DNA of 64,000 nt from Actinomycetes bacterium (GTDB taxonomy: Bacteria; Actinomycetota; Acidimicrobiia; Acidimicrobiales; Palsa-688): positions 1 to 64,000 of the forward strand of contig JAKCDU010000005.1 in the NCBI GenBank assembly GCA_021838445.1, read 5' to 3'. The notes below the pieces were generated by a model, which made no database searches, was not told the origin of the DNA, and saw only the letters and a program-made list of their open reading frames with translations. This document shows positions 1 through 64,000 of this stretch, piece after piece (position 1 is the stretch's first letter; the number at the start of each line of letters is the position of its first letter). A program made the position numbers and the translations under genes.

Positions 1-196
1 CCAGACGGCCGTGAATGGCGGCTGCGGCGCGGCCGGCCAACTGCTGGTAGACGATGGAGCGGACCAGGGCGGCGAAGTGGGTGTCGACCGGACGGCTCAG
101 CTTCATGGGACCGGCCTCGCCCACCAGGAGGGCCATCACCGGATCCCGCTCGGCCAATAGCGACGCGGCGGCGGCATGGGAGACTCGTCTGCTCAT
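1..196 (-). CDS. DNA-3-methyladenine glycosylase II-like protein (HhH-GPD), N-terminal part
   Basis: Only the first 65 residues are in the window; the gene runs off the left edge. It starts at an ATG complementary to 194-196. The visible part has FAALVRSIVYQQLAG at about residues 41-55, which matches the first helices of the AlkA-type helix-hairpin-helix base-excision glycosylases (a conserved hydrophobic helix ending in QQL). In that family the enzyme removes alkylated purines from DNA. The hairpin and the catalytic Asp lie outside the window and cannot be checked, so the family call rests on the N-terminal signature alone. Confidence 0.6.
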   Translation of the reverse strand, partial: MSRRVSHAAAASLLAERDPVMALLVGEAGPMKLSRPVDTHFAALVRSIVYQQLAGRAAAAIHGRL

Positions 197-208
197 GGCG
201 GAACTACC

Positions 209-550
209 CTATGGGCCCCGAACAGGAGCCGGGCCGCCCACCGGCCCCGGAACGGCGCCAACCGCACCGGCCGCCGGGGAGGGGTAGGAGGCGACTACTT
301 CCATGACCAGGGGCTGAGCCGAAGGCTCGGAGAGGGGGCCGGCGGACCGGGCACCCCCGCCGGAGGAATCCACCCCCGCTCCGACCACGCCGGCCAGCAG
401 GAGCACAACGCACCAAACCATCAGAATACGGGCACGGGTCCCCACCACCGGGGAAACTACCGCCCCTCCCCGATGGCCGCGCCACGCCGGCCGACCAGGT
501 CGCGTTACCTTGCGGCCTCCGGCGAGGTCAAACCTGTCAGAATCAACCAA
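209..550 (-). CDS. possible small single-pass membrane protein
   Basis: This is a 113-residue open frame in the gap between the glycosylase and the desaturase. It has a basic N-terminal part, one clear hydrophobic segment at about residues 42-60 (ILMVWCVVLLLAGVVGAGV), then a Pro/Gly/Ala-rich tail. Its stop lies 12 nt before the glycosylase start, so the two could be co-transcribed. I recognise no family. The membrane segment and the position favour a real gene, but GC-rich DNA produces many long chance frames and other frames are also open here. If it is not coding, then 197-607 is simply intergenic. Confidence 0.35.
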   Translation of the reverse strand: MVDSDRFDLAGGRKVTRPGRPAWRGHRGGAVVSPVVGTRARILMVWCVVLLLAGVVGAGVDSSGGGARSAGPLSEPSAQPLVMEVVASYPSPAAGAVGAVPGPVGGPAPVRGP

Positions 551-607
551 CTACGCGTGCCGAGGCCCCCGCCGAAGCGCCGCACTTTTCGCCGAGAGCC
601 GAGGGTA

Positions 608-1573
608 ATGACCACAGTTGAGCCCGTTTTGGACCACTCCCAACCGGAGGAGGAGGCCAGCCCGCTGGTCGAGCGCAAGACGTGGACCCAGCAGGTGCTT
701 TTGACGGTCTTCCTGGCCGTCCCCTTCGCCGCGATGGTGGCCGCCGTGCCGGTGGCATGGGGCTGGGGTCTGTCGGTCCGGGACATCACCATTGCGCTGG
801 TGATGTACGTGTTCACCGGACTGGGCATCACCGTCGGCTTCCACCGGTATCTGACCCACCGCAGCTTCACCGCTGGTCGGGCGCTACGGATCGTTCTGAG
901 CGTCGCCGGCAGCATGGCCCTGCAGGCGTCGCCGATCCAGTGGGTAGCCGATCACCGCCGCCACCATCGGTTCTCCGACAAGGAGGGCGATCCGCACTCT
1001 CCGTGGCGTTACGGTGAGGGATTCAAGGCCCTGACCAAGGGCTTCGTCTACTCCCACGTGGGTTGGCTCTACGACTGGGATAGGACCGACGAGATGAAGT
1101 ACGCCCCCGAGCTGGTGGCCGACGCCGACGTCAACTTCGTGTCCCGCCGCTTCGCCTGGTGGGTGGCTCTCTCCCTGCTGCTCCCGCCCCTGGTCGGCGG
1201 CCTGTGGTCCTGGTCCTGGCAAGGGGCCGTCACGGCGTTCTTCTGGGGGAGCCTGGTCCGCATATGCCTGCTCCATCATGTGACCTTCGCCATCAACTCG
1301 GTGTGCCACATCACCGGTAGGCGGCCATTCCGCACCCGTGACCGCAGTCAGAACGTCTGGTGGCTGGCCCTGCTCTCCTTCGGCGAATCGTGGCACAACT
1401 TCCACCACGCCGAGCCGACCTCGGCCCGTCACGGCGTCCGGCCCTTCGAGATCGACACCAGCGCCATGCTCATCAAGGCCATGGAGAAGCTCCGCTGGAT
1501 CGAAGACGTCCGCTGGCCCGATCAGGCGGCCGTCGCCCGCCGCCGGCTGAGCTCCGACACCGCCGCCGGCTGA
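608..1573 (+). CDS. acyl-CoA delta-9 desaturase (stearoyl-CoA desaturase family)
   Basis: A 321-residue membrane di-iron desaturase. The three histidine boxes are all present: HRYLTH at residues 79-84, HRRHH at 116-120 and HNFHH at 263-267. Two hydrophobic hairpins (about 30-75 and 180-220) would anchor it in the membrane. The family places a cis-9 double bond in stearoyl-CoA or palmitoyl-CoA using O2 and electrons from a reductase. I chose ATG 608 because conservation begins shortly after it; the frame is open further upstream but that part looks non-coding. It faces the TmsA/TmsB-like operon tail to tail, and oleoyl chains are the known substrate of TmsB enzymes, so it may feed that pathway (inference). 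Confidence 0.9.
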   Translation: MTTVEPVLDHSQPEEEASPLVERKTWTQQVLLTVFLAVPFAAMVAAVPVAWGWGLSVRDITIALVMYVFTGLGITVGFHRYLTHRSFTAGRALRIVLSVAGSMALQASPIQWVADHRRHHRFSDKEGDPHSPWRYGEGFKALTKGFVYSHVGWLYDWDRTDEMKYAPELVADADVNFVSRRFAWWVALSLLLPPLVGGLWSWSWQGAVTAFFWGSLVRICLLHHVTFAINSVCHITGRRPFRTRDRSQNVWWLALLSFGESWHNFHHAEPTSARHGVRPFEIDTSAMLIKAMEKLRWIEDVRWPDQAAVARRRLSSDTAAG

Positions 1574-1667
1574 GCTCCGACAGCTGCGGCCCGCGCCGGG
1601 CGACAGCTGGGGCGCGGGCCCGGGCCGACCGGCTGCTGGGTCGAGGTCGCATCCGACCCAGGAGGGG

Positions 1668-2948
1668 CTAGCTCGTCGCGTTTGCCTCCCGGCGGCGCGG
1701 CCACTCCAGGCGGGCCAGAGGCAAGCCCGAGCCGCCGTGCTCGTCGGTGCGCACGGCGAGAACCTGGTGCAACTCGATGCGCCGCTGGGTGAACCCGAGG
1801 CGGCTACCGGCCAGGTAGAGGCGCCACACCCGGGCGGTGGCCTCGCCGACCTCGGCGACGGCCTCGTCCCAGTGAGCGTCGAGGTTGGCTCCCCACGCGG
1901 CACACGTTCGGGCGTAGTGCTCCCTGAAATTCTCCTCGTGGCGAACCTCGAAGCCATGGTCCTGGATGGCCGAAACGATGGTACCTACCGCTTCCAGCTC
2001 CCCGTCGGGGAACACGTAGCGGTTGATGAAGCCGCCGGTCCGGGCCGGAGCGGAACTCACCGGGCGGGTGATGCAGTGATTGAGGAACAATCCCTGGGGA
2101 CGAACCTTGGAAGCCAGGAAGGTGACATACGAGTTCAGGTTGCGGGCCCCGATGTGCTCGGTGAGGCCGATGCTGCTGACTGCGTCGAAGCCGGACTCGG
2201 AGACGTTGCGATAGTCGTCGTGGCGGATCTCGGCCCGGTCGGACAGCCCGAGCTGGGCGATGCGCTTCTGACCCCACTCGGCCTGTTGGCGGGAGAGTGT
2301 CACCCCCAGCACCTCCACCCCGTAGTTGGCGGCGGCGTGGACGACCATGGTTCCCCACCCGCAGCCCACGTCGAGTAGGCGCTGGCCGGGCTGGAGGCCG
2401 AGCTTGCGGCAGACGAGATCGACCTTCTCCTCCTGGGCCTCCTCGAGGGTCGACCCCTCATCGGGATAGACCGCGCAGGTGTAGGCCATGGACGGGCCCA
2501 GTAGCCACTCGTAGAAGCGGTTGGACACGTCGTAGTGGTGGCTTATGGCCTTCGAGTCCCGTTGCAGCGAGTGCCTCAGGCCCCACCACAGGCCCGGGCG
2601 GGTCTCCTGGGGGGGCGGTGGAATGGGCTTCAGGATCCCCGGCCCCAGGCCCTGCAGGACCCGCAACCGGTCGGACCACGTCAGCGACCCGATGTGCTCG
2701 CCGGCCAGCATCATGAGCACCGTGAACATGTCACCCTCGACGTCGAGATACCCCGCGACGTAGGCCCGGGCCATGCCCAGGTCACTCGGCGCAGTGGCTA
2801 CGTAGTTCAGGGCCCTCGCATCGTTGACACGGATGGTGCACATGGCGTCCGAGGGGCCGGCCCGGCTCCCGTCGAAAGCGACGAAGGCCAGTGGCAGCCC
2901 TTGTGCCACGACGTCGGATAGTACGGATGCGATCTTGGGACGGGACAT
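1668..2948 (-). CDS. SAM-dependent fatty-acid methyltransferase (cyclopropane synthase family, TmsB/UfaA1-like)
   Basis: A 426-residue protein of the cyclopropane-fatty-acyl-phospholipid synthase family. The SAM-binding motif LLDVGCGWG lies at about residues 191-199 and is preceded by the typical SHHYDVSNRFYEWLLG segment. Start ATG 2948 has GAGGAG about 9 nt upstream; a longer frame reaches 2984 but overlaps the upstream gene. The family methylates the double bond of oleoyl chains in phospholipids. The gene follows an FAD oxidoreductase with a 17-nt gap, and that pairing is the known arrangement of tmsB with tmsA, which make 10-methyl (tuberculostearic) fatty acids. Plain cyclopropane synthesis is the alternative, but the FAD partner argues for the 10-methyl product. 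Confidence 0.85.
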   Translation of the reverse strand: MSRPKIASVLSDVVAQGLPLAFVAFDGSRAGPSDAMCTIRVNDARALNYVATAPSDLGMARAYVAGYLDVEGDMFTVLMMLAGEHIGSLTWSDRLRVLQGLGPGILKPIPPPPQETRPGLWWGLRHSLQRDSKAISHHYDVSNRFYEWLLGPSMAYTCAVYPDEGSTLEEAQEEKVDLVCRKLGLQPGQRLLDVGCGWGTMVVHAAANYGVEVLGVTLSRQQAEWGQKRIAQLGLSDRAEIRHDDYRNVSESGFDAVSSIGLTEHIGARNLNSYVTFLASKVRPQGLFLNHCITRPVSSAPARTGGFINRYVFPDGELEAVGTIVSAIQDHGFEVRHEENFREHYARTCAAWGANLDAHWDEAVAEVGEATARVWRLYLAGSRLGFTQRRIELHQVLAVRTDEHGGSGLPLARLEWPRRREANATS

Positions 2949-2965
2949 ACGCTGCAAGACTCCTC

Positions 2966-4390
2966 TCAACGGGCGCCGACGCACTTTGCGTAAAGGTCGT
3001 GGAGCCGACCGGCGGGATCGTAACGGCTCTTGAGGCTGCGGTAGAACGGACCGTTGTAGAGCTCCCAGAACCGGTCACGGTCGTAGAACACGGTGGAGTA
3101 GAGGGATTTGCGGCCGCCCAGGCGGTCGACCTCCTGCTCCACCCAGCGGTTGTGATGAGCCGGGTCCATCCCCGCCTCGAGGGGCACGCTGGCCCAGAAC
3201 CCGACGTTCACGTACAGCTGCTCGGGGTCCAGGCGGTACAGCTCCCAGGTCTCTTCCGGGCTCCTCTGGCGTAGGGGGCACAGCCAGAACGGCGAGATGG
3301 GCACCTCACGCTGGAACGAGTCGAGGAACTCCTCCACGCGCGCCAAGGGCAGCTCGACGTCTTGTATGACGTTCTCGCGTGGGGGCAGGCCCCGGCGGGC
3401 GTCGATCCGGGCCTTCCAACGGTGGCGCTCCTCGAAGGCCATGATCTTCCAGTACGTGTCGCTTCGCAAAAAGCGCGGCCCGGCCAGCCGGCGAACCAGC
3501 TGATTCTGGGCGTAGAACGCCCTGGAGCACCAGAACCAGTCGGTGTCCCACCTCCACAGGTAGTCGCGCACCGTGAGCCAGTCCTCACGGCGGCTCTGGA
3601 TGGAGCGGTAGTAGATGTCCTGATGGGTGTAGTCGCTGGTCCTCGGGGCCGAGTCGCTCCACCCGCCGAGCGTCAGGTAGCACTCCTCGCAGGAGAAGAC
3701 GGTTCCGTCGACGAAGTCGACCCGCTCGCCCTCGTGACGGCGCGACTCGCACACTTCGGCCATCGTGGCGAGCAGGTCGGAGGTGCGGGTGAAGCGCAGG
3801 TGGCGCAGGTGTACGTAGGGGTGCACCTCCTCGAGCTCGATGCGGAGCCGCAGGGCGTAGCCGAGCGAGCCGTACGAGTTGGGGAAGCCGAAGAACAGGT
3901 CCCGGTGAGGGCCTTCCCGGCTGGCGGTCAACACCTCCCCCGAACCGGTGAGAATGTCCATCTCGATGACCGACTCATGGGGCATCCCGTTGCGAAACGA
4001 CGAGCTCTCGATGCCCAATCCGGTCACCGCCCCACCCAAGGTTATGGTCTTCAGTTCGGGGACCACGAGGGGCACGAGGCCGAACGGGAGCAGCGCGTCC
4101 ACCAGGTGCTCGTAGGTGGTCATGCCGCCCACGTCGGCCCAACGGTTCTCGACGTTCACGTCGAGAACCCCGTCGAAAGCGCCGACATCGAGGCCGGCCC
4201 CGGCCGGCCCCGCAGGGTTCCGGCTCCGGAACAGGTTGGAGGTCTTCTTGGCCAGCCGCACCGGTCGCCCCGGGGGAATGGCCCGGTACTGCTCCTTGAG
4301 GACCTCGACCCGGCGGACGTAGCGGTCCCATCCGGCGGTGGCCGGGACGGCCCGGCCGTCGAGTAGGGGCTGCTGATCGGCCAGTGCCAT
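2966..4390 (-). CDS. FAD-binding oxidoreductase, TmsA/BfaB-like 10-methylene fatty acid reductase
   Basis: A 474-residue protein with an N-terminal FAD_binding_4 (PCMH) domain and a long C-terminal half rich in aromatic residues, as in the DHCR24/DprE1-like group. The flavin-domain pattern GGAVTGLGIESSS followed by HESV is clear. In mycobacteria and other actinomycetes the homologous protein reduces the 10-methylene group made by the neighbouring methyltransferase to 10-methyl. Here it lies directly upstream of the methyltransferase gene and 9 nt downstream of a nitronate monooxygenase-type gene, so all three are probably co-transcribed. The exact substrate is inferred from this pairing. Confidence 0.8.
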   Translation of the reverse strand: MALADQQPLLDGRAVPATAGWDRYVRRVEVLKEQYRAIPPGRPVRLAKKTSNLFRSRNPAGPAGAGLDVGAFDGVLDVNVENRWADVGGMTTYEHLVDALLPFGLVPLVVPELKTITLGGAVTGLGIESSSFRNGMPHESVIEMDILTGSGEVLTASREGPHRDLFFGFPNSYGSLGYALRLRIELEEVHPYVHLRHLRFTRTSDLLATMAEVCESRRHEGERVDFVDGTVFSCEECYLTLGGWSDSAPRTSDYTHQDIYYRSIQSRREDWLTVRDYLWRWDTDWFWCSRAFYAQNQLVRRLAGPRFLRSDTYWKIMAFEERHRWKARIDARRGLPPRENVIQDVELPLARVEEFLDSFQREVPISPFWLCPLRQRSPEETWELYRLDPEQLYVNVGFWASVPLEAGMDPAHHNRWVEQEVDRLGGRKSLYSTVFYDRDRFWELYNGPFYRSLKSRYDPAGRLHDLYAKCVGAR

Positions 4391-4399
4391 CCCCCGAAA

Positions 4400-5545
4400 C
4401 TACCCCTTGTCCGCCTCGGCCGAGAGACCTTCGGCGAGCCGCGAGGCCGCCTCGATGTAACCCTCGACGAGATCCATCACCACCTGGCCGGCCGGGCGGG
4501 AGGTGTTCATCTGGCCTACCGCCTGGCCCACGAAGTAGTTGATGAGCTGCCGGGCGCCCGGAGCCGACGCGGCGCTGCGGGCGATACGGGCCTCCGCCTC
4601 GGCGACGAGCAGCGACTGCAGCGGCATCCCGAGCGGATCCGGGGTATCGGTCCGGTCCCACTCGTCGGTCCACGCCGAGCGCAGCTGGCGGGCCGGCTTA
4701 CCGGTCTTGGAGCGGGACCGCACGGTGTCGGCCGAGGTGGCCGCCAGGAACTTCTCCTTGACGACCGGGTGGGTCTCGGCCTCTTCGGTGGTCAGCCACA
4801 CCGAACCACACCACACGCCGGCGGCCCCGAGGGCCAAGGCGGCCGCCACCTGGCGGCCGTCGGCGATACCGCCCGCGGCCAGAACCGGCAAGGGCGTCAC
4901 CGCGTCCACCACCTGGGGCACGAGAACCATGGTTCCGATCTCCCCGGTGTGGCCGCCCGCCTCAGATCCCTGGGCGATGATCAGGTCGACGCCGGCGTCA
5001 CGCTGACGCCGGGCGTGTTCGGGTTTGCCCACCAACCCGGCTACGACCAGCCCTCGGCTGTGGGCCTCCCCGACCAGGTGATCGGGCGCCGGGCCCAGGG
5101 CGTTGGCGATGAGCTTCACCTTCGGGTGTCGCCAGACCACCTCGAGGAGGTCCTGGGCGCTGCGGTTGGAGAACGGTACGGGGCGCTCGCCTCGGGAGCG
5201 GTGAGGCTCCTCCGGCAGGGGGCCCACCCCGTAGCGCTCGAGGATGTCGTCGACGAATGCCCGGTGCTCAGCGGGCAGGAGCGACTCCGCCTGGGCGGCG
5301 CTCAAGCCCCCGGATTCGTCGCCGACGTACCGGGCCGGAATGATGACGTCCACCCCGTAGCCGCGCTCACCCACCTCCTGGTCGAGCCAGTCGAGAGCCA
5401 CCTCGAGCTGCTCGGGGCTGTAGGCCACCGCACCGAGCACCCCGAGTCCACCGGCGCGGGTGACCGCCGCCACGACGTCGCGACAGTGGCTGAACGCGAG
5501 GATGGGGAACTCGATTCCGAGCAGGTCACATACGGCGGTTCGCAT
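4400..5545 (-). CDS. nitronate monooxygenase / 2-nitropropane dioxygenase-like flavoprotein
   Basis: A 381-residue FMN TIM-barrel protein. It opens with the family pattern DLLGIEFPILAFS and AGGLGVLGA, and contains the flavin-phosphate region AQGSEAGGHTGEIGT followed by VLAAGGIADGRQVAAALALGA. The His in GGHTG is the catalytic base position of the class. The family oxidises alkyl nitronates, but many homologues have other, unknown substrates. It is the first gene of a probable operon with the FAD reductase and fatty-acid methyltransferase; whether it takes part in lipid chemistry is open. The C-terminal extension (about residues 310-381) includes AVGQMN, common in the long actinobacterial versions. 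Confidence 0.82.
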   Translation of the reverse strand: MRTAVCDLLGIEFPILAFSHCRDVVAAVTRAGGLGVLGAVAYSPEQLEVALDWLDQEVGERGYGVDVIIPARYVGDESGGLSAAQAESLLPAEHRAFVDDILERYGVGPLPEEPHRSRGERPVPFSNRSAQDLLEVVWRHPKVKLIANALGPAPDHLVGEAHSRGLVVAGLVGKPEHARRQRDAGVDLIIAQGSEAGGHTGEIGTMVLVPQVVDAVTPLPVLAAGGIADGRQVAAALALGAAGVWCGSVWLTTEEAETHPVVKEKFLAATSADTVRSRSKTGKPARQLRSAWTDEWDRTDTPDPLGMPLQSLLVAEAEARIARSAASAPGARQLINYFVGQAVGQMNTSRPAGQVVMDLVEGYIEAASRLAEGLSAEADKG

Positions 5546-5619
5546 GCGCCAACCATAGAGACCCGCCGCCGCCCGATGGAGTGGCGCCGACGCCCGCCAG
5601 CCGACACCCTGGGTCGCAT

Positions 5620-6408
5620 ATGCAAGACATCTATACCCACGGCCATTCCGAGCCGGTGCTGCGCAGCCACCGGTCGCGCGCCGCGGCCGATTCGGCCGCC
5701 TACCTGCTCCCCCGGCTCCATCCGGGCCAGGATCTGCTCGACGTGGGCTGCGGCCCGGGGTCGATCACCAACGACCTGGCTGGGCTCGTCGCACCGGGCC
5801 GGACCATCGGTGTCGACCGGTCACCGGCGGTGATCGCAGAGGCGGCCGCCGGGGCCCGCCACGGGGCGGTGTTCTCCACCGGGGATGTCTACGAGCTGGA
5901 GTTTCCCCCCGCCTCGTTCGACGTGGTCCACGCCCACCAGGTCCTGCAGCATCTGACCGACCCCGAACGGGCGCTGCGTGAGATGCACCGGGTTCTGAGT
6001 CCCGGCGGATGGTTGGCGGTGCGCGACGCCGTCTACCGCTCGTTCGTCTGGTATCCCGACCACGAGATGCTCACCAGGTGGCTGGAGCTCTACCACGCCG
6101 TTTGCCAACGCAACGGCGCCGACGCCGACGCCGGCCGGCGCCTCCCCTCGTGGGTAGCGGCCGCCGGTTTCGACGACATCGAGGTGTCGAGCTCCAACTG
6201 GACCTACGCCGACCCGTCCTCGGTGCGGTGGTGGGCCGATGTCTGGGCCGAACGCAGCACCGGCTCGGGCTTCGCCGAGCAGGCGGTGGAGTACGGTCTC
6301 GCCACTCGGAGCGAGCTCCAGGAGCTCAGCGCCGGTTGGCGGGAGTGGGGGGCCCACCCCGACGCCATCTTCGTGGTCGTCAACGTGGAGGTCCTGGCCC
6401 GGGCCTGA
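5620..6408 (+). CDS. class I SAM-dependent methyltransferase (UbiE/Methyltransf_11 type)
   Basis: A 262-residue Rossmann methyltransferase. Motif I is LLDVGCGPG at about residues 36-44, the acidic residue of motif II is in GVDRSP, and HQVLQHLTDP provides the post-II region. The frame is open from GTG 5581, but ATG 5620 starts immediately before the conserved part (MQDIYTHGHSEPVL), so I used it. Homologues methylate small molecules and quinone intermediates; the substrate cannot be read from the sequence. It is divergent from the nitronate monooxygenase gene with a 74-bp gap. Confidence 0.8.
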   Translation: MQDIYTHGHSEPVLRSHRSRAAADSAAYLLPRLHPGQDLLDVGCGPGSITNDLAGLVAPGRTIGVDRSPAVIAEAAAGARHGAVFSTGDVYELEFPPASFDVVHAHQVLQHLTDPERALREMHRVLSPGGWLAVRDAVYRSFVWYPDHEMLTRWLELYHAVCQRNGADADAGRRLPSWVAAAGFDDIEVSSSNWTYADPSSVRWWADVWAERSTGSGFAEQAVEYGLATRSELQELSAGWREWGAHPDAIFVVVNVEVLARA

Positions 6409-6453
6409 GCCGTGGTCCCACCGTCCGGGGATACGGCGGCGGGCGGACCCGGC

Positions 6454-7197
6454 TCAGATGACCGGGCGGTGGGCGCCGACCGAAGGCGGCTGGAAGAACA
6501 GGCGCCGCCTTTCGGGCATGGCGGCGACCACGTCGGGCGGCGCCGCCGGAGCCACCTCCCACGCCGAGTTACCCGGCGAGTACTTGAGCATGACCACCAG
6601 GCGGTCCTCGTCGCCGTGCCACGGAATCGTGCAGTGCACGAGCGCCTCGGTGAACACGAGCAGCGAGCCGGCCGGTTGGGCCACCTCCACCACCAGCGAC
6701 TCGGCACCCTCGGGAAGCGGCTCGCAGGCCTTGTGGCTACCCGGGATGCAACCGAATCCGCCCCCGCCGGGCCTGCCGTCGACCAGCGACCAGGAGAAGG
6801 CGAGTAGCCCGCTGCGCAGAGATCCGAGCCGGCTCACCCAGTACTGGGCCGGGTCGTAGGGCTCGGCCGGCCCGTGCAGCCCGAGACCGGAGGTGCCCGG
6901 GGCCATGACGATCCCGTAGGCGTGGTCGAGGCGCACGTGAGCTCCGATCAGATCGCCCAGGACCGCCACCACCCACGGGTGGTCCACCAGTTCCCCGAAC
7001 GCCGGATCCCAACCGAACATGGCGCCGCCCTGGCCGAAGCGCTGCCGCTCGATGGTCCCGTCCGGCCGGGCCAGCCGCTGACGCGAGACCGCCGATCGAA
7101 GGCGCTGGACGGCGGCCTCGTCGATGGCCCGGTCAAGCAGCAGGTACCCATCCACGTCGAACCGGTAGCGCTGAAGTGGGCTGAGTCCCCCGGTCAT
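6454..7197 (-). CDS. phytanoyl-CoA dioxygenase (PhyH) family protein
   Basis: A 247-residue protein with a double-stranded beta-helix pattern of Fe(II)/2-oxoglutarate oxygenases. It begins with RYRFDVDGYLLLDRAID, the typical PhyH N-terminus. Later segments GLHGPAEPYD and LVHCTIPWHGDEDRLVVML carry candidate iron ligands and the 2-oxoglutarate-binding Arg. The family hydroxylates branched acyl-CoAs and many secondary metabolites; the substrate is unknown here. Its start is divergent from the geranylgeranyl reductase gene. The first iron ligand pair is not a textbook HxD, so activity should not be assumed. Confidence 0.72.
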   Translation of the reverse strand: MTGGLSPLQRYRFDVDGYLLLDRAIDEAAVQRLRSAVSRQRLARPDGTIERQRFGQGGAMFGWDPAFGELVDHPWVVAVLGDLIGAHVRLDHAYGIVMAPGTSGLGLHGPAEPYDPAQYWVSRLGSLRSGLLAFSWSLVDGRPGGGGFGCIPGSHKACEPLPEGAESLVVEVAQPAGSLLVFTEALVHCTIPWHGDEDRLVVMLKYSPGNSAWEVAPAAPPDVVAAMPERRRLFFQPPSVGAHRPVI

Positions 7198-7274
7198 GAT
7201 CCTCCTCGCGTCACTTGCCGACCGACAATAGGGCCGGGTGGTCGCAACTCCGCCGGCGATGCCAGCATGGTCCG

Positions 7275-8549
7275 GTGGAAGCGTCCCCGGTCAGCGACGT
7301 CATAGTGGTGGGCGGCGGACCGGCCGGGGTCTCGGCGGCCGTCACTCTCGCCCGGTCGGGACGGCAGGTCACCATCGTCGACCGGGCCGTCTTCCCGAGG
7401 GACAAGACCTGCGGTGACGGCCTCACCGCGGCCGCTCTGCGCCGCCTCGAGCACCTGGGCCTCGACCCGCGGCGGGTGGCGTCCTGGCAGCCGGTCGAGC
7501 GGGTGACGGTGGTGGCCGCGTCGGGTCAGCAGGTCGACCTTCCCCTCAGTTCGCCCGGCGGCGGTTGGTTCGCGGCGGCGGCCCGCCGTTTCGACCTCGA
7601 CGCCGCCCTCGTCGAGCGGGCCCGGCAGAGTGGCGTGAGGGTGCTGGAAGGTCGTGCCGTGACCGAGGTCGGGGTTGCGGGCGGGGCGGTTTCGGTGGGC
7701 CTGGAGGACGGGACCCGGCTGGAGGCGCCCTTCGTGATCGCCGCCGACGGAATGTGGTCACCGGTACGACGCCACCTCGGCCTGAGCACTCCGGGGTACC
7801 TCGGGGAGTGGCAGGCCGGCCGGCAGTACCTGACCGGCGCCGGCCCGCAGTCGCGCCGGCTGTGGGTCTGGTTCGAACCCGACATGATCCCCGGGTACGC
7901 CTGGTCGTTCCCCTTGGCCGGTGACGTCGTGAACGTCGGCTACGGGGTGCTGCGGGACTCCCATCCGTCCCTCAGGGGCCAGAGCATCGACTGGTCGCAG
8001 CGGCGGGCCGTCGCCTCGGTCCTCGGGCCGACGGCCGCAGCGGATGGACCCTGGCGGGCGTGGCCCATCCCGACCCGTGTCGGCGAAGCACCCCTGGCGG
8101 GGCTGGGGGGACGGGTCCTGTTCGTGGGCGACGCCGCCGGGGCGAGCGATTCCATGACCGGCGAGGGCATAGCTCAGGCTCTCGAGACCGGGGAAGCAGC
8201 GGCGCGCGCCATCGCCCGCCACGGGCCCGGCGATCCCTCCGGCGCAGCCCACCGCTACACCCGGGTGGTGCGTTGGGGCCTGGCTCTCGATGACCGCCTG
8301 TCCAAGAAGCTGTCAGCGGTACTGGCCCGGCCGGGCGGTTCTGGTCGGGCTCTGGCGCTGGTGGACAGGAGCGACTGGCGGAGGCGCAACTTCGCCCGGT
8401 GGATGTTCGAGGACTACCCGAGAGCGGTCCTCGTCACGCCCCACCGGTGGCAACGCCGCATGTTCTCCCGACCCGGGGCTTACGCCGCTCTGGCTGCCGC
8501 CTGGCCCCTCTCGGGCCGCCCCGCGCCAACATCCGACGATCCCGGCTGA
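7275..8549 (+). CDS. geranylgeranyl reductase family FAD-dependent oxidoreductase
   Basis: A 424-residue flavoprotein. GGGPAG (about residues 13-18) binds FAD, DKTCGDGL follows the usual Cys-containing motif of the family, and FVGDAAG...TGEGI is the second FAD signature. The family saturates polyprenyl double bonds, for example in archaeal lipids, chlorophyll side chains and (MenJ) the menaquinone tail. In actinobacteria a menaquinone-reducing role is most likely, but that is inference. I chose GTG 7275; a TTG 60 nt upstream would add a basic, non-conserved leader. Divergent from the PhyH gene. Confidence 0.78.
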   Translation: MEASPVSDVIVVGGGPAGVSAAVTLARSGRQVTIVDRAVFPRDKTCGDGLTAAALRRLEHLGLDPRRVASWQPVERVTVVAASGQQVDLPLSSPGGGWFAAAARRFDLDAALVERARQSGVRVLEGRAVTEVGVAGGAVSVGLEDGTRLEAPFVIAADGMWSPVRRHLGLSTPGYLGEWQAGRQYLTGAGPQSRRLWVWFEPDMIPGYAWSFPLAGDVVNVGYGVLRDSHPSLRGQSIDWSQRRAVASVLGPTAAADGPWRAWPIPTRVGEAPLAGLGGRVLFVGDAAGASDSMTGEGIAQALETGEAAARAIARHGPGDPSGAAHRYTRVVRWGLALDDRLSKKLSAVLARPGGSGRALALVDRSDWRRRNFARWMFEDYPRAVLVTPHRWQRRMFSRPGAYAALAAAWPLSGRPAPTSDDPG

Positions 8550-8675
8550 GCGCCGCCCGACCCCCGGAAGAGGCGACAGGGAGGCGGAGCACCCCCCGAA
8601 CGGGACCAGTCACCCGCCCCGCGGGGGGTGGTGTCCGGCTGGCTCCTACTCCTCGCGCGCAACTACCGTCAGCCC

Positions 8676-9590
8676 ATGAGCGATATCGGATACGACGGCA
8701 AGGTAGCGATCGTCACGGGAGCCGGCGGCGGCCTGGGCCGTCAGCATGCCCTGCTCCTCGCGTCCCGCGGGGCGCGTGTCGTGGTCAACGACCTGGGCGG
8801 CTCGGTCAGCGGGGAAGGAGCCGATCTGGGCCCGGCCGACAAGGTGGTCGAGGAGATCCGGGCGGCCGGCGGCGAGGCGGTTTCGGATGGCAACAGCGTG
8901 GCCACCCCCGAGGGCGGTCAGGCCATCGTCCAGACCGCCATCGACCACTTCGGCCAGATCGACATCGTGGTCAACAACGCCGGGATTCTCCGGGACAAGA
9001 CTTTCCACAACCTCACCCCTGAGCTGCTCAACCCGGTGCTCGACGTCCACCTGAAGGGTGCGTTCCACGTGACCCAACCGGCCTGGGTGAAGATGCGCGA
9101 GCAGGGCTACGGTCGGGTGATCAACACCGCGTCGCAGTCGGGCGTGCTCGGCAACTTCGGGCAGAGCAACTACGGGGCGGCCAAGATGGGCCTGGTCGGC
9201 TTGACCCGGGTCCTCGCCCTGGAGGGGGCCAAGTACAACATCAAGGTCAATGCCATCGCCCCTATCGCCCGCACCCGGATGACCGAGGACATCATGGGGG
9301 CCTTGGCCGACTCGCTCGACCCGGAACTGGTGTCGCCGGTCGTGGCCTGGTTGGCATCGGAGGACTGCTCGGTGACCGGTGAGGTCTTCACCGTGGCCGC
9401 CGGGCGCGTCGCCCGGTTCTTCGTCGGGATGACCAAGGGCTACTTCAACCCCCAACTGACCGTCGAGGACGTGCGCGACCACCTCGATCAGATCCGCGAC
9501 GAACAGGGCTACCTGGTCCCCACCAGCGCCAACGAGGAGAACGCCTTCCTCTTCTCCTTCCTCAAGGAGCAGTCCGGCCAGGCGGACTGA
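8676..9590 (+). CDS. SDR oxidoreductase, hydroxyacyl-CoA dehydrogenase (17-beta-HSD4-like) type
   Basis: A 304-residue classical short-chain dehydrogenase. The cofactor loop TGAGGGLG is at residues 14-21, NNAG is present, and the catalytic YxxxK is Y166-K170. The long NDLGGSVSGEG insert after strand 2 and the C-terminal extension match the dehydrogenase domain of multifunctional enzyme type 2, which oxidises D-3-hydroxyacyl-CoA in beta-oxidation. The substrate is therefore probably an acyl-CoA. A frame is open from 8628, but ATG 8676 precedes the conserved start. It stands alone, with 126 bp to the preceding gene. Confidence 0.85.
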   Translation: MSDIGYDGKVAIVTGAGGGLGRQHALLLASRGARVVVNDLGGSVSGEGADLGPADKVVEEIRAAGGEAVSDGNSVATPEGGQAIVQTAIDHFGQIDIVVNNAGILRDKTFHNLTPELLNPVLDVHLKGAFHVTQPAWVKMREQGYGRVINTASQSGVLGNFGQSNYGAAKMGLVGLTRVLALEGAKYNIKVNAIAPIARTRMTEDIMGALADSLDPELVSPVVAWLASEDCSVTGEVFTVAAGRVARFFVGMTKGYFNPQLTVEDVRDHLDQIRDEQGYLVPTSANEENAFLFSFLKEQSGQAD

Positions 9591-9642
9591 ACCCAGCGGA
9601 CCGAGCCCAGGTGGCTGAACCCAGCGTGCTCAGCCAGGCGTG

Positions 9643-10176
9643 CTAGCTCAGCCGGACCCGGTGGAGGAGGTCCCAGCGACCTCCCCCACCGACCATCACC
9701 CAAACCTCCTCGGCCCGGCAGCGCAGCGGGAGTTTCACCGCCACGTCGGCGGCTATCGGCACGAGCTCGACCCCGTCACTGGCGTGGGCCACCGTCATGT
9801 GGGGGATCACCTCGTCGAACTCGTCCTCCCAGGGAGGGGTCCCGAAGCGGTCGGCCAGCCGGTGGATCAGCGAGGTGAACAGTCCGGATGGTTCGGGCGC
9901 CAGCCACAGGACCCGGCGCCCGAACCATCCCACCCGGTCGAGCACGAAGTCGAAGGCGGGCACCTCGGCGAGCTCCTTGTCCAGCTCGGCCAGGTCGTCC
10001 GGCCCGATCTCGCCGGGTGGCAACCACGGCACCACGAGTGTCACATGGGCGGGCACTCCGGCCATGGCGACGGGATCGTGCTCCAGCCGCCAGCGGCCGA
10101 CCACCGAATCGGCCTTGGGGACCGGGATCAGCACGGCGCTCTGGCGGCGGCCGCTGCTGGTCCCGGGGCCGGTCAT
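9643..10176 (-). CDS. 2'-5' RNA ligase family protein (2H phosphoesterase)
   Basis: A 177-residue protein with both 2H signatures: HVTLVVP in the N-terminal lobe and HMTVAH in the C-terminal lobe. The family includes RNA 2',3'-cyclic phosphodiesterase (ThpR) and tRNA-half ligases. The fold and both His-x-Thr motifs are visible; the physiological substrate is not. It follows the LigC-type ligase gene with a 13-nt gap, so it is the last gene of a three-gene minus-strand operon. That nucleic-acid context fits a role in RNA or DNA end processing, but this is only inference. Confidence 0.8.
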   Translation of the reverse strand: MTGPGTSSGRRQSAVLIPVPKADSVVGRWRLEHDPVAMAGVPAHVTLVVPWLPPGEIGPDDLAELDKELAEVPAFDFVLDRVGWFGRRVLWLAPEPSGLFTSLIHRLADRFGTPPWEDEFDEVIPHMTVAHASDGVELVPIAADVAVKLPLRCRAEEVWVMVGGGGRWDLLHRVRLS

Positions 10177-10189
10177 AGAGAGGGATACC

Positions 10190-11248
10190 CTAGGCGTCGA
10201 AGACGTCGGAGAGAAGCGCCGGGACGGCCACTTCGAGCTGATCGTAGGTACAGCTCGCCGAGTCCCGGTCGGGCCGCCACCGCCGGAACCGGGCGGTGTG
10301 GCGGAGCCGGCGCCCCTGCAGGTGCTCGAAGGCCGCCTCGACCACCAGACGGGGGTCCAGCAACTCGAAGCTCAGGTCCTTGCCGGCATTCCAGCGGCTG
10401 CCGACCCCCGGCGCCTTCCCACCGTCGGCGACCATGAAACCGGCCCACTCGGCCCACGGGTGGTCCACCGGGTCCCGGTAGGGAGCGAGCTCCTCGACGA
10501 GCTGGCGACGCCGCTCGGTCGGGAACGAACCGATCACTCCCACATGCTGGAGTCGACCCTCCTCGTAGAGTCCGAGCATCAGCGAACCGACGACCGACCG
10601 GTCGGCGCTGTACCAGCGGAACCCGCCGACCACGAAATCGCCGGTCCGTTCGTGCTTCACCTTGATCATGGCCCTCTGGTCGGGGAGGTAGCGAAGCTCC
10701 CGGCCCTTGGCCACCACCCCGTCCAAACCGGCCCCTTCGAAGCGGTCGAACCAGGCCCGGGCGGTGTCCAGCTCGGCGGTGATCGGGGTGAGGTGCACCG
10801 GGGGCCGGGCGCCGCCCAGAACCGCCTCCAGGCGCTCCCGGCGGGCTGCGAAAGGCGATTCGCGCAGGTCTTCGCCTTCTACGGCGAGCAGGTCGAAGGC
10901 CACGAAGCTGGCGGGTGTGTCGCGTGCGAGCGTGGCCACCCGCGACGCCGCCGGGTGGATGCGCTGTGACAGCAGGTCGAAGTCCAGGCCGTCCGGTCCG
11001 GCCAGCACCACCTCCCCGTCGACCACACAGCGAGACGGGAACTCCCTACGCACGGCCTCCACGATGTCGGGGAAGTACCGGGTCAGAGGCTTGCCGTTGC
11101 GGCTGCCGAGCTCCACCTCGTCGCCGTCCCGGAACACCACACACCGGAACCCATCCCATTTCGGCTCGTACAGGTAGTCGCCGACGGGAAGCGCCTTGGC
11201 CGGCTTGGCCAGCATCGGCGCCACCGGTGGGCCAACGGGAAGGTCCAT
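10190..11248 (-). CDS. ATP-dependent DNA ligase (LigC type)
   Basis: A 352-residue ligase consisting of the adenylation domain followed by an OB-fold domain, with no polymerase or nuclease domain. The adenylated lysine is K30 in EPKWDGFR; DGEVVL (motif III) and IKVKHERTGDFVVGG (motif V) follow. The size and architecture match mycobacterial LigC, which seals nicks and acts in backup end joining or base excision repair. No Ku gene is adjacent. It sits 10 nt downstream of the malQ stop and 13 nt upstream of the 2H phosphoesterase. Confidence 0.88.
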   Translation of the reverse strand: MDLPVGPPVAPMLAKPAKALPVGDYLYEPKWDGFRCVVFRDGDEVELGSRNGKPLTRYFPDIVEAVRREFPSRCVVDGEVVLAGPDGLDFDLLSQRIHPAASRVATLARDTPASFVAFDLLAVEGEDLRESPFAARRERLEAVLGGARPPVHLTPITAELDTARAWFDRFEGAGLDGVVAKGRELRYLPDQRAMIKVKHERTGDFVVGGFRWYSADRSVVGSLMLGLYEEGRLQHVGVIGSFPTERRRQLVEELAPYRDPVDHPWAEWAGFMVADGGKAPGVGSRWNAGKDLSFELLDPRLVVEAAFEHLQGRRLRHTARFRRWRPDRDSASCTYDQLEVAVPALLSDVFDA

Positions 11249-11258
11249 CGTGGGAAAC

Positions 11259-13055
11259 CTAGCTGCCGGCCGGCCTCCCGAGAACCTCGGCGACCCTCCG
11301 GGCGAGCTCGGATCGCTCCAGGTCCTCGAGCGGCACGGGTAGGGCCAGGGACCAGTTGGGCCAGCTGTCGGTGGTGCCGGGCATGTTCGGTCGCTCCTCG
11401 ACGGCCAGCGCGTCGTCGAGGGTGGCGACGAGGAGGCTGCAGGGCGCCCGGGCCAGGTCGCGGTGGACCTCGACGATGACCTCGGCCGGATCGCTGCCGG
11501 GGGCCCGCTCGCGGAGGTGGTCCAGCAAGCGGGCCGACGACTCCTCGTTGGGGTCGGTACCGAGGTCGCGCTGGGCCTGCAGGTCGGAACCGCTCAGGAC
11601 CCCGGCCACGGTCGGCAGATCGTGGGTCGTCACCGCGCCCATGGCCGCCCCGGGCCACTGCTCGGTGGGCGCGTCCTCGAACCACCACACCCGGTAGGAC
11701 AGGATCTGACGCTCGGCCAGGTCGCGGCGGACCTCGTCCTGGACGGTGCCCAGGTCCTCGCCGATCACGTAGGCCCCGGCCCGGTGCGCTTCGAGGGTCA
11801 AAATGTTGAGCATGTCGTGGTGGGGGTAGGCGACATAGGTCCCCTCCCGGGGGTGGGCGCCGGGCGGGATCCAGAACAGCCGGAACAGCCCCATGACGTG
11901 GTCCACCCGCACCCCCGACCCGTGGGTCAGCGCGGCACGCAGAGCCTCGATCCACGGCGCGTAGCCACCGCCCCGCAGCCTCCACGGGTCGAAGGGGGGC
12001 AGGCCCCAGTCCTGGCCCCTCGTGTTGAACTCGTCGGGAGGGGCACCGACGCGCATCCCCCGGGCGAAGGCCTCGGGCCAGATCCACGTGTCGGGCCCGC
12101 TCGGGTCCACCCCGACCGCCAGGTCCACGACCAGGCCGAGAGTCTGGTCGGCGGCGCGGACCTGCTCGTCGGTAACCCACTGCAGCCAGGAGTGGAAGTC
12201 CCGGCGTTCCGGGTCGCAGGCGGCGTCGGCCGGCCATCTCGTCCGGTCGGCACCGTAGCGCTCGGCCAGGGCGCAGTAGGTCGAGAAGCGGTCCAGGGCG
12301 TCCCCCCGAGCCGACCGGAAGGTGGCCAACCGTTGGTCCCTCCGGGTCAGGGCGAAGAGCCGCTCGAGCGCCTCGGACTTCAGGTCCCAGACGCGGTCCC
12401 GGTCGATGACCCGTTGATCGTTGAGGGCCCGGCCGGCGGCGCCGAGGGCCTCGAGACCGCTCAACTGCCCGGCGCCGGGTACCTCGTCGACGGCGATGTA
12501 GATGGGGTCGAGGAAGCACCGGCTGCCGGGGTAGTACGGGCTGGGCTGGCGGGGCCGGCCGGGGGTGGCAGCGTGCAACGGGTTGATGAGGGTGAATCCC
12601 GCCCCGCTGCTCCGGGCCCACTCGTTGAGCCGGCGGAGGTCGGCCAGGTCGCCCATGCCCCAACTGCGGCGCGACCGGGTGGCGTACACCTGCGAGGAGA
12701 AACCCCACCGCCGGGTCGCCGGAGGCGCCGCCCGGCCGGGGCTCACCACGAGCGGGTGGGGCGGCCGGTCCCGGGGTTCGAACCTGTGGTAGCCGGGGGG
12801 CAGGTCGGCGGGAAGGGGACCAGCGACGGCCACCTCGGCACCGTCCTCGGTGACCACGCGCCCCGAACCTAGGTCGGGAAGCGGGTGGTCGAGCCGGACG
12901 GTCACCGCCTGCGGAGGAGGCGGATCACCGGGCCCGGCACCCATTCCGGCCAGGATGGCGTCCACCGTCTCGGGCGGCGCGGCGCGCCAGTCGCCGGCGT
13001 AGTCGTGGTAACCGAGGGCCACCCCCCAGGTCTCGGGTCGAACGTCGGCGGTCAC
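11259..13055 (-). CDS. malQ: 4-alpha-glucanotransferase (GH77)
   Basis: A 598-residue amylomaltase. The nucleophile region GVRVDHVMGLFRLFWIP, the acid/base region YVIGEDLGTV and TTHDLPTVAG are all intact, and the substrate loop YYPGSRCFLDPIYI is typical. The enzyme transfers maltooligosaccharide units in glycogen or maltose metabolism. It leads the operon malQ-ligC-2H phosphoesterase, a combination without an obvious functional link. It is divergent from a DUF72 gene with only 23 bp between the starts, so the promoters must overlap or sit inside coding sequence. Confidence 0.92.
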   Translation of the reverse strand: MTADVRPETWGVALGYHDYAGDWRAAPPETVDAILAGMGAGPGDPPPPQAVTVRLDHPLPDLGSGRVVTEDGAEVAVAGPLPADLPPGYHRFEPRDRPPHPLVVSPGRAAPPATRRWGFSSQVYATRSRRSWGMGDLADLRRLNEWARSSGAGFTLINPLHAATPGRPRQPSPYYPGSRCFLDPIYIAVDEVPGAGQLSGLEALGAAGRALNDQRVIDRDRVWDLKSEALERLFALTRRDQRLATFRSARGDALDRFSTYCALAERYGADRTRWPADAACDPERRDFHSWLQWVTDEQVRAADQTLGLVVDLAVGVDPSGPDTWIWPEAFARGMRVGAPPDEFNTRGQDWGLPPFDPWRLRGGGYAPWIEALRAALTHGSGVRVDHVMGLFRLFWIPPGAHPREGTYVAYPHHDMLNILTLEAHRAGAYVIGEDLGTVQDEVRRDLAERQILSYRVWWFEDAPTEQWPGAAMGAVTTHDLPTVAGVLSGSDLQAQRDLGTDPNEESSARLLDHLRERAPGSDPAEVIVEVHRDLARAPCSLLVATLDDALAVEERPNMPGTTDSWPNWSLALPVPLEDLERSELARRVAEVLGRPAGS

Positions 13056-13078
13056 AGCGCAGCCCTAGCCTGGGGCTC

Positions 13079-14020
13079 GTGCTCCACGTCCGCCACGACG
13101 ACGCGGCCCTCAGCGTCGGTGACTGCAGGGTTATGTTCGGGACCACCTCGTGGGCGGACAGGACTCTGGTGCAAGCGGGCACTTTCTACCCCCGCAAGAC
13201 CATGAACGCCCGGGACCGCCTGGCCTATTACGCCTCGCGCTTCCCGCTCAGCGAGATCTCCACCACCTACCGCTTCCCTCCCACCCCGCAGCTCGCCGCC
13301 CAGTGGGTGGACCGCTCCCCCGCCGGCTTCGTCTTCGACGTCCGGGTGTGGTCGCTGCTCAGCGGGGCACCCACCCTTCCCGATTCCCTCTGGCCCGACC
13401 TCCAGCCAGCTGTCGCCGTCCGCCATCGCGACGCCCGCCGGCTCTACGCCGGCCACCTCCCCGACGCGGTGGTGGACGAGTGCTGGGATCGCTTCCTTCA
13501 CGGCATCGAGCCGCTGCGCAGCAGCGGCCGGCTCGGCATGCTGATCCTGCAGTATCCGGGGTGGTTCTCCCCCCGGCCGGAGTCGTGGGCCGAACTGGCC
13601 CTGGTCAGTCGACGCCTCGCCGGCTACCGCGTGGCGGTCGAGCTCCGCAGCCCGAAGTGGCTGGCCGGCGACGCCGACGGAGCCCACGAATCGCAGATGG
13701 AATGGCTCGAGGACCACGGTCTGGCCTACGTATGCGTGGACGGCCCCGACGCCGGCCCCCGGGCCGGGTGCGGCATGGTGGCCGCCACTTCGGACGTGGC
13801 GGTCGTCCGCTTCATCGGGCGACGGCAGGTCGACGACGAGCCGTGGACGGCCCCCTACCGCTACAGCCGGTCCGAGCTCGGGACCTGGGTGGGCCGAATA
13901 CGCCAGCTGGCCTCGTCGTCGCAGGAGGTTCATGTCCTCATGGATAACTGTTGGGGTTCCGACGCGGTGGACAATGCTTTGGAGTTGGCCCGGTTAGTCG
14001 CGTCCGACCTGGACCACTGA
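13079..14020 (+). CDS. DUF72 domain protein
   Basis: A 313-residue TIM-barrel-like DUF72 protein. The N-terminal FGTTSWADRTL...GTFYP and the segment YASRFPLSEISTTYRFPP fit the family, which usually starts with a G-T-S-x-W motif and has a Y/F-A-x-x-F-x-x-V/I-E-x-N/S block. The function is unknown in general; a nuclease or DNA-repair role has been suggested for relatives. The start is uncertain: GTG 13079 or ATG 13133, the latter just before the conserved motif. The last 27 nt overlap the opposing NTF2-like gene. Confidence 0.8.
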   Translation: MLHVRHDDAALSVGDCRVMFGTTSWADRTLVQAGTFYPRKTMNARDRLAYYASRFPLSEISTTYRFPPTPQLAAQWVDRSPAGFVFDVRVWSLLSGAPTLPDSLWPDLQPAVAVRHRDARRLYAGHLPDAVVDECWDRFLHGIEPLRSSGRLGMLILQYPGWFSPRPESWAELALVSRRLAGYRVAVELRSPKWLAGDADGAHESQMEWLEDHGLAYVCVDGPDAGPRAGCGMVAATSDVAVVRFIGRRQVDDEPWTAPYRYSRSELGTWVGRIRQLASSSQEVHVLMDNCWGSDAVDNALELARLVASDLDH

Positions 14021-14380
14021 ACCGTGGTGGCCGACCATCCGCCACCGACCCTGGTGGCGGACGAACAGGTTGAGGGCGGCCACGGTGACGCCGCCTTGGT
14101 CGCCGAGCAGGTTCTCGTCGAGCGACACCCAAGCGGCGTCTCCGACCACCGTGGGCTTCTCCCGGGTCACCACGAACTGCAGCTGGGCTCCGTTCTGGAA
14201 CAGCGCGAAGAAAGACGAGGCCACCGCACCCCAGCCCTCCAGGGTGGCCCATCCCGGGTGGGTGCAGGTCACCCGCTCGGACCGCTCCCACAAGTCCGAC
14301 ATGGCGTCGAGGTCACGGGTCTCGAAAGCGTCGTAGTAGCTGCGGTTGACGGCCAGCACCGCCTGTTCGTCGTCCACCAC
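13994..14380 (-). CDS. SnoaL/NTF2-like nuclear transport factor 2 family protein
   Basis: A 128-residue single-domain cone-fold protein. It begins with a helical segment (VLAVNRSYYDAFETRDLDAMSDLW) and continues with the strands around VTCTHPGW, LEGWGAVASSFFALF and GRWRMVGHH, the usual DUF4440/SnoaL_3 pattern. Members bind small hydrophobic ligands or act as simple enzymes; no function can be assigned. Its 3' end overlaps the DUF72 gene by 27 nt tail to tail, so transcripts from the two genes would be complementary there. Confidence 0.8.
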   Translation of the reverse strand: MVDDEQAVLAVNRSYYDAFETRDLDAMSDLWERSERVTCTHPGWATLEGWGAVASSFFALFQNGAQLQFVVTREKPTVVGDAAWVSLDENLLGDQGGVTVAALNLFVRHQGRWRMVGHHGSVVQVGRD

Positions 14381-14419
14381 GCGAACCTATCTCCGTTGCA
14401 GTTGATCTAGCGTCGCCGG

Positions 14420-15325
14420 ATGGAGTCTGGCGAGATGAGAGTGACCGGAGCCGACGGTGTCGACCTCGTGGTCCACCATCTCGGAGGAGAAGGCCCCCCG
14501 GTCATGCTGGCCCACGCCACCGGCTTCCACGGCCGCTGCTGGGTACCGGTGGCCTCGATCCTGTCCCGCTCGTACACCGTCTGGGCCATCGACCAGCGGG
14601 GTCACGGCCGGTCGGGGAGGTCGCCCGACGGCCGCTACGACGACTGGGGCCGCTTCGCCGACGACCTCCTCGCCGCGGTCGACGCCGTCGGCGGTCCCGG
14701 CTGGCGGGCCGGTGGTCACTCCCTGGGGGGAGGCGTCAGCCTGCTCGCCGAGGCCCGCCGGCCCGGCACCTTCACGGCGATCTGCTGCTACGAGCCGGTC
14801 GTCATGCCCCCGCCCGAGCTGGTCGGGTCCGATCCGACGGGGCGGGGCCCCAGCCCGCTGGCCCAGCTGGCCCGAAAGCGGCGCCCGACCTTCGCGTCGC
14901 GCCGTGCCGCCGAGGCCAACTACCGGTCGAAGCCCCCGTTCTCGGCTTTCGATCCCGAAGCCCTCCGCTGCTACGTGGAGGACGGTCTGGTGGACCTGCC
15001 CGACGGCAGCGTCGGCCTGGCCTGCGCACGAGAGGACGAAGCGGCGGTCTTCGAGGGCGCCCCGCACAGCCCCACCTGGGACGAGCTGCCCGCGGTGCGG
15101 GCCCCGGTGGCGGTCATATCCGGCACCGACATGAGCGACCCGGTCGCCCGCTTCGCCCCGCTCATCGCCCGCCGGCTACCGAGAGGCGGCTACCGGGCCC
15201 TGGAGGGGCTCGACCACTTCGGGCCCATGACCCGGCCCCACCTGATCGGGGAGGTGATGGCCGCCGCGCTGGCCGGCGGGGACCCCCGCGGGCGGTCCAC
15301 CATCGCCGTCACATCCCCTAAGTAG
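14420..15325 (+). CDS. alpha/beta hydrolase
   Basis: A 301-residue alpha/beta-hydrolase. The nucleophile elbow is GHSLGG with S101; the oxyanion region is the AHATGFHG block, and a late LDHFGPM supplies the likely catalytic His. Esterases, haloperoxidase-like enzymes and epoxide hydrolases share this architecture, and the substrate is not evident. Start ATG 14420 has an alternative ATG 15 nt later. The PD-(D/E)XK nuclease gene begins 11 nt after its stop, so they probably share a transcript. Confidence 0.82.
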   Translation: MESGEMRVTGADGVDLVVHHLGGEGPPVMLAHATGFHGRCWVPVASILSRSYTVWAIDQRGHGRSGRSPDGRYDDWGRFADDLLAAVDAVGGPGWRAGGHSLGGGVSLLAEARRPGTFTAICCYEPVVMPPPELVGSDPTGRGPSPLAQLARKRRPTFASRRAAEANYRSKPPFSAFDPEALRCYVEDGLVDLPDGSVGLACAREDEAAVFEGAPHSPTWDELPAVRAPVAVISGTDMSDPVARFAPLIARRLPRGGYRALEGLDHFGPMTRPHLIGEVMAAALAGGDPRGRSTIAVTSPK

Positions 15326-15336
15326 CCTGATCGACG

Positions 15337-16167
15337 ATGGCCCTGCCGCTTCCGACCTCGCTGTCGCCTTCGAAGGTGTCCTCGTTCAAGGATTGCGCTC
15401 TGGCTTTCCGCCTCTCGGTCATCGATCGGCTGCCCGAGCCCCCCTCTCCGCACGCCGCCAAGGGCACGTTGGTGCACCGGGCCCTCCAGCTGCTCATGTG
15501 GGAGGAGGAGCCCGCCGACCGCACGGTCGACGCGGCGCGGGCCAAGCTGGAGCGGGCCGTGCCCGAGATACTCGACGGGGAGGAGTACCGGGCCCTGCCG
15601 TGGGAGCCCGGCCAGAAGGACGACTTCGTGGCCGACGCAGCGGTGCTCATCGAGAACTATTTCCGCCTGGAGGACCCAACCGCGGTCCGGGTCATCGGCA
15701 CCGAGCTACGGATGTCGGTGGACCTCGGATCGCTGCGCCTGTCGGGCATCATCGACCGCCTCGATCTCGACGCCGACGGCGGCCTGGTCGTCACCGACTA
15801 CAAGACGGGCCGGGCCCCGAGCGCCAACTTCGAGCAGTCCCGCCTCGGCGGCGTCCACTTCTACGCCTTCCTGTGCGAGCAGGTCCTCGGCCGGCGGCCG
15901 GTCAGGGTCCAGTTGCTGCACCTGCGTGAGCCTCTGGCCATCTCGACGGTGCCCTCGGACCAGTCGATCCGGGGCATGCGGCTACAGACCACGGCCATCT
16001 GGGCCGCCGTAGAGCAGGCCTGCGACCGCGAGGACTTCCGACCCAAGCCGGGACGCCTCTGCGATTACTGTGCCTACCACGACCTTTGCCCGGCCGTCGG
16101 CGGCGACCTGAGCCGCGTCGGCTACCGGGCCGGCCCCGCCGTCGTGGCCGTGCCGGTGGCCTCATGA
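15337..16167 (+). CDS. RecB-family PD-(D/E)XK nuclease with a probable 4Fe-4S cluster
   Basis: A 276-residue single-domain nuclease of the PDDEXK_1 (Cas4/AddB C-terminal) group. GIIDRLD and VVTDYKTG form the metal-binding core (D...DxK). Four cysteines are spaced as in AddB/Cas4 iron-staple proteins: C20 near the N-terminus and C242, C245, C251 near the C-terminus (CDYCAYHDLC). This predicts a 4Fe-4S cluster that ties the two ends together. No helicase, cas gene or repeat array is nearby. Such stand-alone actinobacterial copies are usually annotated as RecB family exonucleases; the biological role is not known. Confidence 0.85.
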   Translation: MALPLPTSLSPSKVSSFKDCALAFRLSVIDRLPEPPSPHAAKGTLVHRALQLLMWEEEPADRTVDAARAKLERAVPEILDGEEYRALPWEPGQKDDFVADAAVLIENYFRLEDPTAVRVIGTELRMSVDLGSLRLSGIIDRLDLDADGGLVVTDYKTGRAPSANFEQSRLGGVHFYAFLCEQVLGRRPVRVQLLHLREPLAISTVPSDQSIRGMRLQTTAIWAAVEQACDREDFRPKPGRLCDYCAYHDLCPAVGGDLSRVGYRAGPAVVAVPVAS

Positions 16168-16218
16168 GGTCGGCACCTCAGCCCCCTTCCCCCCGATTCT
16201 GAACCGGACACTCCACCA

Positions 16219-16881
16219 ATGAGCCGCCGCCCCAAGTTCCCGACGGTGCCGATCCCGGCCGCCTTCGACCCCCTCGATGCGGCGGTGGACCGGTGGTTCG
16301 AGTCGCACCTGCGTCACCGACGCAGCGTCGATGTGGTCATGTACGGGGCCAGCGCGGTCGGCGACCACGGCGTGGTGTGGTTGGGCCTGGCCGGCATACA
16401 GGCCCTGCGACGCCACCAGCGGGGCGAGACCTGGGCCCGGCCCTTCCTGCGCACGGCCATCGGGCTGGGCGTCGAGTCAGTGGTGGTCAACGGCCCGGTG
16501 AAGTTCCTGTTCCGCCGAACCCGGCCGCTCCACGAGGGGCCCCGACCACTGCACCTGCGCCAGCCGAGGACCAGCAGCTTCCCGAGCGGGCACGCCACCG
16601 CCGCCTTCTTCGGTGCCGCCCTGCTTCGCGACGACGACCCCTTGTGGCCCGTCTACTACGCGCTGGCGGTCATCGTCGCCACCAGCCGGGTGCACGTTCG
16701 CATTCACCACGCCTCCGACGTCATCGGAGGGGTCATCACCGGAATCGCCCTCGGCGAGCTCACCCGCCGCCTACTCCCTGTTGCGCCCCCCTCGGGGCCG
16801 GTCCCGCCCGAGCCGACGACCGCGGGCAGGGCGGAGACGCCGCCGGGGAGCGGCCACCCAGGAGCATCGGGGACGGAATGA
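16219..16881 (+). CDS. PAP2 family phosphatase
   Basis: A 220-residue PAP2 protein with all three motifs: KFLFRRTRP, PSGH (in SFPSGHATA) and SRVHVRIHHASD. The middle hydrophobic segments fit a membrane enzyme that dephosphorylates phosphatidate, undecaprenyl pyrophosphate or similar lipid phosphates. The C-terminal 35 residues are Pro/Glu/Gly-rich and not conserved. It follows the nuclease gene after 51 bp and precedes a DsbA-like gene by 28 bp, so the set from 14420 may form one transcription unit. Confidence 0.85.
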   Translation: MSRRPKFPTVPIPAAFDPLDAAVDRWFESHLRHRRSVDVVMYGASAVGDHGVVWLGLAGIQALRRHQRGETWARPFLRTAIGLGVESVVVNGPVKFLFRRTRPLHEGPRPLHLRQPRTSSFPSGHATAAFFGAALLRDDDPLWPVYYALAVIVATSRVHVRIHHASDVIGGVITGIALGELTRRLLPVAPPSGPVPPEPTTAGRAETPPGSGHPGASGTE

Positions 16882-16909
16882 CCGATCCCGTCGTCGGGTT
16901 GGCAAGGGT

Positions 16910-17512
16910 ATGACCCGAAGCTTCTCTGTCACGTGGGATTACCGCTGCCCGTTCGCCCGTATCGGTCACGAGCACATACTGGCGGGGCTGGCCGCGGGAG
17001 CCGACTGGGACGTTCGGTTCGCACCTTTCTCCTTGGACCAGGCCCACGTTTCCGAAGGCGGGACGTCGGTCTTCGACGAACCCGACCGCCACCCCGGCCT
17101 AATCGCCAACCTGGCCGGAGTCGCCGTCCGCGACTGCTGGCCCGATCAGTTCACCGCCGCCCACGGGGCCCTCTTCCACGCCCGCCACGCCGAGTCCCTC
17201 GACCTGCGTGACCGCAGCATCGTCGCCGAGGTGCTCAACGGGGCCGGTCTCGACGCTGGCGCCGTCCTGGCCGAGGTCGATTCGGGTCGACCCCTCGAGA
17301 CCCTCGAGCGGGAGCACACCGAAGCGGTCGAGCGCTGGCAGGTGTGGGGGGTGCCCACCTTCATCGTGGGTGAGAGCGCGGTGTTCGTGAGGCTGATGAA
17401 GGGACCCGATGGCGACCCCTCCCGTTCGGTGGCGGCCGTTGAGCGCATCTACGACCAGATCACCGGGTGGCCCGAACTGAACGAGTTCAAGCACACCTCC
17501 CTGTCCAACTGA
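16910..17512 (+). CDS. DsbA family (FrnE/HCCA isomerase-like) thioredoxin-fold protein
   Basis: A 200-residue thioredoxin-fold protein. It starts FSVTWDYRCPFARIGHEH, where DsbA-type proteins have CxxC; here only the first Cys is present (CPFA), as in 2-hydroxychromene-2-carboxylate isomerase-like and mycothiol-dependent members. The cis-Pro motif WGVPTFIVGE is present. A role in thiol transfer or glutathione/mycothiol-dependent isomerisation is possible. The ATG at 16910 directly precedes the conserved strand; a longer frame upstream is only the shadow of the PAP2 gene. Confidence 0.8.
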   Translation: MTRSFSVTWDYRCPFARIGHEHILAGLAAGADWDVRFAPFSLDQAHVSEGGTSVFDEPDRHPGLIANLAGVAVRDCWPDQFTAAHGALFHARHAESLDLRDRSIVAEVLNGAGLDAGAVLAEVDSGRPLETLEREHTEAVERWQVWGVPTFIVGESAVFVRLMKGPDGDPSRSVAAVERIYDQITGWPELNEFKHTSLSN

Positions 17513-17682
17513 GAAGCGGTCATGCACGCACTGCCGAGCGGGGAACGGCCACTCCGAGGCCAGCCGCACACGACTAGCCGGCGCCGTGGCCGTCAGCGGA
17601 TGGCCGTCCTCTCCTCCGCCGGTGCCGTGCTCACGACGGCGTCCGGGGTGGCGGCATCCTGACCGCTGACCTCGATCAGGGC

Positions 17683-17931
17683 TTGGCCCTCCTCGGTCTT
17701 TCGGTGGGCGAGGCGGTGCGCTGGCGGGCGACCGGCGGATCGCGCTGGCACAACGGGCGGGTCACCCGCCGCGAGCGTGATGGCAGCGTCGGCGTCACCG
17801 ACGCCCGGGGGTCGCAACGCAGCCTGCCCGTCGACCGGCTCGAGGTCCGCTGCGCCGGGCCCCGGGGCGGAAGCGGCTGGGAGCCACTGAGCCAACGGGC
17901 ATCGCGCACCGAGCAGCTACGCCTCCTCTGA
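17683..17931 (+). CDS. small basic protein, SH3/KOW-like
   Basis: An 82-residue protein that I cannot place by name. The pattern LSVGEAVRWRATGGSRWHNG followed by VTRRERDGSVGVTDARG and RSLPVDRLEV reads as a small five-stranded beta barrel of the SH3/KOW kind: alternating hydrophobic residues, short turns and a basic surface. The start is unsure (TTG 17683 or GTG 17701). It lies alone between two convergent transcription units. The region 17513-17682 before it shows no gene. Confidence 0.5.
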   Translation: MALLGLSVGEAVRWRATGGSRWHNGRVTRRERDGSVGVTDARGSQRSLPVDRLEVRCAGPRGGSGWEPLSQRASRTEQLRLL

Positions 17932-18016
17932 CCCAGGCGCCCCCGGCACCGACGCAGCCCGGGGGCCGGCCGGGCCGGGCCCGGGGCGCTCCCTCGGCCC
18001 GCTCGCCCGGCGGGGC

Positions 18017-18967
18017 CTACGGTCGGGGCGCCAGGTCGCGGACGGCTTGGCGCAGGTCGGCCCCGGCGGCCACCACGAGCAGGGTCACGGTCGTCACACC
18101 GGCGTCGAGGTAGGCCTGGACCTTGGCCCGGATCTGGGTCGGGGAACCGCTCAGGATGAGGTCGTCCACCACGGCCTCGGGTATGGCCTCCAGCGCCGCT
18201 GTGCGGTCCCCGGCCCGCCACGCGTCCCACATCCCCTGCAAGCTCGGACCCCGGCCCAGCCACTCGTGGAACGCGGCGTAGACCGGGACGTTCAGGTAGG
18301 CGGCCACCATCCGCCGCCCGACGGCCAGGACGGCTTGGCGGTCCTCGCTCGGGAGCACGAACAGGCGGGCCACGATCTCCTTGCCCGGCCCGACCTCGGC
18401 CACCACCCGGGCCACGTCCGCGGCCCCCAGCCAGTTGATGACCGCGCCGTCGCCTTCGCGGCCGGCCAGGCGCAGCATGCCCGGCCTGAGCCCGGCCACG
18501 AGTATGGGGGGCACGACCTGCGGGGGGCGCGCCAGGCGGAACCCCCGGACCTCGAAGGTGTCGTACGCCGCGCTGACCTTCTCGCCGGCCAGGGCCGACC
18601 GCAAGAAACGCACCATGTCCCGGGTGCGGCGGTAGGGCTGGTCGAACGAGAGCCCGTTCCACCGTTCGACGATGACATCGGACGAGGTGCCGACGCCGAG
18701 CACGAACCGGCCCGGCGCCGCTTCGGCGAGGGCGGCGGCGCTCTGGGCGAGCAGCGCCGGGCCTCGGGTGAAGGTGGGAATGATGGCCGTGCCCAGCCGG
18801 AGACCGGGAGCCCAGGTCGCGCTCATGGCCAGGGGGGTGAACCCGTCGGTACCGTCCGCCTCGGCCGTCCACACGTCGCTGTAACCGAGTTCGGCGACCT
18901 CCTCGATCCAAGGACGATGATCCGCGAGGGGTACCCCGTCGAAGGGGATGGTGATTCCGTAGCCCAT
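18017..18967 (-). CDS. LLM class F420-dependent oxidoreductase
   Basis: A 316-residue bacterial-luciferase-like TIM barrel. Family blocks include GYSDVWTAEADGTDGFTPLA, LRLGTAIIPTFTRGPALLAQSAAALAEAAPGRFVLGVG and PPILVAGLRPGMLRLAGREGDGAV. Actinobacterial members of this subgroup use the deazaflavin F420, and a CofC/FbiD gene for F420 synthesis lies at 56.7 kb. The substrate is unknown. Hydride transfer by F420H2 is inferred from the subgroup; an FMN-using luciferase-like enzyme is the alternative. Confidence 0.83.
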   Translation of the reverse strand: MGYGITIPFDGVPLADHRPWIEEVAELGYSDVWTAEADGTDGFTPLAMSATWAPGLRLGTAIIPTFTRGPALLAQSAAALAEAAPGRFVLGVGTSSDVIVERWNGLSFDQPYRRTRDMVRFLRSALAGEKVSAAYDTFEVRGFRLARPPQVVPPILVAGLRPGMLRLAGREGDGAVINWLGAADVARVVAEVGPGKEIVARLFVLPSEDRQAVLAVGRRMVAAYLNVPVYAAFHEWLGRGPSLQGMWDAWRAGDRTAALEAIPEAVVDDLILSGSPTQIRAKVQAYLDAGVTTVTLLVVAAGADLRQAVRDLAPRP

Positions 18968-18992
18968 CGCCGGATCGTAACGGGCGGGCGCC

Positions 18993-19151
18993 TCAGGCGG
19001 CGTGCTTCTCGGTGCGCTCCGCGGCGCTGCGCACTATCTCGGCGAGCACCCGGCGCGCTTCGGCCACGCCCCGCTTGCCGATCTCCCGGGTGTGGGCGTC
19101 GAGGTGGAAGTCCGAGTCGTCTCGATCGAGAAGCGCAAGCTGTTCGGCCAT
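18993..19151 (-). CDS. small conserved-looking hypothetical protein (52 aa)
   Basis: A 52-residue frame starting at ATG 19151 with the sequence pattern MAEQLALLD...DFHLDAHTREIGKRGV and then an amphipathic Ala/Arg/Glu-rich helix. The low share of rare residues and the helix-forming C-terminus look like a genuine short actinobacterial protein. It lies 25 nt upstream of the LLM oxidoreductase start on the same strand, so it probably leads that transcript. I do not know its function. It is divergent from the thiolase gene with an 87-bp gap. Confidence 0.6.
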   Translation of the reverse strand: MAEQLALLDRDDSDFHLDAHTREIGKRGVAEARRVLAEIVRSAAERTEKHAA

Positions 19152-19238
19152 GTAGTCATTGTTCCGCAGGGGTGTGACAATCAAGCAGGGTCGCCGGTCA
19201 CAAAGGTTCGAGGCGCCGGCTCCGGGTAGCATCGGGTC

Positions 19239-20414
19239 ATGCCAGGTGTAGTCATCATCGACGCCGTCCGGACTCCCGTGGGCCGGCGCAACGGCGGCCT
19301 CTCCACGGTTCACCCAGCCCAACTTCTGGGGACCGCCCTCCAGGCGCTGCTGGCTCGTACCGACATGGACCCGGCCGAGATCGGTCAGGTCGTCGCCGGA
19401 TGCGTGTCGCAGGTCGGTGAGCAGTCTTTCAATATCGCCCGCACGGCGTGGCTGGCCGCCGGCCTGCCCATCTCCACCGCCGCCACCACCGTGGACACGC
19501 AGTGCGGGTCCAGCCAGCAGGCGGTCAACCTGGCGGCCAGCCTGGTCCAGTCGGGCACCGTGGACGTGGCCGTGGCGTGCGGTGTCGAGTCGATGACCCG
19601 GATACCCATCGGCTCCAACTCGTCCAAGAAGCTCGGGTTCGGGGTCCCCATCCCCAAGACGTACTTCCAGCAGCACGAGTTCACCTCCCAGTTCGAGGGG
19701 GCCGAGCGCATCGCCGAGCGCTGGGGGATCAGCCGCGCCGACGCCGACTCGTTCGGGCTGGCCTCTCAGCAGAAGGCGGCCACGGCATGGCGCGAGGGCC
19801 GCTTCGACACCCAGATCACCCCGGTGGCGGCGCCGGTGCTCGACGAGGAGGGCAAGCCGACAGGGGAGGTCATCGATGTCACCCGCGACGAGGGCCTGCG
19901 TGACACCAACCTCGAAGCCCTGGCCGCCCTGAAGCCCGTGGCCCGGGAGAACGGGGTGCACACGGCCGGGTCCTCGTCTCAGATATCCGACGGGGCCGGC
20001 GCCCTGCTCCTCATGTCCGAGGAGAGAGCGGCGGCGCTGGGCCTCACCCCCAAGGCGCGGATCGTCCAGTCGTGCCTGGTGGGCGTCGACCCGGTACTCA
20101 TGTTGACCGGCCCCATCGACGCCACCCACCTCCTGCTCCAGCGGGCCAAGCTGGCCATCGGGGACATCGACGTGTTCGAGATCAACGAGGCTTTCGCCTC
20201 GGTCGTCCTGGCCTGGGAGAAGGAAGTGCACCCCGATCCGACCGCCGTCAACCCCAACGGTGGGGCCATCGCGCTCGGTCACCCCCTCGGCGGCACCGGA
20301 GTCATCCTGGTCACCAAGGCCCTGCACGAGCTCGAGCGCACCGGCGGCCGACGGGCCCTGGTGAGCATGTGCTGCGGCGGCGGTCTCGGTACCGGCACGC
20401 TGATCGAGCGCTGA
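19239..20414 (+). CDS. acetyl-CoA C-acyltransferase (thiolase)
   Basis: A 391-residue type I thiolase. The nucleophile is C89 in TQCGSSQQA, the catalytic His is H348 in GHPLGGTG, the second Cys is C378 in MCCGGG, and NEAF is intact. It performs CoA-dependent cleavage of 3-ketoacyl-CoA in the last step of beta-oxidation. The sequence resembles mycobacterial FadA-type enzymes, including those for steroid side chains, but substrate cannot be decided. The YdjC gene starts at the base after its stop codon, so the two are translationally close. Confidence 0.92.
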   Translation: MPGVVIIDAVRTPVGRRNGGLSTVHPAQLLGTALQALLARTDMDPAEIGQVVAGCVSQVGEQSFNIARTAWLAAGLPISTAATTVDTQCGSSQQAVNLAASLVQSGTVDVAVACGVESMTRIPIGSNSSKKLGFGVPIPKTYFQQHEFTSQFEGAERIAERWGISRADADSFGLASQQKAATAWREGRFDTQITPVAAPVLDEEGKPTGEVIDVTRDEGLRDTNLEALAALKPVARENGVHTAGSSSQISDGAGALLLMSEERAAALGLTPKARIVQSCLVGVDPVLMLTGPIDATHLLLQRAKLAIGDIDVFEINEAFASVVLAWEKEVHPDPTAVNPNGGAIALGHPLGGTGVILVTKALHELERTGGRRALVSMCCGGGLGTGTLIER

Positions 20415-21248
20415 TTGACGTCACTCGCCGAAGCTCTCGGCTATCCGCCCGACAGCTGCCTGCTGATCGTCACCTGCGACGGCCTGGGCGTCTGCCACGC
20501 CACCAACGCCGGGGTCTACCGGGCGCTGAGGGAAGGCATGGGCCGGGTGGGGGGACTGGTCGTGCCCGGGCCGTGGGCGCGCGAGGCCGCGGCCCGCTAC
20601 CGCGGCGAGGACGTCGGGGTCCATCTCACCCTCAACGCCGAGCTCGACCTGCTGCGGTGGGGCCCCATCACCTACTGCCCCTCGCTGCTCGACGGGGACG
20701 GGGGGTTCCCCCGCACGGTCGAGGACCTCTGGGATCACGCCGACACCGAGGAGGTCCGGCGGGAGTGCCGCGCCCAGATCGAGCGGGCCATCTACTGGGG
20801 CTTCGATGTCACCCACCTGAGCAGTCACCTGGGGGCCCTCGAGTCGCGCCCCGAGTTCTTCGACGTGGCGCTCGAGATGGCCGTCGATTTCGGTCTGCCG
20901 CTACGCCTGCCGGAGGTCTCGGACGAGGCCCGTCTGGGGTTCCCGTTCCGCAAGCTGGCGGCCGAGGAGGGGGTCGTGTCCCCCGACCACCTGATCCGGG
21001 TGCAAGGCACCCGCAGCACCGCCTCCGCCCTCGACCAGCTCCTCTCCAGCCTGCAGCCGGGAGTGACCGAGATCGTCCTGCGCCCCGCCGTCGACAGCGC
21101 CGAGCTGCGCTCGGTGGTGCCCGACTGGGCGGCCCGCGTGGCTGATCACGACCAGGCCATGACGTCGGATTCCCTTCAGGTGCTTTCGGCTCGGCCCCAG
21201 GTGCATCTGATCCGATACCGGGAACTGCGGGAGCTTCAGCGGGGTTAG
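20415..21248 (+). CDS. YdjC/ChbG/HpnK family carbohydrate deacetylase
   Basis: A 277-residue member of the YdjC fold. The metal-site motifs are CDGLGVCHATN near the start, VGVHLTLNAE in the middle and HLSSHLG. The family deacetylates N-acetylated sugars such as chitooligosaccharides or hopanoid precursors. Translation appears to start at TTG 20415 immediately after the thiolase stop codon, which suggests reinitiation. Its stop codon interlocks with the murF stop on the other strand (TTAG, 21245-21248). The link to a thiolase is unexplained. Confidence 0.82.
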   Translation: MTSLAEALGYPPDSCLLIVTCDGLGVCHATNAGVYRALREGMGRVGGLVVPGPWAREAAARYRGEDVGVHLTLNAELDLLRWGPITYCPSLLDGDGGFPRTVEDLWDHADTEEVRRECRAQIERAIYWGFDVTHLSSHLGALESRPEFFDVALEMAVDFGLPLRLPEVSDEARLGFPFRKLAAEEGVVSPDHLIRVQGTRSTASALDQLLSSLQPGVTEIVLRPAVDSAELRSVVPDWAARVADHDQAMTSDSLQVLSARPQVHLIRYRELRELQRG

Positions 21249-22648
21249 TTCGGCCGGGTCAGGCGCTCGGCGACCCACTCGAGGGCGGCGACCCGGCTGC
21301 CCTTGACCAGGATCGCCGTCCCGGGACCGACCTCGCCCAGGCGGGTGGCCACCTCCTCGGGGGCGACCGGCTCCACCCCGTAGTCGGGGGTGGACACGGC
21401 GATCAGCTCGACTCCTAGTCGGGCCGCGAGAGCGGCGATCGAGCGGTGCTCGGCGGGGCCGGTGGCGCCGAGCTCGGCCATCTGGCCGAGCACCGCCACC
21501 CGGCGATCCCCCGGCAAGGCCACGAGAGCCCGCAGGGCGGCGGCGACCGACGCCGGGTTGGCGTTGTAGGAGTCGTTGATCACCCTGGCCCCGGCCGGGG
21601 TGCGCAGCACCTCCATCCTCAGAGGCGAGACGGACCCGGCGGCGAGCCCGGCGACGGCGATGTCGAGCGGGACGCCCGACAGCACCGCCACGGCGAGAGC
21701 GGCCAGGGAGTTGCCCACCTGGTGGGCGCCGCGGGCCTCGAGGCGCACCTCGGCGCGACCCCAGGGTGACCCCAGGCGGAACCGGGGGCGGAGCTCGTCG
21801 TCGAGGGTGACCTCCTCGGCCACCACGTCGGCGCTGACCGACCCCGCTCTGAGGCGGGACCGGCCCGGGGCGGCCTCCTCCACCGCGTAGAGGAGCGTCG
21901 AAGCCGATGTTCGGCTGGCCATGGCCCGGGTCCGGGGGTCGTCGCCGTTGAGCACCGCGAAGCCGCTGGCGGGGAGGGCCTCGACCAGCTCTCCTTTGGC
22001 CTTGGCCACTCCGTCGAGGTCCCCGAACATCTCGATGTGGGCGGCCGCCACGGCGGTGACCACCCCGATGGTCGGTTCCGCCACCTGGCAGAGCATGGCG
22101 ATGTGACCCGGGCCGCGCGCCCCCATCTCCAGCACCACCATCTCGGCGTCCTCGGGGGCGTTGGCCAGGGTGAGGGGCAGGCCCAGCTCGTTGTTGAACG
22201 ACCGGGGACTCGAAACGACCCGCCTCGACGCCGCCGCCGCCGCGGCCAGGTCCTTGGTGGAGGTCTTGCCGACCGAGCCGGTGATGCCGGTCACCGGAAC
22301 GGTGAGGCGGCCCCGCGCCGCCCGGCCCAGGTCGAGCAGGGCGGCGGCGGTGTCGGGGACCACCAACTCCGTGGCAGCCACGCCGGTGACCCGCTCGACG
22401 AGCACGGCGCGCGCACCGGCGTCGACCGCGGCCGTCGCGAAGTCGTGGCCGTCGCGGCCGGCCCGGACGGCCACGAAGAGGTCGCCCGGCGCCAGGGTCC
22501 GGCTGTCGATGGAGACCCCCGCCGAGACCGGGCCCGCCGGTGCCGCCGGTGCCGCCGGTGCCGCCGGCCCGGGCGCCCTGCCCGGCTCGGGGGGTGCGAC
22601 GACCGTCGCACCGGTGGCAGCTACAACCTGGTCGATCGTCCAGTCCAT
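21245..22648 (-). CDS. murF: UDP-N-acetylmuramoyl-tripeptide--D-Ala-D-Ala ligase
   Basis: A 467-residue Mur ligase. The ATP loop GITGSVGKTSTKD, the NELGLPLTL segment typical of MurF, the LEMGARGPGHI block and NDSYNANP are present. The enzyme adds D-Ala-D-Ala to the UDP-MurNAc tripeptide in the cytoplasm. Residues near 20-45 form an Ala-Pro-rich linker coded by a 9-bp tandem repeat. It is divergent from ddl, which makes its D-Ala-D-Ala substrate; the 71-bp gap must hold both promoters. Usually murF lies in the dcw cluster; here it is separate. Confidence 0.93.
   Translation of the reverse strand: MDWTIDQVVAATGATVVAPPEPGRAPGPAAPAAPAAPAGPVSAGVSIDSRTLAPGDLFVAVRAGRDGHDFATAAVDAGARAVLVERVTGVAATELVVPDTAAALLDLGRAARGRLTVPVTGITGSVGKTSTKDLAAAAAASRRVVSSPRSFNNELGLPLTLANAPEDAEMVVLEMGARGPGHIAMLCQVAEPTIGVVTAVAAAHIEMFGDLDGVAKAKGELVEALPASGFAVLNGDDPRTRAMASRTSASTLLYAVEEAAPGRSRLRAGSVSADVVAEEVTLDDELRPRFRLGSPWGRAEVRLEARGAHQVGNSLAALAVAVLSGVPLDIAVAGLAAGSVSPLRMEVLRTPAGARVINDSYNANPASVAAALRALVALPGDRRVAVLGQMAELGATGPAEHRSIAALAARLGVELIAVSTPDYGVEPVAPEEVATRLGEVGPGTAILVKGSRVAALEWVAERLTRPN
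22541..22567. repeat. 9-bp tandem repeat inside murF
   Basis: Three perfect copies of TGCCGCCGG, with partial copies on each side. On the coding strand they encode Ala-Ala-Pro units in the N-terminal linker of MurF. Copy-number changes would keep the frame. Confidence 0.8.
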
Positions 22649-22719
22649 CGGCGTCGATCATCGCATGAGCCGGTGCCGGTGGTGCGCCATCCCGGCCCGG
22701 CCGGAAGCGGACCACTACC

Positions 22720-23847
22720 GTGACCGCCATGGTGGAGAGCTCACGCCCCCGACTGGTGGTCCTCTACGGGGGCCGGTCGGCCGAGCACGAGGTCTCGTGC
22801 GTATCGGCCCTGCACGTGACCTCCGCCGTGGACCGCCGCCGCTACGACCTCGAGCTGGTGGGGATCACCACCGACGGGCGATGGGTGGACACCACGGCGG
22901 CGACGCGGCTGGCCCGCGCCGACCTCCAGGCCCTCCCCTCCCCCGACCGGGTCCTCGCCGAGCACCCCGAGGCCCTCGCCGACGCCCTGGCCACCTTGTC
23001 GGGACCACCCTCCTCGGCGGATCCCTCCTCCCCCGCCGACCGACCCCCTCTGGTGGTCCTACCCCTGGTCCACGGACCGATGGGTGAGGACGGCACCATC
23101 CAGGGCCTGTTGGAGCTGGCCGGTATCCCCTACTGCGGCGCCGGCGTGGCCGGCTCGGCCGCGGCCATGGATAAGGGGCTGACCAAGGCGTTGCTCAGCT
23201 CGGCCGGCTTGCCCCAAGCCCGCTACCTGTACCGGCACGAGAGCGACATCGACGAGGACTTCGCCCAGACCGTGGAGCGCGAGCTCGGGTGGCCGGTCTT
23301 CGTCAAGCCGGCCAACATGGGTTCGTCGATCGGGATAACGCGGGTGGGAGGTCGTGACGGCCTCGACGAGGCCCTGCGGACGGCCGCCCGCTACGACAGC
23401 TCGCTCGTGGTCGAAGAAGCCGTCGAAGGCGCCCGCGAGTTGGAGATGGGGGTGCTCGGCTGGCCGGACCTGCGCACCTCGGTGCCCGGGGAGATCAGGC
23501 CGAGCCGGGACTTCTACGACTTCGCCGACAAGTACCTCGAGGGCCGCGCCGAGCTGGAGATCCCGGCCCGGGTGCCCGACGATGTCGCAGCCGAGATGAG
23601 CCGCCTGGCGGTGGCCGCGTGCCGGGCGACGCGGGTCGACTCCATGGCCCGGGTGGATTTCTTCTACGCCCCGGGGCGGGGCCTGCTGATCAACGAGATC
23701 AACACCATCCCCGGGTTCACCCCCATATCCATGTACCCGCGGATGTGGGCGGCGAGCGGCCTGCCCTATACGGAGCTGATCGACACCCTGGTGGCCCAGG
23801 CCGGGGCCCGCTGGGCCCGGCGGCAGCGCTTCGAGACCGGCCGCTGA
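22720..23847 (+). CDS. ddl: D-alanine--D-alanine ligase
   Basis: A 375-residue ATP-grasp ligase. The N-terminus LVVLYGGRSAEHEVSCVSA, the region VKPANMGSSIGI, the serine loop after it and NEINTIPGFTPISMYP are diagnostic. The enzyme joins two D-Ala residues for peptidoglycan. The start is GTG 22720 or ATG 22729; the conserved part begins ten codons later, so either fits. It is divergent from murF, which uses the dipeptide, so the pair may share control. A 30-residue Ser/Pro/Ala-rich insert at about residues 85-110 is longer than in most homologues. Confidence 0.94.
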   Translation: MTAMVESSRPRLVVLYGGRSAEHEVSCVSALHVTSAVDRRRYDLELVGITTDGRWVDTTAATRLARADLQALPSPDRVLAEHPEALADALATLSGPPSSADPSSPADRPPLVVLPLVHGPMGEDGTIQGLLELAGIPYCGAGVAGSAAAMDKGLTKALLSSAGLPQARYLYRHESDIDEDFAQTVERELGWPVFVKPANMGSSIGITRVGGRDGLDEALRTAARYDSSLVVEEAVEGARELEMGVLGWPDLRTSVPGEIRPSRDFYDFADKYLEGRAELEIPARVPDDVAAEMSRLAVAACRATRVDSMARVDFFYAPGRGLLINEINTIPGFTPISMYPRMWAASGLPYTELIDTLVAQAGARWARRQRFETGR

Positions 23848-23929
23848 GAGGTTCATCCCGGCTGCGCCGCCCGTACGTGGCGCCCACCCGGACCGGCGCT
23901 CCCACGCCCCACGCCCAGTTCAGTTCAGT

Positions 23930-24829
23930 TCAGCGCACCGCACCTACGACCACCGGCGCCTCCCTGGAGACCACCACCCCTCCGGCCGGCTCGGTGGTGA
24001 CGGCCAGGTACTGCACTCCGCTGCTGGCCCGGAAGGCCATGAAGGCGGGCAGCTGCGAGCCGAGCACCCCGTAGGAGACCCGCTGGGCCCCGACCACGCC
24101 CCACAGCTGGTAGGTCTGCGAGGCCGGGAGGGGGGCCAGCGTGGAGTGGAACAGATAACCCTGCCCGCCGGGCAGGATGACCGCTTCGAGCACGGGGCCG
24201 CCGGGATGCTCCGGCTGGAGCAGCACCGTGCGCTCCCCTGTGGCGGCGAGCGCCTGCTTCACGGTCGCCGCCGAGGGCACACCCGACATGGAGGCGACCT
24301 GGCCGCTGAGCTGGTTGGTCCGACCCTCGAGGCGGGCGACTTCCACCCCGAGGACGGCGACGATGATCACTGCCGCAGCGGCCAGGACCGGCAGCACCCG
24401 CCCGCGGACCCATCGGGGACGACCGCGGTAGCCCCGGTAGCCGTCGACATCGTCGGCGGAGCCACCCCAGGCCGGGCGACGCGGGCGGGAGGCCCGGGCT
24501 CCTTCCCCGAGGCTCGGCCGGCTGCTGCCGGGCGGGGCGAGCGACGGCATGGGTGTGGCCCCCGGCCCGGTCGGGCCGGGGGAGCCGGTCAGTTCGTCGG
24601 GATCGGCGTTGAGCCGGGCCGCCACCCGGTCCCACAGGCCCGACGGGGCGTCCTGGCCGGAGTAGGCGAGGAGACCGACGACCTCCCGGTGGCCGCGCAG
24701 CTCGTCCCGACAGCGGGGGCAGCTCCTCAGATGCTCTTCCAACGCCGCCACCTCGTCGGCATCGACGGCGTCGAGGGCGTAGGCGCCGAGCAGGTCGGAG
24801 GCCTCGGCGTGGGTGATCATTCGGCCCAT
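23930..24829 (-). CDS. anti-sigma factor with zinc site and RskA-type extracytoplasmic domain
   Basis: A 299-residue membrane anti-sigma factor. The zinc-binding anti-sigma motif is H33-x3-C37-x2-C40. A disordered Pro/Gly/Arg-rich stretch follows, then one membrane helix (VLPVLAAAAVIIVAVLGV) and an outer RskA domain with QTYQLWGVV. It should hold the ECF sigma factor encoded just upstream, with release by regulated proteolysis. Start ATG 24829 has GGAG 5 nt upstream and overlaps the sigma gene by 13 nt; ATG 24820 would give an ATGA overlap. Confidence 0.88.
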   Translation of the reverse strand: MGRMITHAEASDLLGAYALDAVDADEVAALEEHLRSCPRCRDELRGHREVVGLLAYSGQDAPSGLWDRVAARLNADPDELTGSPGPTGPGATPMPSLAPPGSSRPSLGEGARASRPRRPAWGGSADDVDGYRGYRGRPRWVRGRVLPVLAAAAVIIVAVLGVEVARLEGRTNQLSGQVASMSGVPSAATVKQALAATGERTVLLQPEHPGGPVLEAVILPGGQGYLFHSTLAPLPASQTYQLWGVVGAQRVSYGVLGSQLPAFMAFRASSGVQYLAVTTEPAGGVVVSREAPVVVGAVR

Positions 24830-25431
24830 GTCCTCTCCGGTAGGTCGCCCGCGGCCGAGGCCACCCCGCCGGTGTCGGCCAGGAGGGACCGCATACGCTT
24901 GAGCCCGCTGCGGATGCGGCTTTTGACCGTCCCCTCGGGGGCGCCCAGCTCCAGGGCCGCCTCCCGGTAGGTCCGGCCCCCGAAGTAGGCCAGCTCGATG
25001 GCCCGCCGCTCCTCGACCGGCAGTTCCTGGACCGCGCCCCGCACCCTCTCGGCCACCGCCAGGTCCCAAACCTCGTGCTCGAGGTCGTACCCCGACTCGG
25101 CGGTGGCCCGGTGGTCGCGTACCTCGCGCTCACGGCGGGCCGTGTCCGAGCGCAGGAGGTCCACGGACCGCCCGTGGGTCTGGGCGAGGAGGAAGGACCG
25201 GAGCGACCCCCTCTCGGGATCGAAACGCTCCGGGTCGTTCCACAGGCGTACGAACACCTCCTGAACGATCTCCTCGGCCCGTCCGGGGTCACCGAGCACC
25301 CGCTTGGCCAGCGCGAACACCGCCCCGCCGTGACGACGGAACACCTCGGCGAGCGCGTCCTCGTGCCAACGCCCGATGGCCACCACGAGCGACGCGTCGC
25401 TCGACTCGGAAAGAGATCGGATCACTGGCAT
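24817..25431 (-). CDS. ECF-family RNA polymerase sigma factor (SigK-like)
   Basis: A 204-residue group IV sigma factor. Region 2 covers FRRHGGAVFALAKRVLGDPGRAEEIVQEVFVRLW, and region 4 includes ELPVEERRAIELAYFGGRTYREAALELG and APEGTVKSRIRSGLKRMR. The overlap with an RskA-type anti-sigma gene supports the SigK group. ATG 25431 is chosen because the longer open frame codes only low-complexity sequence antisense to nothing conserved. No Shine-Dalgarno is obvious. Mca, SCP2-like and this pair lie in one direction, so they may be co-regulated. Confidence 0.88.
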   Translation of the reverse strand: MPVIRSLSESSDASLVVAIGRWHEDALAEVFRRHGGAVFALAKRVLGDPGRAEEIVQEVFVRLWNDPERFDPERGSLRSFLLAQTHGRSVDLLRSDTARREREVRDHRATAESGYDLEHEVWDLAVAERVRGAVQELPVEERRAIELAYFGGRTYREAALELGAPEGTVKSRIRSGLKRMRSLLADTGGVASAAGDLPERTWAE

Positions 25432-25492
25432 CTGTTCGTACCCGCTCGGGATTCCGGATGACCGCGCTGAGGCCGGCGGCGGGGGCGGCTGC

Positions 25493-25882
25493 TCAGACCG
25501 ACGATGCCGCGGCCGACGCCTGGGACCGCCACCGCTCGAAGCCCTCACCGACGGTGGAGGCGAGGAAGGCCAGCAGCACCGATCCCTCACCCGACGCCTT
25601 CAGCCGGCCCCGCATGAACGCCACGCTGGGCTCGATCCGGCCCGAGAGCAGTTCCGGGGCGTCAGAGGCGGCCACGCTCAGCGCCAGGCACGGCGAGTCC
25701 CCGCTACCGGGGCCGCCCGCCACCACCCGCCCGTCGCGGTAGGTCCAGTGGAAGGCGACCTCCCGGCGGGGGGCCGTCGCCACCGCCCAGGACACGGTCC
25801 CCTCGGCTCCCGGGGCGTCGGGCAGATCGGCCCACAGGGCGGCGACCTCGGCGGCCCACTCGGCCGACGCCAGCTCAGCCAC
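25493..25882 (-). CDS. SCP2 sterol-binding-like domain protein
   Basis: A 129-residue single domain. LALSVAASDAPELLSGRIEPSVAFMRGRLKASG matches the SCP2 fold, where a strand leads to a D/P-x-L-x-x-G-x-x-x-P-x-x-A-x-x-x-G-x-x-x-x-x-G pattern. Such domains bind lipids and also occur fused to maleylpyruvate isomerase or mycothiol-dependent DinB proteins. GTG 25882 overlaps the Mca stop by 8 nt, so translation is coupled to the mycothiol amidase. A link to mycothiol chemistry is plausible but unproven. Confidence 0.72.
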   Translation of the reverse strand: MAELASAEWAAEVAALWADLPDAPGAEGTVSWAVATAPRREVAFHWTYRDGRVVAGGPGSGDSPCLALSVAASDAPELLSGRIEPSVAFMRGRLKASGEGSVLLAFLASTVGEGFERWRSQASAAASSV

Positions 25883-26795
25883 GACCCGACCCCACCTCGG
25901 CGTCGGCCGGCTCGATGCCGTGGAACAGCTCGTCTACCGAGGGTCCCGACTCGGTCAGGTCACGGGCCACCTCGAACTCCTCGTAGGGGTAGACGGTGTC
26001 GGCCACCCCGGGGGGTAGGCCGAACCAGTGCCGGGAGGTGGGATCGACCTGGGTGGCGTGGGCCAGGAGGGCCTCCCTGGTGACCGCGGTGAAGCCGGTC
26101 ACGTCCACGACCACCTGGGGGGTCGACGGGGCCACGCCATCGCGCTCGGCTTCCTCGGCGCGCAGGAGCCGGCCGAGCCGCTCGTCGGTGAAAGGCGATT
26201 CCATACCGAGCTCGAGGAACTTGTCGTGCATGGCCCGCATGCGCTTGGTCGACCAGCGCACGTAACAGAGCCGCTGCGGCTGCCAGGCCGGTCCGGCGTC
26301 GGGGAAGCGATCGGGGTCGCCGGCCGCGTCGAAAGCCACCTCGCTGATCTCGTTGACCCGGAGGTGATCGGGATGGGGGTAGCCGCTCTGGTCCTGGGGA
26401 TAGGTGACCACCACATTTGGACGGGTGGCCCGGATGGCGGCGACGAGGCGGCCCACCGCTTCGTCGAGGGGGGCCTGAGCGAAACTCCGGGGATCGGAGT
26501 TGGCCGGCGATTCGGGCATGCCCGAATCGCGGTAGCCGAGCAGGATGACCTCGTCGTAGCCGATGATGGCGGCCGAACGCTCGAGCTCGCCCATGCGCAC
26601 CTCGTAGAGGTTCTGACGGACGTCGGGGGAGTCCATGGCCGGGTTGAGGATGTCGCCCTCCTCCCCGCCGGTGCAGGTGACAAGGACGGTCCGCACCCCG
26701 GCCGCGTGATAGCGCGCCACCGTGGCCGCCCCCTTCGATGCTTCGTCGTCGGGATGGGCGTGAACCTGCATGAGACAGAGCCCTGGTTGGGACAT
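25875..26795 (-). CDS. mca: mycothiol S-conjugate amidase
   Basis: A 306-residue LmbE/PIG-L zinc amidase. AHPDDE near residues 13-18 and YPHPDH provide the zinc ligands and catalytic Asp. The segments TCTGGEEGDILNPAMD and NEISEVAFDAAGDPDRFPDAG are specific to Mca and MshB, and overall similarity fits Mca better. The enzyme cleaves mycothiol S-conjugates to release mercapturic acids during detoxification, which shows that the host makes mycothiol. I chose ATG 26795 over a TTG two codons upstream. Confidence 0.88.
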   Translation of the reverse strand: MSQPGLCLMQVHAHPDDEASKGAATVARYHAAGVRTVLVTCTGGEEGDILNPAMDSPDVRQNLYEVRMGELERSAAIIGYDEVILLGYRDSGMPESPANSDPRSFAQAPLDEAVGRLVAAIRATRPNVVVTYPQDQSGYPHPDHLRVNEISEVAFDAAGDPDRFPDAGPAWQPQRLCYVRWSTKRMRAMHDKFLELGMESPFTDERLGRLLRAEEAERDGVAPSTPQVVVDVTGFTAVTREALLAHATQVDPTSRHWFGLPPGVADTVYPYEEFEVARDLTESGPSVDELFHGIEPADAEVGSGRG

Positions 26796-26843
26796 TCTCA
26801 AAGAATACGGGGAAAAGTGCGTTAGCTGGTCGGCGCCGACCGA

Positions 26844-27161
26844 TCAGCCGACCGCCTCCACCAGAGCGTCGACACGCCGGGCCAGGTCGAAGTCGAGGGC
26901 GGTCAGACCGCCCGCGTCGTGGGTGGTCACCGACAGCGCCACCCGGTTCCACGAGATGGTCATGTCGGGATGGTGGTCGAGCTCCTCGGCCAGGTCGGCG
27001 ATCTGGTTGACCAAGGCCACCGCGGCCCGGAAGTCGGGGCGTACCACGGTCCGCTCGATGTGGTCGCCGCGCCGGCTCCAGGCCACTTCGGCTATGGCCT
27101 GGTCGATCTCCTGCTCGCTGAGGCGGGTACGGGGCACACCCTTTTCTACACCAGGTATCAT
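26844..27161 (-). CDS. 4a-hydroxytetrahydrobiopterin dehydratase (pterin-4a-carbinolamine dehydratase)
   Basis: A 105-residue PCD/DCoH protein. The core LAEELDHHPDMTISWNRVALSVTTHDAGGLTALD contains the two adjacent His residues, the D-x-x-W pattern and the terminal helix region. The enzyme recycles pterin cofactor after aromatic amino acid hydroxylation; in bacteria without such hydroxylases it may serve other pterin reactions. It lies 48 nt upstream of the mca start on the same strand and is divergent from the VirD4-like gene. Confidence 0.88.
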   Translation of the reverse strand: MIPGVEKGVPRTRLSEQEIDQAIAEVAWSRRGDHIERTVVRPDFRAAVALVNQIADLAEELDHHPDMTISWNRVALSVTTHDAGGLTALDFDLARRVDALVEAVG

Positions 27162-27204
27162 CAGTGCCTCTCGGCGATGCGCCCTCCGTGCGAAAGGGTT
27201 GAGC

Positions 27205-28545
27205 GTGGCCGGGATTCTCGAAGAGGTGCAGACGGCGATGAGCCGGGGCGGTGGCCGCCTCTATTCGGGCACGTCACCCGGCGGCCTGGCCCTGACCGAC
27301 CCCGAGCAGGCCCTCTTGGTCCTCGGGCCTCCCCGCTCGGGCAAGACCACCTCCCTCGTGGTCCCCAATACGTTGCTGGCCCCGGGCGCGGTGGTGAGCA
27401 CCTCCACCAAGACCGACGTCCTGGCCGCCACCGTCGCCCGACGCCTCGGGCGGGGCCGATGCTGGCTGCTCGACCCGACCGGCACCATCGACCCCCCCGA
27501 CGGCGTCGAGCCGATCCGCTGGTCGCCGGTGGCCTCGGCCCGCACCTGGGAGGAGTCGCTGGTACTGGCCCGCTCGCTGGCCGGCGCGGCCCGCCCGTCG
27601 GGCCGCTCGGGCGAATCGGCCCATTGGACCGAGCGGGCCGAAGCGCTCCTAGCCCCGCTCCTGCACGCCGCCCACCTGCAGGGATCGGGGATGGATGTGG
27701 TCGTCGGTTGGATCCTGCGCCAGGAGCTCGGACCGGCCATGGCCGTCCTGGCCGGCGAGGGCCTACGGCTGGCCGGCGACGTCCTGCGCGGCATCGACTC
27801 CACCGACTCGCGCGAGCAGTCGGGCATCTGGTCATCGGCGGCCGGGCTCCTGGCCGCCTACCGTTCCGAGCGGGTGCTCGACCGGTCGGATCCCGCCAAC
27901 TTCGACCCGGCGTCCCTGGCCGCCACGACCGACACCGTGTACGTGTGCGCGCCGGCCCGCCACCAGGACCTGGTCGCCCCCGTGGTCGTAGCCTTCCTCG
28001 ACCAGGTCCGGGCCGGCGCGTTGGCCAGCACCACGTCGGGTCGACCCCACCTGACCCTGGTCCTCGACGAGTTGGCCAACATCGCCCCCATTCCCGACCT
28101 CGCCTCCTTGGTGAGCGAGGGCGGCGGCCAGGGGGTGCTCACCGTCGGCGTCCTCCAGGACCTGTCCCAGGCTCGGAGCCGGTGGGGGGTGGCGGCCGAG
28201 GGTTTCCTCTCGCTGTTCGGAGCCAAACTGGTGCTGCCCGGCATCGCCGACCTGCGAACCCTCGAGCTGGTCTCCCAGCTCGGTGGCGAGGTCGACGTAC
28301 CGGCCCGCAGCATCAGCCGGGGGCCGTGGTGGGCGGCCGGCCGGGGTGGCGCCACGGTCTCGTGGAGCGGCCACCGCCAGCGCCGCCTACCCGTGGACCT
28401 GGTTCGCCACCAGCCTCGAGGCAGCGCAGTGATCCTGTCGGGCTCGGACCACCCCGAGCAGGTTCGGCTCCCACCCTGGTGGACCCTGGAAATCCTGCGC
28501 TCGGGGGGACACACCCCCTCACCCGACCGTAGCATCGAGCGGTGA
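27205..28545 (+). CDS. VirD4/TraG/TraD-type coupling ATPase (orphan)
   Basis: A 446-residue P-loop ATPase of the type IV secretion coupling protein group. Walker A is GPPRSGKTT with K47, followed by SLVVPNTLL, then LLDPTGTIDPP, and Walker B LTLVLDELANI. The TraM-recognition region and the RS-x-WG pattern after LQDLSQ are also typical. It lacks an N-terminal membrane anchor. No relaxase, VirB4 or pilus genes are in the window, so it is either an orphan or part of an actinobacterial system whose partners lie elsewhere. Start GTG 27205; TTG 27199 is an alternative. The EamA gene overlaps its stop by 4 nt. Confidence 0.83.
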   Translation: MAGILEEVQTAMSRGGGRLYSGTSPGGLALTDPEQALLVLGPPRSGKTTSLVVPNTLLAPGAVVSTSTKTDVLAATVARRLGRGRCWLLDPTGTIDPPDGVEPIRWSPVASARTWEESLVLARSLAGAARPSGRSGESAHWTERAEALLAPLLHAAHLQGSGMDVVVGWILRQELGPAMAVLAGEGLRLAGDVLRGIDSTDSREQSGIWSSAAGLLAAYRSERVLDRSDPANFDPASLAATTDTVYVCAPARHQDLVAPVVVAFLDQVRAGALASTTSGRPHLTLVLDELANIAPIPDLASLVSEGGGQGVLTVGVLQDLSQARSRWGVAAEGFLSLFGAKLVLPGIADLRTLELVSQLGGEVDVPARSISRGPWWAAGRGGATVSWSGHRQRRLPVDLVRHQPRGSAVILSGSDHPEQVRLPPWWTLEILRSGGHTPSPDRSIER

Positions 28546-29780
28546 GCACCCGACCGGGCCTGGAGCGGACCCCGGCCATCGCCCTGGTGGGGACGGGGGC
28601 GGTTTCGGTGCAGTTCGGGGCGGCCTTCGCCACCCACCTCTTCGGTCGGGTCGGCCCCCAGGGCGCGGTGATGCTCCGCCTGGTGGCCGCCGCCGCCGTG
28701 CTGCTCGTCGCCCGGCCACGGGCCCGGCCACGGGCCCGGTCGGTGGCCCGGTCGGTGGCCCGGAGTCGGTCCCGCTCGGACCGGCTGGTGGTGGTGTCGT
28801 TCGGTCTGGCCCTGGCCGCCATGAACCTGAGCTTCTACGAAGCCATCGCCCGCATCCCTCTGGGAGTGGCGGTGACGGTGGAGTTCTCCGGTCCCCTGGT
28901 TCTGGCCCTCGTGTCGTCGCGGCAATTCACCGACGGCCTGTGGGCGCTCGGCGCCGGAGCCGGAGTGGCCCTGCTGGCGGCGCGCACCGGAGGAGGGTTG
29001 AACCTCACCGGGTTGCTCTTCGCCCTCCTGGCCGGGGTGTTGTGGGTGGCCTACATCCTCCTGAGCAAGCAGACCGGGTCCCGCTTCGAGTCGCTCGACG
29101 GCCTGACGTGGGCCATGGCCCTAGCCGCCGCCGTCACCGTGCCGTCCGGGCTCGTTGCGGGCGGCGACCGCCTCCTGCGGCCGGGGGTGCTCGCTCTAGG
29201 TCTGGCGGTGGGGGTGATGTCCTCGGTGGTGCCCTACAGCCTGGAGCTGCTGGCCCTGCGCAAGGTCACCCCCCGGGCGTTCGGGGTGATGCTCAGCCTG
29301 GAGCCGGCCCTCGCCGCCGCCGCCGGCTTCGCCGTCCTCGGCCAGCACCTCGACGGCCGGGAATGGCTGGCGCTGGGTCTGGTCATGGGTGCCAACCTGG
29401 GAAATACCGTGGCCGGATCCCGGCGCGTGCCTCCAGTCGTCGACCCCGCTCTTGAACGATCCCCAGCCCCTCCCGGCCCTGAGCGCAACTGCCACTCAGC
29501 CGGGAAGGCTCGTGGCGGCCAGGCACACCCCAGCGGTGATGACCAAAGCGATGGCGTCGGCCGGACCGGGCCGGGCCACCCGGGCGGCGATACGGCCGGT
29601 CCCCCCGCGCGCCGTTATGGCTTCGGCCAGCTCGCCGGCCCGGCGCACCGAGACGGCAATAGCCGCGACCATCAGATCGACGATCTCGTCCAGCCACCGC
29701 TCGACGTCGCCCCGCCCGGGCCGCTCGGGGGCGGGTCGCAGGCGCCGTGCCGCCAGCAAGGTCCGCATCTCGCCCACTAG
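28542..29780 (+). CDS. EamA family transporter (RhtA-like exporter) with a doubtful C-terminal extension
   Basis: A multi-pass drug/metabolite transporter with ten predicted membrane segments in two EamA repeats. AAMNLSFYEAIARIPLGVAVTVEFSGPL and the later SSVVPYSLELLALRKVTPRAFGVMLSLEPALAA match RhtA-type amino acid exporters. It starts at GTG 28542 in a GTGA overlap with the VirD4-like gene. The family normally ends near codon 300, but the frame stays open to 29780, adding about 100 hydrophilic residues that run antisense through the ecfT 3' end. A TGA at 29453-29455 in another frame would end the protein normally after a one-base shift. Confidence 0.78.
   Translation: MSTRPGLERTPAIALVGTGAVSVQFGAAFATHLFGRVGPQGAVMLRLVAAAAVLLVARPRARPRARSVARSVARSRSRSDRLVVVSFGLALAAMNLSFYEAIARIPLGVAVTVEFSGPLVLALVSSRQFTDGLWALGAGAGVALLAARTGGGLNLTGLLFALLAGVLWVAYILLSKQTGSRFESLDGLTWAMALAAAVTVPSGLVAGGDRLLRPGVLALGLAVGVMSSVVPYSLELLALRKVTPRAFGVMLSLEPALAAAAGFAVLGQHLDGREWLALGLVMGANLGNTVAGSRRVPPVVDPALERSPAPPGPERNCHSAGKARGGQAHPSGDDQSDGVGRTGPGHPGGDTAGPPARRYGFGQLAGPAHRDGNSRDHQIDDLVQPPLDVAPPGPLGGGSQAPCRQQGPHLAH
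28710..28757. repeat. 12-bp tandem repeats coding an Arg-rich loop in the EamA protein
   Basis: Two copies of GCCCGGCCACGG are followed by two copies of GCCCGGTCGGTG. Translated, they give RPRA RPRA and RSVA RSVA, a strongly basic loop between the second and third membrane segments. By the positive-inside rule this loop should be cytoplasmic. The length is probably variable between strains. Confidence 0.8.
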
Positions 29781-30329
29781 GAGCGGGAGGCTGCGCACGC
29801 ACAGCGCCACGGCCACCGCCAGCTCGTCCACGGGTACCCGGATCAGCGCGAGGGGTGACAGCAGGCGGCTCATGGCCGGGGCGATCTCGCCCAGCGGGGT
29901 GGTCCAGCCGAGCAGGGCGGCGGCGATCAGCAGCACCGCTCCGACCATCACGAACCGGGTGTAGGCGTCGATGCCGCCGAAGCCCAGATGGACCGGCCCC
30001 ACCGACAGGTGGGGGGAGCCCCCGGCCACCGACGCCAGGCCCCCGGTGACGAGGATCACCATCCAGAACAGCCTGGGGGGCCGCGGCCATGCCCCGGCCG
30101 GGATGCGGGCCATGAGGACGGTGGCCAGAACCAGCGCGCTGACCAGGCCGATGGTCGTCCAGTTCGGGAAGTACGACAGCGTGATGCTGAGCCCGGCCAC
30201 CGCCAGGATCTTGGTGCCCGCCCACAGCCGGTGGACCGGGGAGTCCACCTTCACCTCCCTCAGGAGGTTCAGCTGCGGCGGCCGGTACGGCTCCCTGTCG
30301 CCGGTGGCCCCGGCGGCTCTCCTCGTCAC
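29496..30329 (-). CDS. ECF transporter transmembrane component EcfT
   Basis: A 277-residue CbiQ/EcfT protein with about five membrane segments. SPVHRLWAGTKILAVAGLSI is the family start; the two coupling-helix Ala-Arg-Gly type motifs are represented by LLAARRLRP and AITARGG. It joins the ATPases to the substrate-binding S component. GTG 30329 overlaps the stop of the fused S/ATPase gene by 4 nt, so the two are translationally coupled. Its 3' end overlaps the long tail of the opposing EamA frame by 285 nt. Confidence 0.87.
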   Translation of the reverse strand: MTRRAAGATGDREPYRPPQLNLLREVKVDSPVHRLWAGTKILAVAGLSITLSYFPNWTTIGLVSALVLATVLMARIPAGAWPRPPRLFWMVILVTGGLASVAGGSPHLSVGPVHLGFGGIDAYTRFVMVGAVLLIAAALLGWTTPLGEIAPAMSRLLSPLALIRVPVDELAVAVALCVRSLPLLVGEMRTLLAARRLRPAPERPGRGDVERWLDEIVDLMVAAIAVSVRRAGELAEAITARGGTGRIAARVARPGPADAIALVITAGVCLAATSLPG

Positions 30330-32371
30330 AGGCCGGCCGCTTCGGTCGTCGAGTCGGCCACGACCCGGCCCGAGTCCAGGCGGATCACCCGGTCGCAGAG
30401 CCGCTCCATGCCGTGGAGGTCGTGGGAGATGACCACGACGGTCAATCCGCCGCCGCTGCGCAGCCCCGCGAGAAGGTCGATGAGGCTCTCCCGGCTGGGC
30501 CGGTCGAGGCCGGCCATGGGCTCGTCCAGCACCAGCACCGACGGGTGCCGGGCCAGGATGCCAGCCAGCGCCACCCGCCGCTGCTCCCCACCGCTGAGCG
30601 AGTCCACCCGCCGGTCGACAAAGCGGTTCGGGTCCAATCCCACCGAGCGCAGAGCGGCGGCCACCTCCGCGTCGCTGGCCGCCCCGGCCGCCCGCACGTC
30701 GTCTCCGACCTCGGCCCGCTGCAGCTGCAACCGGGCGTGCTGGAAGGCCAGCCCTACGCTCCCGACGTTGGTCCGCACCGGGGTGTCACCGAGCCGGCAC
30801 TCACCGTAGGTCGGTCGCAGCAGACCGGCCATGATCCACGCCAAGGTCGATTTGCCCGATCCATTACCCCCCACGATCAGGGCCCCCTCGCCCGGGTCGA
30901 ACGCCAGGTCCACCGACTGCAGGGCGGTGCCGGACCAGGGAGTGCCGACCCCGTAGACGTGGGTCACGGAGCTGACCTCGAGGCGGAGCGGACGGCGCGG
31001 CGCCCCGCTCGACGAGCCGAGCAGTGGTGGCGGCGGCGGGGCTGCGGCTCGGCCGGGGACCGGGTGGTCGGCGACCATGCGTCCGTGGTCCATCCGCAGC
31101 CGGCGATCGGCCACGGCCGCCTCCTCGTCGCGGTGGGTCACGTGGACGACCGCCGTGGCGTAAGCGGCGGGGAGGCGGCGCAGCAGGGCGGTCAGGTCGC
31201 GGCGGCCCTCCTCGTCGATCATCGCCGTCGACTCGTCGGAGAGCAGCAGCCGGGGTCGGCGGGCGAGGGCGGCGGCCACGGCCAGACGCTGCAGCTGGCC
31301 GCCCGACAGGGCCGATGTCTCCCTGTCGCCGAGTCCATCGAGGCCCACGGATCGCAGCAGACCTTCGATGTCCACCTGTTCGTGGTCGGCGAGCCCCCAC
31401 ACCACGTCATCGGCGACCCTCACCCCCAGCACCTGGGTCTCGGGATGCTGCATGATCAGCGCCGTACCGCCGGGCCGGCCCAACCCGGGGCTGCCCGGAC
31501 GGGTCACCACCCCGGTGGTGGGGGCTTTGCCGGCGAGGATGCGCGTAAGTGTCGACTTGCCCGACCCATTGTCCCCGACCAGGGCCACCATCTCGGCGGG
31601 CGCCACCGTGAGGTCCACTCCCTGCAGGGCGTCGGTGTCGGTGCCCGGGTAACGGTAGGTCACCGCATCGACTCGAACCGGTACCGGCTCGGGTACCGAG
31701 GCCGGGTCGGCCGGGGTGGCGTCGAAGCGGTCCTGAGCCCGGATCCACTGCAGCCTCTCCAGGACGGCGCCGAGGAAGACCCAACCGAGCAGGGCGAACC
31801 ACACCGTCGCCACCACCACGATCACTGCGATGGTGACCCACCAGTACCGGATGCTGTCGTGGATGAAGGTGTCCAGGGTGTCGAGAGCGCCCTTGGGGAC
31901 CCGCAGCGCGACGAGGATGTGACGAACCCCTTTCCAGGTGTTGGTCACCTGCAGCAGGGTGAGCTTGCGCAGCGATCCGAACACCGCCAGCAGACCGACG
32001 CTGGCGGCGGCCAGCACCGGTCCGATGACCGCCACCCCGGCGGCGACCACGGCCGGTCCCCAGTCGCGCCGCTTGGCCGTGCCCACCAGACCTCCTACCG
32101 CGGCGCACTCCACGATGTTGGTGACCGATCCCGTGCCGGCCACGAGGAAGCACAGCACCGCGGCGGCGAACGCGGCGGCCATCAGGGCCCGGAAGCGGTG
32201 GCGGTGGGCCACGACACCGAGTGGCACGACGGCGAAGGCGGCGATGACGCTCAGATGAGGAAGGAACCAGCCGGCCACGGTGAGGACCACGGCGAGGGTG
32301 GCGAGGACCGCGGCGGTGGCCAACTCGAGCGGCCGGAGCGGCCCCTTGGGCCGGGTCGGCTCCTCGGGCAT
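30326..32371 (-). CDS. fused ECF transporter: S-component-like membrane domain plus two EcfA ATPase domains
   Basis: A 681-residue fusion. Residues about 14-230 hold five or six membrane segments (LELATAAVLATLAVVLTVAGW onward, possible S component or DUF2232-like). Two ATPase domains follow: Walker A K272 with signature LSGGQLQR, and Walker A K507 with LSGGEQRR. The first Walker B reads LLLSDESTA and the second VLVLDEP. With EcfT downstream this gives a complete vitamin or metal uptake system from two genes. ATG 32371 has GAGGGG just upstream; the longer open frame is low complexity. The substrate is unknown and no riboswitch is evident upstream. Confidence 0.85.
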   Translation of the reverse strand: MPEEPTRPKGPLRPLELATAAVLATLAVVLTVAGWFLPHLSVIAAFAVVPLGVVAHRHRFRALMAAAFAAAVLCFLVAGTGSVTNIVECAAVGGLVGTAKRRDWGPAVVAAGVAVIGPVLAAASVGLLAVFGSLRKLTLLQVTNTWKGVRHILVALRVPKGALDTLDTFIHDSIRYWWVTIAVIVVVATVWFALLGWVFLGAVLERLQWIRAQDRFDATPADPASVPEPVPVRVDAVTYRYPGTDTDALQGVDLTVAPAEMVALVGDNGSGKSTLTRILAGKAPTTGVVTRPGSPGLGRPGGTALIMQHPETQVLGVRVADDVVWGLADHEQVDIEGLLRSVGLDGLGDRETSALSGGQLQRLAVAAALARRPRLLLSDESTAMIDEEGRRDLTALLRRLPAAYATAVVHVTHRDEEAAVADRRLRMDHGRMVADHPVPGRAAAPPPPPLLGSSSGAPRRPLRLEVSSVTHVYGVGTPWSGTALQSVDLAFDPGEGALIVGGNGSGKSTLAWIMAGLLRPTYGECRLGDTPVRTNVGSVGLAFQHARLQLQRAEVGDDVRAAGAASDAEVAAALRSVGLDPNRFVDRRVDSLSGGEQRRVALAGILARHPSVLVLDEPMAGLDRPSRESLIDLLAGLRSGGGLTVVVISHDLHGMERLCDRVIRLDSGRVVADSTTEAAGL

Positions 32372-32493
32372 CCCCTCAGCCTGCCATCCCCGGCGGGGGT
32401 TCAGGCGCCGGGTGGCCAGCGGCTCCCGACCTCCCTCAGAGGGCCGGCCCGGAACTGTCACCCGAGCGACCGCGGCCGGGGCCGGCCCGGGCT

Positions 32494-33075
32494 TCAGGCC
32501 GCCACCTGCGGGAAACGCCTCCAACCGGCGATCTGGACGGCCCCTCGGGCGTCGACCATCCGGGCGGACAGGCCCAGGGAGGAAACCCAGTCCACCGCGT
32601 CCTCACCTCGCGACAGAGCCGCCAGCGCCGTGGCCCGGGCCAGCCGGCAGGACCTGGCCGCCACCGTCACGATCCTCCACGGGTTGGTCGGCTCGGCGGC
32701 ACGGACGGTCGCGAGGCCCCCGGCGTCGAGGCGTACCGACAACGGCTCCGGCACCGAGCCGTCGGTGATCCGGACGGGCCAGCCACCGGCCGGGGCCGAC
32801 CCGGCGGTGGCCAGGTCACCGCCCAGACTGACCAGCACCCCGGCGCGTGCGGCGCGCGCCGCCCGCAGGGCCAGGCGGTCGGCCCCTCGAGCCAGATGGG
32901 GGCCGCCGGCCAGGTCCATCGGCGTCAGGTCGCGGCGCACCAGCAACGCGGCGCGGCCTATCGTCCCCGGTTGGGTGGACACGACGGTGACCTGGCAGCC
33001 GCCGACGGTGAAGGCGGCCCGGCCCAAAGACCCGGCCCGGGTGATTCGGATCGGCTCGGTGGTCTGCATGTCCAT
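32494..33075 (-). CDS. short ApbE-like (FAD:protein FMN transferase family) protein
   Basis: A 193-residue protein that resembles only the middle and C-terminal part of ApbE. ARGAD at residues 62-66 matches the K/R-G-x-x-D turn, GGD at 85-87 matches the conserved LGGD, and the terminal DARGAVQIAGW resembles the last strands. The N-terminal half of normal ApbE (about 300 residues) is absent, so the flavin site is probably incomplete. It lies 63 nt downstream of dnaE2 on the same strand and may be read from the same SOS promoter. It may be a remnant or a repurposed domain. Confidence 0.62.
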   Translation of the reverse strand: MDMQTTEPIRITRAGSLGRAAFTVGGCQVTVVSTQPGTIGRAALLVRRDLTPMDLAGGPHLARGADRLALRAARAARAGVLVSLGGDLATAGSAPAGGWPVRITDGSVPEPLSVRLDAGGLATVRAAEPTNPWRIVTVAARSCRLARATALAALSRGEDAVDWVSSLGLSARMVDARGAVQIAGWRRFPQVAA

Positions 33076-33138
33076 GAGTGTCGGTTCATTTCCTGGGGTC
33101 GAGCGCGAAAATCTCTGGGAAGTTCCTGTGAAGCGGAA

Positions 33139-36100
33139 TCAGCGGAAGTCCCGGGACCGCAGAAGGCCGTTCTGACCCAGCTCCAGGGGGCGGATACGTT
33201 CGGCCACCACGTTGATCACCGTCTCCACCCGCTCCAGCCGGCCGTCCACCACCAGAGCGGGGCTGGATCGGGCGACCTTGCGGTACCGGACCCAGGCTCC
33301 GGCGGAGCAGACCACGTTGATCAGTCCGGTTTCATCCTCCAGGTTCATGAAAGTCACACCTTGGGCGGTGGCCGGACGCTGGCGATGGGTCACCACTCCT
33401 GCCACCCTCACCCGCGCTCCGGCGGCCACCTCGGCCAGGCCGGCGGCGGTGACCACCCCCGCGGCGGCCAGGTCCGACCTCACGAACTCCGTCGGGTAGC
33501 GGTCCGGGGAGAGGCCGGTGGCCCACAGATCGGCCTGCAGGCCGTCCACCGGGGTCATCGACGGGAGGGAGGGGGCCTGCCCGCCGGTGGCCAGACCTCC
33601 CAGGCGAGCCTGTCGGGAGCGGCCCGGGCGGTCCCGGCCCGAGCCGCTCGGTCCGGCCGCGCCAGCCAGTGCCCCGGCGCTCCAGAGAGCGGCCCGGCGG
33701 GACAGGCCGAAACACTCGAAAGCACCGGCCGTGGCCAACGCCTCGGCCTGAGCCCGGCTGAGACCGGCCCGCTCCACCACGTCGGTCATGTCACGGTAGG
33801 GGCGACCGGCGGCGATGCGCTCAGCCACCCCGTCACCGATGGTCCTCACATACGACAGGCCGAGGCGCACCGCCGCCCCTCCCGCGCTCGACGGGGACCT
33901 CTCCAGCACGGACTTGGCGGCGCTGGCGTTGACATCGGGACGACGCACTTCGACACCGTGGCGGCGCGAGTCGGAGACGATGGTCTGAGGCGACCAGAAG
34001 CCCATCGGTTGGCCGTCGAGCAGGCCGGCGCAGAAGGCCGAGGGGTAATGGTGCTTGAGCCACGCCGAGGAGTACACGAGGTAGGCGAAGCTGACCGAAT
34101 GGCTCTCGGGGAAACCGAAGTTGGCGAAGGCCACCAGCTTGTCCCAGATGGCGTCGGCCACCGCGCCGGTGATGCCCCGCTCGGCCATCCCGAGGTAGAG
34201 CCTTTGGCGCAGAGCGGTCATCTTCTCCACGCTGCGCTTGGAGCCCATGGCCTGACGCAGCCGGTCGGATTCGGCTGGGGTGAAGCCGGCCACGTCTATG
34301 GCCATCTGCATGAGCTGTTCCTGGAAGAGGGGTACACCGAGGGTCTTGGCCAGGCTCTTCTCCAGCAGGGGGTGCAGGTAGGTGACCTCCTCGCGGCCGT
34401 TGCGCCGGCGGATGTAGGGATGCACCGAACCGCCCTGGATGGGCCCCGGCCGGATCAGGGCCACTTCCACCACCAGGTCGTAGAAGGTCCGGGGCTCGAG
34501 GCGCGGCAGGGTGGCCATCTGGGCCCGGCTCTCCACCTGGAACACGCCCACCGAGTCAGCCCGGCAGAGCATGTCGTAGACCGCCTCCTCCTGGGGGAGG
34601 TCGGCCAGGTCCACCTCCACCCCGTGGAAGGACTTCACGTGGTCCACGGCGGCGTGCAGGACGGTGAGCATGCCCAACCCCAGGAGGTCGAATTTGACCA
34701 GGCCGGCGGCGGCGCAGTCGTCCTTATCCCACTGCAGGACGCTGCGGTCGGCCATGCGGGCCCACTCCACCGGGCACACCTCGGCCACCGGGCGGTCGCA
34801 GATGACCATGCCCCCGGAATGGATGCCCAGGTGGCGGGGGAAGTGCTGGACCTGCCCGGCCAGGGCCATGACCGGCGGGGGGATCCCATGGTCGGGCTGG
34901 GCGGCCGTGGCCGACAAAGGGCCCCATGCGTCCACCTGCTTCGACCAGGCGTCGAGCTGACCGGCCGCGGCGCCGAGAGCTCTGCCCATGTCCCGAACGG
35001 CCGATTTCGGCCGGTAGGTGATGACGTTGGCCACCTGAGCCGCCGCTCCCCGCCCGTAGCGCCGGTAGACGTACTGGATGGCCTCCTCTCTCCGGCCGCT
35101 CTCTATGTCAACGTCGATGTCAGGCGGACCGTCGCGCTCGGGCGACAGGAACCGCTCGAACAGCAGACCCAGAGCCACCGCGTCGGCCTTGGTGATGCCG
35201 AGGGCGTAACACACCGCAGAGTTGGCTGCCGAACCCCGCCCCTGGCAGAAGATGTCATGGGTCCTGCAGAACTCGACGATGTCCCACACGATGAGGAAGT
35301 AGCCGGCGAACCCCAGTTGCTCGATCATGTCGAGCTCGTAGTCGATCTGCGGCCAAGCCCTCGGATGACGCGGTGCCGCCCGGGGTCCGTACCGGCGGGT
35401 CGCTCCTTGCTCGGTGAGATGGCGCAGCCAGGTCATCTCGCTGTGTCCGTCGGGCACCGGCCAGGGGGGCAGCTTGGGAGCGACCAGGGCCAGGTCGAAA
35501 GCACAGTCCCGGGCCACCTCGACCGACCTCTCGACCACTCCGGGGTAGCGGGCGAAACGGCGAAGCTGCTCTCCCCCACTGCGCAGGTGGGCCGCCGCCG
35601 CAGCCGGCAACCAGCCGTCCATCTCGTCCAGGCTGCGACGGGCCCGTACGGCGGCCAGCGCAGTGGCCAGAGGGCGACGTGACGGATGGTGGTAGTGGAC
35701 ATTGTTGGTAGCCACGATGGGCGCCCCGGCCCGGGCCGCCATCCTCACCAGCACGTCGTTACGGGTGGAATCGAGAGGATCACCGTGATCCCACAGCTCC
35801 ACCACCACCTGATCGGTACCGAACAGGCTCTGGAGGCGACGGAGCTCCGCGGCCGCCCGGTTGGGCCCGTGCTCCATCAGGGTGGAAGGCACGATGCCCT
35901 TGCGGCAACCGGTGAGGACCATCCAATGGTCACATGTCCCCCCGGTGGTCTGAGCGACCCGGATGGGAGAGGCCCCGAAGTCGGGTTGACCACCCGACCC
36001 TATGGCCGAGAGGAGCTCGAGGTCCACCAGGGGCCGCCCCTTGCCCCCGCCCTGCAGATGGGCCACCGAGATGGCCCGGCACAGCCTGGTGTAGCCCTCG

Positions 36101-36549
36101 GGGTCCCGGGCCAGGATCAGCAGGTGGGTGCCCTCGGGATCGGCCACCCCGTGCTGCGGGCGGCTCAGGCCGACCGACAGCTCCGCTCCGAACACCGTCG
36201 GCAGGCCCACGGCACGGGCCGCCTCGGCGAATCGGACCACCCCGTACATACCGTCGTGGTCGGTCAACGCCAACCCCTCGAGCCCCAACCGGGTGGCTTC
36301 TTCCACCAGCTCCTCGGGGTGTGACGCCCCGTCGAGAAAGGAGAAGTTGGAATGGCAGTGAAGCTCGGCGTAGGCAACGGACTCACTCCGGCCTGGGCGT
36401 CCGAGACCGGAGGGCGGCTGATAAGCAGGTCTCTTGCAGGACCAGGCCGGGGAGTCCCCGCCGTCACCCTGAGATGGGAACGGCCGAGCCCGCCCCGAGA
36501 TGACCGCCTCGAGGTGCTTCCATGGAACGGGCGGGTTCTCGTAGCCCAC
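33139..36549 (-). CDS. dnaE2: error-prone DNA polymerase DnaE2
   Basis: A 1136-residue C-family polymerase. Residues 1-60 hold the DnaE2-specific leader (YENPPVPWKHLEAVISGR), then the PHP domain (ELHCHSNFSFLDGA), palm acidic residues in PDIDVD (D477, D479, D481), fingers, and a C-terminal OB domain (VRVAGVVTHRQRPATAQG). Together with ImuA' and ImuB it performs induced translesion synthesis in actinobacteria. GTG 36549 is chosen because the leader is conserved and a LexA box lies 12 nt upstream; further upstream the frame is open but not conserved. It is divergent from the PBP gene. Confidence 0.95.
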   Translation of the reverse strand: MGYENPPVPWKHLEAVISGRARPFPSQGDGGDSPAWSCKRPAYQPPSGLGRPGRSESVAYAELHCHSNFSFLDGASHPEELVEEATRLGLEGLALTDHDGMYGVVRFAEAARAVGLPTVFGAELSVGLSRPQHGVADPEGTHLLILARDPEGYTRLCRAISVAHLQGGGKGRPLVDLELLSAIGSGGQPDFGASPIRVAQTTGGTCDHWMVLTGCRKGIVPSTLMEHGPNRAAAELRRLQSLFGTDQVVVELWDHGDPLDSTRNDVLVRMAARAGAPIVATNNVHYHHPSRRPLATALAAVRARRSLDEMDGWLPAAAAAHLRSGGEQLRRFARYPGVVERSVEVARDCAFDLALVAPKLPPWPVPDGHSEMTWLRHLTEQGATRRYGPRAAPRHPRAWPQIDYELDMIEQLGFAGYFLIVWDIVEFCRTHDIFCQGRGSAANSAVCYALGITKADAVALGLLFERFLSPERDGPPDIDVDIESGRREEAIQYVYRRYGRGAAAQVANVITYRPKSAVRDMGRALGAAAGQLDAWSKQVDAWGPLSATAAQPDHGIPPPVMALAGQVQHFPRHLGIHSGGMVICDRPVAEVCPVEWARMADRSVLQWDKDDCAAAGLVKFDLLGLGMLTVLHAAVDHVKSFHGVEVDLADLPQEEAVYDMLCRADSVGVFQVESRAQMATLPRLEPRTFYDLVVEVALIRPGPIQGGSVHPYIRRRNGREEVTYLHPLLEKSLAKTLGVPLFQEQLMQMAIDVAGFTPAESDRLRQAMGSKRSVEKMTALRQRLYLGMAERGITGAVADAIWDKLVAFANFGFPESHSVSFAYLVYSSAWLKHHYPSAFCAGLLDGQPMGFWSPQTIVSDSRRHGVEVRRPDVNASAAKSVLERSPSSAGGAAVRLGLSYVRTIGDGVAERIAAGRPYRDMTDVVERAGLSRAQAEALATAGAFECFGLSRRAALWSAGALAGAAGPSGSGRDRPGRSRQARLGGLATGGQAPSLPSMTPVDGLQADLWATGLSPDRYPTEFVRSDLAAAGVVTAAGLAEVAAGARVRVAGVVTHRQRPATAQGVTFMNLEDETGLINVVCSAGAWVRYRKVARSSPALVVDGRLERVETVINVVAERIRPLELGQNGLLRSRDFR

Positions 36550-36561
36550 CCCGCCAATATA

Positions 36562-36577
36562 TCGAACATATGTTCGA
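36562..36577. promoter_or_regulatory. LexA (SOS) box of dnaE2
   Basis: The perfect 16-bp palindrome TCGAACATATGTTCGA matches the actinobacterial/Gram-positive LexA consensus CGAACNNNNGTTCG in every fixed position. It ends 12 nt upstream of the dnaE2 GTG, where LexA would block transcription start or elongation. It also lies 51 nt upstream of the divergent PBP start, so that gene might be affected too. Confidence 0.93.
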
Positions 36578-36628
36578 TATACCCACTGGATTCCGTCTCC
36601 CCCGTCCCGGCCGCTACCTTCTACCGGC

Positions 36629-38521
36629 GTGCGCGGTCGGCGGCGCCGTAGGGCGGGTTCGCTTCTCCTGATGACGACCCTGTCGACCTCCCTGCTCGCA
36701 TCCTGCACGGGTCACGGCCGCGACGCCGCGACCACGGTGGCAGCCTTCCTGACCGCGTGGCAGGGCAACGACGCCGCCGCGCTCTCCTCCTTGGTGGACC
36801 ACCCACCTCCCGACCTGGCGGCCACCCTCGCCGGCATCACCGCCGGGCTGCACGCCTCATCGGTGTCGCGAAGCTCGGGGCCGGTCACCCTCCACGGCTC
36901 CACCGGCCAGACCACCGTCGTTTCCTCCTACGACCTGCCCGGTCTCGGTCCCTGGCGGATCAGCTCGACCCTCGGCCTGGTGGAGCACTCGGGCAACTGG
37001 GAGGTGGCCTGGTCCCCGACCGCGGTGGCCCCTCAGCTGGGAGCGGGGCAGAAGCTGAAGCTCGTCTACGACTGGCCGGCGCGCGCCGACATCCTCGGCG
37101 CCGGCGGCGCCCCGCTCACCGTGGCCCAGCCCCAGGTGGTCGTAGGTGTCGAGGGCCTCCGCATCAGCGACCCGGCGGCCCTGCGCGCCGTGCTGACCTC
37201 GGCCGGCGCCAGCCCGGCCGAGGTGGACACCGCTCTCAGCGCGGCGACCGCCCACCCGAGCTTCTTCGAGCCGGTGTTGGTCCTGAGCGAAGCCGCCTAC
37301 AACGCGCTCGGCGGCGACCAGAGCGCCCTCTACCGGACACCGGGAACCCTGTTCCGCCCCACCTCCGCCCGAGCTGCGCTGACCCCCGGCCTGGCCGCCC
37401 ATCTGGTCGGCGCCACCGGGCCCATCACCGCGGCCGAGCTGGCCCAACTCGGGCCGCCCTACGACGCGTCGGACACGGTGGGCCAGTCGGGCCTGGAAGC
37501 GGTCTACGAGAAGCAGCTCGCCGGTCGACCCGGGGGTCGCATCCTGGTCGTGGACCCGTCCGGCCGGACCTCCTCGACCGTGGCCGCCATCGCCCCCGTC
37601 GCCGGACGGCCCGTGCTCACCAGCATCGACCCCGCCGTGCAGCAGGCCGCCGAGGCGGCCATGGCTGCGGTGCCGGGTACTGCCGCACTGGTGGCCGTGA
37701 GCGTCAGCACCGGTCAGGTGCTGGCTTCGGTCAGCAACCCCGAGACCGCGCCCTTCGACGCCGCCCTGAGCGGGACCTTCCCTCCGGGCTCCACATTCAA
37801 GGTCCTCACCTCGACCGCCCTGTTCGGCGCCGGGCTGTCACCGGGGTCGCCGGCCAGCTGCCCCGATCAGATCGTCGCCGGCGGCCGCCCGTTCCACAAC
37901 GCCGGGGGAGAGCATCCGGTCAGCGACATCCTGGGCGCCTTCGCCGAGTCGTGCAACACGGCGTTCATCCAACTCGCCGAAGCCCGACTGAACGCCTCGT
38001 CGTTCACCGCCGTGGCCTCGCTGTACGGGCTCGGCCAGACCGTGCAGATGGGCTACCCGGCGTTCGCCGGCCAGGTACCCGCCCCGACCGACGGGGCCGA
38101 CCTCGCGGCCACCGCCATCGGCCAGGGCGGGGTGCTCCTCTCCCCTCTCAACATGGCCACGGTGGCCGCCGACGTGGCCCGCGGGGCCGTGCTACCCGCC
38201 CGGCTGGTCAGCGGCGCCCCCGACGACCGCACCGCTCCCGCGCCCCTCCCCGCGCCGACCGTCTCGGGTCTTCAGACCATGATGGCCGCAGTCGTCACCT
38301 CCGGCACGGCCGCCGGCACCGGCCTCCCGTCGGGCACCTACGCCAAGACCGGCACTGCCGAGTACGGCAGCGGCAACCCACTACCCACGGACGCCTGGCT
38401 CATGGGCTGGCACGGTGACGTGGCCTTCGCCATGGTGGAGGAGGACAGCCACGGGGACGGCGGGCCGGTGGACGGCCCGGTGGTGGCCCGCTTCCTAGAC
38501 GCTCTGGCCCCGACCGGCTGA
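36629..38521 (+). CDS. penicillin-binding lipoprotein (class B PBP with MecA_N domain)
   Basis: A 630-residue transpeptidase. A basic n-region and hydrophobic stretch end in the lipobox LASC, so a lipid anchor replaces the usual membrane helix. An NTF2-like MecA_N domain and a dimer domain precede the transpeptidase motifs S388-T-F-K391, S441-C-N443 and K573-T-G575, all intact. The arrangement matches the mycobacterial PBP-lipo (Rv2864c) type, which crosslinks peptidoglycan during septation and can decide beta-lactam sensitivity. Start GTG 36629. Divergent from dnaE2, 79 bp apart. Confidence 0.9.
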   Translation: MRGRRRRRAGSLLLMTTLSTSLLASCTGHGRDAATTVAAFLTAWQGNDAAALSSLVDHPPPDLAATLAGITAGLHASSVSRSSGPVTLHGSTGQTTVVSSYDLPGLGPWRISSTLGLVEHSGNWEVAWSPTAVAPQLGAGQKLKLVYDWPARADILGAGGAPLTVAQPQVVVGVEGLRISDPAALRAVLTSAGASPAEVDTALSAATAHPSFFEPVLVLSEAAYNALGGDQSALYRTPGTLFRPTSARAALTPGLAAHLVGATGPITAAELAQLGPPYDASDTVGQSGLEAVYEKQLAGRPGGRILVVDPSGRTSSTVAAIAPVAGRPVLTSIDPAVQQAAEAAMAAVPGTAALVAVSVSTGQVLASVSNPETAPFDAALSGTFPPGSTFKVLTSTALFGAGLSPGSPASCPDQIVAGGRPFHNAGGEHPVSDILGAFAESCNTAFIQLAEARLNASSFTAVASLYGLGQTVQMGYPAFAGQVPAPTDGADLAATAIGQGGVLLSPLNMATVAADVARGAVLPARLVSGAPDDRTAPAPLPAPTVSGLQTMMAAVVTSGTAAGTGLPSGTYAKTGTAEYGSGNPLPTDAWLMGWHGDVAFAMVEEDSHGDGGPVDGPVVARFLDALAPTG

Positions 38522-38553
38522 GAAGCGCCGCCGACCTGCGCGAAGCTGCCCTG

Positions 38554-39732
38554 GTGGCCACATTCATCCGACGGTTCGACGTGGGATCACCGCAGCCGGG
38601 AACGCTGAGGTTGGCCGTCAAGGACATCATCGACATGGTCGGCGTCCAGACGACCTGCGGTTCGAGGGTCCTGGCCGAGACCCGTCCGGTCGCCACCGCC
38701 GACGCGGCGTGCCTGGCTGCCATCCGGGCCGAGGAGAAGGCCGGTCGGCTGGTGATCGTCGGCCGGACCAACCTGCACGAACTGGCTTTCGGAGTGTCTG
38801 GCGTGAACCCGTGGTTCGGCACGCCGACCAACCCTATCGATCCGGGGCGGGTGCCCGGCGGCTCCTCGAGCGGCTCAGCCGTGGCCGTCGCCGCGGGCGA
38901 TGCCGATGTCGCCCTCGGGACCGACACCGGTGGCTCCATCCGCATCCCGGCGGCGTGCTGCGGGGTCGTGGGGTTGAAGACGACCAGAGGGAGGATCAGC
39001 CTGAGCGGCGTGGACCCCCTCGGTCCGTCGCTGGACACCGTGGGACCCATGGCCGCCACGGTCGAGGCCACCGCCCGCGGCATGTGCCTGCTCGAACCGA
39101 CCTTCACCTGGCGCGACCACCCACCGGCCCGGCGCGTCGCCCGCTTCCGGCCACCCGCCGACCGCTGGATAGATCAGGCCATCGACGAGCGGCTGGCGGC
39201 ATGGGCGGCGGCCGCACCCGGGCGGCAGGTGACCGACGTGACCCTCAGCGGCTTCGACACGGCCACCGAAGCGCTCGCGGTCATCCTGGCCCGCGAAGCG
39301 TGGCTGGTGCGGGCGGAGCTGTGGTCGGCCCACGCCGGCGAACTGACCCCCGACGTGGCCTCCCGCCTCCAGTCCGGGGCGCAGGTGAGCAGCGAGGCCC
39401 ACGCCCGAGCCCGAACCGTAGGCCACCACTGGGCCGACGAACTGTCAGAGGTCCTTCGTTCCTTCGACGTGGTCGCCCTGCCCGTCCTGGCGTCGGAGCC
39501 GCCCCGCTTGGAGGACGCCGGCCGGGTGACCTCCATCCGCTACACCGGTCCGTTCAATCTCTCCGGCGGGCCGGCCCTGGCTCTCCCCGTGAGTCGCCCC
39601 GAGGACCGCTTCCCGGCCAGCTTGCAGCTGGTCGGCGGCCACGACTCTGAGGCCATGCTCCTGTCCACTGCCCGGACGCTCGAAGAGGTCACCCCGCCGA
39701 GCCCGGTTCGTCCTTCGGGCCGGGAGCCGTGA
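38554..39732 (+). CDS. amidase signature family enzyme
   Basis: A 392-residue amidase. The Ser-cisSer-Lys triad is visible: Lys in VKDIID, the cis-Ser in PGGSSSG and the nucleophile in GTDTGGSIRIPA. It is shorter than GatA (about 480 residues) and closer to allophanate hydrolase/AtzF-like or single-domain amidases. It hydrolyses an amide; the substrate is unknown. The start GTG 38554 follows the PBP stop by 32 nt, and the ceramidase gene overlaps its stop by 4 nt (GTGA), so all three probably form an operon. Confidence 0.85.
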   Translation: MATFIRRFDVGSPQPGTLRLAVKDIIDMVGVQTTCGSRVLAETRPVATADAACLAAIRAEEKAGRLVIVGRTNLHELAFGVSGVNPWFGTPTNPIDPGRVPGGSSSGSAVAVAAGDADVALGTDTGGSIRIPAACCGVVGLKTTRGRISLSGVDPLGPSLDTVGPMAATVEATARGMCLLEPTFTWRDHPPARRVARFRPPADRWIDQAIDERLAAWAAAAPGRQVTDVTLSGFDTATEALAVILAREAWLVRAELWSAHAGELTPDVASRLQSGAQVSSEAHARARTVGHHWADELSEVLRSFDVVALPVLASEPPRLEDAGRVTSIRYTGPFNLSGGPALALPVSRPEDRFPASLQLVGGHDSEAMLLSTARTLEEVTPPSPVRPSGREP

Positions 39733-41759
39733 ACCGGGGGGAGGCGGCTCCTCGAGCCATCGGTCGCTTCCTGGAGGCGGCCGGGGCCGACCCCGAGCCC
39801 GGGCGGCGGCCCCGCCGGGTCCCGCTCCCGGTCCCAGTGCCGCCGGCCTCGCTCCCCGACCTCCCCCTCCTCCTGGCGGGCGCCGCCGAGGTGGACATCA
39901 CACCTCCGCCGGGGATGCCCAAGTCGGGCCACTCGCGCAACGCCCAGGACGGGACCGGGGTCCGGACCCGACTGCGGGCCCGGGTCATCCACCTGAGAGC
40001 GGGGAGGACCTCCGTGGCTCTGGTCGCCACCGACCTGCACGCCGGTTCGGCTCTGGTGCACTCGCTGGTGGCCGATACCATCCGCCACACCACCGACGTT
40101 CCAAGAGCCGGACTGTTCCTCGGAGCCACCCACACCCATGCCGGGCCGGGGCAGTTCCATGGATCGGATTTCTACAACCGGTGGGCTTCCAACCGACCGG
40201 GAATGGACCCCGCCTTCACCGCCTACCTGGCGACGCGCATAAGCGATGCCATCGCCGAGGCCTGCGCGCGACGGGAACCGGCGAGAGTCGCGTTCGGCTC
40301 GGCCGAAGTATGGGGCTTCACCCGGAACCGGTCCCTGGCCGCGCACGTGCGCAACGGGACCGTGTCCGACAAACGCACCGGTGCCTACCGCCGCTACGCC
40401 GCCGTGAACCCCTGGCTGCACCTGCTGCGCGTCGACACCTCCGCCGGCGCCTGGGGCGGGCGGGGGTCACCCCTGGCGGCGCTGGCCTTCTTCTCCATTC
40501 ACGGAACCGGGATCTCCCGGCGCGACCCGGCCTACAACGCCGACGTGTGGGCGTACCTCACCGGTCGGATGGCGCAGCAGATCGAGGCTAGAACCGGGAC
40601 CCGGCCGGTCTGCGCCGCGGTGGAGGGCACCCACGGTGACATGACCCCCGCGGTTCGGCCCGGCCTACTCGTCTACCACGAGGCCGAAAGGGTCGGGTCC
40701 GGTATCGGTGAAGCCGCGTCCGAGCTTCACGACCGGCTCGAAGGCGGCCTGTCCGATCGGGTCCGACTGGCCACCGGCTACCGGGAGGTCGACCTGGCGA
40801 CCGGGCCCGTGTTCGCAGGGGTGCGCCTGCCCAACCCGGCGGTGGGCGCGGCCAAGATCGCCGGGGCGGTGGAGAACTCCACCCCCGTCGTCGACCGCCT
40901 CCCCCTCTTCCGTCCCGGTAACCCCAAGCCGGCGACGTGGTCCCACTCATCTCAGGGAGCCAAGTGGATACTGGGCGGCCGGCGCCTCCAGGAGAGGCTG
41001 GCCCCCCTGCGGGCGTTCCCCCGGGTGCTCCCCGTGCAGGTGGTGGTGGTCGGGGCGATGACCCTGCTCGCCCTCCCCTTCGAAGTGACCGTAGGCGCCG
41101 GGCAGCGACTCGAGGCCGACCTGGCGGCGAGCCGCCCCCCGGGTGGCCGGACGGTGATCTCCTCGGTGGCCAACGACTACTGGGACTACCTCACCACGGC
41201 CGAGGAGTACGCGGTGCAGTGCTACGAGGGGGCCAGCAACCTCTTCGGCCCGCAGACCCTCGACTTCGTATCCGCCGTCTCGGTGGACCTCGCCACCCGG
41301 GTCCAGCGCGCCGAAGTGGTGGACCTGCCCGACGGACCCCGGGAGTTCCGTGGCCTGGTCCGGCGCTATCTTCCCGACCGGTTGAGCCCGGCGCCGGCGC
41401 CGGGGCCGGTCCTCTCCCCCGCCACTTTCGTCGAGGCCGACCGGGAGGAGGACGGCTACTGGGAGACGACCTGGAGCGGACCTGCGCCTGGCGCCCTGGC
41501 GTGGGACCACCCTCTCGTCCGAGTGGAGCGAGAGGGTGGTGACGGGGGCTGGTCGACAGCCCACGACCCCACCGGGGCGGTCACCGACTCGGGCTGGCAC
41601 CTTGGGGTGTTCCATCTCGGAGAGGACCGCGACCTATCCGGGCTCCACCGCTACGCCGCCCGCTGGTATCAGCCTCCACTGGGTCGGCCCGGACACCACC
41701 GCTTCGTGCTCGAGGCCAACGGTCGCCCCTTCGAGGTACCGGGCGCCTCTTTCGACTAG
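39729..41759 (+). CDS. neutral/alkaline ceramidase
   Basis: A 676-residue neutral ceramidase. AGAAEVDITPP opens the domain, GATHTHAGPG carries zinc ligands, EGTHGDMTPA corresponds to the G-D-V-S-P motif with the catalytic Ser position occupied by Thr, and SSVANDYWDYLTTAEEYAVQ followed by YEGASNLFGP is strongly conserved. The family cleaves the N-acyl bond of ceramide. No signal peptide is visible, unlike most bacterial homologues. It overlaps the amidase gene and is followed by an Aur1-like PAP2 enzyme. The Ser-to-Thr difference makes exact substrate activity uncertain. Confidence 0.82.
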   Translation: MNRGEAAPRAIGRFLEAAGADPEPGRRPRRVPLPVPVPPASLPDLPLLLAGAAEVDITPPPGMPKSGHSRNAQDGTGVRTRLRARVIHLRAGRTSVALVATDLHAGSALVHSLVADTIRHTTDVPRAGLFLGATHTHAGPGQFHGSDFYNRWASNRPGMDPAFTAYLATRISDAIAEACARREPARVAFGSAEVWGFTRNRSLAAHVRNGTVSDKRTGAYRRYAAVNPWLHLLRVDTSAGAWGGRGSPLAALAFFSIHGTGISRRDPAYNADVWAYLTGRMAQQIEARTGTRPVCAAVEGTHGDMTPAVRPGLLVYHEAERVGSGIGEAASELHDRLEGGLSDRVRLATGYREVDLATGPVFAGVRLPNPAVGAAKIAGAVENSTPVVDRLPLFRPGNPKPATWSHSSQGAKWILGGRRLQERLAPLRAFPRVLPVQVVVVGAMTLLALPFEVTVGAGQRLEADLAASRPPGGRTVISSVANDYWDYLTTAEEYAVQCYEGASNLFGPQTLDFVSAVSVDLATRVQRAEVVDLPDGPREFRGLVRRYLPDRLSPAPAPGPVLSPATFVEADREEDGYWETTWSGPAPGALAWDHPLVRVEREGGDGGWSTAHDPTGAVTDSGWHLGVFHLGEDRDLSGLHRYAARWYQPPLGRPGHHRFVLEANGRPFEVPGASFD

Positions 41760-41835
41760 ACGGAGCAGAGCTCGGATAGGCCGGCTGCGGGGCGCCCCCC
41801 TCCCCCCGTGGTGTCGCTTTAGACTCGACGGGAAC

Positions 41836-42726
41836 ATGGCGCTGGAGGAGGAGACGACGGTCGGGCATTCGTCACCGGCCCGAACCGCAGCCCCTCCACC
41901 CGGGCCCGACTCCCCTCCTCCGGCCGGTCGTCCGGCGGCGCTGTTGGCCGCCCTTCGGCGCCGGGTGACCGGGCCGCGGCCCCCGGTGTGGATGGAACTG
42001 GCGGTCATCGTCTGGCTGTCGTGGATCTACGACGACATCAACAATCTGTCACCTCTGCGCGTGGGGCAGGCCCTGGCCAACGGTCGTTTCCTGTTGCACG
42101 TGGAGACGACCCTGCACCTGGACCCCGAAGCCTTCCTGGATCATTGGCTGGCGGGCCACAGGACTCTGGGCTGGATCGCCGGCACCTACTACGACAACGC
42201 CCACTTCGTGACCACCTTCGGGATGCTGATCCTCCTGTGGTGGAAGTTCCCCTCCAGGTACCGACCGCTCCGGAACGGATTGGTCCTGACCAACCTGGCC
42301 GCCATGCTGGTCTTCTGGACCGAGCCGACCGCCCCTCCCCGGCTCATTGACCCGAGTCGCTTCATCGACATCGTAGGTCAGAGCCATTCGTTCGGCTCCT
42401 GGCACACCGGGGCGCTGGCCACCGCGGCCGACCAGCTGGCGGCCATGCCGTCGATGCATCTCGGTTGGGCGGCATGGTCGGCTTATGCGGCCTGGTGCGT
42501 GCTGCCTCGAGGGCGGGCCCGATGGCTGGTATGGCTCTACCCGGCCCTCACCGCCGCCACCGTTCTGGCCACCGGCAACCACTATGTCCTCGATGTCGTG
42601 GGTGGGGTGGTGGTATTCGCGCTGTCGCAGATGGTCGCCGAGCGCTGGAGCGGGTGGTGGGCCGCCCGGGAGGCCCATCGAGCTCTGACCCGCGCCAACC
42701 TCGCAGCTGGAGGGGATCACTCGTAG
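41836..42726 (+). CDS. PAP2 superfamily membrane protein, Aur1/Ipt1-like
   Basis: A 296-residue membrane protein. A Pro-rich N-terminus precedes about six membrane segments. FWTEPTAPPRL, AAMPSMHLGWA and ATGNHYVLDVVGG are the three motifs of the PAP2_3 (inositolphosphotransferase/Aur1) group rather than of ordinary phosphatidate phosphatases. Eukaryotic Aur1 transfers phosphoinositol to ceramide; mycobacterial relatives act on lipid-linked sugars or phosphoinositol. The adjacent ceramidase makes a sphingolipid-like substrate conceivable. ATG 41836 precedes the conserved part. Its last 10 nt overlap imuB. Confidence 0.8.
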   Translation: MALEEETTVGHSSPARTAAPPPGPDSPPPAGRPAALLAALRRRVTGPRPPVWMELAVIVWLSWIYDDINNLSPLRVGQALANGRFLLHVETTLHLDPEAFLDHWLAGHRTLGWIAGTYYDNAHFVTTFGMLILLWWKFPSRYRPLRNGLVLTNLAAMLVFWTEPTAPPRLIDPSRFIDIVGQSHSFGSWHTGALATAADQLAAMPSMHLGWAAWSAYAAWCVLPRGRARWLVWLYPALTAATVLATGNHYVLDVVGGVVVFALSQMVAERWSGWWAAREAHRALTRANLAAGGDHS

Positions 42727-44321
42727 GAGGCCTCGAGCCACCAGCCTCCTCTCTCCCGGCACACCACGTGGGCGGCTCCACCGCTCACCACCACCTGCAG
42801 GCGGGCTCGTCGCCTACCCCCGGCTTCCCACCACCGTTCCTCCAGAGGCCACGGGCCGGCCCAGCTGACGATGTCCTGAGAATGGCCTCCGTCGACGGCC
42901 AGGGCCACGGGCGCGGCGCTCAGCAGCCCCCGACCGCTCACTTCCACCGGCACCCCTCCCGAGCCGCACAGATCGGCCGGCCGGGATGGCTGGTACACCA
43001 CGAACGGAGCCGGTCCCGGCCAGCGACCGGGCCAGGGCGCCCCCCGCCCCGGCACTTCACGTGCCCCCGCCGGCCGACCGTCCGGCTCCTGTCTGGAGTC
43101 CCCCCAGGGGATCAGCCGTACCTGTTCGGCCCATCCCCTTCCTCCCTGCAACACCGCAGTGGTCACCGCCTCCGGGCCGAGCAGGCCCTGCACCCGAGCC
43201 ATGGCCCGGGCCGCCCGGACATCGGAGTCGGCCGTACCCCCCCAGAAACCGAGTTGGCGGCCGGCGTCGGGACGGACCTCCAGAGGTGTCAGGCGCAACA
43301 GGGTCATGCCCCCGGTCGGACCTCCCTGCCCCGACCCTGATCCAGCCAACCAACCGTCCAACTGCCAACGGGCCCGCTCGGCCAGCGCCACGGCGTTGAG
43401 ATCTCCATCGTGGCGCCAGTGACGGATCAGGCTCTCACCGTGCTCGGTTTCCACCTCTATGGCCACTGTCGTGGTGGCCAGGCCGGCCGCCGCCAACCGG
43501 GCGTGCATGTCGTCAGCCAGGGATTTGGCCACGAAAGCGGCCGCTTCCAGTCGCGTCTCGGGGGGGTCCATGATCGCCGTACAGGTCAGCTCCGGCGGGG
43601 GGTCCCGGCCCTCCAACCCCTGTTCTTCGAGACCGAGGGCCAGGTGCTGCGCCCGGACCCCCTCGACGCCGAAGCGCTCCAGGACCGACGGGGCTGGTAG
43701 CGCCGCCAGGTCCCCCAAAGTGGTGAGCCCCAGCCGCACCAGCAGGTCGGTCAGATCGGCGAAATCCGCTCCCAGGGATCGGATCGGGTGGGGAGCCAAC
43801 CAGTTGGCGCTCTCACCGGGAAGGATGACCAAACCCCCCGGAGCCGCCAGACGGGCCGCCAGACGGGCCGCGAACCGGCCGTCGGCGACTCCGACCCGAC
43901 ACCCCTCCCCCACCCCCGAGGCCCGACCACCACCGACCGCCCCCTCCACCACCTCCCCGACCTTCCGGGCCAGGGCCACGTCCCCCCCGAAATAGCGGGA
44001 TGGTCCACGGGTGACCAAGGCGAGGGAACCCGGTCCCAGAACCTCCACCGAGGTGGTCAGCCGCTCCACCTCGGCCACCACCGGCTCCCACTCCCGTGCA
44101 TCGCGGCCCGGGTCGGCGGCCACCACCTCCAACCGCGGGCAGCGACCCTGAGCCTCGCGACGCCGGATGCCCGTCACCACTCCCTCGGCCCGGGCTGCGG
44201 CGGTGACCGCCACCACCCGGTTGGATGCCACCACCACCGCCGGGACATCGGACGCGACGCCGGCTGCCGCAACCGGCCAATCCGGCCACATCGCCACCAG
44301 CATCCGGGTCCCACCGGTCAT
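42717..44321 (-). CDS. imuB: ImuB, catalytically dead Y-family polymerase-like mutasome hub
   Basis: A 534-residue DinP-like protein. The N-terminus LVAMWPDWPVAAAG stands where active Y-family enzymes have the metal-binding D-x-D, and the S-x-D-E-A motif is replaced by GSLALV, so it should be inactive as a polymerase, as mycobacterial ImuB is. The beta-clamp motif is QLGFWG at residues 356-361, matching QLPLWG of the M. tuberculosis protein in both sequence and position. It bridges the clamp, ImuA' and DnaE2. ATG 44321 overlaps the imuA' stop as ATGA. Confidence 0.93.
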   Translation of the reverse strand: MTGGTRMLVAMWPDWPVAAAGVASDVPAVVVASNRVVAVTAAARAEGVVTGIRRREAQGRCPRLEVVAADPGRDAREWEPVVAEVERLTTSVEVLGPGSLALVTRGPSRYFGGDVALARKVGEVVEGAVGGGRASGVGEGCRVGVADGRFAARLAARLAAPGGLVILPGESANWLAPHPIRSLGADFADLTDLLVRLGLTTLGDLAALPAPSVLERFGVEGVRAQHLALGLEEQGLEGRDPPPELTCTAIMDPPETRLEAAAFVAKSLADDMHARLAAAGLATTTVAIEVETEHGESLIRHWRHDGDLNAVALAERARWQLDGWLAGSGSGQGGPTGGMTLLRLTPLEVRPDAGRQLGFWGGTADSDVRAARAMARVQGLLGPEAVTTAVLQGGRGWAEQVRLIPWGDSRQEPDGRPAGAREVPGRGAPWPGRWPGPAPFVVYQPSRPADLCGSGGVPVEVSGRGLLSAAPVALAVDGGHSQDIVSWAGPWPLEERWWEAGGRRRARLQVVVSGGAAHVVCRERGGWWLEASYE

Positions 44322-45070
44322 CCCGACACTCTCTCCAGGAACGGCACCGTAGTGGCCGGGGTTTCCGCCGCCACCTCCTCCATCCGCCCCGACCCGGGGG
44401 CCGGCAACCACACCGAAAGACGTCGGTCCCGGCCTCCTACACGTCGACCCGAGGCCACCACATCGACCCGCCGGCCCATGAGAAACCCGTGACCGGCACC
44501 CAAGCCCTCCCACTCGGCGGCCTCTACCGACATCCGCAGGTCCGGCTCGGGCCATCCTGGCGCATCCACGACCAGGAGCACCGCACCCCGTTCCCGCACC
44601 CGCGCCGCCAGGCGGCGACCCTCGGCCGGTCGGACCGTGACGGGTGGCCGCAGGACGAGCAGATCGAAACCGTCCACCAGAGCCGCCACCACTGCAGGCC
44701 ATTGCCGCCCGGGCCCCGGCACCAGGGCCAAACGGCGCAGATCGACACCCAATTCGGCGGCAGCCAGCAAGCCCAACGAAGACAGCCCGACCACCGCCGC
44801 CCATCCGCCGCCGGTGGTGACCGGAGCAGCCAGGGCCAAGGCCAGGGAAACCCCTCCCAAACCCGGCTCCACCGCCACCGTGGCCCCCTTGCGTATCCCC
44901 CCGCCGGGCAGGAGCGGGGCCAGCGGGGCCGGCACCTCCAACATCCGCGTCTCGGCCATCGACACCGGCCGCGACCGCTCCGCAGCCCGGGCCAGAGTCG
45001 CTGGCATCTGGGCCCGTCCTACTGCACCGGTGCCGGATCCGACTGCAGCGTCCGGCTGTGACCTATCCAC
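44318..45070 (-). CDS. imuA': ImuA'-like RecA-fold mutasome accessory protein
   Basis: A 250-residue RecA-like protein lacking a canonical P-loop: the expected region reads AVEPGLGGVSLALALA. It has the Walker B-like strand DLLVLRPP and the segment AVLLVVDAPGWPEPDLRM. ImuA' binds ImuB and is required for DnaE2-dependent mutagenesis. It starts at GTG 45070, 15 nt downstream of a LexA box, and overlaps imuB by 4 nt, so the two form an SOS operon. The C-terminal 25 residues are rich in Thr, Pro and Val. Confidence 0.88.
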   Translation of the reverse strand: MDRSQPDAAVGSGTGAVGRAQMPATLARAAERSRPVSMAETRMLEVPAPLAPLLPGGGIRKGATVAVEPGLGGVSLALALAAPVTTGGGWAAVVGLSSLGLLAAAELGVDLRRLALVPGPGRQWPAVVAALVDGFDLLVLRPPVTVRPAEGRRLAARVRERGAVLLVVDAPGWPEPDLRMSVEAAEWEGLGAGHGFLMGRRVDVVASGRRVGGRDRRLSVWLPAPGSGRMEEVAAETPATTVPFLERVSG

Positions 45071-45084
45071 TCCCCCGAGGATAG

Positions 45085-45100
45085 ACGAACGTATGTTCGA
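45085..45100. promoter_or_regulatory. LexA (SOS) box of imuA'-imuB
   Basis: ACGAACGTATGTTCGA contains the full CGAAC-N4-GTTCG core. It lies 15 nt upstream of the imuA' GTG. The box is nearly identical in core and spacing to the one before dnaE2 at 36562, which supports joint LexA control of all three mutasome genes. Confidence 0.92.
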
Positions 45101-45192
45101 ACGAGACGGCGCGATGATTGGCCCGTGGCCGGCAGATGAGAGCGGTGAGCGTCCTCGATCTCGTCAAATGGCTACCTGCGGCCATATGACCA

Positions 45193-46596
45193 TCAGGTCC
45201 GTCGCACCACCCCGTCGGCTACTGCGGCGGCCGCGACCGCGGCGGCCACCGAGGAGCCCACGCCTGGCGTGAAGACACTGGGAACGATCTCATCGGGCCG
45301 GAGTTCGTCCGAGGGCACCGCCGCGGCGATGGCTTCGGCGGCGGCCAACTTCATCCCTTCGGTGATGGTCGTCGCGCCGGCATCGAGCGCGCCCCGGAAG
45401 ATCCCCGGGAAGCAGAGCACATTGTTGATCTGATTGGGATAGTCGCTGCGGCCGGTGGCCATCACCGAGACGATCCCCTCCGCCTCTTCGGGAAGGATCT
45501 CGGGCACAGGGTTGGCCAACGCGAAGACGATCGGGCCGTCGGCCATGGTCTCCAGATCCGAGCGGCTGAGCAGGTCCGGGGCGCTGACACCGATGAAGAC
45601 GTCGGACCCGGCGAGCACCTCGCGCAACGTGCCGGACCGCCCCTCAGGGTTGGCATGGTCGGCCAGCCACTGCTTCGACCGGTCCAGGCCCTCCCGCCCC
45701 TTGTGTATGGCGCCCTTGCGGTCGACCGCAACGATGTCCGACACTCCGGCCGTCGACAGGATCTTCGATATGGCCACCCCTGCCGCGCCGGCCCCTGAGA
45801 GGACGATCCGCAATTCCTCCAGGGACCGTCCGGTGACCCGGCAGGCGTTGCGCAGAGCCGCCAGCACCACCACGGCGGTGCCGTGCTGATCGTCATGGAA
45901 CACCGGTATGGACAGCGATTCGCTGAGTCGCTGTTCGATGTCGAAACAGTGGGGTGCGGCTATGTCCTCGAGGTTGATACCGCCGAACATGGGCTCCATG
46001 CGCTGAACCGTCTCGATCAGCTCGTCAGGCGAGGAGACCCGCAGGCACACCGGCACGGCGTCCACCCCGGCAAACGTCTTGAACAGCACCGCCTTGCCCT
46101 CCATGACCGGCAGGGCCGCCTCGGGTCCGATGTTCCCCAAGCCCAGCACGGCCGTCCCGTCGGTCACGACGGCCACGGTGTTCGACTTCATGGTGTACCG
46201 GTGGGCGAGTGAGACGTCCTCGGCTATGGCGCTGCAGACCCGGGCCACGCCCGGCGTGTAGGCCATGGCCAAACCGTCGCGGTCGAGGGGCGGCACCTTG
46301 GCATCCACCGACAGCTTCCCGCCCTCGTGCAAGCCGAAGGTCCGGTCCTCGACCTCGGTCACGTCGATTCCGACCATCGCCCGGGTGGCGGCCACGACCC
46401 GAGCCGCGTGCTCATCGGACTCGCAGAACACGACCAGGTCACGGGTCAGGATCGGACCGGTCGTCTCGACGATGTCGATTCCCACCAGGCTGCCCCCGAC
46501 CGCCCCGATGGCGGTCGCCAGCGTGGCGAACTCACCCGGCCGGTTGGGGATGCGGGCCCTGATGCGGACCGAGTAGGCGGCGAGGGGCGTACCCAT
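45193..46596 (-). CDS. NAD-dependent malic enzyme with N-terminal ACT domain
   Basis: A 467-residue protein. Residues 1-85 form an ACT domain ([27 protein letters not shown]). The malic enzyme part follows with YTPGVARV, the Lys in [31 protein letters not shown] and the NAD loop LSGAGAAG. It decarboxylates malate to pyruvate. The ACT fusion is common in actinobacteria and suggests amino acid control. ATG 46596 has GAGGAG 5 nt upstream. Upstream lies a 627-bp non-coding region which probably contains its promoter and regulatory sites. Confidence 0.93.
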
Positions 46597-46870
46597 GAGT
46601 TCTCCTCGATTCAGCCCGCGCCCACCGGAAGATCATGACAGGCACCGGCGGAGCCGGTAGCCGAGGGATCGAGGGCGCGGATCTCGTCCCGGACACGGAG
46701 CGAAACTCTACGGTCTGGAGCGACCCAGGTTTACGTTTAATTGACGAAGCCCTTGCCAGGTGTGTCCGGCGGCACATAGGATTTCCCGACAAGAGGGGGC
46801 GTTCGGGCGAGGCCTGGCCTCGGGTCCCCGGGGGGAGGGCCGGACCGGCCTCGACCCGAACGTAGTCCAA

Positions 46871-46934
46871 CCGGACATAACGGACCGCCAGGCTGCATTC
46901 GTACAATCTCCAATCCCGGACGTTACGGACCGCC
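46871..46934. repeat. pair of 19-bp direct repeats (possible operator)
   Basis: CCGGACATAACGGACCGCC at 46871-46889 and CCGGACGTTACGGACCGCC at 46916-46934 differ at only two positions. The copies start 45 bp apart, close to four helical turns, so proteins bound at both would lie on one DNA face. They sit about 275-340 bp upstream of the malic enzyme start. No known regulator consensus matched from memory. Confidence 0.65.
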
Positions 46935-47057
46935 GCTTGGAAGGTCCACGAAGCCTGTGCAGGTCCACAGAGTCATCCGGCTGGCGCGTTCACCTCGGCC
47001 CGCCAACCGCCGTACGCCGCCGTACGCCGCCGTCCCTCAACCCGACCCCGGACGCGA

Positions 47058-47089
47058 CGAAGGACCGGCGGGGGGGTGCCGGTCCTTCG
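47058..47089. terminator. strong hairpin downstream of marR
   Basis: CGAAGGACCGGC (47058-47069) and GCCGGTCCTTCG (47078-47089) form a perfect 12-bp stem around an 8-nt G-rich loop. It lies about 135 bp beyond the marR stop on the minus strand. There is no T-tract on either side, so it would be a GC-rich, U-tract-free terminator of the kind seen in actinobacteria, or part of a structured RNA. Confidence 0.55.
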
Positions 47090-47223
47090 CAAGCTCGAGG
47101 GGCGAGGGGGGGATTCGCCCCGAGCAACAAGTTAAGTATGGACCACGACTCGCTATCGCCGCAAGCGACTTTGGTCACATTGGCCATCACTCCCATAGAT
47201 GCCCGGCCGCGAGCCACCGACAC

Positions 47224-47682
47224 TCAGCTCGCGGGGCCGTCCGGGTCGCTCTGATCCGAGGCCAGACGCTGGAGCAACGGGACGGCCCGGGCCAATACCT
47301 CCCGCTCCTCGTCGGTCAGGCGCTCCAGCCCGGCGGCCACGAAGGCATCCCCCCGAGCCCGGCTCTGACCGAGCAGGTCAGCCCCGGCCGCGCTGATAGC
47401 CACCCGGGCGACCCGCCGGTCAGCCGAGTCCGGCCGCCGCTCGAGGTACCCGTTGGCCTCGAGCCGGGCGGCGATGCGGGTCATGGAAGGGGGCGCGACA
47501 CGCTCGATGGCCGCCAGCTCGCCGAGGGTGAGCTCCCCGTGCTGGGACAGCACCGTTAGGGCCGACATCTGAGAGGGGGTGATTTCGCCCAGCCCGATGG
47601 ATTCCTGGCGGAGACGGCGGGAGAGGCGCAACACTGACAGCCGGAGCGCCCTGGCCATCTCGGTCCCCGGGCCGGCGGTCAT
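47224..47682 (-). CDS. MarR family transcriptional regulator
   Basis: A 152-residue winged-helix protein. MARALRLSVLRLSRRLRQE forms the first dimer helix, LTVLSQHGELTLGELAAIERVAPPSMTRIAARLEANGYLERRPDSADRRVARVAIS is the helix-turn-helix and wing, with the conserved DxR of the wing (DSADRR). Such regulators repress efflux or catabolic genes and sense small aromatic ligands. Its neighbours do not reveal the target. It is divergent from the small Cys-containing gene at 47791. Confidence 0.9.
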   Translation of the reverse strand: MTAGPGTEMARALRLSVLRLSRRLRQESIGLGEITPSQMSALTVLSQHGELTLGELAAIERVAPPSMTRIAARLEANGYLERRPDSADRRVARVAISAAGADLLGQSRARGDAFVAAGLERLTDEEREVLARAVPLLQRLASDQSDPDGPAS

Positions 47683-47790
47683 GAGCCGAGAGTGTAACTA
47701 GCCACCCTCACCCCCGAGCGGGATGGCTGACTGGCCCCCGGCCGCCGAGGTGGAGTGCGCAGCAACCGGCGAGGTGCCACGATATTGGCC

Positions 47791-48159
47791 GTGACGATGC
47801 GTGAGGACTGTCGCCATTTTCAGAGCCGTACATATGACACCGGCGAAGTCGCCCGGTTCTGCGTCCTCAACCTGGCCCCCGAGGCGCCGTGGCGCTGCCC
47901 CGAAGGCTGCGATCGCTACCAACCCGACATCATCGACGGCACCTTCGTGGTCGGCTCCTTGAGGCGACCACAGGTCGAAGCCGAGCCCGAGGAGCCGGCC
48001 GAGGACGTGGCCGACATCCTCGCCGAAGCGAACTCCATAGTCACCGCCGCGGGACCCGAGATCATCCACGAGGTGGAAGCGCAACGAGCGGAGCGCAAAT
48101 GGTGGCAGGTATGGAAGCGCGGCGGGGACGGTGACGGGTTCCGTCTGAGCAGCCGCTAG
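47791..48159 (+). CDS. small hypothetical protein with conserved Cys cluster
   Basis: A 122-residue protein of no named family. The N-terminal 50 residues carry four cysteines and a His: the pattern is C-x-H-F, then ARFC, then WRCPEGCDRY, which could bind zinc or an Fe-S cluster. An acidic helix (EAEPEEPAEDVADILAEANSI) and a basic Trp-rich end (KWWQVWKR) follow. The start is GTG 47791 or ATG 47797. The lipoprotein gene begins 13 nt after its stop, so they may be transcribed together. Confidence 0.65.
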   Translation: MTMREDCRHFQSRTYDTGEVARFCVLNLAPEAPWRCPEGCDRYQPDIIDGTFVVGSLRRPQVEAEPEEPAEDVADILAEANSIVTAAGPEIIHEVEAQRAERKWWQVWKRGGDGDGFRLSSR

Positions 48160-48172
48160 CCAACCGCCACCA

Positions 48173-50818
48173 TTGCGCCCGAGCCCACCAGCCGCGGTCC
48201 GCGCCCGTCTCAGGGGACCGACCGCGGCAATGCTGCTCACCTTCGTGGCCCTGGCCGGGGGCTGCTCCTCGGCCCACCCCGCAGCCCGACCTTCCAGTTC
48301 CTCCACGACCGCAGCGGCAGCTACGACCACCACCCAGGCGCCCCCCCAGTACGCTCCGTCCCCCTACGCATGGGACCGATCAACGGCCCCCGTCCTGGCC
48401 GTGGGGGGAGGGCCGTCGGCCACGTTGTCGGCTGCCCTGGCCCCTCAGGCGTCCGATCAGTGGCGGGTCTTCGGCACCACCACCGATACCGCCGGGACGC
48501 CCACCCCGACGGTGTGGTCATCGCCGGACGGCGCTTCGTGGACTGCGGCCCCTCTCGACCCCGGCCACTCGCCCGGCCGGGCTCTCGCCGCGGCGCAGTA
48601 CCGGGCGTCCACGGTCGTCGTCGGCTCCACCGGTTCCGGCGCGGCTCAGCAGGCTGCGGTATGGCTGTCGGATAAGTCGGGGGGGCCGTTCTCCACCGAG
48701 ATCGTCCCAGGTAGCGACGGGCCATCGGTAATGGCCCGGGTCGCGGCCGGCCCTCTCGGGATGTTCGCCACCGGCACCGTCGACGGCCGCTTCGCCCTGT
48801 GGTCCTCCCCCAACGGCCGGACCTGGTCGGAGCTACCGGCCGCCGAGCGGGTGATCTCGTCCTCGCCGGGTGCCCGGATCAACGCCTTGCTGGCCGACGG
48901 GAGTGCCATCTACGCGGCCGGCTCCATCGGATCGGGACCTTCGACCGATGCCGCGGTGTGGACCAGCGGCAACGGTTTGGAGTGGTACCTCGTAGGGTCC
49001 ACCCAGACGGCGTTCGGCGGCTACGGAAGCCGGGTGATCTACTCGCTGTCCCCGTTGCAGACCGGCCTGGTCGCCGTAGGAGCGGTCAATAACGGGGCCG
49101 GCTGGGTGCCCGCCTCGTGGATCTCCCCCGACGGGCAGAGCTGGAGCCTTCCCTCGGTGGATTTCCCGGGGACGCCCGATCCCAACGCGGCCGGGGTCCC
49201 CCTGGGCCCGAGCGGCGGTACCGCCGCCTTGTCGGTGGCCCCCGTGGCGACGCTCGTGGGGATCACCGAGGTGGTGGCCACCGGCGGCGGCCCTTACGGC
49301 CAGCAGGCTTGGAGATCCACCGACGGTCTGCACTGGTCCTCGCTAGCCATGCCCGCCGGCGCCGCCGGCGCCGGTTCCTGGAGGGCCGACGTGGCCGCCA
49401 CTTCCGCCGCCGGCACCCTCGTCACCGACTCCATCCCGGGCCAGCCCTACCTGCTGTTCCACCGCCCGGCACCGGCCGGATCAACGGGAGCCGCCGGAAC
49501 CTGGATCGAGCCTTCATCCAATCCGGCGGTGTTCGGCCCGGTCAGGCCCGATGCCGTACCGATCTCCCTGCAGTCGAGCACGACCGGCGTTCGCCTCGAG
49601 GTCGAACTGATCCACCGGCCGCAGACCATCGGACCGGCCTCGACCTCAGTGCTGACCTTCACCTCGCCCGACGGCTCGACCTGGTCGGCCGCCCCGGCCA
49701 CCCCAACCACCCCGGTGAGCACGGACTTCGGACCGGCGACCCGGCCCGTCCCGGGCGCGCTCACGGCCCACGTCCAGACTGGCTGGGTGGCGGTGGCATC
49801 TCCGGGCGGCCCCACCCCCGAGGCGTGGACCAGCCCCAACGGCGTCACATGGGGTAACCCCGTCCACCTGAGCGCCAGCCCGTCCGTGCCTGCGGAGTCA
49901 GGCTCGTCCACCTCGGGCTCGACCCGGACGACCCCCTCGGCGGCGCCCGGCGGGCCGAGCTTCGTCAACGGACTGTGCTCCGCCAACCTCCCCGCCACCC
50001 CCACTTCGCCGGCCCGTGCCATCGTCGCAGCCGTCGGCTCGGGCACCGTCGTCACCACGGTTGCACCCTCACCCGGCACGCCGGCGACAGCGGTCACCAC
50101 CGGTTGGGCCACGGCGTGGTACTCCACCACCGGAGCCACCTGGACCGCCGCCACTGTTACGCCGGCCCCGGCCCTCGGCGGGAGCCAGACCATGTCCGGC
50201 TGCCTCGCCGCCGGCTCCGCCCTCCTGGCCTTCGGGTCGGTGTCCACGCCGGGCGGGGGATCGCAGCCGGCGCTGTGGCGCAGCACGGATGGCGCAGCCT
50301 GGAGCCGGCTGAGCATCAACGGCTTCGCCTCCGGCGCCCCCGCACCGGTCATATCGGTGGCCGCCAGCAGCGGGGCGGCTCTGGCGGTCGCCAATCCCGA
50401 CCCGACCGCTGATCCGTTCACCGGTGGTTCGCTCGGTGCCCGAGGACCCGCGGCGAGCGGAGCCACCGACTCCGCAGTAGGTCCTGCGACGTCTGTCGAA
50501 GGCGTACGCGACGCGCTGTGGCTGTCGCTCGGCGACCCGTCGACCTGGCAGCTGGTCGACACCGCCACAGCACCGTGGCTGGGGGTCGAGGACTCACAAC
50601 TCGACCTGGCCGGTTTCGCCCCGGCCGGTTCGGCCGGCCACGGGACGACGACGTCGGTCACCACGACCGCTTCGACCGCCACCCCGGCCTCGACTTCGAC
50701 TTCGACTTCGACTTCGGGTAGCCGTTCCGTCGCGGCGGCCGACACCAACGTCCTACCCCTCGTGGTCGGGGTGGTCGATGGCCGGCTCGCCGTGTGGGCC
50801 GGCACCAGCAGCAGCTGA
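48173..50818 (+). CDS. large putative lipoprotein with nine Asp-box-like repeats
   Basis: An 881-residue secreted protein. A basic n-region and hydrophobic core end in the lipobox LAGGC (Cys about residue 31), then a Ser/Thr linker. Nine copies of a motif like x-W-x-S-x-D/N-G-x-x-W begin at residues 114, 209, 262, 315, 379, 495, 551, 648 and 701 (for example VWSSPDGASW). These resemble sialidase/BNR Asp-boxes and suggest one or two beta-propellers. No sialidase Arg triad is evident. The C-terminus has a Ser-Thr repeat. The start is TTG 48173, or ATG 48230 if the n-region is wrong. Confidence 0.72.
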   Translation: MRPSPPAAVRARLRGPTAAMLLTFVALAGGCSSAHPAARPSSSSTTAAAATTTTQAPPQYAPSPYAWDRSTAPVLAVGGGPSATLSAALAPQASDQWRVFGTTTDTAGTPTPTVWSSPDGASWTAAPLDPGHSPGRALAAAQYRASTVVVGSTGSGAAQQAAVWLSDKSGGPFSTEIVPGSDGPSVMARVAAGPLGMFATGTVDGRFALWSSPNGRTWSELPAAERVISSSPGARINALLADGSAIYAAGSIGSGPSTDAAVWTSGNGLEWYLVGSTQTAFGGYGSRVIYSLSPLQTGLVAVGAVNNGAGWVPASWISPDGQSWSLPSVDFPGTPDPNAAGVPLGPSGGTAALSVAPVATLVGITEVVATGGGPYGQQAWRSTDGLHWSSLAMPAGAAGAGSWRADVAATSAAGTLVTDSIPGQPYLLFHRPAPAGSTGAAGTWIEPSSNPAVFGPVRPDAVPISLQSSTTGVRLEVELIHRPQTIGPASTSVLTFTSPDGSTWSAAPATPTTPVSTDFGPATRPVPGALTAHVQTGWVAVASPGGPTPEAWTSPNGVTWGNPVHLSASPSVPAESGSSTSGSTRTTPSAAPGGPSFVNGLCSANLPATPTSPARAIVAAVGSGTVVTTVAPSPGTPATAVTTGWATAWYSTTGATWTAATVTPAPALGGSQTMSGCLAAGSALLAFGSVSTPGGGSQPALWRSTDGAAWSRLSINGFASGAPAPVISVAASSGAALAVANPDPTADPFTGGSLGARGPAASGATDSAVGPATSVEGVRDALWLSLGDPSTWQLVDTATAPWLGVEDSQLDLAGFAPAGSAGHGTTTSVTTTASTATPASTSTSTSTSGSRSVAAADTNVLPLVVGVVDGRLAVWAGTSSS
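50691..50714. repeat. 6-bp tandem repeat in the Asp-box lipoprotein gene
   Basis: Four perfect copies of CGACTT. They encode alternating Ser-Thr residues close to the C-terminus. Slippage would add or remove Ser-Thr pairs without a frame change. Confidence 0.85.
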
Positions 50819-50860
50819 CCACCGCCCGACGTCCCCGGACCTGAGCCCGCCTCTAGCGCT

Positions 50861-53800
50861 TCAGAGTTGGACCGCCCCGGTCACGGGATCGGGCGAAACG
50901 GACTCGGCGAACGCATTCCACATCTCGCCGTAGCGACCGTCAAGGGCCACCAGCTCGTCGTGGGTCCCGTCCTCGACCACCCGGCCGCCGTCCATGACGA
51001 CGATGCGATCGGCGAGGCGAGCCGTCTGGAGGCGATGGGCGATCAGGATCGTGGTCCGTCCGGCGGCCAACAACCCCATGGCCCGGGAGACCCGAGCCTC
51101 CGTGGCCAGATCGAGGTTGGAGGTCGCTTCATCGAGGAGCAGCAGGACCGGGTCGACCAGCTGGGCCCGGGCCAGGGCGATCAGCTGCCGCTGGCCCACC
51201 GACAGGGACCTGCCCCGTTCGGTCACCCGGTGCAGATAGCCGTCGGCCAACCCCGCCACCACGTCGTGGGCGCCGACCGCCCGCGCCGCCGCTTCCACCT
51301 CGGCGTCGGTGGCCTGCGGTCGGCCGTAGGCGATGTTGTCCCTTATGGTCCCGGAGAAGAGGTGGGCCTCCTGGGGGACGTACCCGATCTGGTGCCGGTA
51401 AGCGGACAGATCGATGCTCCGCAGGTCCATCCCGTCAATGGACACCGCTCCCGCGGTCGGGTCGTAGAAGCGGGTCAGCAGCTTGACGATCGTGGACTTG
51501 CCGGCACCCGTCTCGCCGACGAGGGCGACCGACTGACCGGCAGGTATCTCCAGATTCACGTCGCGCAGGGCCGGGCGGTCCACGCCCGGGTAAGCGAACG
51601 AGACCCCACGCAGGTCCACCCGTCCGGTCAGCCGTCCTATCGGCGGCGGGTCGGGGGCAGGCGCGACCAGCGGACGGACCGCCATCAAGGAGTTGATCTG
51701 GCGCATGGACGCCCCCGCCTGCTGGTAGGCGTCGAAGGTCTGGGAGAGCTGTTGGATGGGACTGAAGAACAGGTCCAGGTAGAGCAGGAAGCCGACGACC
51801 TCTCCGGCGGTCAAGGTGTGGCCCGAGACGAGAACCGACGCCACGCCCAGCACCATCACCGCGGCCATGTCGGCCAGGAACTCGACGAAGGGGAAGTAGA
51901 TGGCCACCAACCGCTGGGCCGCCAGCCGGGCTTTCAGGTAGCCGCCGGCGAGCTGACGGAATTCCGCCCGATGGCGGTCCTCCCGCCGGAACGCCTGCGA
52001 CTCCCTGACCCCCGACAGGCTCTCCTGCATGTTGGAATTCACCGCCGCGATCCGCTCCCGAGCCCGCTCGTAGGCCCGCCCGGACAAGCGACGGTAAGCG
52101 ACGGTGGCCGCAGCCAGAGGTACCGTGACCGACAGCGCCACCAGAGCCAGCTCGACGTTCCAGACCAGCATGGCGACGCCCACCCCGATGATGGTGAAGA
52201 GCGAGACCACGGCGTTGATCAGCCCGCTGTTGAGCAGGTTGGCCAGAGCATCAACGTCGGTGGTCATACGGGTCATGATCCGCCCGGCCATCTCCCGCTC
52301 GTAGAAGTCGATCGACAGGCGCTGCAGATGGGACCAGATGCGCACCCGGAGGGCGAAGAGCATGCGCTCGGCGGTGCGGCCCGTGACCAACACCTGGAAC
52401 GTCGTGTCCACCCAGTCGGCGAGAACCACCGCCAGGAAGGCCATGGCGACGATCCACAGCACCCGGGACGATCCGGCCGCCACACCGCGATCGAGCCCGT
52501 CGCGGATGAGAAGGGGACCGGCCAGGTTGGCCAGAGCATCGGCGATCACCAGTGCCAGCCCGGTCGCCAAGGCCCCCCGGTAGGGGTGGACGAAGCGGCG
52601 GAGGGAGAACGACTCGCTCTCCGCCGACTCCGACTCCACGTCCACGTCCGGTCGCTCGTCGGCGGGGCGCAGGGCGGCGACTCGAGCGAGCAGCTCAGGG
52701 CTGGCCGCCATGGCCCCCGCCCATCCTCCCCCACCCCCCCGAGCCGACCCACCGAGGCCGGCGCCAAGGGAGCTTCGAGCCGTGGCCGACTCGCCCCCGA
52801 CGACCGAATCCATGTCCCCCCCGAGACGGTCGTAGGGCCACAGGTCGGCGCTGACGGCCATCCCGTCGGCCGGCTCGGCCGTTTCCGACCCGCCCTGACC
52901 GGCCGGTTCGGGCTCGGTCGGGGACCACCACGACGATGCGGACGGATCTTCCTCGATCAGCAGCCCGTCGGTTCCCTCGATGTCGTCCGAGGACCCTCCG
53001 AGCAGGTGCCGGTAGAGGGCGCAGCGCCCCGTGAGCTCCTCGTGGGTTCCGTGGTCGACCACCCTCCCGGCGTCCACCACGGCGATGCGGTCAGCCAGGC
53101 GCAGGGTGGAGCGGCGATGGGCCACCAAAAGAGTGGTGCGCCCGACCATCACCCGCCGCAGCGTCTCCTGGATGTCGGCCTCGACCTTGGCGTCGACGGC
53201 GCTCGTCGCGTCGTCGAGGACGAGGATTCCCGGGTCCGACAGGAGGGCGCGGGCCAGAGCGATCCGCTGCCGCTGGCCCCCCGAGAGGGTGAGGCCCCGC
53301 TCCCCCACCACGGTGTCATAGCCGTCGGGGAGCTCCGAGATGAACCTGTGGGCCTCGGCCGCCCGCGCCGCCAACTCGACCTCGGCGTCGGTGGCTTCGG
53401 GGCGGGCATAGGCGATGTTGTTGCGGATGCTGTCGGAGAAGAGGAAAGCCTCCTCGAAGACCGCCCCGATGCGGTTTCGCAAGGAGGCGAGGGTGAGGTC
53501 GCGCACGTCGTGGTCCCCGATGCTGACCGACCCCCCGTGAACGTCGTAGAACCGAGGCAGGAGCAGCGCAACCGTCGACTTGCCCGAGCCGGAGGCTCCC
53601 ACCAGGGCCACCGTCTCCCCGGGGGCCACCTCGAGATCGAAGCCTTGGAGCACCGGCTGGTCACGGGTGTAGCCGAAGGTGACCGAGCGGAAGCGGATGG
53701 CCGCGGGCCCCGAGGGGAGCGTGACCGCGTCGGGCTTCTCGGTGACCACCGGGTTGGCGGCCAGCAGATCCAGCACCCGCTGGGCTCCGGCACGGGCCTG

Positions 53801-54709
53801 CTGGCCCACGATGAGCACGCCGGCCAGCATCCGGGCCGGGCTGGCCATCTGCAGGAGATATGTGGCAAAGGCCAGGAAGGTACCGATCGACAGCCGGTGG
53901 TGGAGGGCCATCCAGCCGCCGAGAGCCAGCACCCCGACCTCGCCCAGAGCGGGGAGCCCGGACAGCACCGGCTGGTAGCGGGCCTGCAACCGAACCGCTC
54001 GCATCCGGGCCCCGTAGAGCACCCGGGCCCGGTCCACGAGGTGTTCCAGTTCGCCCTGCTCCTGGCCGAACCCTTTGACCACCCGCACCCCGGTGACCGC
54101 CTCCTCGACCACCACAGCGACTTCGCCCTCCTTCTGCTGGGCGTCCCAGTTGGCCGGGAACGTCTGGCGACGCATCCGGTAGGCGCTGAGGAGCAGGGCC
54201 GGGACCATGGCGAGCGATATCACCGCGAGAAGCGGCGAGTAGATGAACATGATGACCAGCGACGAGAGCAGCAGCAGCAGATTGCCCGACATCATCGGCA
54301 GGAACGCGAGCAGACCCTGGAGGAGACCCACGTCGGAGTTGGCCCGGGACACGAGCTGGCCGGTCTGCATTTCGTCGTGGCGGGCCGAGTCCAGCCGCTG
54401 CAGCTGATCGAATATGGCGTTGCGCAGATCGAATTGGATGTCGAGGCTGACCCGACCACCGACGAAGCGCCGGATGTGGGCCAGCCCGAAGGTGGCGACG
54501 GCCAGCACCCCCATCAGCGCCAGCCACGGGGCGAGAGGTTGGCGGTGGGCGACGATGACCTGGTCGATGATCTGTCGTTCGACGGCGGGCACCGCGGCGG
54601 AGATGGCACCCCCGGCCAGCGCCGCGCCGAAAGCCACCGTGACATTCCGTCGGTGGGGACGGAGCCAGGGCATCAGACGACGTATCCAGCCCGGTTCCCG
54701 GCGAATCAT
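50861..54709 (-). CDS. fused type IV ABC exporter (TMD-NBD-TMD-NBD) with one degenerate ATP site
   Basis: A 1282-residue full exporter from two half-transporters. Half 1 has Walker A with K377, signature LSGGQRQR and Walker B ending D499-D500 (Asp where the catalytic Glu belongs). Half 2 has Walker A with K1071, signature LSVGQRQL and Walker B with E1194. The altered Walker B of NBD1 and altered signature of NBD2 meet in the same composite site, as in heterodimeric exporters. A 110-residue acidic/Gly-rich linker joins the halves. Mycobacterial Rv0194 has the same layout and exports drugs; the substrate here is unknown. Confidence 0.92.
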   Translation of the reverse strand: MIRREPGWIRRLMPWLRPHRRNVTVAFGAALAGGAISAAVPAVERQIIDQVIVAHRQPLAPWLALMGVLAVATFGLAHIRRFVGGRVSLDIQFDLRNAIFDQLQRLDSARHDEMQTGQLVSRANSDVGLLQGLLAFLPMMSGNLLLLLSSLVIMFIYSPLLAVISLAMVPALLLSAYRMRRQTFPANWDAQQKEGEVAVVVEEAVTGVRVVKGFGQEQGELEHLVDRARVLYGARMRAVRLQARYQPVLSGLPALGEVGVLALGGWMALHHRLSIGTFLAFATYLLQMASPARMLAGVLIVGQQARAGAQRVLDLLAANPVVTEKPDAVTLPSGPAAIRFRSVTFGYTRDQPVLQGFDLEVAPGETVALVGASGSGKSTVALLLPRFYDVHGGSVSIGDHDVRDLTLASLRNRIGAVFEEAFLFSDSIRNNIAYARPEATDAEVELAARAAEAHRFISELPDGYDTVVGERGLTLSGGQRQRIALARALLSDPGILVLDDATSAVDAKVEADIQETLRRVMVGRTTLLVAHRRSTLRLADRIAVVDAGRVVDHGTHEELTGRCALYRHLLGGSSDDIEGTDGLLIEEDPSASSWWSPTEPEPAGQGGSETAEPADGMAVSADLWPYDRLGGDMDSVVGGESATARSSLGAGLGGSARGGGGGWAGAMAASPELLARVAALRPADERPDVDVESESAESESFSLRRFVHPYRGALATGLALVIADALANLAGPLLIRDGLDRGVAAGSSRVLWIVAMAFLAVVLADWVDTTFQVLVTGRTAERMLFALRVRIWSHLQRLSIDFYEREMAGRIMTRMTTDVDALANLLNSGLINAVVSLFTIIGVGVAMLVWNVELALVALSVTVPLAAATVAYRRLSGRAYERARERIAAVNSNMQESLSGVRESQAFRREDRHRAEFRQLAGGYLKARLAAQRLVAIYFPFVEFLADMAAVMVLGVASVLVSGHTLTAGEVVGFLLYLDLFFSPIQQLSQTFDAYQQAGASMRQINSLMAVRPLVAPAPDPPPIGRLTGRVDLRGVSFAYPGVDRPALRDVNLEIPAGQSVALVGETGAGKSTIVKLLTRFYDPTAGAVSIDGMDLRSIDLSAYRHQIGYVPQEAHLFSGTIRDNIAYGRPQATDAEVEAAARAVGAHDVVAGLADGYLHRVTERGRSLSVGQRQLIALARAQLVDPVLLLLDEATSNLDLATEARVSRAMGLLAAGRTTILIAHRLQTARLADRIVVMDGGRVVEDGTHDELVALDGRYGEMWNAFAESVSPDPVTGAVQL

Positions 54710-54780
54710 TACGCCATGCTAAGAGCCGGTGGGAGTATCGGCGGGGGGTTTCCGACATGGGCTCCGGAACGGCCGGCCGT

Positions 54781-55479
54781 TCACGGAGAAAGGGAGGGCA
54801 TCGCAGCCTCGTCGGCCGACGCCAGCCAGGGCCGGGTGGCGGCCCTCGTCCCCGCCGTGCCCCAGACCAGGCCCTCCATGAAGACCCACGTCCGACGGTG
54901 GATGGCCGACGGGCCGTAGGCGTGCAGCGCCATCTTGTGCCGGGGGCAGGGATATCCCTTGTTGGAGTCGAACTCGTAGGGCGGAAAGTGGCCGGCCTCG
55001 GAGCGCATGTGGCGGTCGCGGGTGACTTTGGCGAGGATCGATGCCGCGGCGATGGACAGGCAGGTGGCGTCGCCTTTGATGATCTTCGTCGAGGGAGCCA
55101 CCCCCACGAAGTCCCAGTTGCCGTCGATGAGCACGTGATCGGGGACCAGGCCCAGGCCGTCCACAGCCCGGCGTGCCGCCCGGCGCTGGGCCTCGGCCAT
55201 GCCCACGGAGTCGCATTCCTCCTGGGAGGCCACGCCGACGGCCCACGCCGTGCACCATGCGGCGACCCGGTCGAACAGCTTCTCGCGCCCGGCCTCGCTC
55301 AACATCTTGGAATCCCGCACACCGTAGACCCGGCGATCGAAAGGAAGGACCGCGGCGCCGACCATCAGCGGACCCGCCCAGGCGCCGCGCCCGACCTCGT
55401 CCACACCCACGATGACCTCGTGCCCCAGTTCCCGCAGGGCCTTCTCGAGCGCCCGGGAGGGGGGACGGCCGGCCCTCAC
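54781..55479 (-). CDS. rnhB: ribonuclease HII
   Basis: A 232-residue RNase HII. GVDEVGRGAWAGPL carries the first catalytic acidic residues, RDSKMLSE the typical next block, IDGNWDFVG a further Asp, and AAASILAKVTRD the last conserved region. It cuts RNA in RNA-DNA hybrids and single ribonucleotides. GTG 55479 overlaps the stop of the RibD-like gene by 4 nt (GTGA). The longer frame upstream is only a shadow of the neighbour. Confidence 0.93.
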   Translation of the reverse strand: MRAGRPPSRALEKALRELGHEVIVGVDEVGRGAWAGPLMVGAAVLPFDRRVYGVRDSKMLSEAGREKLFDRVAAWCTAWAVGVASQEECDSVGMAEAQRRAARRAVDGLGLVPDHVLIDGNWDFVGVAPSTKIIKGDATCLSIAAASILAKVTRDRHMRSEAGHFPPYEFDSNKGYPCPRHKMALHAYGPSAIHRRTWVFMEGLVWGTAGTRAATRPWLASADEAAMPSLSP

Positions 55480-56207
55480 CGCTCCTCCGTGGCATACCGG
55501 GTGAGGAGCATACCGTCGGCCTCCAGTACCGCTTCGAGGCGGAGGGGAACCGGTGGCCCCACCCATATCTCGGCGAGGGTCTGACGACCGACCCCGGCGA
55601 CGAGAGGCGAAACGGTGAGGCACAGCTCGTCGACCAGGCCGGCTCGCATCAGGCCCCGGGCCAGGAAAGGTCCGCCCTCGCAGAGGATGCGTCCGAGGCC
55701 CCGCTCGCGCAGTTCGGCGACGACTCGCCGCAGGTCCACCTCGCCGTCCCCGCAATCGATGAGGTCGGCCACCTCGCCGAGATCGGTCCGGGTGCTCACC
55801 ACCTGCGAGGTGGTGAGCACCAGCACCCGGTCCGGTCCGGTGAACATCCTGGCCCCGCGATCGAGCCGCCCCTGGCCGGAGACCACCGCCAGAGCGGGCC
55901 GCGCCGACTGCTGGCGGGCCAGGCGACGAGCCCGGGCCGGGTCATCGAGGATCACGGGCCCGTAACGTTCCCGGACCGCCGTCCCAGACGCCACCAGAAC
56001 GACGTCGGCGACGGCCCGCATGGCCCTGAACGCCTGCTTGTCGGCTGGGCCGCCGAGCGGTCCGCTACGGCCGTCGATCTCGATGGCCCCGTCGAGGGAA
56101 GCAACGAAGTTGAGGCGCAGGTGTTGCGGCGCCGGGTGGTGGTAGGCCTCCTCCAACTCCTCTCCGCCATCGGCGGTGCCCGGCCCGGGCAGCAGGCGGC
56201 GGATCAT
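55476..56207 (-). CDS. RibD C-terminal/dihydrofolate reductase-like pyrimidine reductase family protein
   Basis: A 243-residue reductase. LNFVASLDGAIEIDGRSGPLGG, RAVADVVLVASGTAVRERYGP and ILCEGGPFLARGLMRAGLVDELCLTVSPLVAG match the NADPH-binding RibD_C fold. The family reduces the ribosyl group of the riboflavin precursor, but many actinobacterial copies lack the deaminase partner and act elsewhere. ATG 56207 overlaps the rpiB stop as ATGA, and rnhB overlaps its own stop, so the three genes are tightly coupled. Confidence 0.82.
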   Translation of the reverse strand: MIRRLLPGPGTADGGEELEEAYHHPAPQHLRLNFVASLDGAIEIDGRSGPLGGPADKQAFRAMRAVADVVLVASGTAVRERYGPVILDDPARARRLARQQSARPALAVVSGQGRLDRGARMFTGPDRVLVLTTSQVVSTRTDLGEVADLIDCGDGEVDLRRVVAELRERGLGRILCEGGPFLARGLMRAGLVDELCLTVSPLVAGVGRQTLAEIWVGPPVPLRLEAVLEADGMLLTRYATEER

Positions 56208-56611
56208 TCCAGCCCGGAGATGAGCCCGGCTTCGGCCGGATCGGGGTGCCCAGCGAGGAAGGCATCGAGGATCTCGGCCGCCACCGCCCCACTCGTGGAG
56301 CGGATGCTCAAGGCCACGACATTGGCGTCGTTCCACCGGCGGGCTCCCTCGGCGGTGGCGGCGTCGGCGCACAGCGCCGCTCGCACGCCGGTCACCTTGT
56401 TGGCGGCGATGGCCACACCCGTGCCCGTCCAGCACCACACCACCCCCAGATCGGCTCGCCCCTCAGCCACCGCTCGGCCCACCGCTCGGCCCACCGCGGG
56501 CCACGGGCCGGCGAGCAGGAGTACCTCCACCTGGTGGCCGGCCTGGCGGAGATGGGCCAGGGCGACCTCGACCACGGGCGCGGCTTCGTCGCTGGCCATA
56601 GCGATGCGCAC
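56204..56611 (-). CDS. RpiB/LacA/LacB family sugar-phosphate isomerase
   Basis: A 135-residue protein of the ribose-5-phosphate isomerase B family. MRIAMASDEAA starts the domain; GVVWCWTGTGVAIAANKVTGVRAALC is the conserved phosphate/active-site loop, with Trp after the Cys where RpiB usually has Gly. ARRWNDANVVALSIR is the usual NDANVL-type motif. It interconverts ribose and ribulose 5-phosphate, or a related sugar. It leads the operon with the RibD-like reductase and rnhB. The CWTGTG variant leaves some doubt about substrate. Confidence 0.82.
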   Translation of the reverse strand: MRIAMASDEAAPVVEVALAHLRQAGHQVEVLLLAGPWPAVGRAVGRAVAEGRADLGVVWCWTGTGVAIAANKVTGVRAALCADAATAEGARRWNDANVVALSIRSTSGAVAAEILDAFLAGHPDPAEAGLISGLE

Positions 56612-56700
56612 CGGCCGACATTACCGGTCCGGCCAGGTGGCCGGCCGGCGCTTCGGCGATAGGGGTGACCGGGCCGCCGGCGACTCCATAGGATGAGGGA

Positions 56701-57288
56701 GTGATCACCGGGGCGGATCGTTGGAAGGGACGGTCGGCGGTGCTCGTACCGGTCAAGGCCTTTCACCGGGCCAAGGTGCGCCTGGCTCCGGCCCTCTCCC
56801 CCGAGCAGCGCCAGGCTCTGGCCCGGTCCATGGCGACTCGGGTCGTGGAGTCGGCCGCCGGGCTGCCCGTGGCCGTAGTCTGCGACGACCCCGAAGTGGC
56901 CACCTGGGCCCGTTCCTGCGGTGCCCTGGTCGTGTGGGAGCCGGGCCGGGGCCTCAACCGCGCCGTTCAAGAGGGTTTCGCGCACCTCGGCGGCCTCGGT
57001 GTCCACTCCGTGATCGTGGCCGCCGGGGACCTTCCGCAGGCCACCGACCTGAGATGGGTGACCGACTTCCCCGGCGTCACCCTCGTGCCCGACCGGCGAC
57101 GGGACGGCACCAACGTCATCGGCCTTCCCGCCCGTCTGGCGTTCCAATTCGCCTACGGGCCGGGTTCGTTCGCCCGGCACCTCGCCGAAGGGCACCGGCT
57201 CGGCCAGCCGGTTCGTGTCGTGCACTCGCCTCCGCTCGAGTGGGATGTCGATCTCCCGGAAGACCTCGTAGGGATGTCCGGCACTTGA
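56701..57288 (+). CDS. fbiD: phosphoenolpyruvate/2-phospho-L-lactate guanylyltransferase of F420 synthesis
   Basis: A 195-residue CofC/FbiD nucleotidyltransferase. VLVPVKAFHRAKVRLAPALSPEQRQALARSM, VCDDPEVATWA, AAGDLPQATDL and the DGTNVI block are typical. It activates phosphoenolpyruvate (or phospholactate) with GTP as the first step toward coenzyme F420. This shows that the host makes F420, in line with the LLM oxidoreductase at 18 kb. Start GTG 56701. The PIG-L gene overlaps its stop (TTGA). It is divergent from rpiB. Confidence 0.88.
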   Translation: MITGADRWKGRSAVLVPVKAFHRAKVRLAPALSPEQRQALARSMATRVVESAAGLPVAVVCDDPEVATWARSCGALVVWEPGRGLNRAVQEGFAHLGGLGVHSVIVAAGDLPQATDLRWVTDFPGVTLVPDRRRDGTNVIGLPARLAFQFAYGPGSFARHLAEGHRLGQPVRVVHSPPLEWDVDLPEDLVGMSGT

Positions 57289-58049
57289 GCGATCCCACCG
57301 CCCATGGAGCGCTTCCCTCGGATCCCACATCCAACCTGGAAATTCCTGAAGTGGCTCTGGCTATCGGAGCTCATCCCGATGACGTGGACTTCGGGTGCGG
57401 CGGGACCCTGGCCAAGTGGGCGGCGGCCGGATGCCGGGTCCACTACCTGGTCTGCACCGACGGTTCGAAGGGATCGTGGGACCCCGCCCAGGACCCACAG
57501 GAGTTGATCCGGACCCGCCAGGAGGAGCAGCGAGGAGCCTCCCGGGCCCTCGGCGGGGAGGGCCGGGTCACCTTCCTCGGGCGGATCGACGGTGAACTCG
57601 ATTCAGGGATGGAGATGCGCCGGCTGGTGGCCTACGAGATTCGCCGGGTCCGCCCAACCGTGGTCCTCGGGCATGATCCCTGGAAGCGCTACCGCCTGCA
57701 CCCCGACCATCGCCACGCTGGATTTCTGACCACCGACGCCATCGTGGCGGCGAGGGACCCTCATTTCTTCCCCGAGCAGGACGTCCCTCCTCACCGACCA
57801 TCCGCCCTGCTCTTGTGGGAGGCGGATGCGCCGGACCACCTCGAGGACATCACTGGGTTCGAGGAGACCAAGCTGCGGGCCCTCATGCGCCACCACAGTC
57901 AGCTCCGCTCGACGATGGGCATATCCGACTCGGACGACGGTGACGCGGCTGAGGCTTTCCAACAGAGACTTCGCAGCCGCCACGCAGCGGCGGGAGCGCC
58001 ACTCGGCCTGACCGCCGCTGAGGCTTTCAAACTACTGATCGATCTGTGA
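57285..58049 (+). CDS. PIG-L/LmbE family deacetylase
   Basis: A 254-residue zinc deacetylase. AIGAHPDDVDFGCGGTLA and LHPDHRHAGF supply the metal site. The block TDGSKGSWDP and the linked VVLGHDPWKRYRLHPDH are shared with a subgroup common in Acidimicrobiia and other actinobacteria. It removes an acetyl group from a GlcNAc-type substrate, possibly related to mycothiol-like or cell-envelope sugars. TTG 57285 overlaps the fbiD stop as TTGA; GTG 57351, close to the conserved start, is an alternative. Confidence 0.83.
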   Translation: MSDPTAHGALPSDPTSNLEIPEVALAIGAHPDDVDFGCGGTLAKWAAAGCRVHYLVCTDGSKGSWDPAQDPQELIRTRQEEQRGASRALGGEGRVTFLGRIDGELDSGMEMRRLVAYEIRRVRPTVVLGHDPWKRYRLHPDHRHAGFLTTDAIVAARDPHFFPEQDVPPHRPSALLLWEADAPDHLEDITGFEETKLRALMRHHSQLRSTMGISDSDDGDAAEAFQQRLRSRHAAAGAPLGLTAAEAFKLLIDL

Positions 58050-58080
58050 CCGGGCCGGGGCGTCAACCCCGACCGGTCAC
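58046..58080. terminator. hairpin between the PIG-L gene and the hup region
   Basis: GTGACCGG (58046-58053) pairs with CCGGTCAC (58073-58080), and inside it CGGGG (58056-58060) pairs with CCCCG (58067-58071) around a CGTCAA loop. It overlaps the PIG-L stop and lies at the end of the convergent hup unit, so it could stop transcription from both sides. There is no T-tract. Confidence 0.6.
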
Positions 58081-58317
58081 CGAATTCTGGGCCGCAGCGG
58101 CCTTCTTGGCCGGGGCCGCCTTCCTGGTCGTCGCTTGCTCGGCCCCGGCCCGATTGGTCGGTCGCTTGCTCGCCACGGTGGTCCGCCGCGTCGGCGGCAC
58201 GGCCCGGGAAGCAGCCTCATCAGCTGCGGTCGTGGTGGCTGCGGTCTTCTTCGCCGCAGCCACCGTCTCCTTGACCGGTGTTCCAGTAGCCTCCGCCGCC
58301 TTGTTGGCGGGACTCAC
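58063..58317 (-). CDS. possible histone H1-like Lys/Ala-rich small protein (or frameshifted HU tail)
   Basis: An 84-residue frame beginning at GTG 58317, only 13 nt beyond the hup stop on the same strand. Its composition mirrors the HU tail: repeated Ala/Lys/Thr/Pro with AAAKKTAA, TRKAAPAKKAAA and no hydrophobic core. It is in a different frame from hup, so a single-base change would fuse it to HU and give a tail of about 140 residues. It may be a separate DNA-binding peptide, a remnant, or evidence of a sequencing error. A weak GGACGG precedes the GTG. Confidence 0.5.
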   Translation of the reverse strand: MSPANKAAEATGTPVKETVAAAKKTAATTTAADEAASRAVPPTRRTTVASKRPTNRAGAEQATTRKAAPAKKAAAAQNSVTGRG

Positions 58318-58330
58318 GTGGCGACCGTCC

Positions 58331-58765
58331 TCAGCGCTTCTTGGTGGCCTTGGTGGCCTTGGTGGCCTTGGTGGCCGTAGCGGTAGCGGCCTTCTTGGCC
58401 GGGGCCGCCGCCTTCTTGGCCGGGGCCGGGGCCGGGGCCTTCTTGGCCGGGGCCTTGGTCGCCGTCACCTTCTTGGCCGCCGCCTTGCCGCGGGTGTTGA
58501 GGGTGGCTTTGAACGCCGAAGCGGGCTTGAAAGCCACGCTCTTGGAGGCGGGCACCTTCACCGTCGCCTGGGTCTGGGGGTTTCGAGCCGTGCGGGCGGC
58601 GCGGGCCCGGGGCTCGAAGGAGCCGAAGCCGAAGATCGAGACCCGGTTACCGGCCTTGATCTCCGCGACGATGGCGGCCGTGACGGCCTCGACCGCTGCT
58701 TCCGACTGCTTCTTGTCCAAGCCGGTCTTCGTAGCGACCGACTCGGCCAACTCTGTTCTGTTCAC
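58331..58765 (-). CDS. hup: HU-type nucleoid protein with Lys/Ala/Pro-rich C-terminal tail
   Basis: A 144-residue histone-like protein. Residues 1-90 are a standard HU domain: NRTELAESVATKTGLDKKQ, VSIFGFGSFEPRARAARTARNP and KVPASKSVAFKP. Residues 91-144 are a histone H1-like tail of KKAPAPAPAKKAAAPAKK and KATKATKATKK units, as in mycobacterial HupB. The protein compacts DNA and its tail is often acetylated. GTG 58765 has AGGAGG 4 nt upstream. A promoter with two matching inverted repeats lies just upstream. Confidence 0.93.
   Translation of the reverse strand: MNRTELAESVATKTGLDKKQSEAAVEAVTAAIVAEIKAGNRVSIFGFGSFEPRARAARTARNPQTQATVKVPASKSVAFKPASAFKATLNTRGKAAAKKVTATKAPAKKAPAPAPAKKAAAPAKKAATATATKATKATKATKKR
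58341..58376. repeat. 9-bp tandem repeat in the HU tail
   Basis: Four perfect copies of TTGGTGGCC. On the coding strand they give Lys-Ala-Thr units at the very end of the HU tail. Repeat-number change would alter tail length in steps of three residues. Confidence 0.85.
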
Positions 58766-58794
58766 CGCACCTCCTGGCGTGGTTGGGGAAGTTC

Positions 58795-58807
58795 CTTGAC
58801 ATACAAG
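58795..58807. promoter_or_regulatory. inverted repeat overlapping the hup -10 region (operator 1)
   Basis: CTTGACATACAAG is a CTTG-N5-CAAG inverted repeat that covers the predicted -10 element. A near-identical copy lies 43 bp away at 58838-58850. A protein here would block RNA polymerase. Confidence 0.5.
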
Positions 58808-58829
58808 AGGTTTTTGCAGCCCAGGTCAA
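58801..58829 (-). promoter_or_regulatory. predicted hup promoter
   Basis: On the minus strand, TTGACC (complement of 58824-58829) and TTGTAT (complement of 58801-58806) are separated by 17 bp. TTGACC matches the -35 consensus at five of six positions; the -10 match is moderate. The resulting leader to the GTG at 58765 would be about 30 nt and includes the AGGAGG ribosome site. Confidence 0.55.
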
Positions 58830-58835
58830 GCATTT

Positions 58836-58852
58836 CCCTTGCACTACAAGGG
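58836..58852. promoter_or_regulatory. inverted repeat upstream of the hup -35 (operator 2)
   Basis: CCCTTGCACTACAAGGG is a 6-bp-arm inverted repeat with the same core CTTG-N3-TACAAG as operator 1. The centres of the two repeats are 43 bp apart, about four helical turns, so two bound dimers would face the same side. Confidence 0.5.
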
Positions 58853-58914
58853 CTTTCTCATTCCCCCAAGCCAGTCCGCTTATGACACCACGATGTCACA
58901 ATCACCAGAATCCT

Positions 58915-61293
58915 CTATGCCGCAAGGGTTTCTCGCTGAAGGGCCAGATCCAGGACCTCTTCGATAGTCGAGGCCAGGTGGATCCGGATCTGGTCGCGAA
59001 CGGCGTCTGGAACGTCCTCGAGGTCGGGTTCGTTGCGCGCCGGGAGGATCACCTCGGTCAGGCCGGCCCGGTGGGCCGCCAGGACCTTCTGCTTGACCCC
59101 ACCGATGGGAAGGACCTGGCCCTGAAGGGTGATCTCCCCCGTCATTCCGAGCTCGGGGCGCACCGGTCGGCCCGACAGGAGGCTCACCACGGCCGTGGTC
59201 ATGGTCACCCCGGCCGATGGGCCATCCTTTGGCACCGCGCCCGCCGGCACGTGGATGTGGACCCGGCGGGCGTCGAGGGCATCCTCGGCCAGACCTAGGT
59301 CCTCGGCATGGGCCCTGACGTAGGACAGGGCGATCTGCGCCGATTCCTGCATGACCTCGCCGAGCTGGCCGGTGACCGTCAGGCCGGGATCGCCCTTGGA
59401 TGCCGAGGCCTCGACGAAGAGAATCTCTCCGCCGGCGCCGGTGACCGCCAGCCCGGTGGCGACTCCGGGGTCGGCGGTGCGCGCCGCCACATCGCGGCGG
59501 GGATGGGGCCGCCCCAGCCAGGCCCGAACGTCGGCCGTGTCGATCACGATGGGCCCTTGCGGCGTACCGTCGGCGGCGATCCGGGCGGCCGCCTTGCGAA
59601 GCAGTCGGCCCAACTGACGCTCGAGCGACCTGACTCCCGCCTCGGTCGTGTAGCCGTCGATCATGGCCTGCAGGGCCTCGTCGGTCACCTCGACCTCACC
59701 CTCGAGCAGGCCGGCCAGGGCCAGTTGGCGGCCCAGCAGGTGCTGGCGGGCTATCGCCACCTTCTCACCGTCGGTGTAGCCGTCGAGGCGGACCACCTCC
59801 ATACGATCCAGCAACGGGACCGGAATCTGCTCCACGAAGTTCGCAGTCGCGAGGAACAGGACGTCTGAAAGGTCCAGGTCCAGATCCAGGTAGTGGTCCC
59901 GGAACGTGTGGTTCTGGGCCGGGTCGAGGACCTCGAGCAGGGCCGAGGACGGGTCACCACGCCAGTCCGCGCCCAGCTTGTCGATCTCGTCGAGGAGGAC
60001 CACCGGGTTCATGGTTCCGGCGTCTTTGATGGCCCGGGCCAGGCGACCGGGCATGGCTCCCACGTAGGTCCGCCGGTGCCCCCTGATCTCCGCCTCGTCG
60101 CGCACCCCGCCCAGCGCCACCCTGACGAAGTGCCGCCCCGTGGCCCGGGCCACGGACTCCCCGAGAGAGGTCTTGCCGACCCCCGGCGGTCCGACCAGAG
60201 CGAGGATCATCCCGTCACCTCGGCGGAGGGGGACGGCGGCGCTCTCACGGTCGGCGGCCCCCGTGGACCCCGCCGCTCGCTCGCTCCGCAGCTTGCGCAC
60301 GGCCAGGTGTTCGATGACGCGGTCCTTCACCTCCTCGAGACCGGAGTGATCGGCGTCGAGCACCGACCGGGCGCCGACCAGGTCCATGGGGTCCTGCGAG
60401 CGGCGGCCCCAGGGCAGTTCGAGGACCGTGTCCAGCCAGGTCCGGATCCACCCGTGCTCGGGGCTCTGTTCGCTCGTGCGCTCGAGCTTGTCGATCTCGC
60501 GACCGATGGCGGCCCTGACCTCCTCGGCGGCGTCGAGCGCATCCAGGCGGGCGCGATAGTCGTCCCCGCCGCCCCCCGAGTCGCTCTCGCCCAGTTCGCG
60601 GCGGATGGCCGCCAGCTGCTGGCGGAGGATGTAGTCCCGCTGGGTGCGCTCCATCCCTTCGGCCACGTCGGTGCGGATGCGGTCCTTCAACTCGAGTTCG
60701 GCCAGCGCCTCGCGGGCCCAGCCCAGAACCAGCTTCACCCGCCGGTCGACATCGACGGTCTCGAGGATCTCCACCTTGCGCTCCACCGACAGCTCGGGCC
60801 AGTAGCCGGCGGTGTCAGCCAGGCGGCCGGGCTCGTCGATGGCCCGGAAGTACTCCGAGAGCCGGCCCATACCGCGGTGCTCGGCCACGGCCTCGAGCAC
60901 GGCCCGCAGCTCGCGGGCCTGTTCGCGAGCCGCCTCGCTGGGCGGCCCCTCCTCGACGGGCTCGACGTTCACCCACAGGGCCGTTCCCGCCGCCGCCACC
61001 GCGGCGCCGAGGGTCACCCGGTACTGACCGGTGACGACCACCGCCTGGGTCCCTCCCGGCAGGGCTCCCCGCCGCTCGACGCTCGCCAGGGTGCCGATGG
61101 CAGCAAAGCGGGCCGGGCCGCGGGCGGCGTCGCTGCGGGGCACCAGGACGAGGAGATCACCCGCACCCGAGGCGGCGGCGGCCGCCTCGCGCGCTTCGGG
61201 CGTCTCGAGGGCGAGGGTGATGGTCATCCCGGGCAGAACCACACCGGCGTCCAGCGGGAGTAGGGGAAGAGCTGACGTTGCAAGGGGGGACAC
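58915..61293 (-). CDS. lon: ATP-dependent protease Lon
   Basis: A 792-residue LonA protease. An N-terminal substrate domain and coiled coil precede the AAA+ module (Walker A GPPGVGKTS, Walker B VVLLDEIDK) and the Ser-Lys protease domain with S693 in PKDGPSAG and K736 in GGVKQK, 43 residues apart as in other Lon enzymes. It degrades misfolded and regulatory proteins. GTG 61293 has GGAGAG 5 nt upstream; the longer open frame runs into the divergent glucosidase gene and is not used. Not every actinobacterium has Lon. Confidence 0.94.
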   Translation of the reverse strand: MSPLATSALPLLPLDAGVVLPGMTITLALETPEAREAAAAASGAGDLLVLVPRSDAARGPARFAAIGTLASVERRGALPGGTQAVVVTGQYRVTLGAAVAAAGTALWVNVEPVEEGPPSEAAREQARELRAVLEAVAEHRGMGRLSEYFRAIDEPGRLADTAGYWPELSVERKVEILETVDVDRRVKLVLGWAREALAELELKDRIRTDVAEGMERTQRDYILRQQLAAIRRELGESDSGGGGDDYRARLDALDAAEEVRAAIGREIDKLERTSEQSPEHGWIRTWLDTVLELPWGRRSQDPMDLVGARSVLDADHSGLEEVKDRVIEHLAVRKLRSERAAGSTGAADRESAAVPLRRGDGMILALVGPPGVGKTSLGESVARATGRHFVRVALGGVRDEAEIRGHRRTYVGAMPGRLARAIKDAGTMNPVVLLDEIDKLGADWRGDPSSALLEVLDPAQNHTFRDHYLDLDLDLSDVLFLATANFVEQIPVPLLDRMEVVRLDGYTDGEKVAIARQHLLGRQLALAGLLEGEVEVTDEALQAMIDGYTTEAGVRSLERQLGRLLRKAAARIAADGTPQGPIVIDTADVRAWLGRPHPRRDVAARTADPGVATGLAVTGAGGEILFVEASASKGDPGLTVTGQLGEVMQESAQIALSYVRAHAEDLGLAEDALDARRVHIHVPAGAVPKDGPSAGVTMTTAVVSLLSGRPVRPELGMTGEITLQGQVLPIGGVKQKVLAAHRAGLTEVILPARNEPDLEDVPDAVRDQIRIHLASTIEEVLDLALQRETLAA

Positions 61294-61380
61294 TTGCTCT
61301 CCGTTCTGTAAGCATGTAACTGTGCCACAGGGTAACGGGAACGGCCGTCCAAGTATTCCGGTGTCTGTCAGCATGACCCC

Positions 61381-64000
61381 ATGCATGCCGAAGTGGAACG
61401 TCTGGCCCAGGCCGACCGCGGGGATCTGCCCTGGCGGAGATGGGGCCCGTACCTGTCGGAGCGGGCCTGGGGAACGGTGCGCGAGGACTACTCCCAAAGC
61501 GGCGACGCCTGGTCGTACTTCCCCTTCGAGCACGCTTCGTCGCGGACATTCCGCTGGAACGAGGACGGCCTGGCCGGCGTCTGTGACGACCAGCAGCTGA
61601 TGTGCCTGGCCGTGGCCCTGTGGAACGGGAGAGACCCGATTCTGAAGGAGCGCTTCTACGGGCTGACGGGCGACCAGGGCAACCACGGCGAGGACGTCAA
61701 GGAGTACTGGTGGTACCTCGACGCCACACCCACCTCGTCATGGCTGCGATGGCGCTACCACTACCCGCAGGGCCCGTTCCCCTACGACGATCTGCTCGCG
61801 ACCAACCGGAGCCGGAGCCGCCACGACCCGGAGTACGAGCTGCTGGACACGGGCGCCTTCGACGACGACCGCTACTGGGTCGTCGACTGCACCTGGGCCA
61901 AGGGGAGCCCCGAGGACCTGATATGGCACCTGGAGGTGACCAACGCCGGCCCCGAGACGGCCACGATCGACCTGCTGCCCACGGTCTGGTTCCGCAACAC
62001 CTGGACCTGGGATCCTTCGACGCCGCGGCCATCCATGCGGATGGACGGTCCTTCCTCGATGGCCATCGAGCACGCCGAGCTGGGCTCGTGGAAGTTGGCC
62101 TGGAGCGGTCCCGGCCAAGCCCTGTTCTGTGACAACGAGACGAATACCGAGAAGCTCTACGGCACCGACGGTCCGCCCTACCCGAAGGACGGGATAGCCG
62201 ACCACGTCCTCTCGGGCTCTCCGACGGTCAACCCCGCACAGACCGGCACCAAGGCGGCGATCCGCCTCCACCTCGAGGTCGGCCCCGGCCGGACCGCCGA
62301 GATGCGCCTGCGGCTGTGGAAGCCGGGCGAGGGGGCCCGGGCCACGCCCACCGCCGACGAAGGGGACCTGGACGCGGCGTACGACCACACACTCCTCGAC
62401 CGACGGGGCGAAGCCGACGAGTTCTATGCCGGCATCACTCCCGTCGACGCGACCGCGGAGGAGGCCTCGGTGCTGCGCCAGGCGGCGGCCGGAATGCTGT
62501 GGTCGAAGCAGTTCTTCCATTTCGATGTCGAACGCTGGCTCCAAGGCGACCCGGGTCAGCCGCCGCCGCCGGCCGGCCGCGGCGCCATCCGCAACGGCGA
62601 CTGGGCTCACCTCAACAACCGCGACGTCCTATCGATGCCCGACCCCTGGGAGTACCCGTGGTACGCGGCGTGGGACCTGGCCTTCCACTGCGTCGCCCTC
62701 GCCCATCTCGATCCCGAGTTCGCCAAGCGGCAGCTCGTCCTCCTCTGCCGGGAGTGGTACATGCACCCGAACGGGCAGGTGCCCGCCTACGAATGGAACT
62801 TCAGCGACGTGAACCCCCCGGTGCACGCCTGGGCCGCCCTGCGGGTGAGCGAGATCGACGCCCAGGCGCGCGCCGCGCGCGGCGAGCCTGCGGGGCTCGA
62901 CTACGCGTTCTTGGAGAGGGTCTTCCACAAGCTTCTGCTCAACTTCACGTGGTGGGTCAACCGCAAGGACGAGGCCGGTAACAACGTGTTCGAGGGCGGT
63001 TTCCTCGGACTGGACAACATTGGGCTGTTCGACCGCTCCAAGCCCCTGCCCGTGCCGGGACGGCTGGAGCAGTCCGACGGCACGGCGTGGATGGCCACCT
63101 ACTGTCTCAACCTGCTCGAGATGGCTCTGCGCCTGGCCGCCCACGACCCGGTCTACGAGGACGTGGCGACGAAGTTCTTCGAGCACTTCGCCTACATCGC
63201 CCACGCCATGGAGACCCAGGAGCTGTGGGATGAGGAAGACGGCTTCTTCTACGACGTCATGCAGACCGACGGCTCCCCGCCGGCCCCCGTACGGGTCCGG
63301 TCCATGGTCGGGGTGGTGGCGCTGTTCGCAGTGACGGTGCTGGAACCCGACGTCTTGAGCCGACTGCCGTCCTTCGCCCGCCGACTCGAGTGGTTCGTGG
63401 AGCACAAACCGGCCTACGCCCGCCACATCGCCCACACCGCGATACCCGGCAAAGGGGACCGCCTGCTGCTGTCGATAGTCGATCCCGCCCAGATCCGCCG
63501 CATCCTGCGCTACGTGCTCGACCCGGCCGAGATGCTGTCCGACCACGGAATCCGTTCTCTCTCGCAGGTCTATCGCGACCACCCCTTCTCGATGGAGATC
63601 GGGGGTCTCGACGCGACCATCGACTACGAGCCGGCCGAGTCCACCAACTACCTCTTCGGTGGCAACTCCAACTGGCGGGGCCCGGTGTGGTTCCCGCTCA
63701 ACTACCTGCTCATCGAGGCCCTGGACCGCTACCACGGCTATTTCGGAGACTCCTGTCAGGTGGAGCACCCGTCGGGTTCGGGGAGCCAGGTGGACCTCGG
63801 GGCTGTGGGCGACGACCTGGCCCGCCGGCTGGTGTCACTCTTCCTGACCGGCCCTGACGGGCGCCGCCCCGTCTTCGGCGGCTACGAACGGCTGCAGACC
63901 GACCCGAGGTGGAGGAACCAGATTCTGTTCCACGAGTACTTCCACGGCGACACCGGAGCCGGCCTCGGCGCCTCCCACCAGACCGGCTGGACCGGCCTGG
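61381..64000 (+). CDS. GH63-type glucosidase (MGH1/mannosyl-oligosaccharide glucosidase-like), 3' end missing
   Basis: At least 873 residues; the frame is open to the right edge. It starts at ATG 61381 with MHAEVERLAQA and then WRRWGPYLSERAWGTVREDY, the usual opening of the long bacterial glucosidase family. The later segments DPWEYPWYAAWDLAFHCVALAHLDPEFAK, GGFLGLDNIGLFDRS and GGNSNWRGPVWFPLNYLL match the (alpha/alpha)6 barrel of GH63, where acidic residues in the EYPWYAAWD and later EY/HEYFHGD parts serve in catalysis. Substrates in the family include glucosylglycerate and mannosylglycerate, or glycan alpha-glucosides. It is divergent from lon with 87 bp between. Confidence 0.88.
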   Translation, partial: MHAEVERLAQADRGDLPWRRWGPYLSERAWGTVREDYSQSGDAWSYFPFEHASSRTFRWNEDGLAGVCDDQQLMCLAVALWNGRDPILKERFYGLTGDQGNHGEDVKEYWWYLDATPTSSWLRWRYHYPQGPFPYDDLLATNRSRSRHDPEYELLDTGAFDDDRYWVVDCTWAKGSPEDLIWHLEVTNAGPETATIDLLPTVWFRNTWTWDPSTPRPSMRMDGPSSMAIEHAELGSWKLAWSGPGQALFCDNETNTEKLYGTDGPPYPKDGIADHVLSGSPTVNPAQTGTKAAIRLHLEVGPGRTAEMRLRLWKPGEGARATPTADEGDLDAAYDHTLLDRRGEADEFYAGITPVDATAEEASVLRQAAAGMLWSKQFFHFDVERWLQGDPGQPPPPAGRGAIRNGDWAHLNNRDVLSMPDPWEYPWYAAWDLAFHCVALAHLDPEFAKRQLVLLCREWYMHPNGQVPAYEWNFSDVNPPVHAWAALRVSEIDAQARAARGEPAGLDYAFLERVFHKLLLNFTWWVNRKDEAGNNVFEGGFLGLDNIGLFDRSKPLPVPGRLEQSDGTAWMATYCLNLLEMALRLAAHDPVYEDVATKFFEHFAYIAHAMETQELWDEEDGFFYDVMQTDGSPPAPVRVRSMVGVVALFAVTVLEPDVLSRLPSFARRLEWFVEHKPAYARHIAHTAIPGKGDRLLLSIVDPAQIRRILRYVLDPAEMLSDHGIRSLSQVYRDHPFSMEIGGLDATIDYEPAESTNYLFGGNSNWRGPVWFPLNYLLIEALDRYHGYFGDSCQVEHPSGSGSQVDLGAVGDDLARRLVSLFLTGPDGRRPVFGGYERLQTDPRWRNQILFHEYFHGDTGAGLGASHQTGWTGL

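Follow-up and report, generated by a model that had tools for sequence, protein, structure and literature searches.

Is the S component of an ECF transporter always a separate protein, or can it be built permanently into the chain that carries the ATPases? The question is raised by a gene pair in the window, a 64,000-nucleotide stretch of contig JAKCDU010000005.1 from an Acidimicrobiia bacterium, in which a first-pass annotation made from the letters alone had proposed an S-like membrane domain fused to both ATPases. In the current view of ECF transport, the S component docks on the energising module and topples in the membrane, and where a module is shared the S components compete for docking. 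The evidence presented below makes it highly probable that the pair encodes a dedicated ECF-type ABC importer in which the S component and both ATPases form one covalent chain. The features concerned are:

30326 to 32371, minus strand: S-A-A' fusion gene, 681 aa, ATG to TGA, with a DUF2232 domain and two EcfA-type ATPase domains
31697 to 32371, minus strand: N-terminal S-component-like membrane domain (DUF2232), residues 1-225 (Pfam, AlphaFold model, structural matches)
30326 to 30329, minus strand: GTGA overlap formed by the stop of the fusion gene and the start of ecfT (sequence)
29496 to 30329, minus strand: ecfT, transmembrane coupling component, 277 aa, GTG start (Pfam CbiQ, A-R motifs)

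The gene pair in the window

Translation placed the two genes at exactly 29496-32371, the range that had been annotated, and returned a single 681-residue protein with a membrane domain followed by two complete ATPases, their Walker A lysines standing at K272 and K507 as first described; the GTGA overlap that couples the fusion gene to ecfT was likewise read in the sequence. The G+C content at the three codon positions was strongly of the coding type (0.76/0.52/0.89 for the fusion gene and 0.73/0.56/0.92 for ecfT), and the fusion protein was conserved from end to end with a Mycobacterium ulcerans protein (46% identity over 683 residues), as was EcfT with its M. ulcerans counterpart (46% over 266 residues). 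Full-length conservation of the fusion protein together with coding-type G+C places the gene pair far beyond chance. The window assembly consists of 117 contigs, which could favour an assembly or sequencing artefact merging neighbouring genes, but the coding-type G+C runs throughout the fusion gene and the same fusion recurs without interruption in dozens of independent genomes (M. ulcerans NZ_CP083743 among them), by which this explanation is already refuted and its probability reduced to practically nil.

Pfam ABC_tran matched two stretches of the fusion protein, at about residues 232-435 and 465-677. Each ATPase domain contains all the catalytic motifs: the first has the LSGGQ signature at 355 and Walker B (DE) at 375, the second LSGGE at 592 and Walker B (DE) at 613, and an H-loop histidine follows in each. 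The best NCBIfam matches were ECF_ATPase_1 for the first domain and ECF_ATPase_2 for the second, both below the curated cut-offs, so that by sequence the first ATPase resembles EcfA1 and the second EcfA2. EcfT scored 93 bits with Pfam CbiQ, for which the cut-off is 25, and has A-R motifs at two places, residues 193 and 240.

Three other genes were noted around the pair. Directly upstream of the fusion gene lies a small ApbE-like gene (32494-33075, minus strand), the match being sub-threshold (21.7 vs 25.6 bits). On the plus strand, the ORF 26770-28545 encodes a domain of conjugative coupling proteins (T4SS-DNA_transf, TraG-D_C). As listed, the start of this ORF overlaps a gene for pterin-4a-carbinolamine dehydratase (26844-27161, minus strand), so that translation probably begins at a more internal position.

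Family and predicted fold of the N-terminal domain

The N-terminal domain was assigned to DUF2232 (PF09991) with 37.3 bits against a gathering cut-off of 27.8, and all 22 members of its alignment matched the same family with E-values of 0.1 or better; in the window domain the match is a partial one, covering only positions 2-188 of the 290 in the profile. In the Pfam search no other S family matched it above cut-off. The hydrophobic domain spans about 210 residues, and the AlphaFold model, built from the 22 sequences with a mean pLDDT of 89.8, has a helical membrane region at about residues 14-218, which fits the "about six" membrane segments first counted. The positive-inside pattern suggests that both ends of the membrane domain lie inside, the conserved arginines R57, R59, R61 and R101 falling in predicted cytosolic loops, and an extra helix (132-155) preceding the last membrane segments is probably amphipathic.

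The top five Foldseek matches in the PDB were all S components (four TmRibU chains and 5EDL; best E-value 0.029). On realignment the six best chains were those of RibU, TmRibU, FolT and ThiT, with Z-scores of 8.6-9.9 over 150-161 aligned residues, whereas unrelated structures did not exceed a Z-score of 7.6, and their coverage was roughly half. Taken one by one these matches are modest, with no E-value below 0.001 and Z-scores under 13 for a helical bundle, and the scores of RibU, FolT and ThiT are almost level. That several S families agree across the full domain is, however, hard to account for other than by an S fold, and the model thus supports a six-helix S-component fold for the N-terminal domain. 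RibU, FolT and ThiT share this predicted fold but are separate proteins, with 14-18% identity to the window domain in the structural alignments. The S-like reading and the DUF2232-like one, which the first-pass annotation had offered as alternatives, therefore both hold: the domain passes the Pfam cut-off for DUF2232, its predicted model best matches solved S components of ECF transporters, and weaker sequence links lead to ThiT, BioY and ECF_trnsprt.

The links to ThiT and BioY were traced with a profile of the domain. Searched against 296 genomes of the phylum, the profile gave six weak matches below its clear homologues and the stand-alone DUF2232 proteins. Four of these were ThiT and one was BioY, the sixth being unrelated; Pfam confirmed one ThiT and the BioY. 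The weak match L058 was rejected, as it is not recognisable as an S component. ThiT was also the best PDB sequence match of the profile (E-value 0.044). Profile-profile comparison gave a probability of 96.5% for stand-alone DUF2232, 18.6% for ThiT and 0.7% for EcfT, used as control; because the value for ThiT is low, homology to the named S families relies on several weak lines taken together with the fold.

Residues P38, P50, G79, G93, G97, R135 and W177 were invariant in 76 sequences from both lineages described below. A candidate for the AXXXA motif with which helix 1 of an S component docks on EcfT is present in the window protein, which is alanine-rich, as A20-x3-A24; A20 was found in 78% of the 76 sequences, and position 24 is often glycine in the relatives. 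At two loci (L022 5355-7001 and L076 1407-3053) the N-terminal domain is enlarged by a long insertion contributing further predicted helices, which brings the ORF to 11, and the fusion extends no further than the first ATPase.

Stand-alone DUF2232 proteins of the YybS type have a homologous membrane domain but eight predicted helices and no ATPase. One representative (L067) matched DUF2232 with 180 bits over the whole profile (1-290), and a stand-alone protein matched ECF_trnsprt with an E-value of 6e-6, just below the cut-off. At five loci (L067-L071) the stand-alone genes lie in an rpsF/ssb/rplI/dnaB-like neighbourhood, named by sight, with no ECF genes; stand-alone members with no ECF genes nearby imply that the DUF2232 family may have other roles. 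For the branch found in the window, the present results point to a likely role for what is a domain of unknown function.

Distribution and architecture in relatives

The domain was detected in 14 of 198 genomes of the class Acidimicrobiia. It was also present in 90 of 151 genomes, representing 19 of 31 genera, of a family that we equate with Mycobacteriaceae as GTDB broadly defines them, given the position of M. ulcerans within this family in the tree. In this census the N-terminal domain was joined to the first ATPase at every locus with enough sequence, and EcfT was adjoining or fused everywhere, the exceptions being decayed copies and loci at the end of a contig. In most loci the second ATPase was fused as well; it was a separate next gene at seven loci (L022, L027, L032, L034, L035, L037 and L038) and was fused to EcfT instead at L084. 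A fusion of S to A, for which the first reading had recommended a search in other genomes, is thus conserved in Acidimicrobiia and Mycobacteriaceae rather than rare.

By inspection, with most neighbours named by sight, no neighbour other than EcfT was shared between the two lineages, and gene order differed. Ku- or LigD-like genes, also named by sight, were seen near the ECF genes in both lineages (L108, L110, L111, L072 and L037). Plasmid searches recovered copies from Rhodococcus and M. ulcerans only. Truncated copies lacking EcfT, with DUF2232 and part of one ATPase, were seen at L086 (7094-8137), on a Rhodococcus linear plasmid, and at L120 (5821-6675), in a genome (G490) that has a full copy too.

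Single-chain S-A-A'-T transporters

In 26 loci, from 26 genomes and seven genera of Mycobacteriaceae, EcfT was also part of the chain, giving one uninterrupted S-A-A'-T frame (L108, L109, L111, L114, L131-L135, L110, L112, L113, L116, L139-L145, L122, L157, L158, L161, L163 and L155). Three genera contributed most of them (g288, nine; g296, eight; g306, five), with one each from g285, g290, g294 and g138. Counted from the start of the N-terminal domain, the chains are slightly longer than 900 residues. In L108, the one scanned with Pfam, all four parts were over cut-off (DUF2232, 39.2 bits; two ABC domains; CbiQ, 56.6 bits). Codon-position G+C was checked in seven loci: it remained of the coding type through the T part in all of them, and across the A'-T junction in most.

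In the topology of a FastTree tree, considered apart from its support values, 15 of the 16 sampled single-chain proteins formed one clade, and L155 stood apart among the g138 proteins; lying outside the clade, it suggests that the last fusion, that of EcfT, probably took place at least two times. The genus g138 is probably Mycobacterium, as M. ulcerans falls among its members in the tree. Three genomes (G584, G595 and G596) have a one-chain copy and a two-gene copy side by side. FAD-monooxygenase-like genes, named by sight, were seen beside or near the one-chain transporter at L108, L111, L112 and L116.

Fusions within ECF systems have precedents. That A1-A2 fusions are known, as the first-pass annotation stated, agrees with the literature (PMC6828968), but its statement that S is normally separate overlooked published joins of S to A and of S to T: the parts of PMC9973259 drawn on here report EetB-ECF-A and EetB-ECF-T fusions and use them to argue that EetB belongs to the S components. 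Like the window protein, these are single chains in which S is joined to another ECF component, here an ECF ATPase or EcfT; the same parts of that paper describe no S-A-A' or S-A-A'-T chains, and the likeness of EetB to the DUF2232 fusions considered here is one of architecture. In the literature consulted, which extended neither to the 2009 ECF survey nor to most subscription papers, DUF2232 is not mentioned, and neither a one-chain S-A-A'-T transporter nor a DUF2232-type S family joined to A-A' was found; both appear to be undescribed.

Search for a separate S component and for substrate clues

The need for a separate S gene would have spoken against the first reading, and none was seen next to the ECF genes in the loci examined. 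The host genome does encode a second ECF system, on contig C18 (L066 5900-9587), whose operon comprises T, A-A' and an S gene of its own. A search of the genome for BioY, CbiM, ThiT and ECF_trnsprt (completeness 96.25, so that about 4% may be missing) found no BioY, CbiM or ThiT over cut-off, and a single ECF_trnsprt-like gene, the one inside that T, A-A', S operon.

These results bear on the possibility that the DUF2232 domain, though S-like in fold, takes no part in transport and instead anchors or regulates the ATPases, and that an unlinked S component encoded elsewhere provides specificity. The S fold is found in the non-transport proteins MreD and 5TMR sensor kinases (PMC11109136), so the fold by itself is no proof of function, and the stand-alone DUF2232 genes away from ECF genes, in their ribosomal-protein and replication neighbourhood, would agree with such a role. 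Among the S families searched, however, the host offers as a candidate only the S gene of the other operon, the loci examined show none beside the module, and the single-chain proteins unite exactly the four parts S, A, A' and T, which argues that the N-terminal domain is the fourth subunit. We regard a non-transport role as improbable, and an S component that works within its own chain as the better reading.

Clues to the substrate were sought in the neighbourhood and in the fold. No riboswitch was found near the window locus nor in 21 related loci. A flavin substrate, considered on account of the upstream ApbE-like gene, was rejected, the match being sub-threshold and better ApbE genes being present elsewhere in the genome. 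In Listeria, EetB is described as a FAD-binding S component of an ECF system with extracytosolic flavin trafficking, in the parts of PMC9973259 used here, and with this precedent the window transporter might move its substrate outwards, or take part in EetB-like flavin trafficking, instead of importing a vitamin. RibU as top structural match, the ApbE-like gene and the FAD-monooxygenase-like genes beside some single-chain copies would fit, but the Z-scores of RibU are nearly tied with those of FolT and ThiT, no S family other than DUF2232 matched over cut-off, and the ApbE-like neighbour is degenerate and was seen in the window only. Outward or flavin traffic is therefore very unlikely, and import is retained as the preferred reading.

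Proposed mechanism

As an importer, the N-terminal DUF2232 domain would capture a micronutrient from outside, EcfT would couple this S domain to the ATPase pair, and ATP binding and hydrolysis by both ATPase domains would drive a cycle of docking and toppling of the S domain that ends with release of the substrate inside. A plausible candidate for the binding site is the region where, in the model, the last membrane helices reach the extracellular side and where the invariant R135 and W177 are found. The linker between S and A1 is short, with the last predicted helix ending at 218 and A1 starting near 232, which argues that the domain is not exchangeable for another S component and that the module serves one substrate. 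The direction of uptake, the toppling and the single dedicated substrate are inferred.

A tethered S domain, above all in the one-chain S-A-A'-T proteins, makes the need for release and exchange of S during transport directly testable, and it would provide structural studies with a complex whose stoichiometry is fixed. We consider it reasonably likely that these proteins represent a class of ECF transporters in which S never leaves the module, with a DUF2232-type S permanently tethered to the ATPases and a specificity that has yet to be attributed to any S family. The ECF system of M. tuberculosis would belong to this class, which would culminate in the single-chain S-A-A'-T proteins of Mycobacteriaceae.

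Mycobacterial relatives

The M. ulcerans record NZ_CP083743 (L087) contains the same pair, LAZ99_RS27975/RS27970, annotated as "DUF2232 domain-containing protein" and "EcfT". The S-A-A' and T layout is that of the window, but the gene neighbourhood is unlike it, the pair being flanked by a MarR gene and by Lrp/AsnC, ddaH and rocD. We take this gene order to be that of the Rv2319c-Rv2327 block of M. tuberculosis, in which case the fusion protein would be the counterpart of Rv2326c and EcfT that of Rv2325c. According to a review, the ECF system of M. tuberculosis consists of Rv2325c/Rv2326c, with Rv2326c regarded as the ATPase and no substrate assigned; in the literature found on Rv2326c no transport function was given and no substrate was named. 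The present analysis proposes where the S component of this system, left unsettled by the review, is located, namely, if this correspondence holds, in the N-terminal domain of Rv2326c. The M. ulcerans record is labelled as a plasmid, a label that may be wrong.
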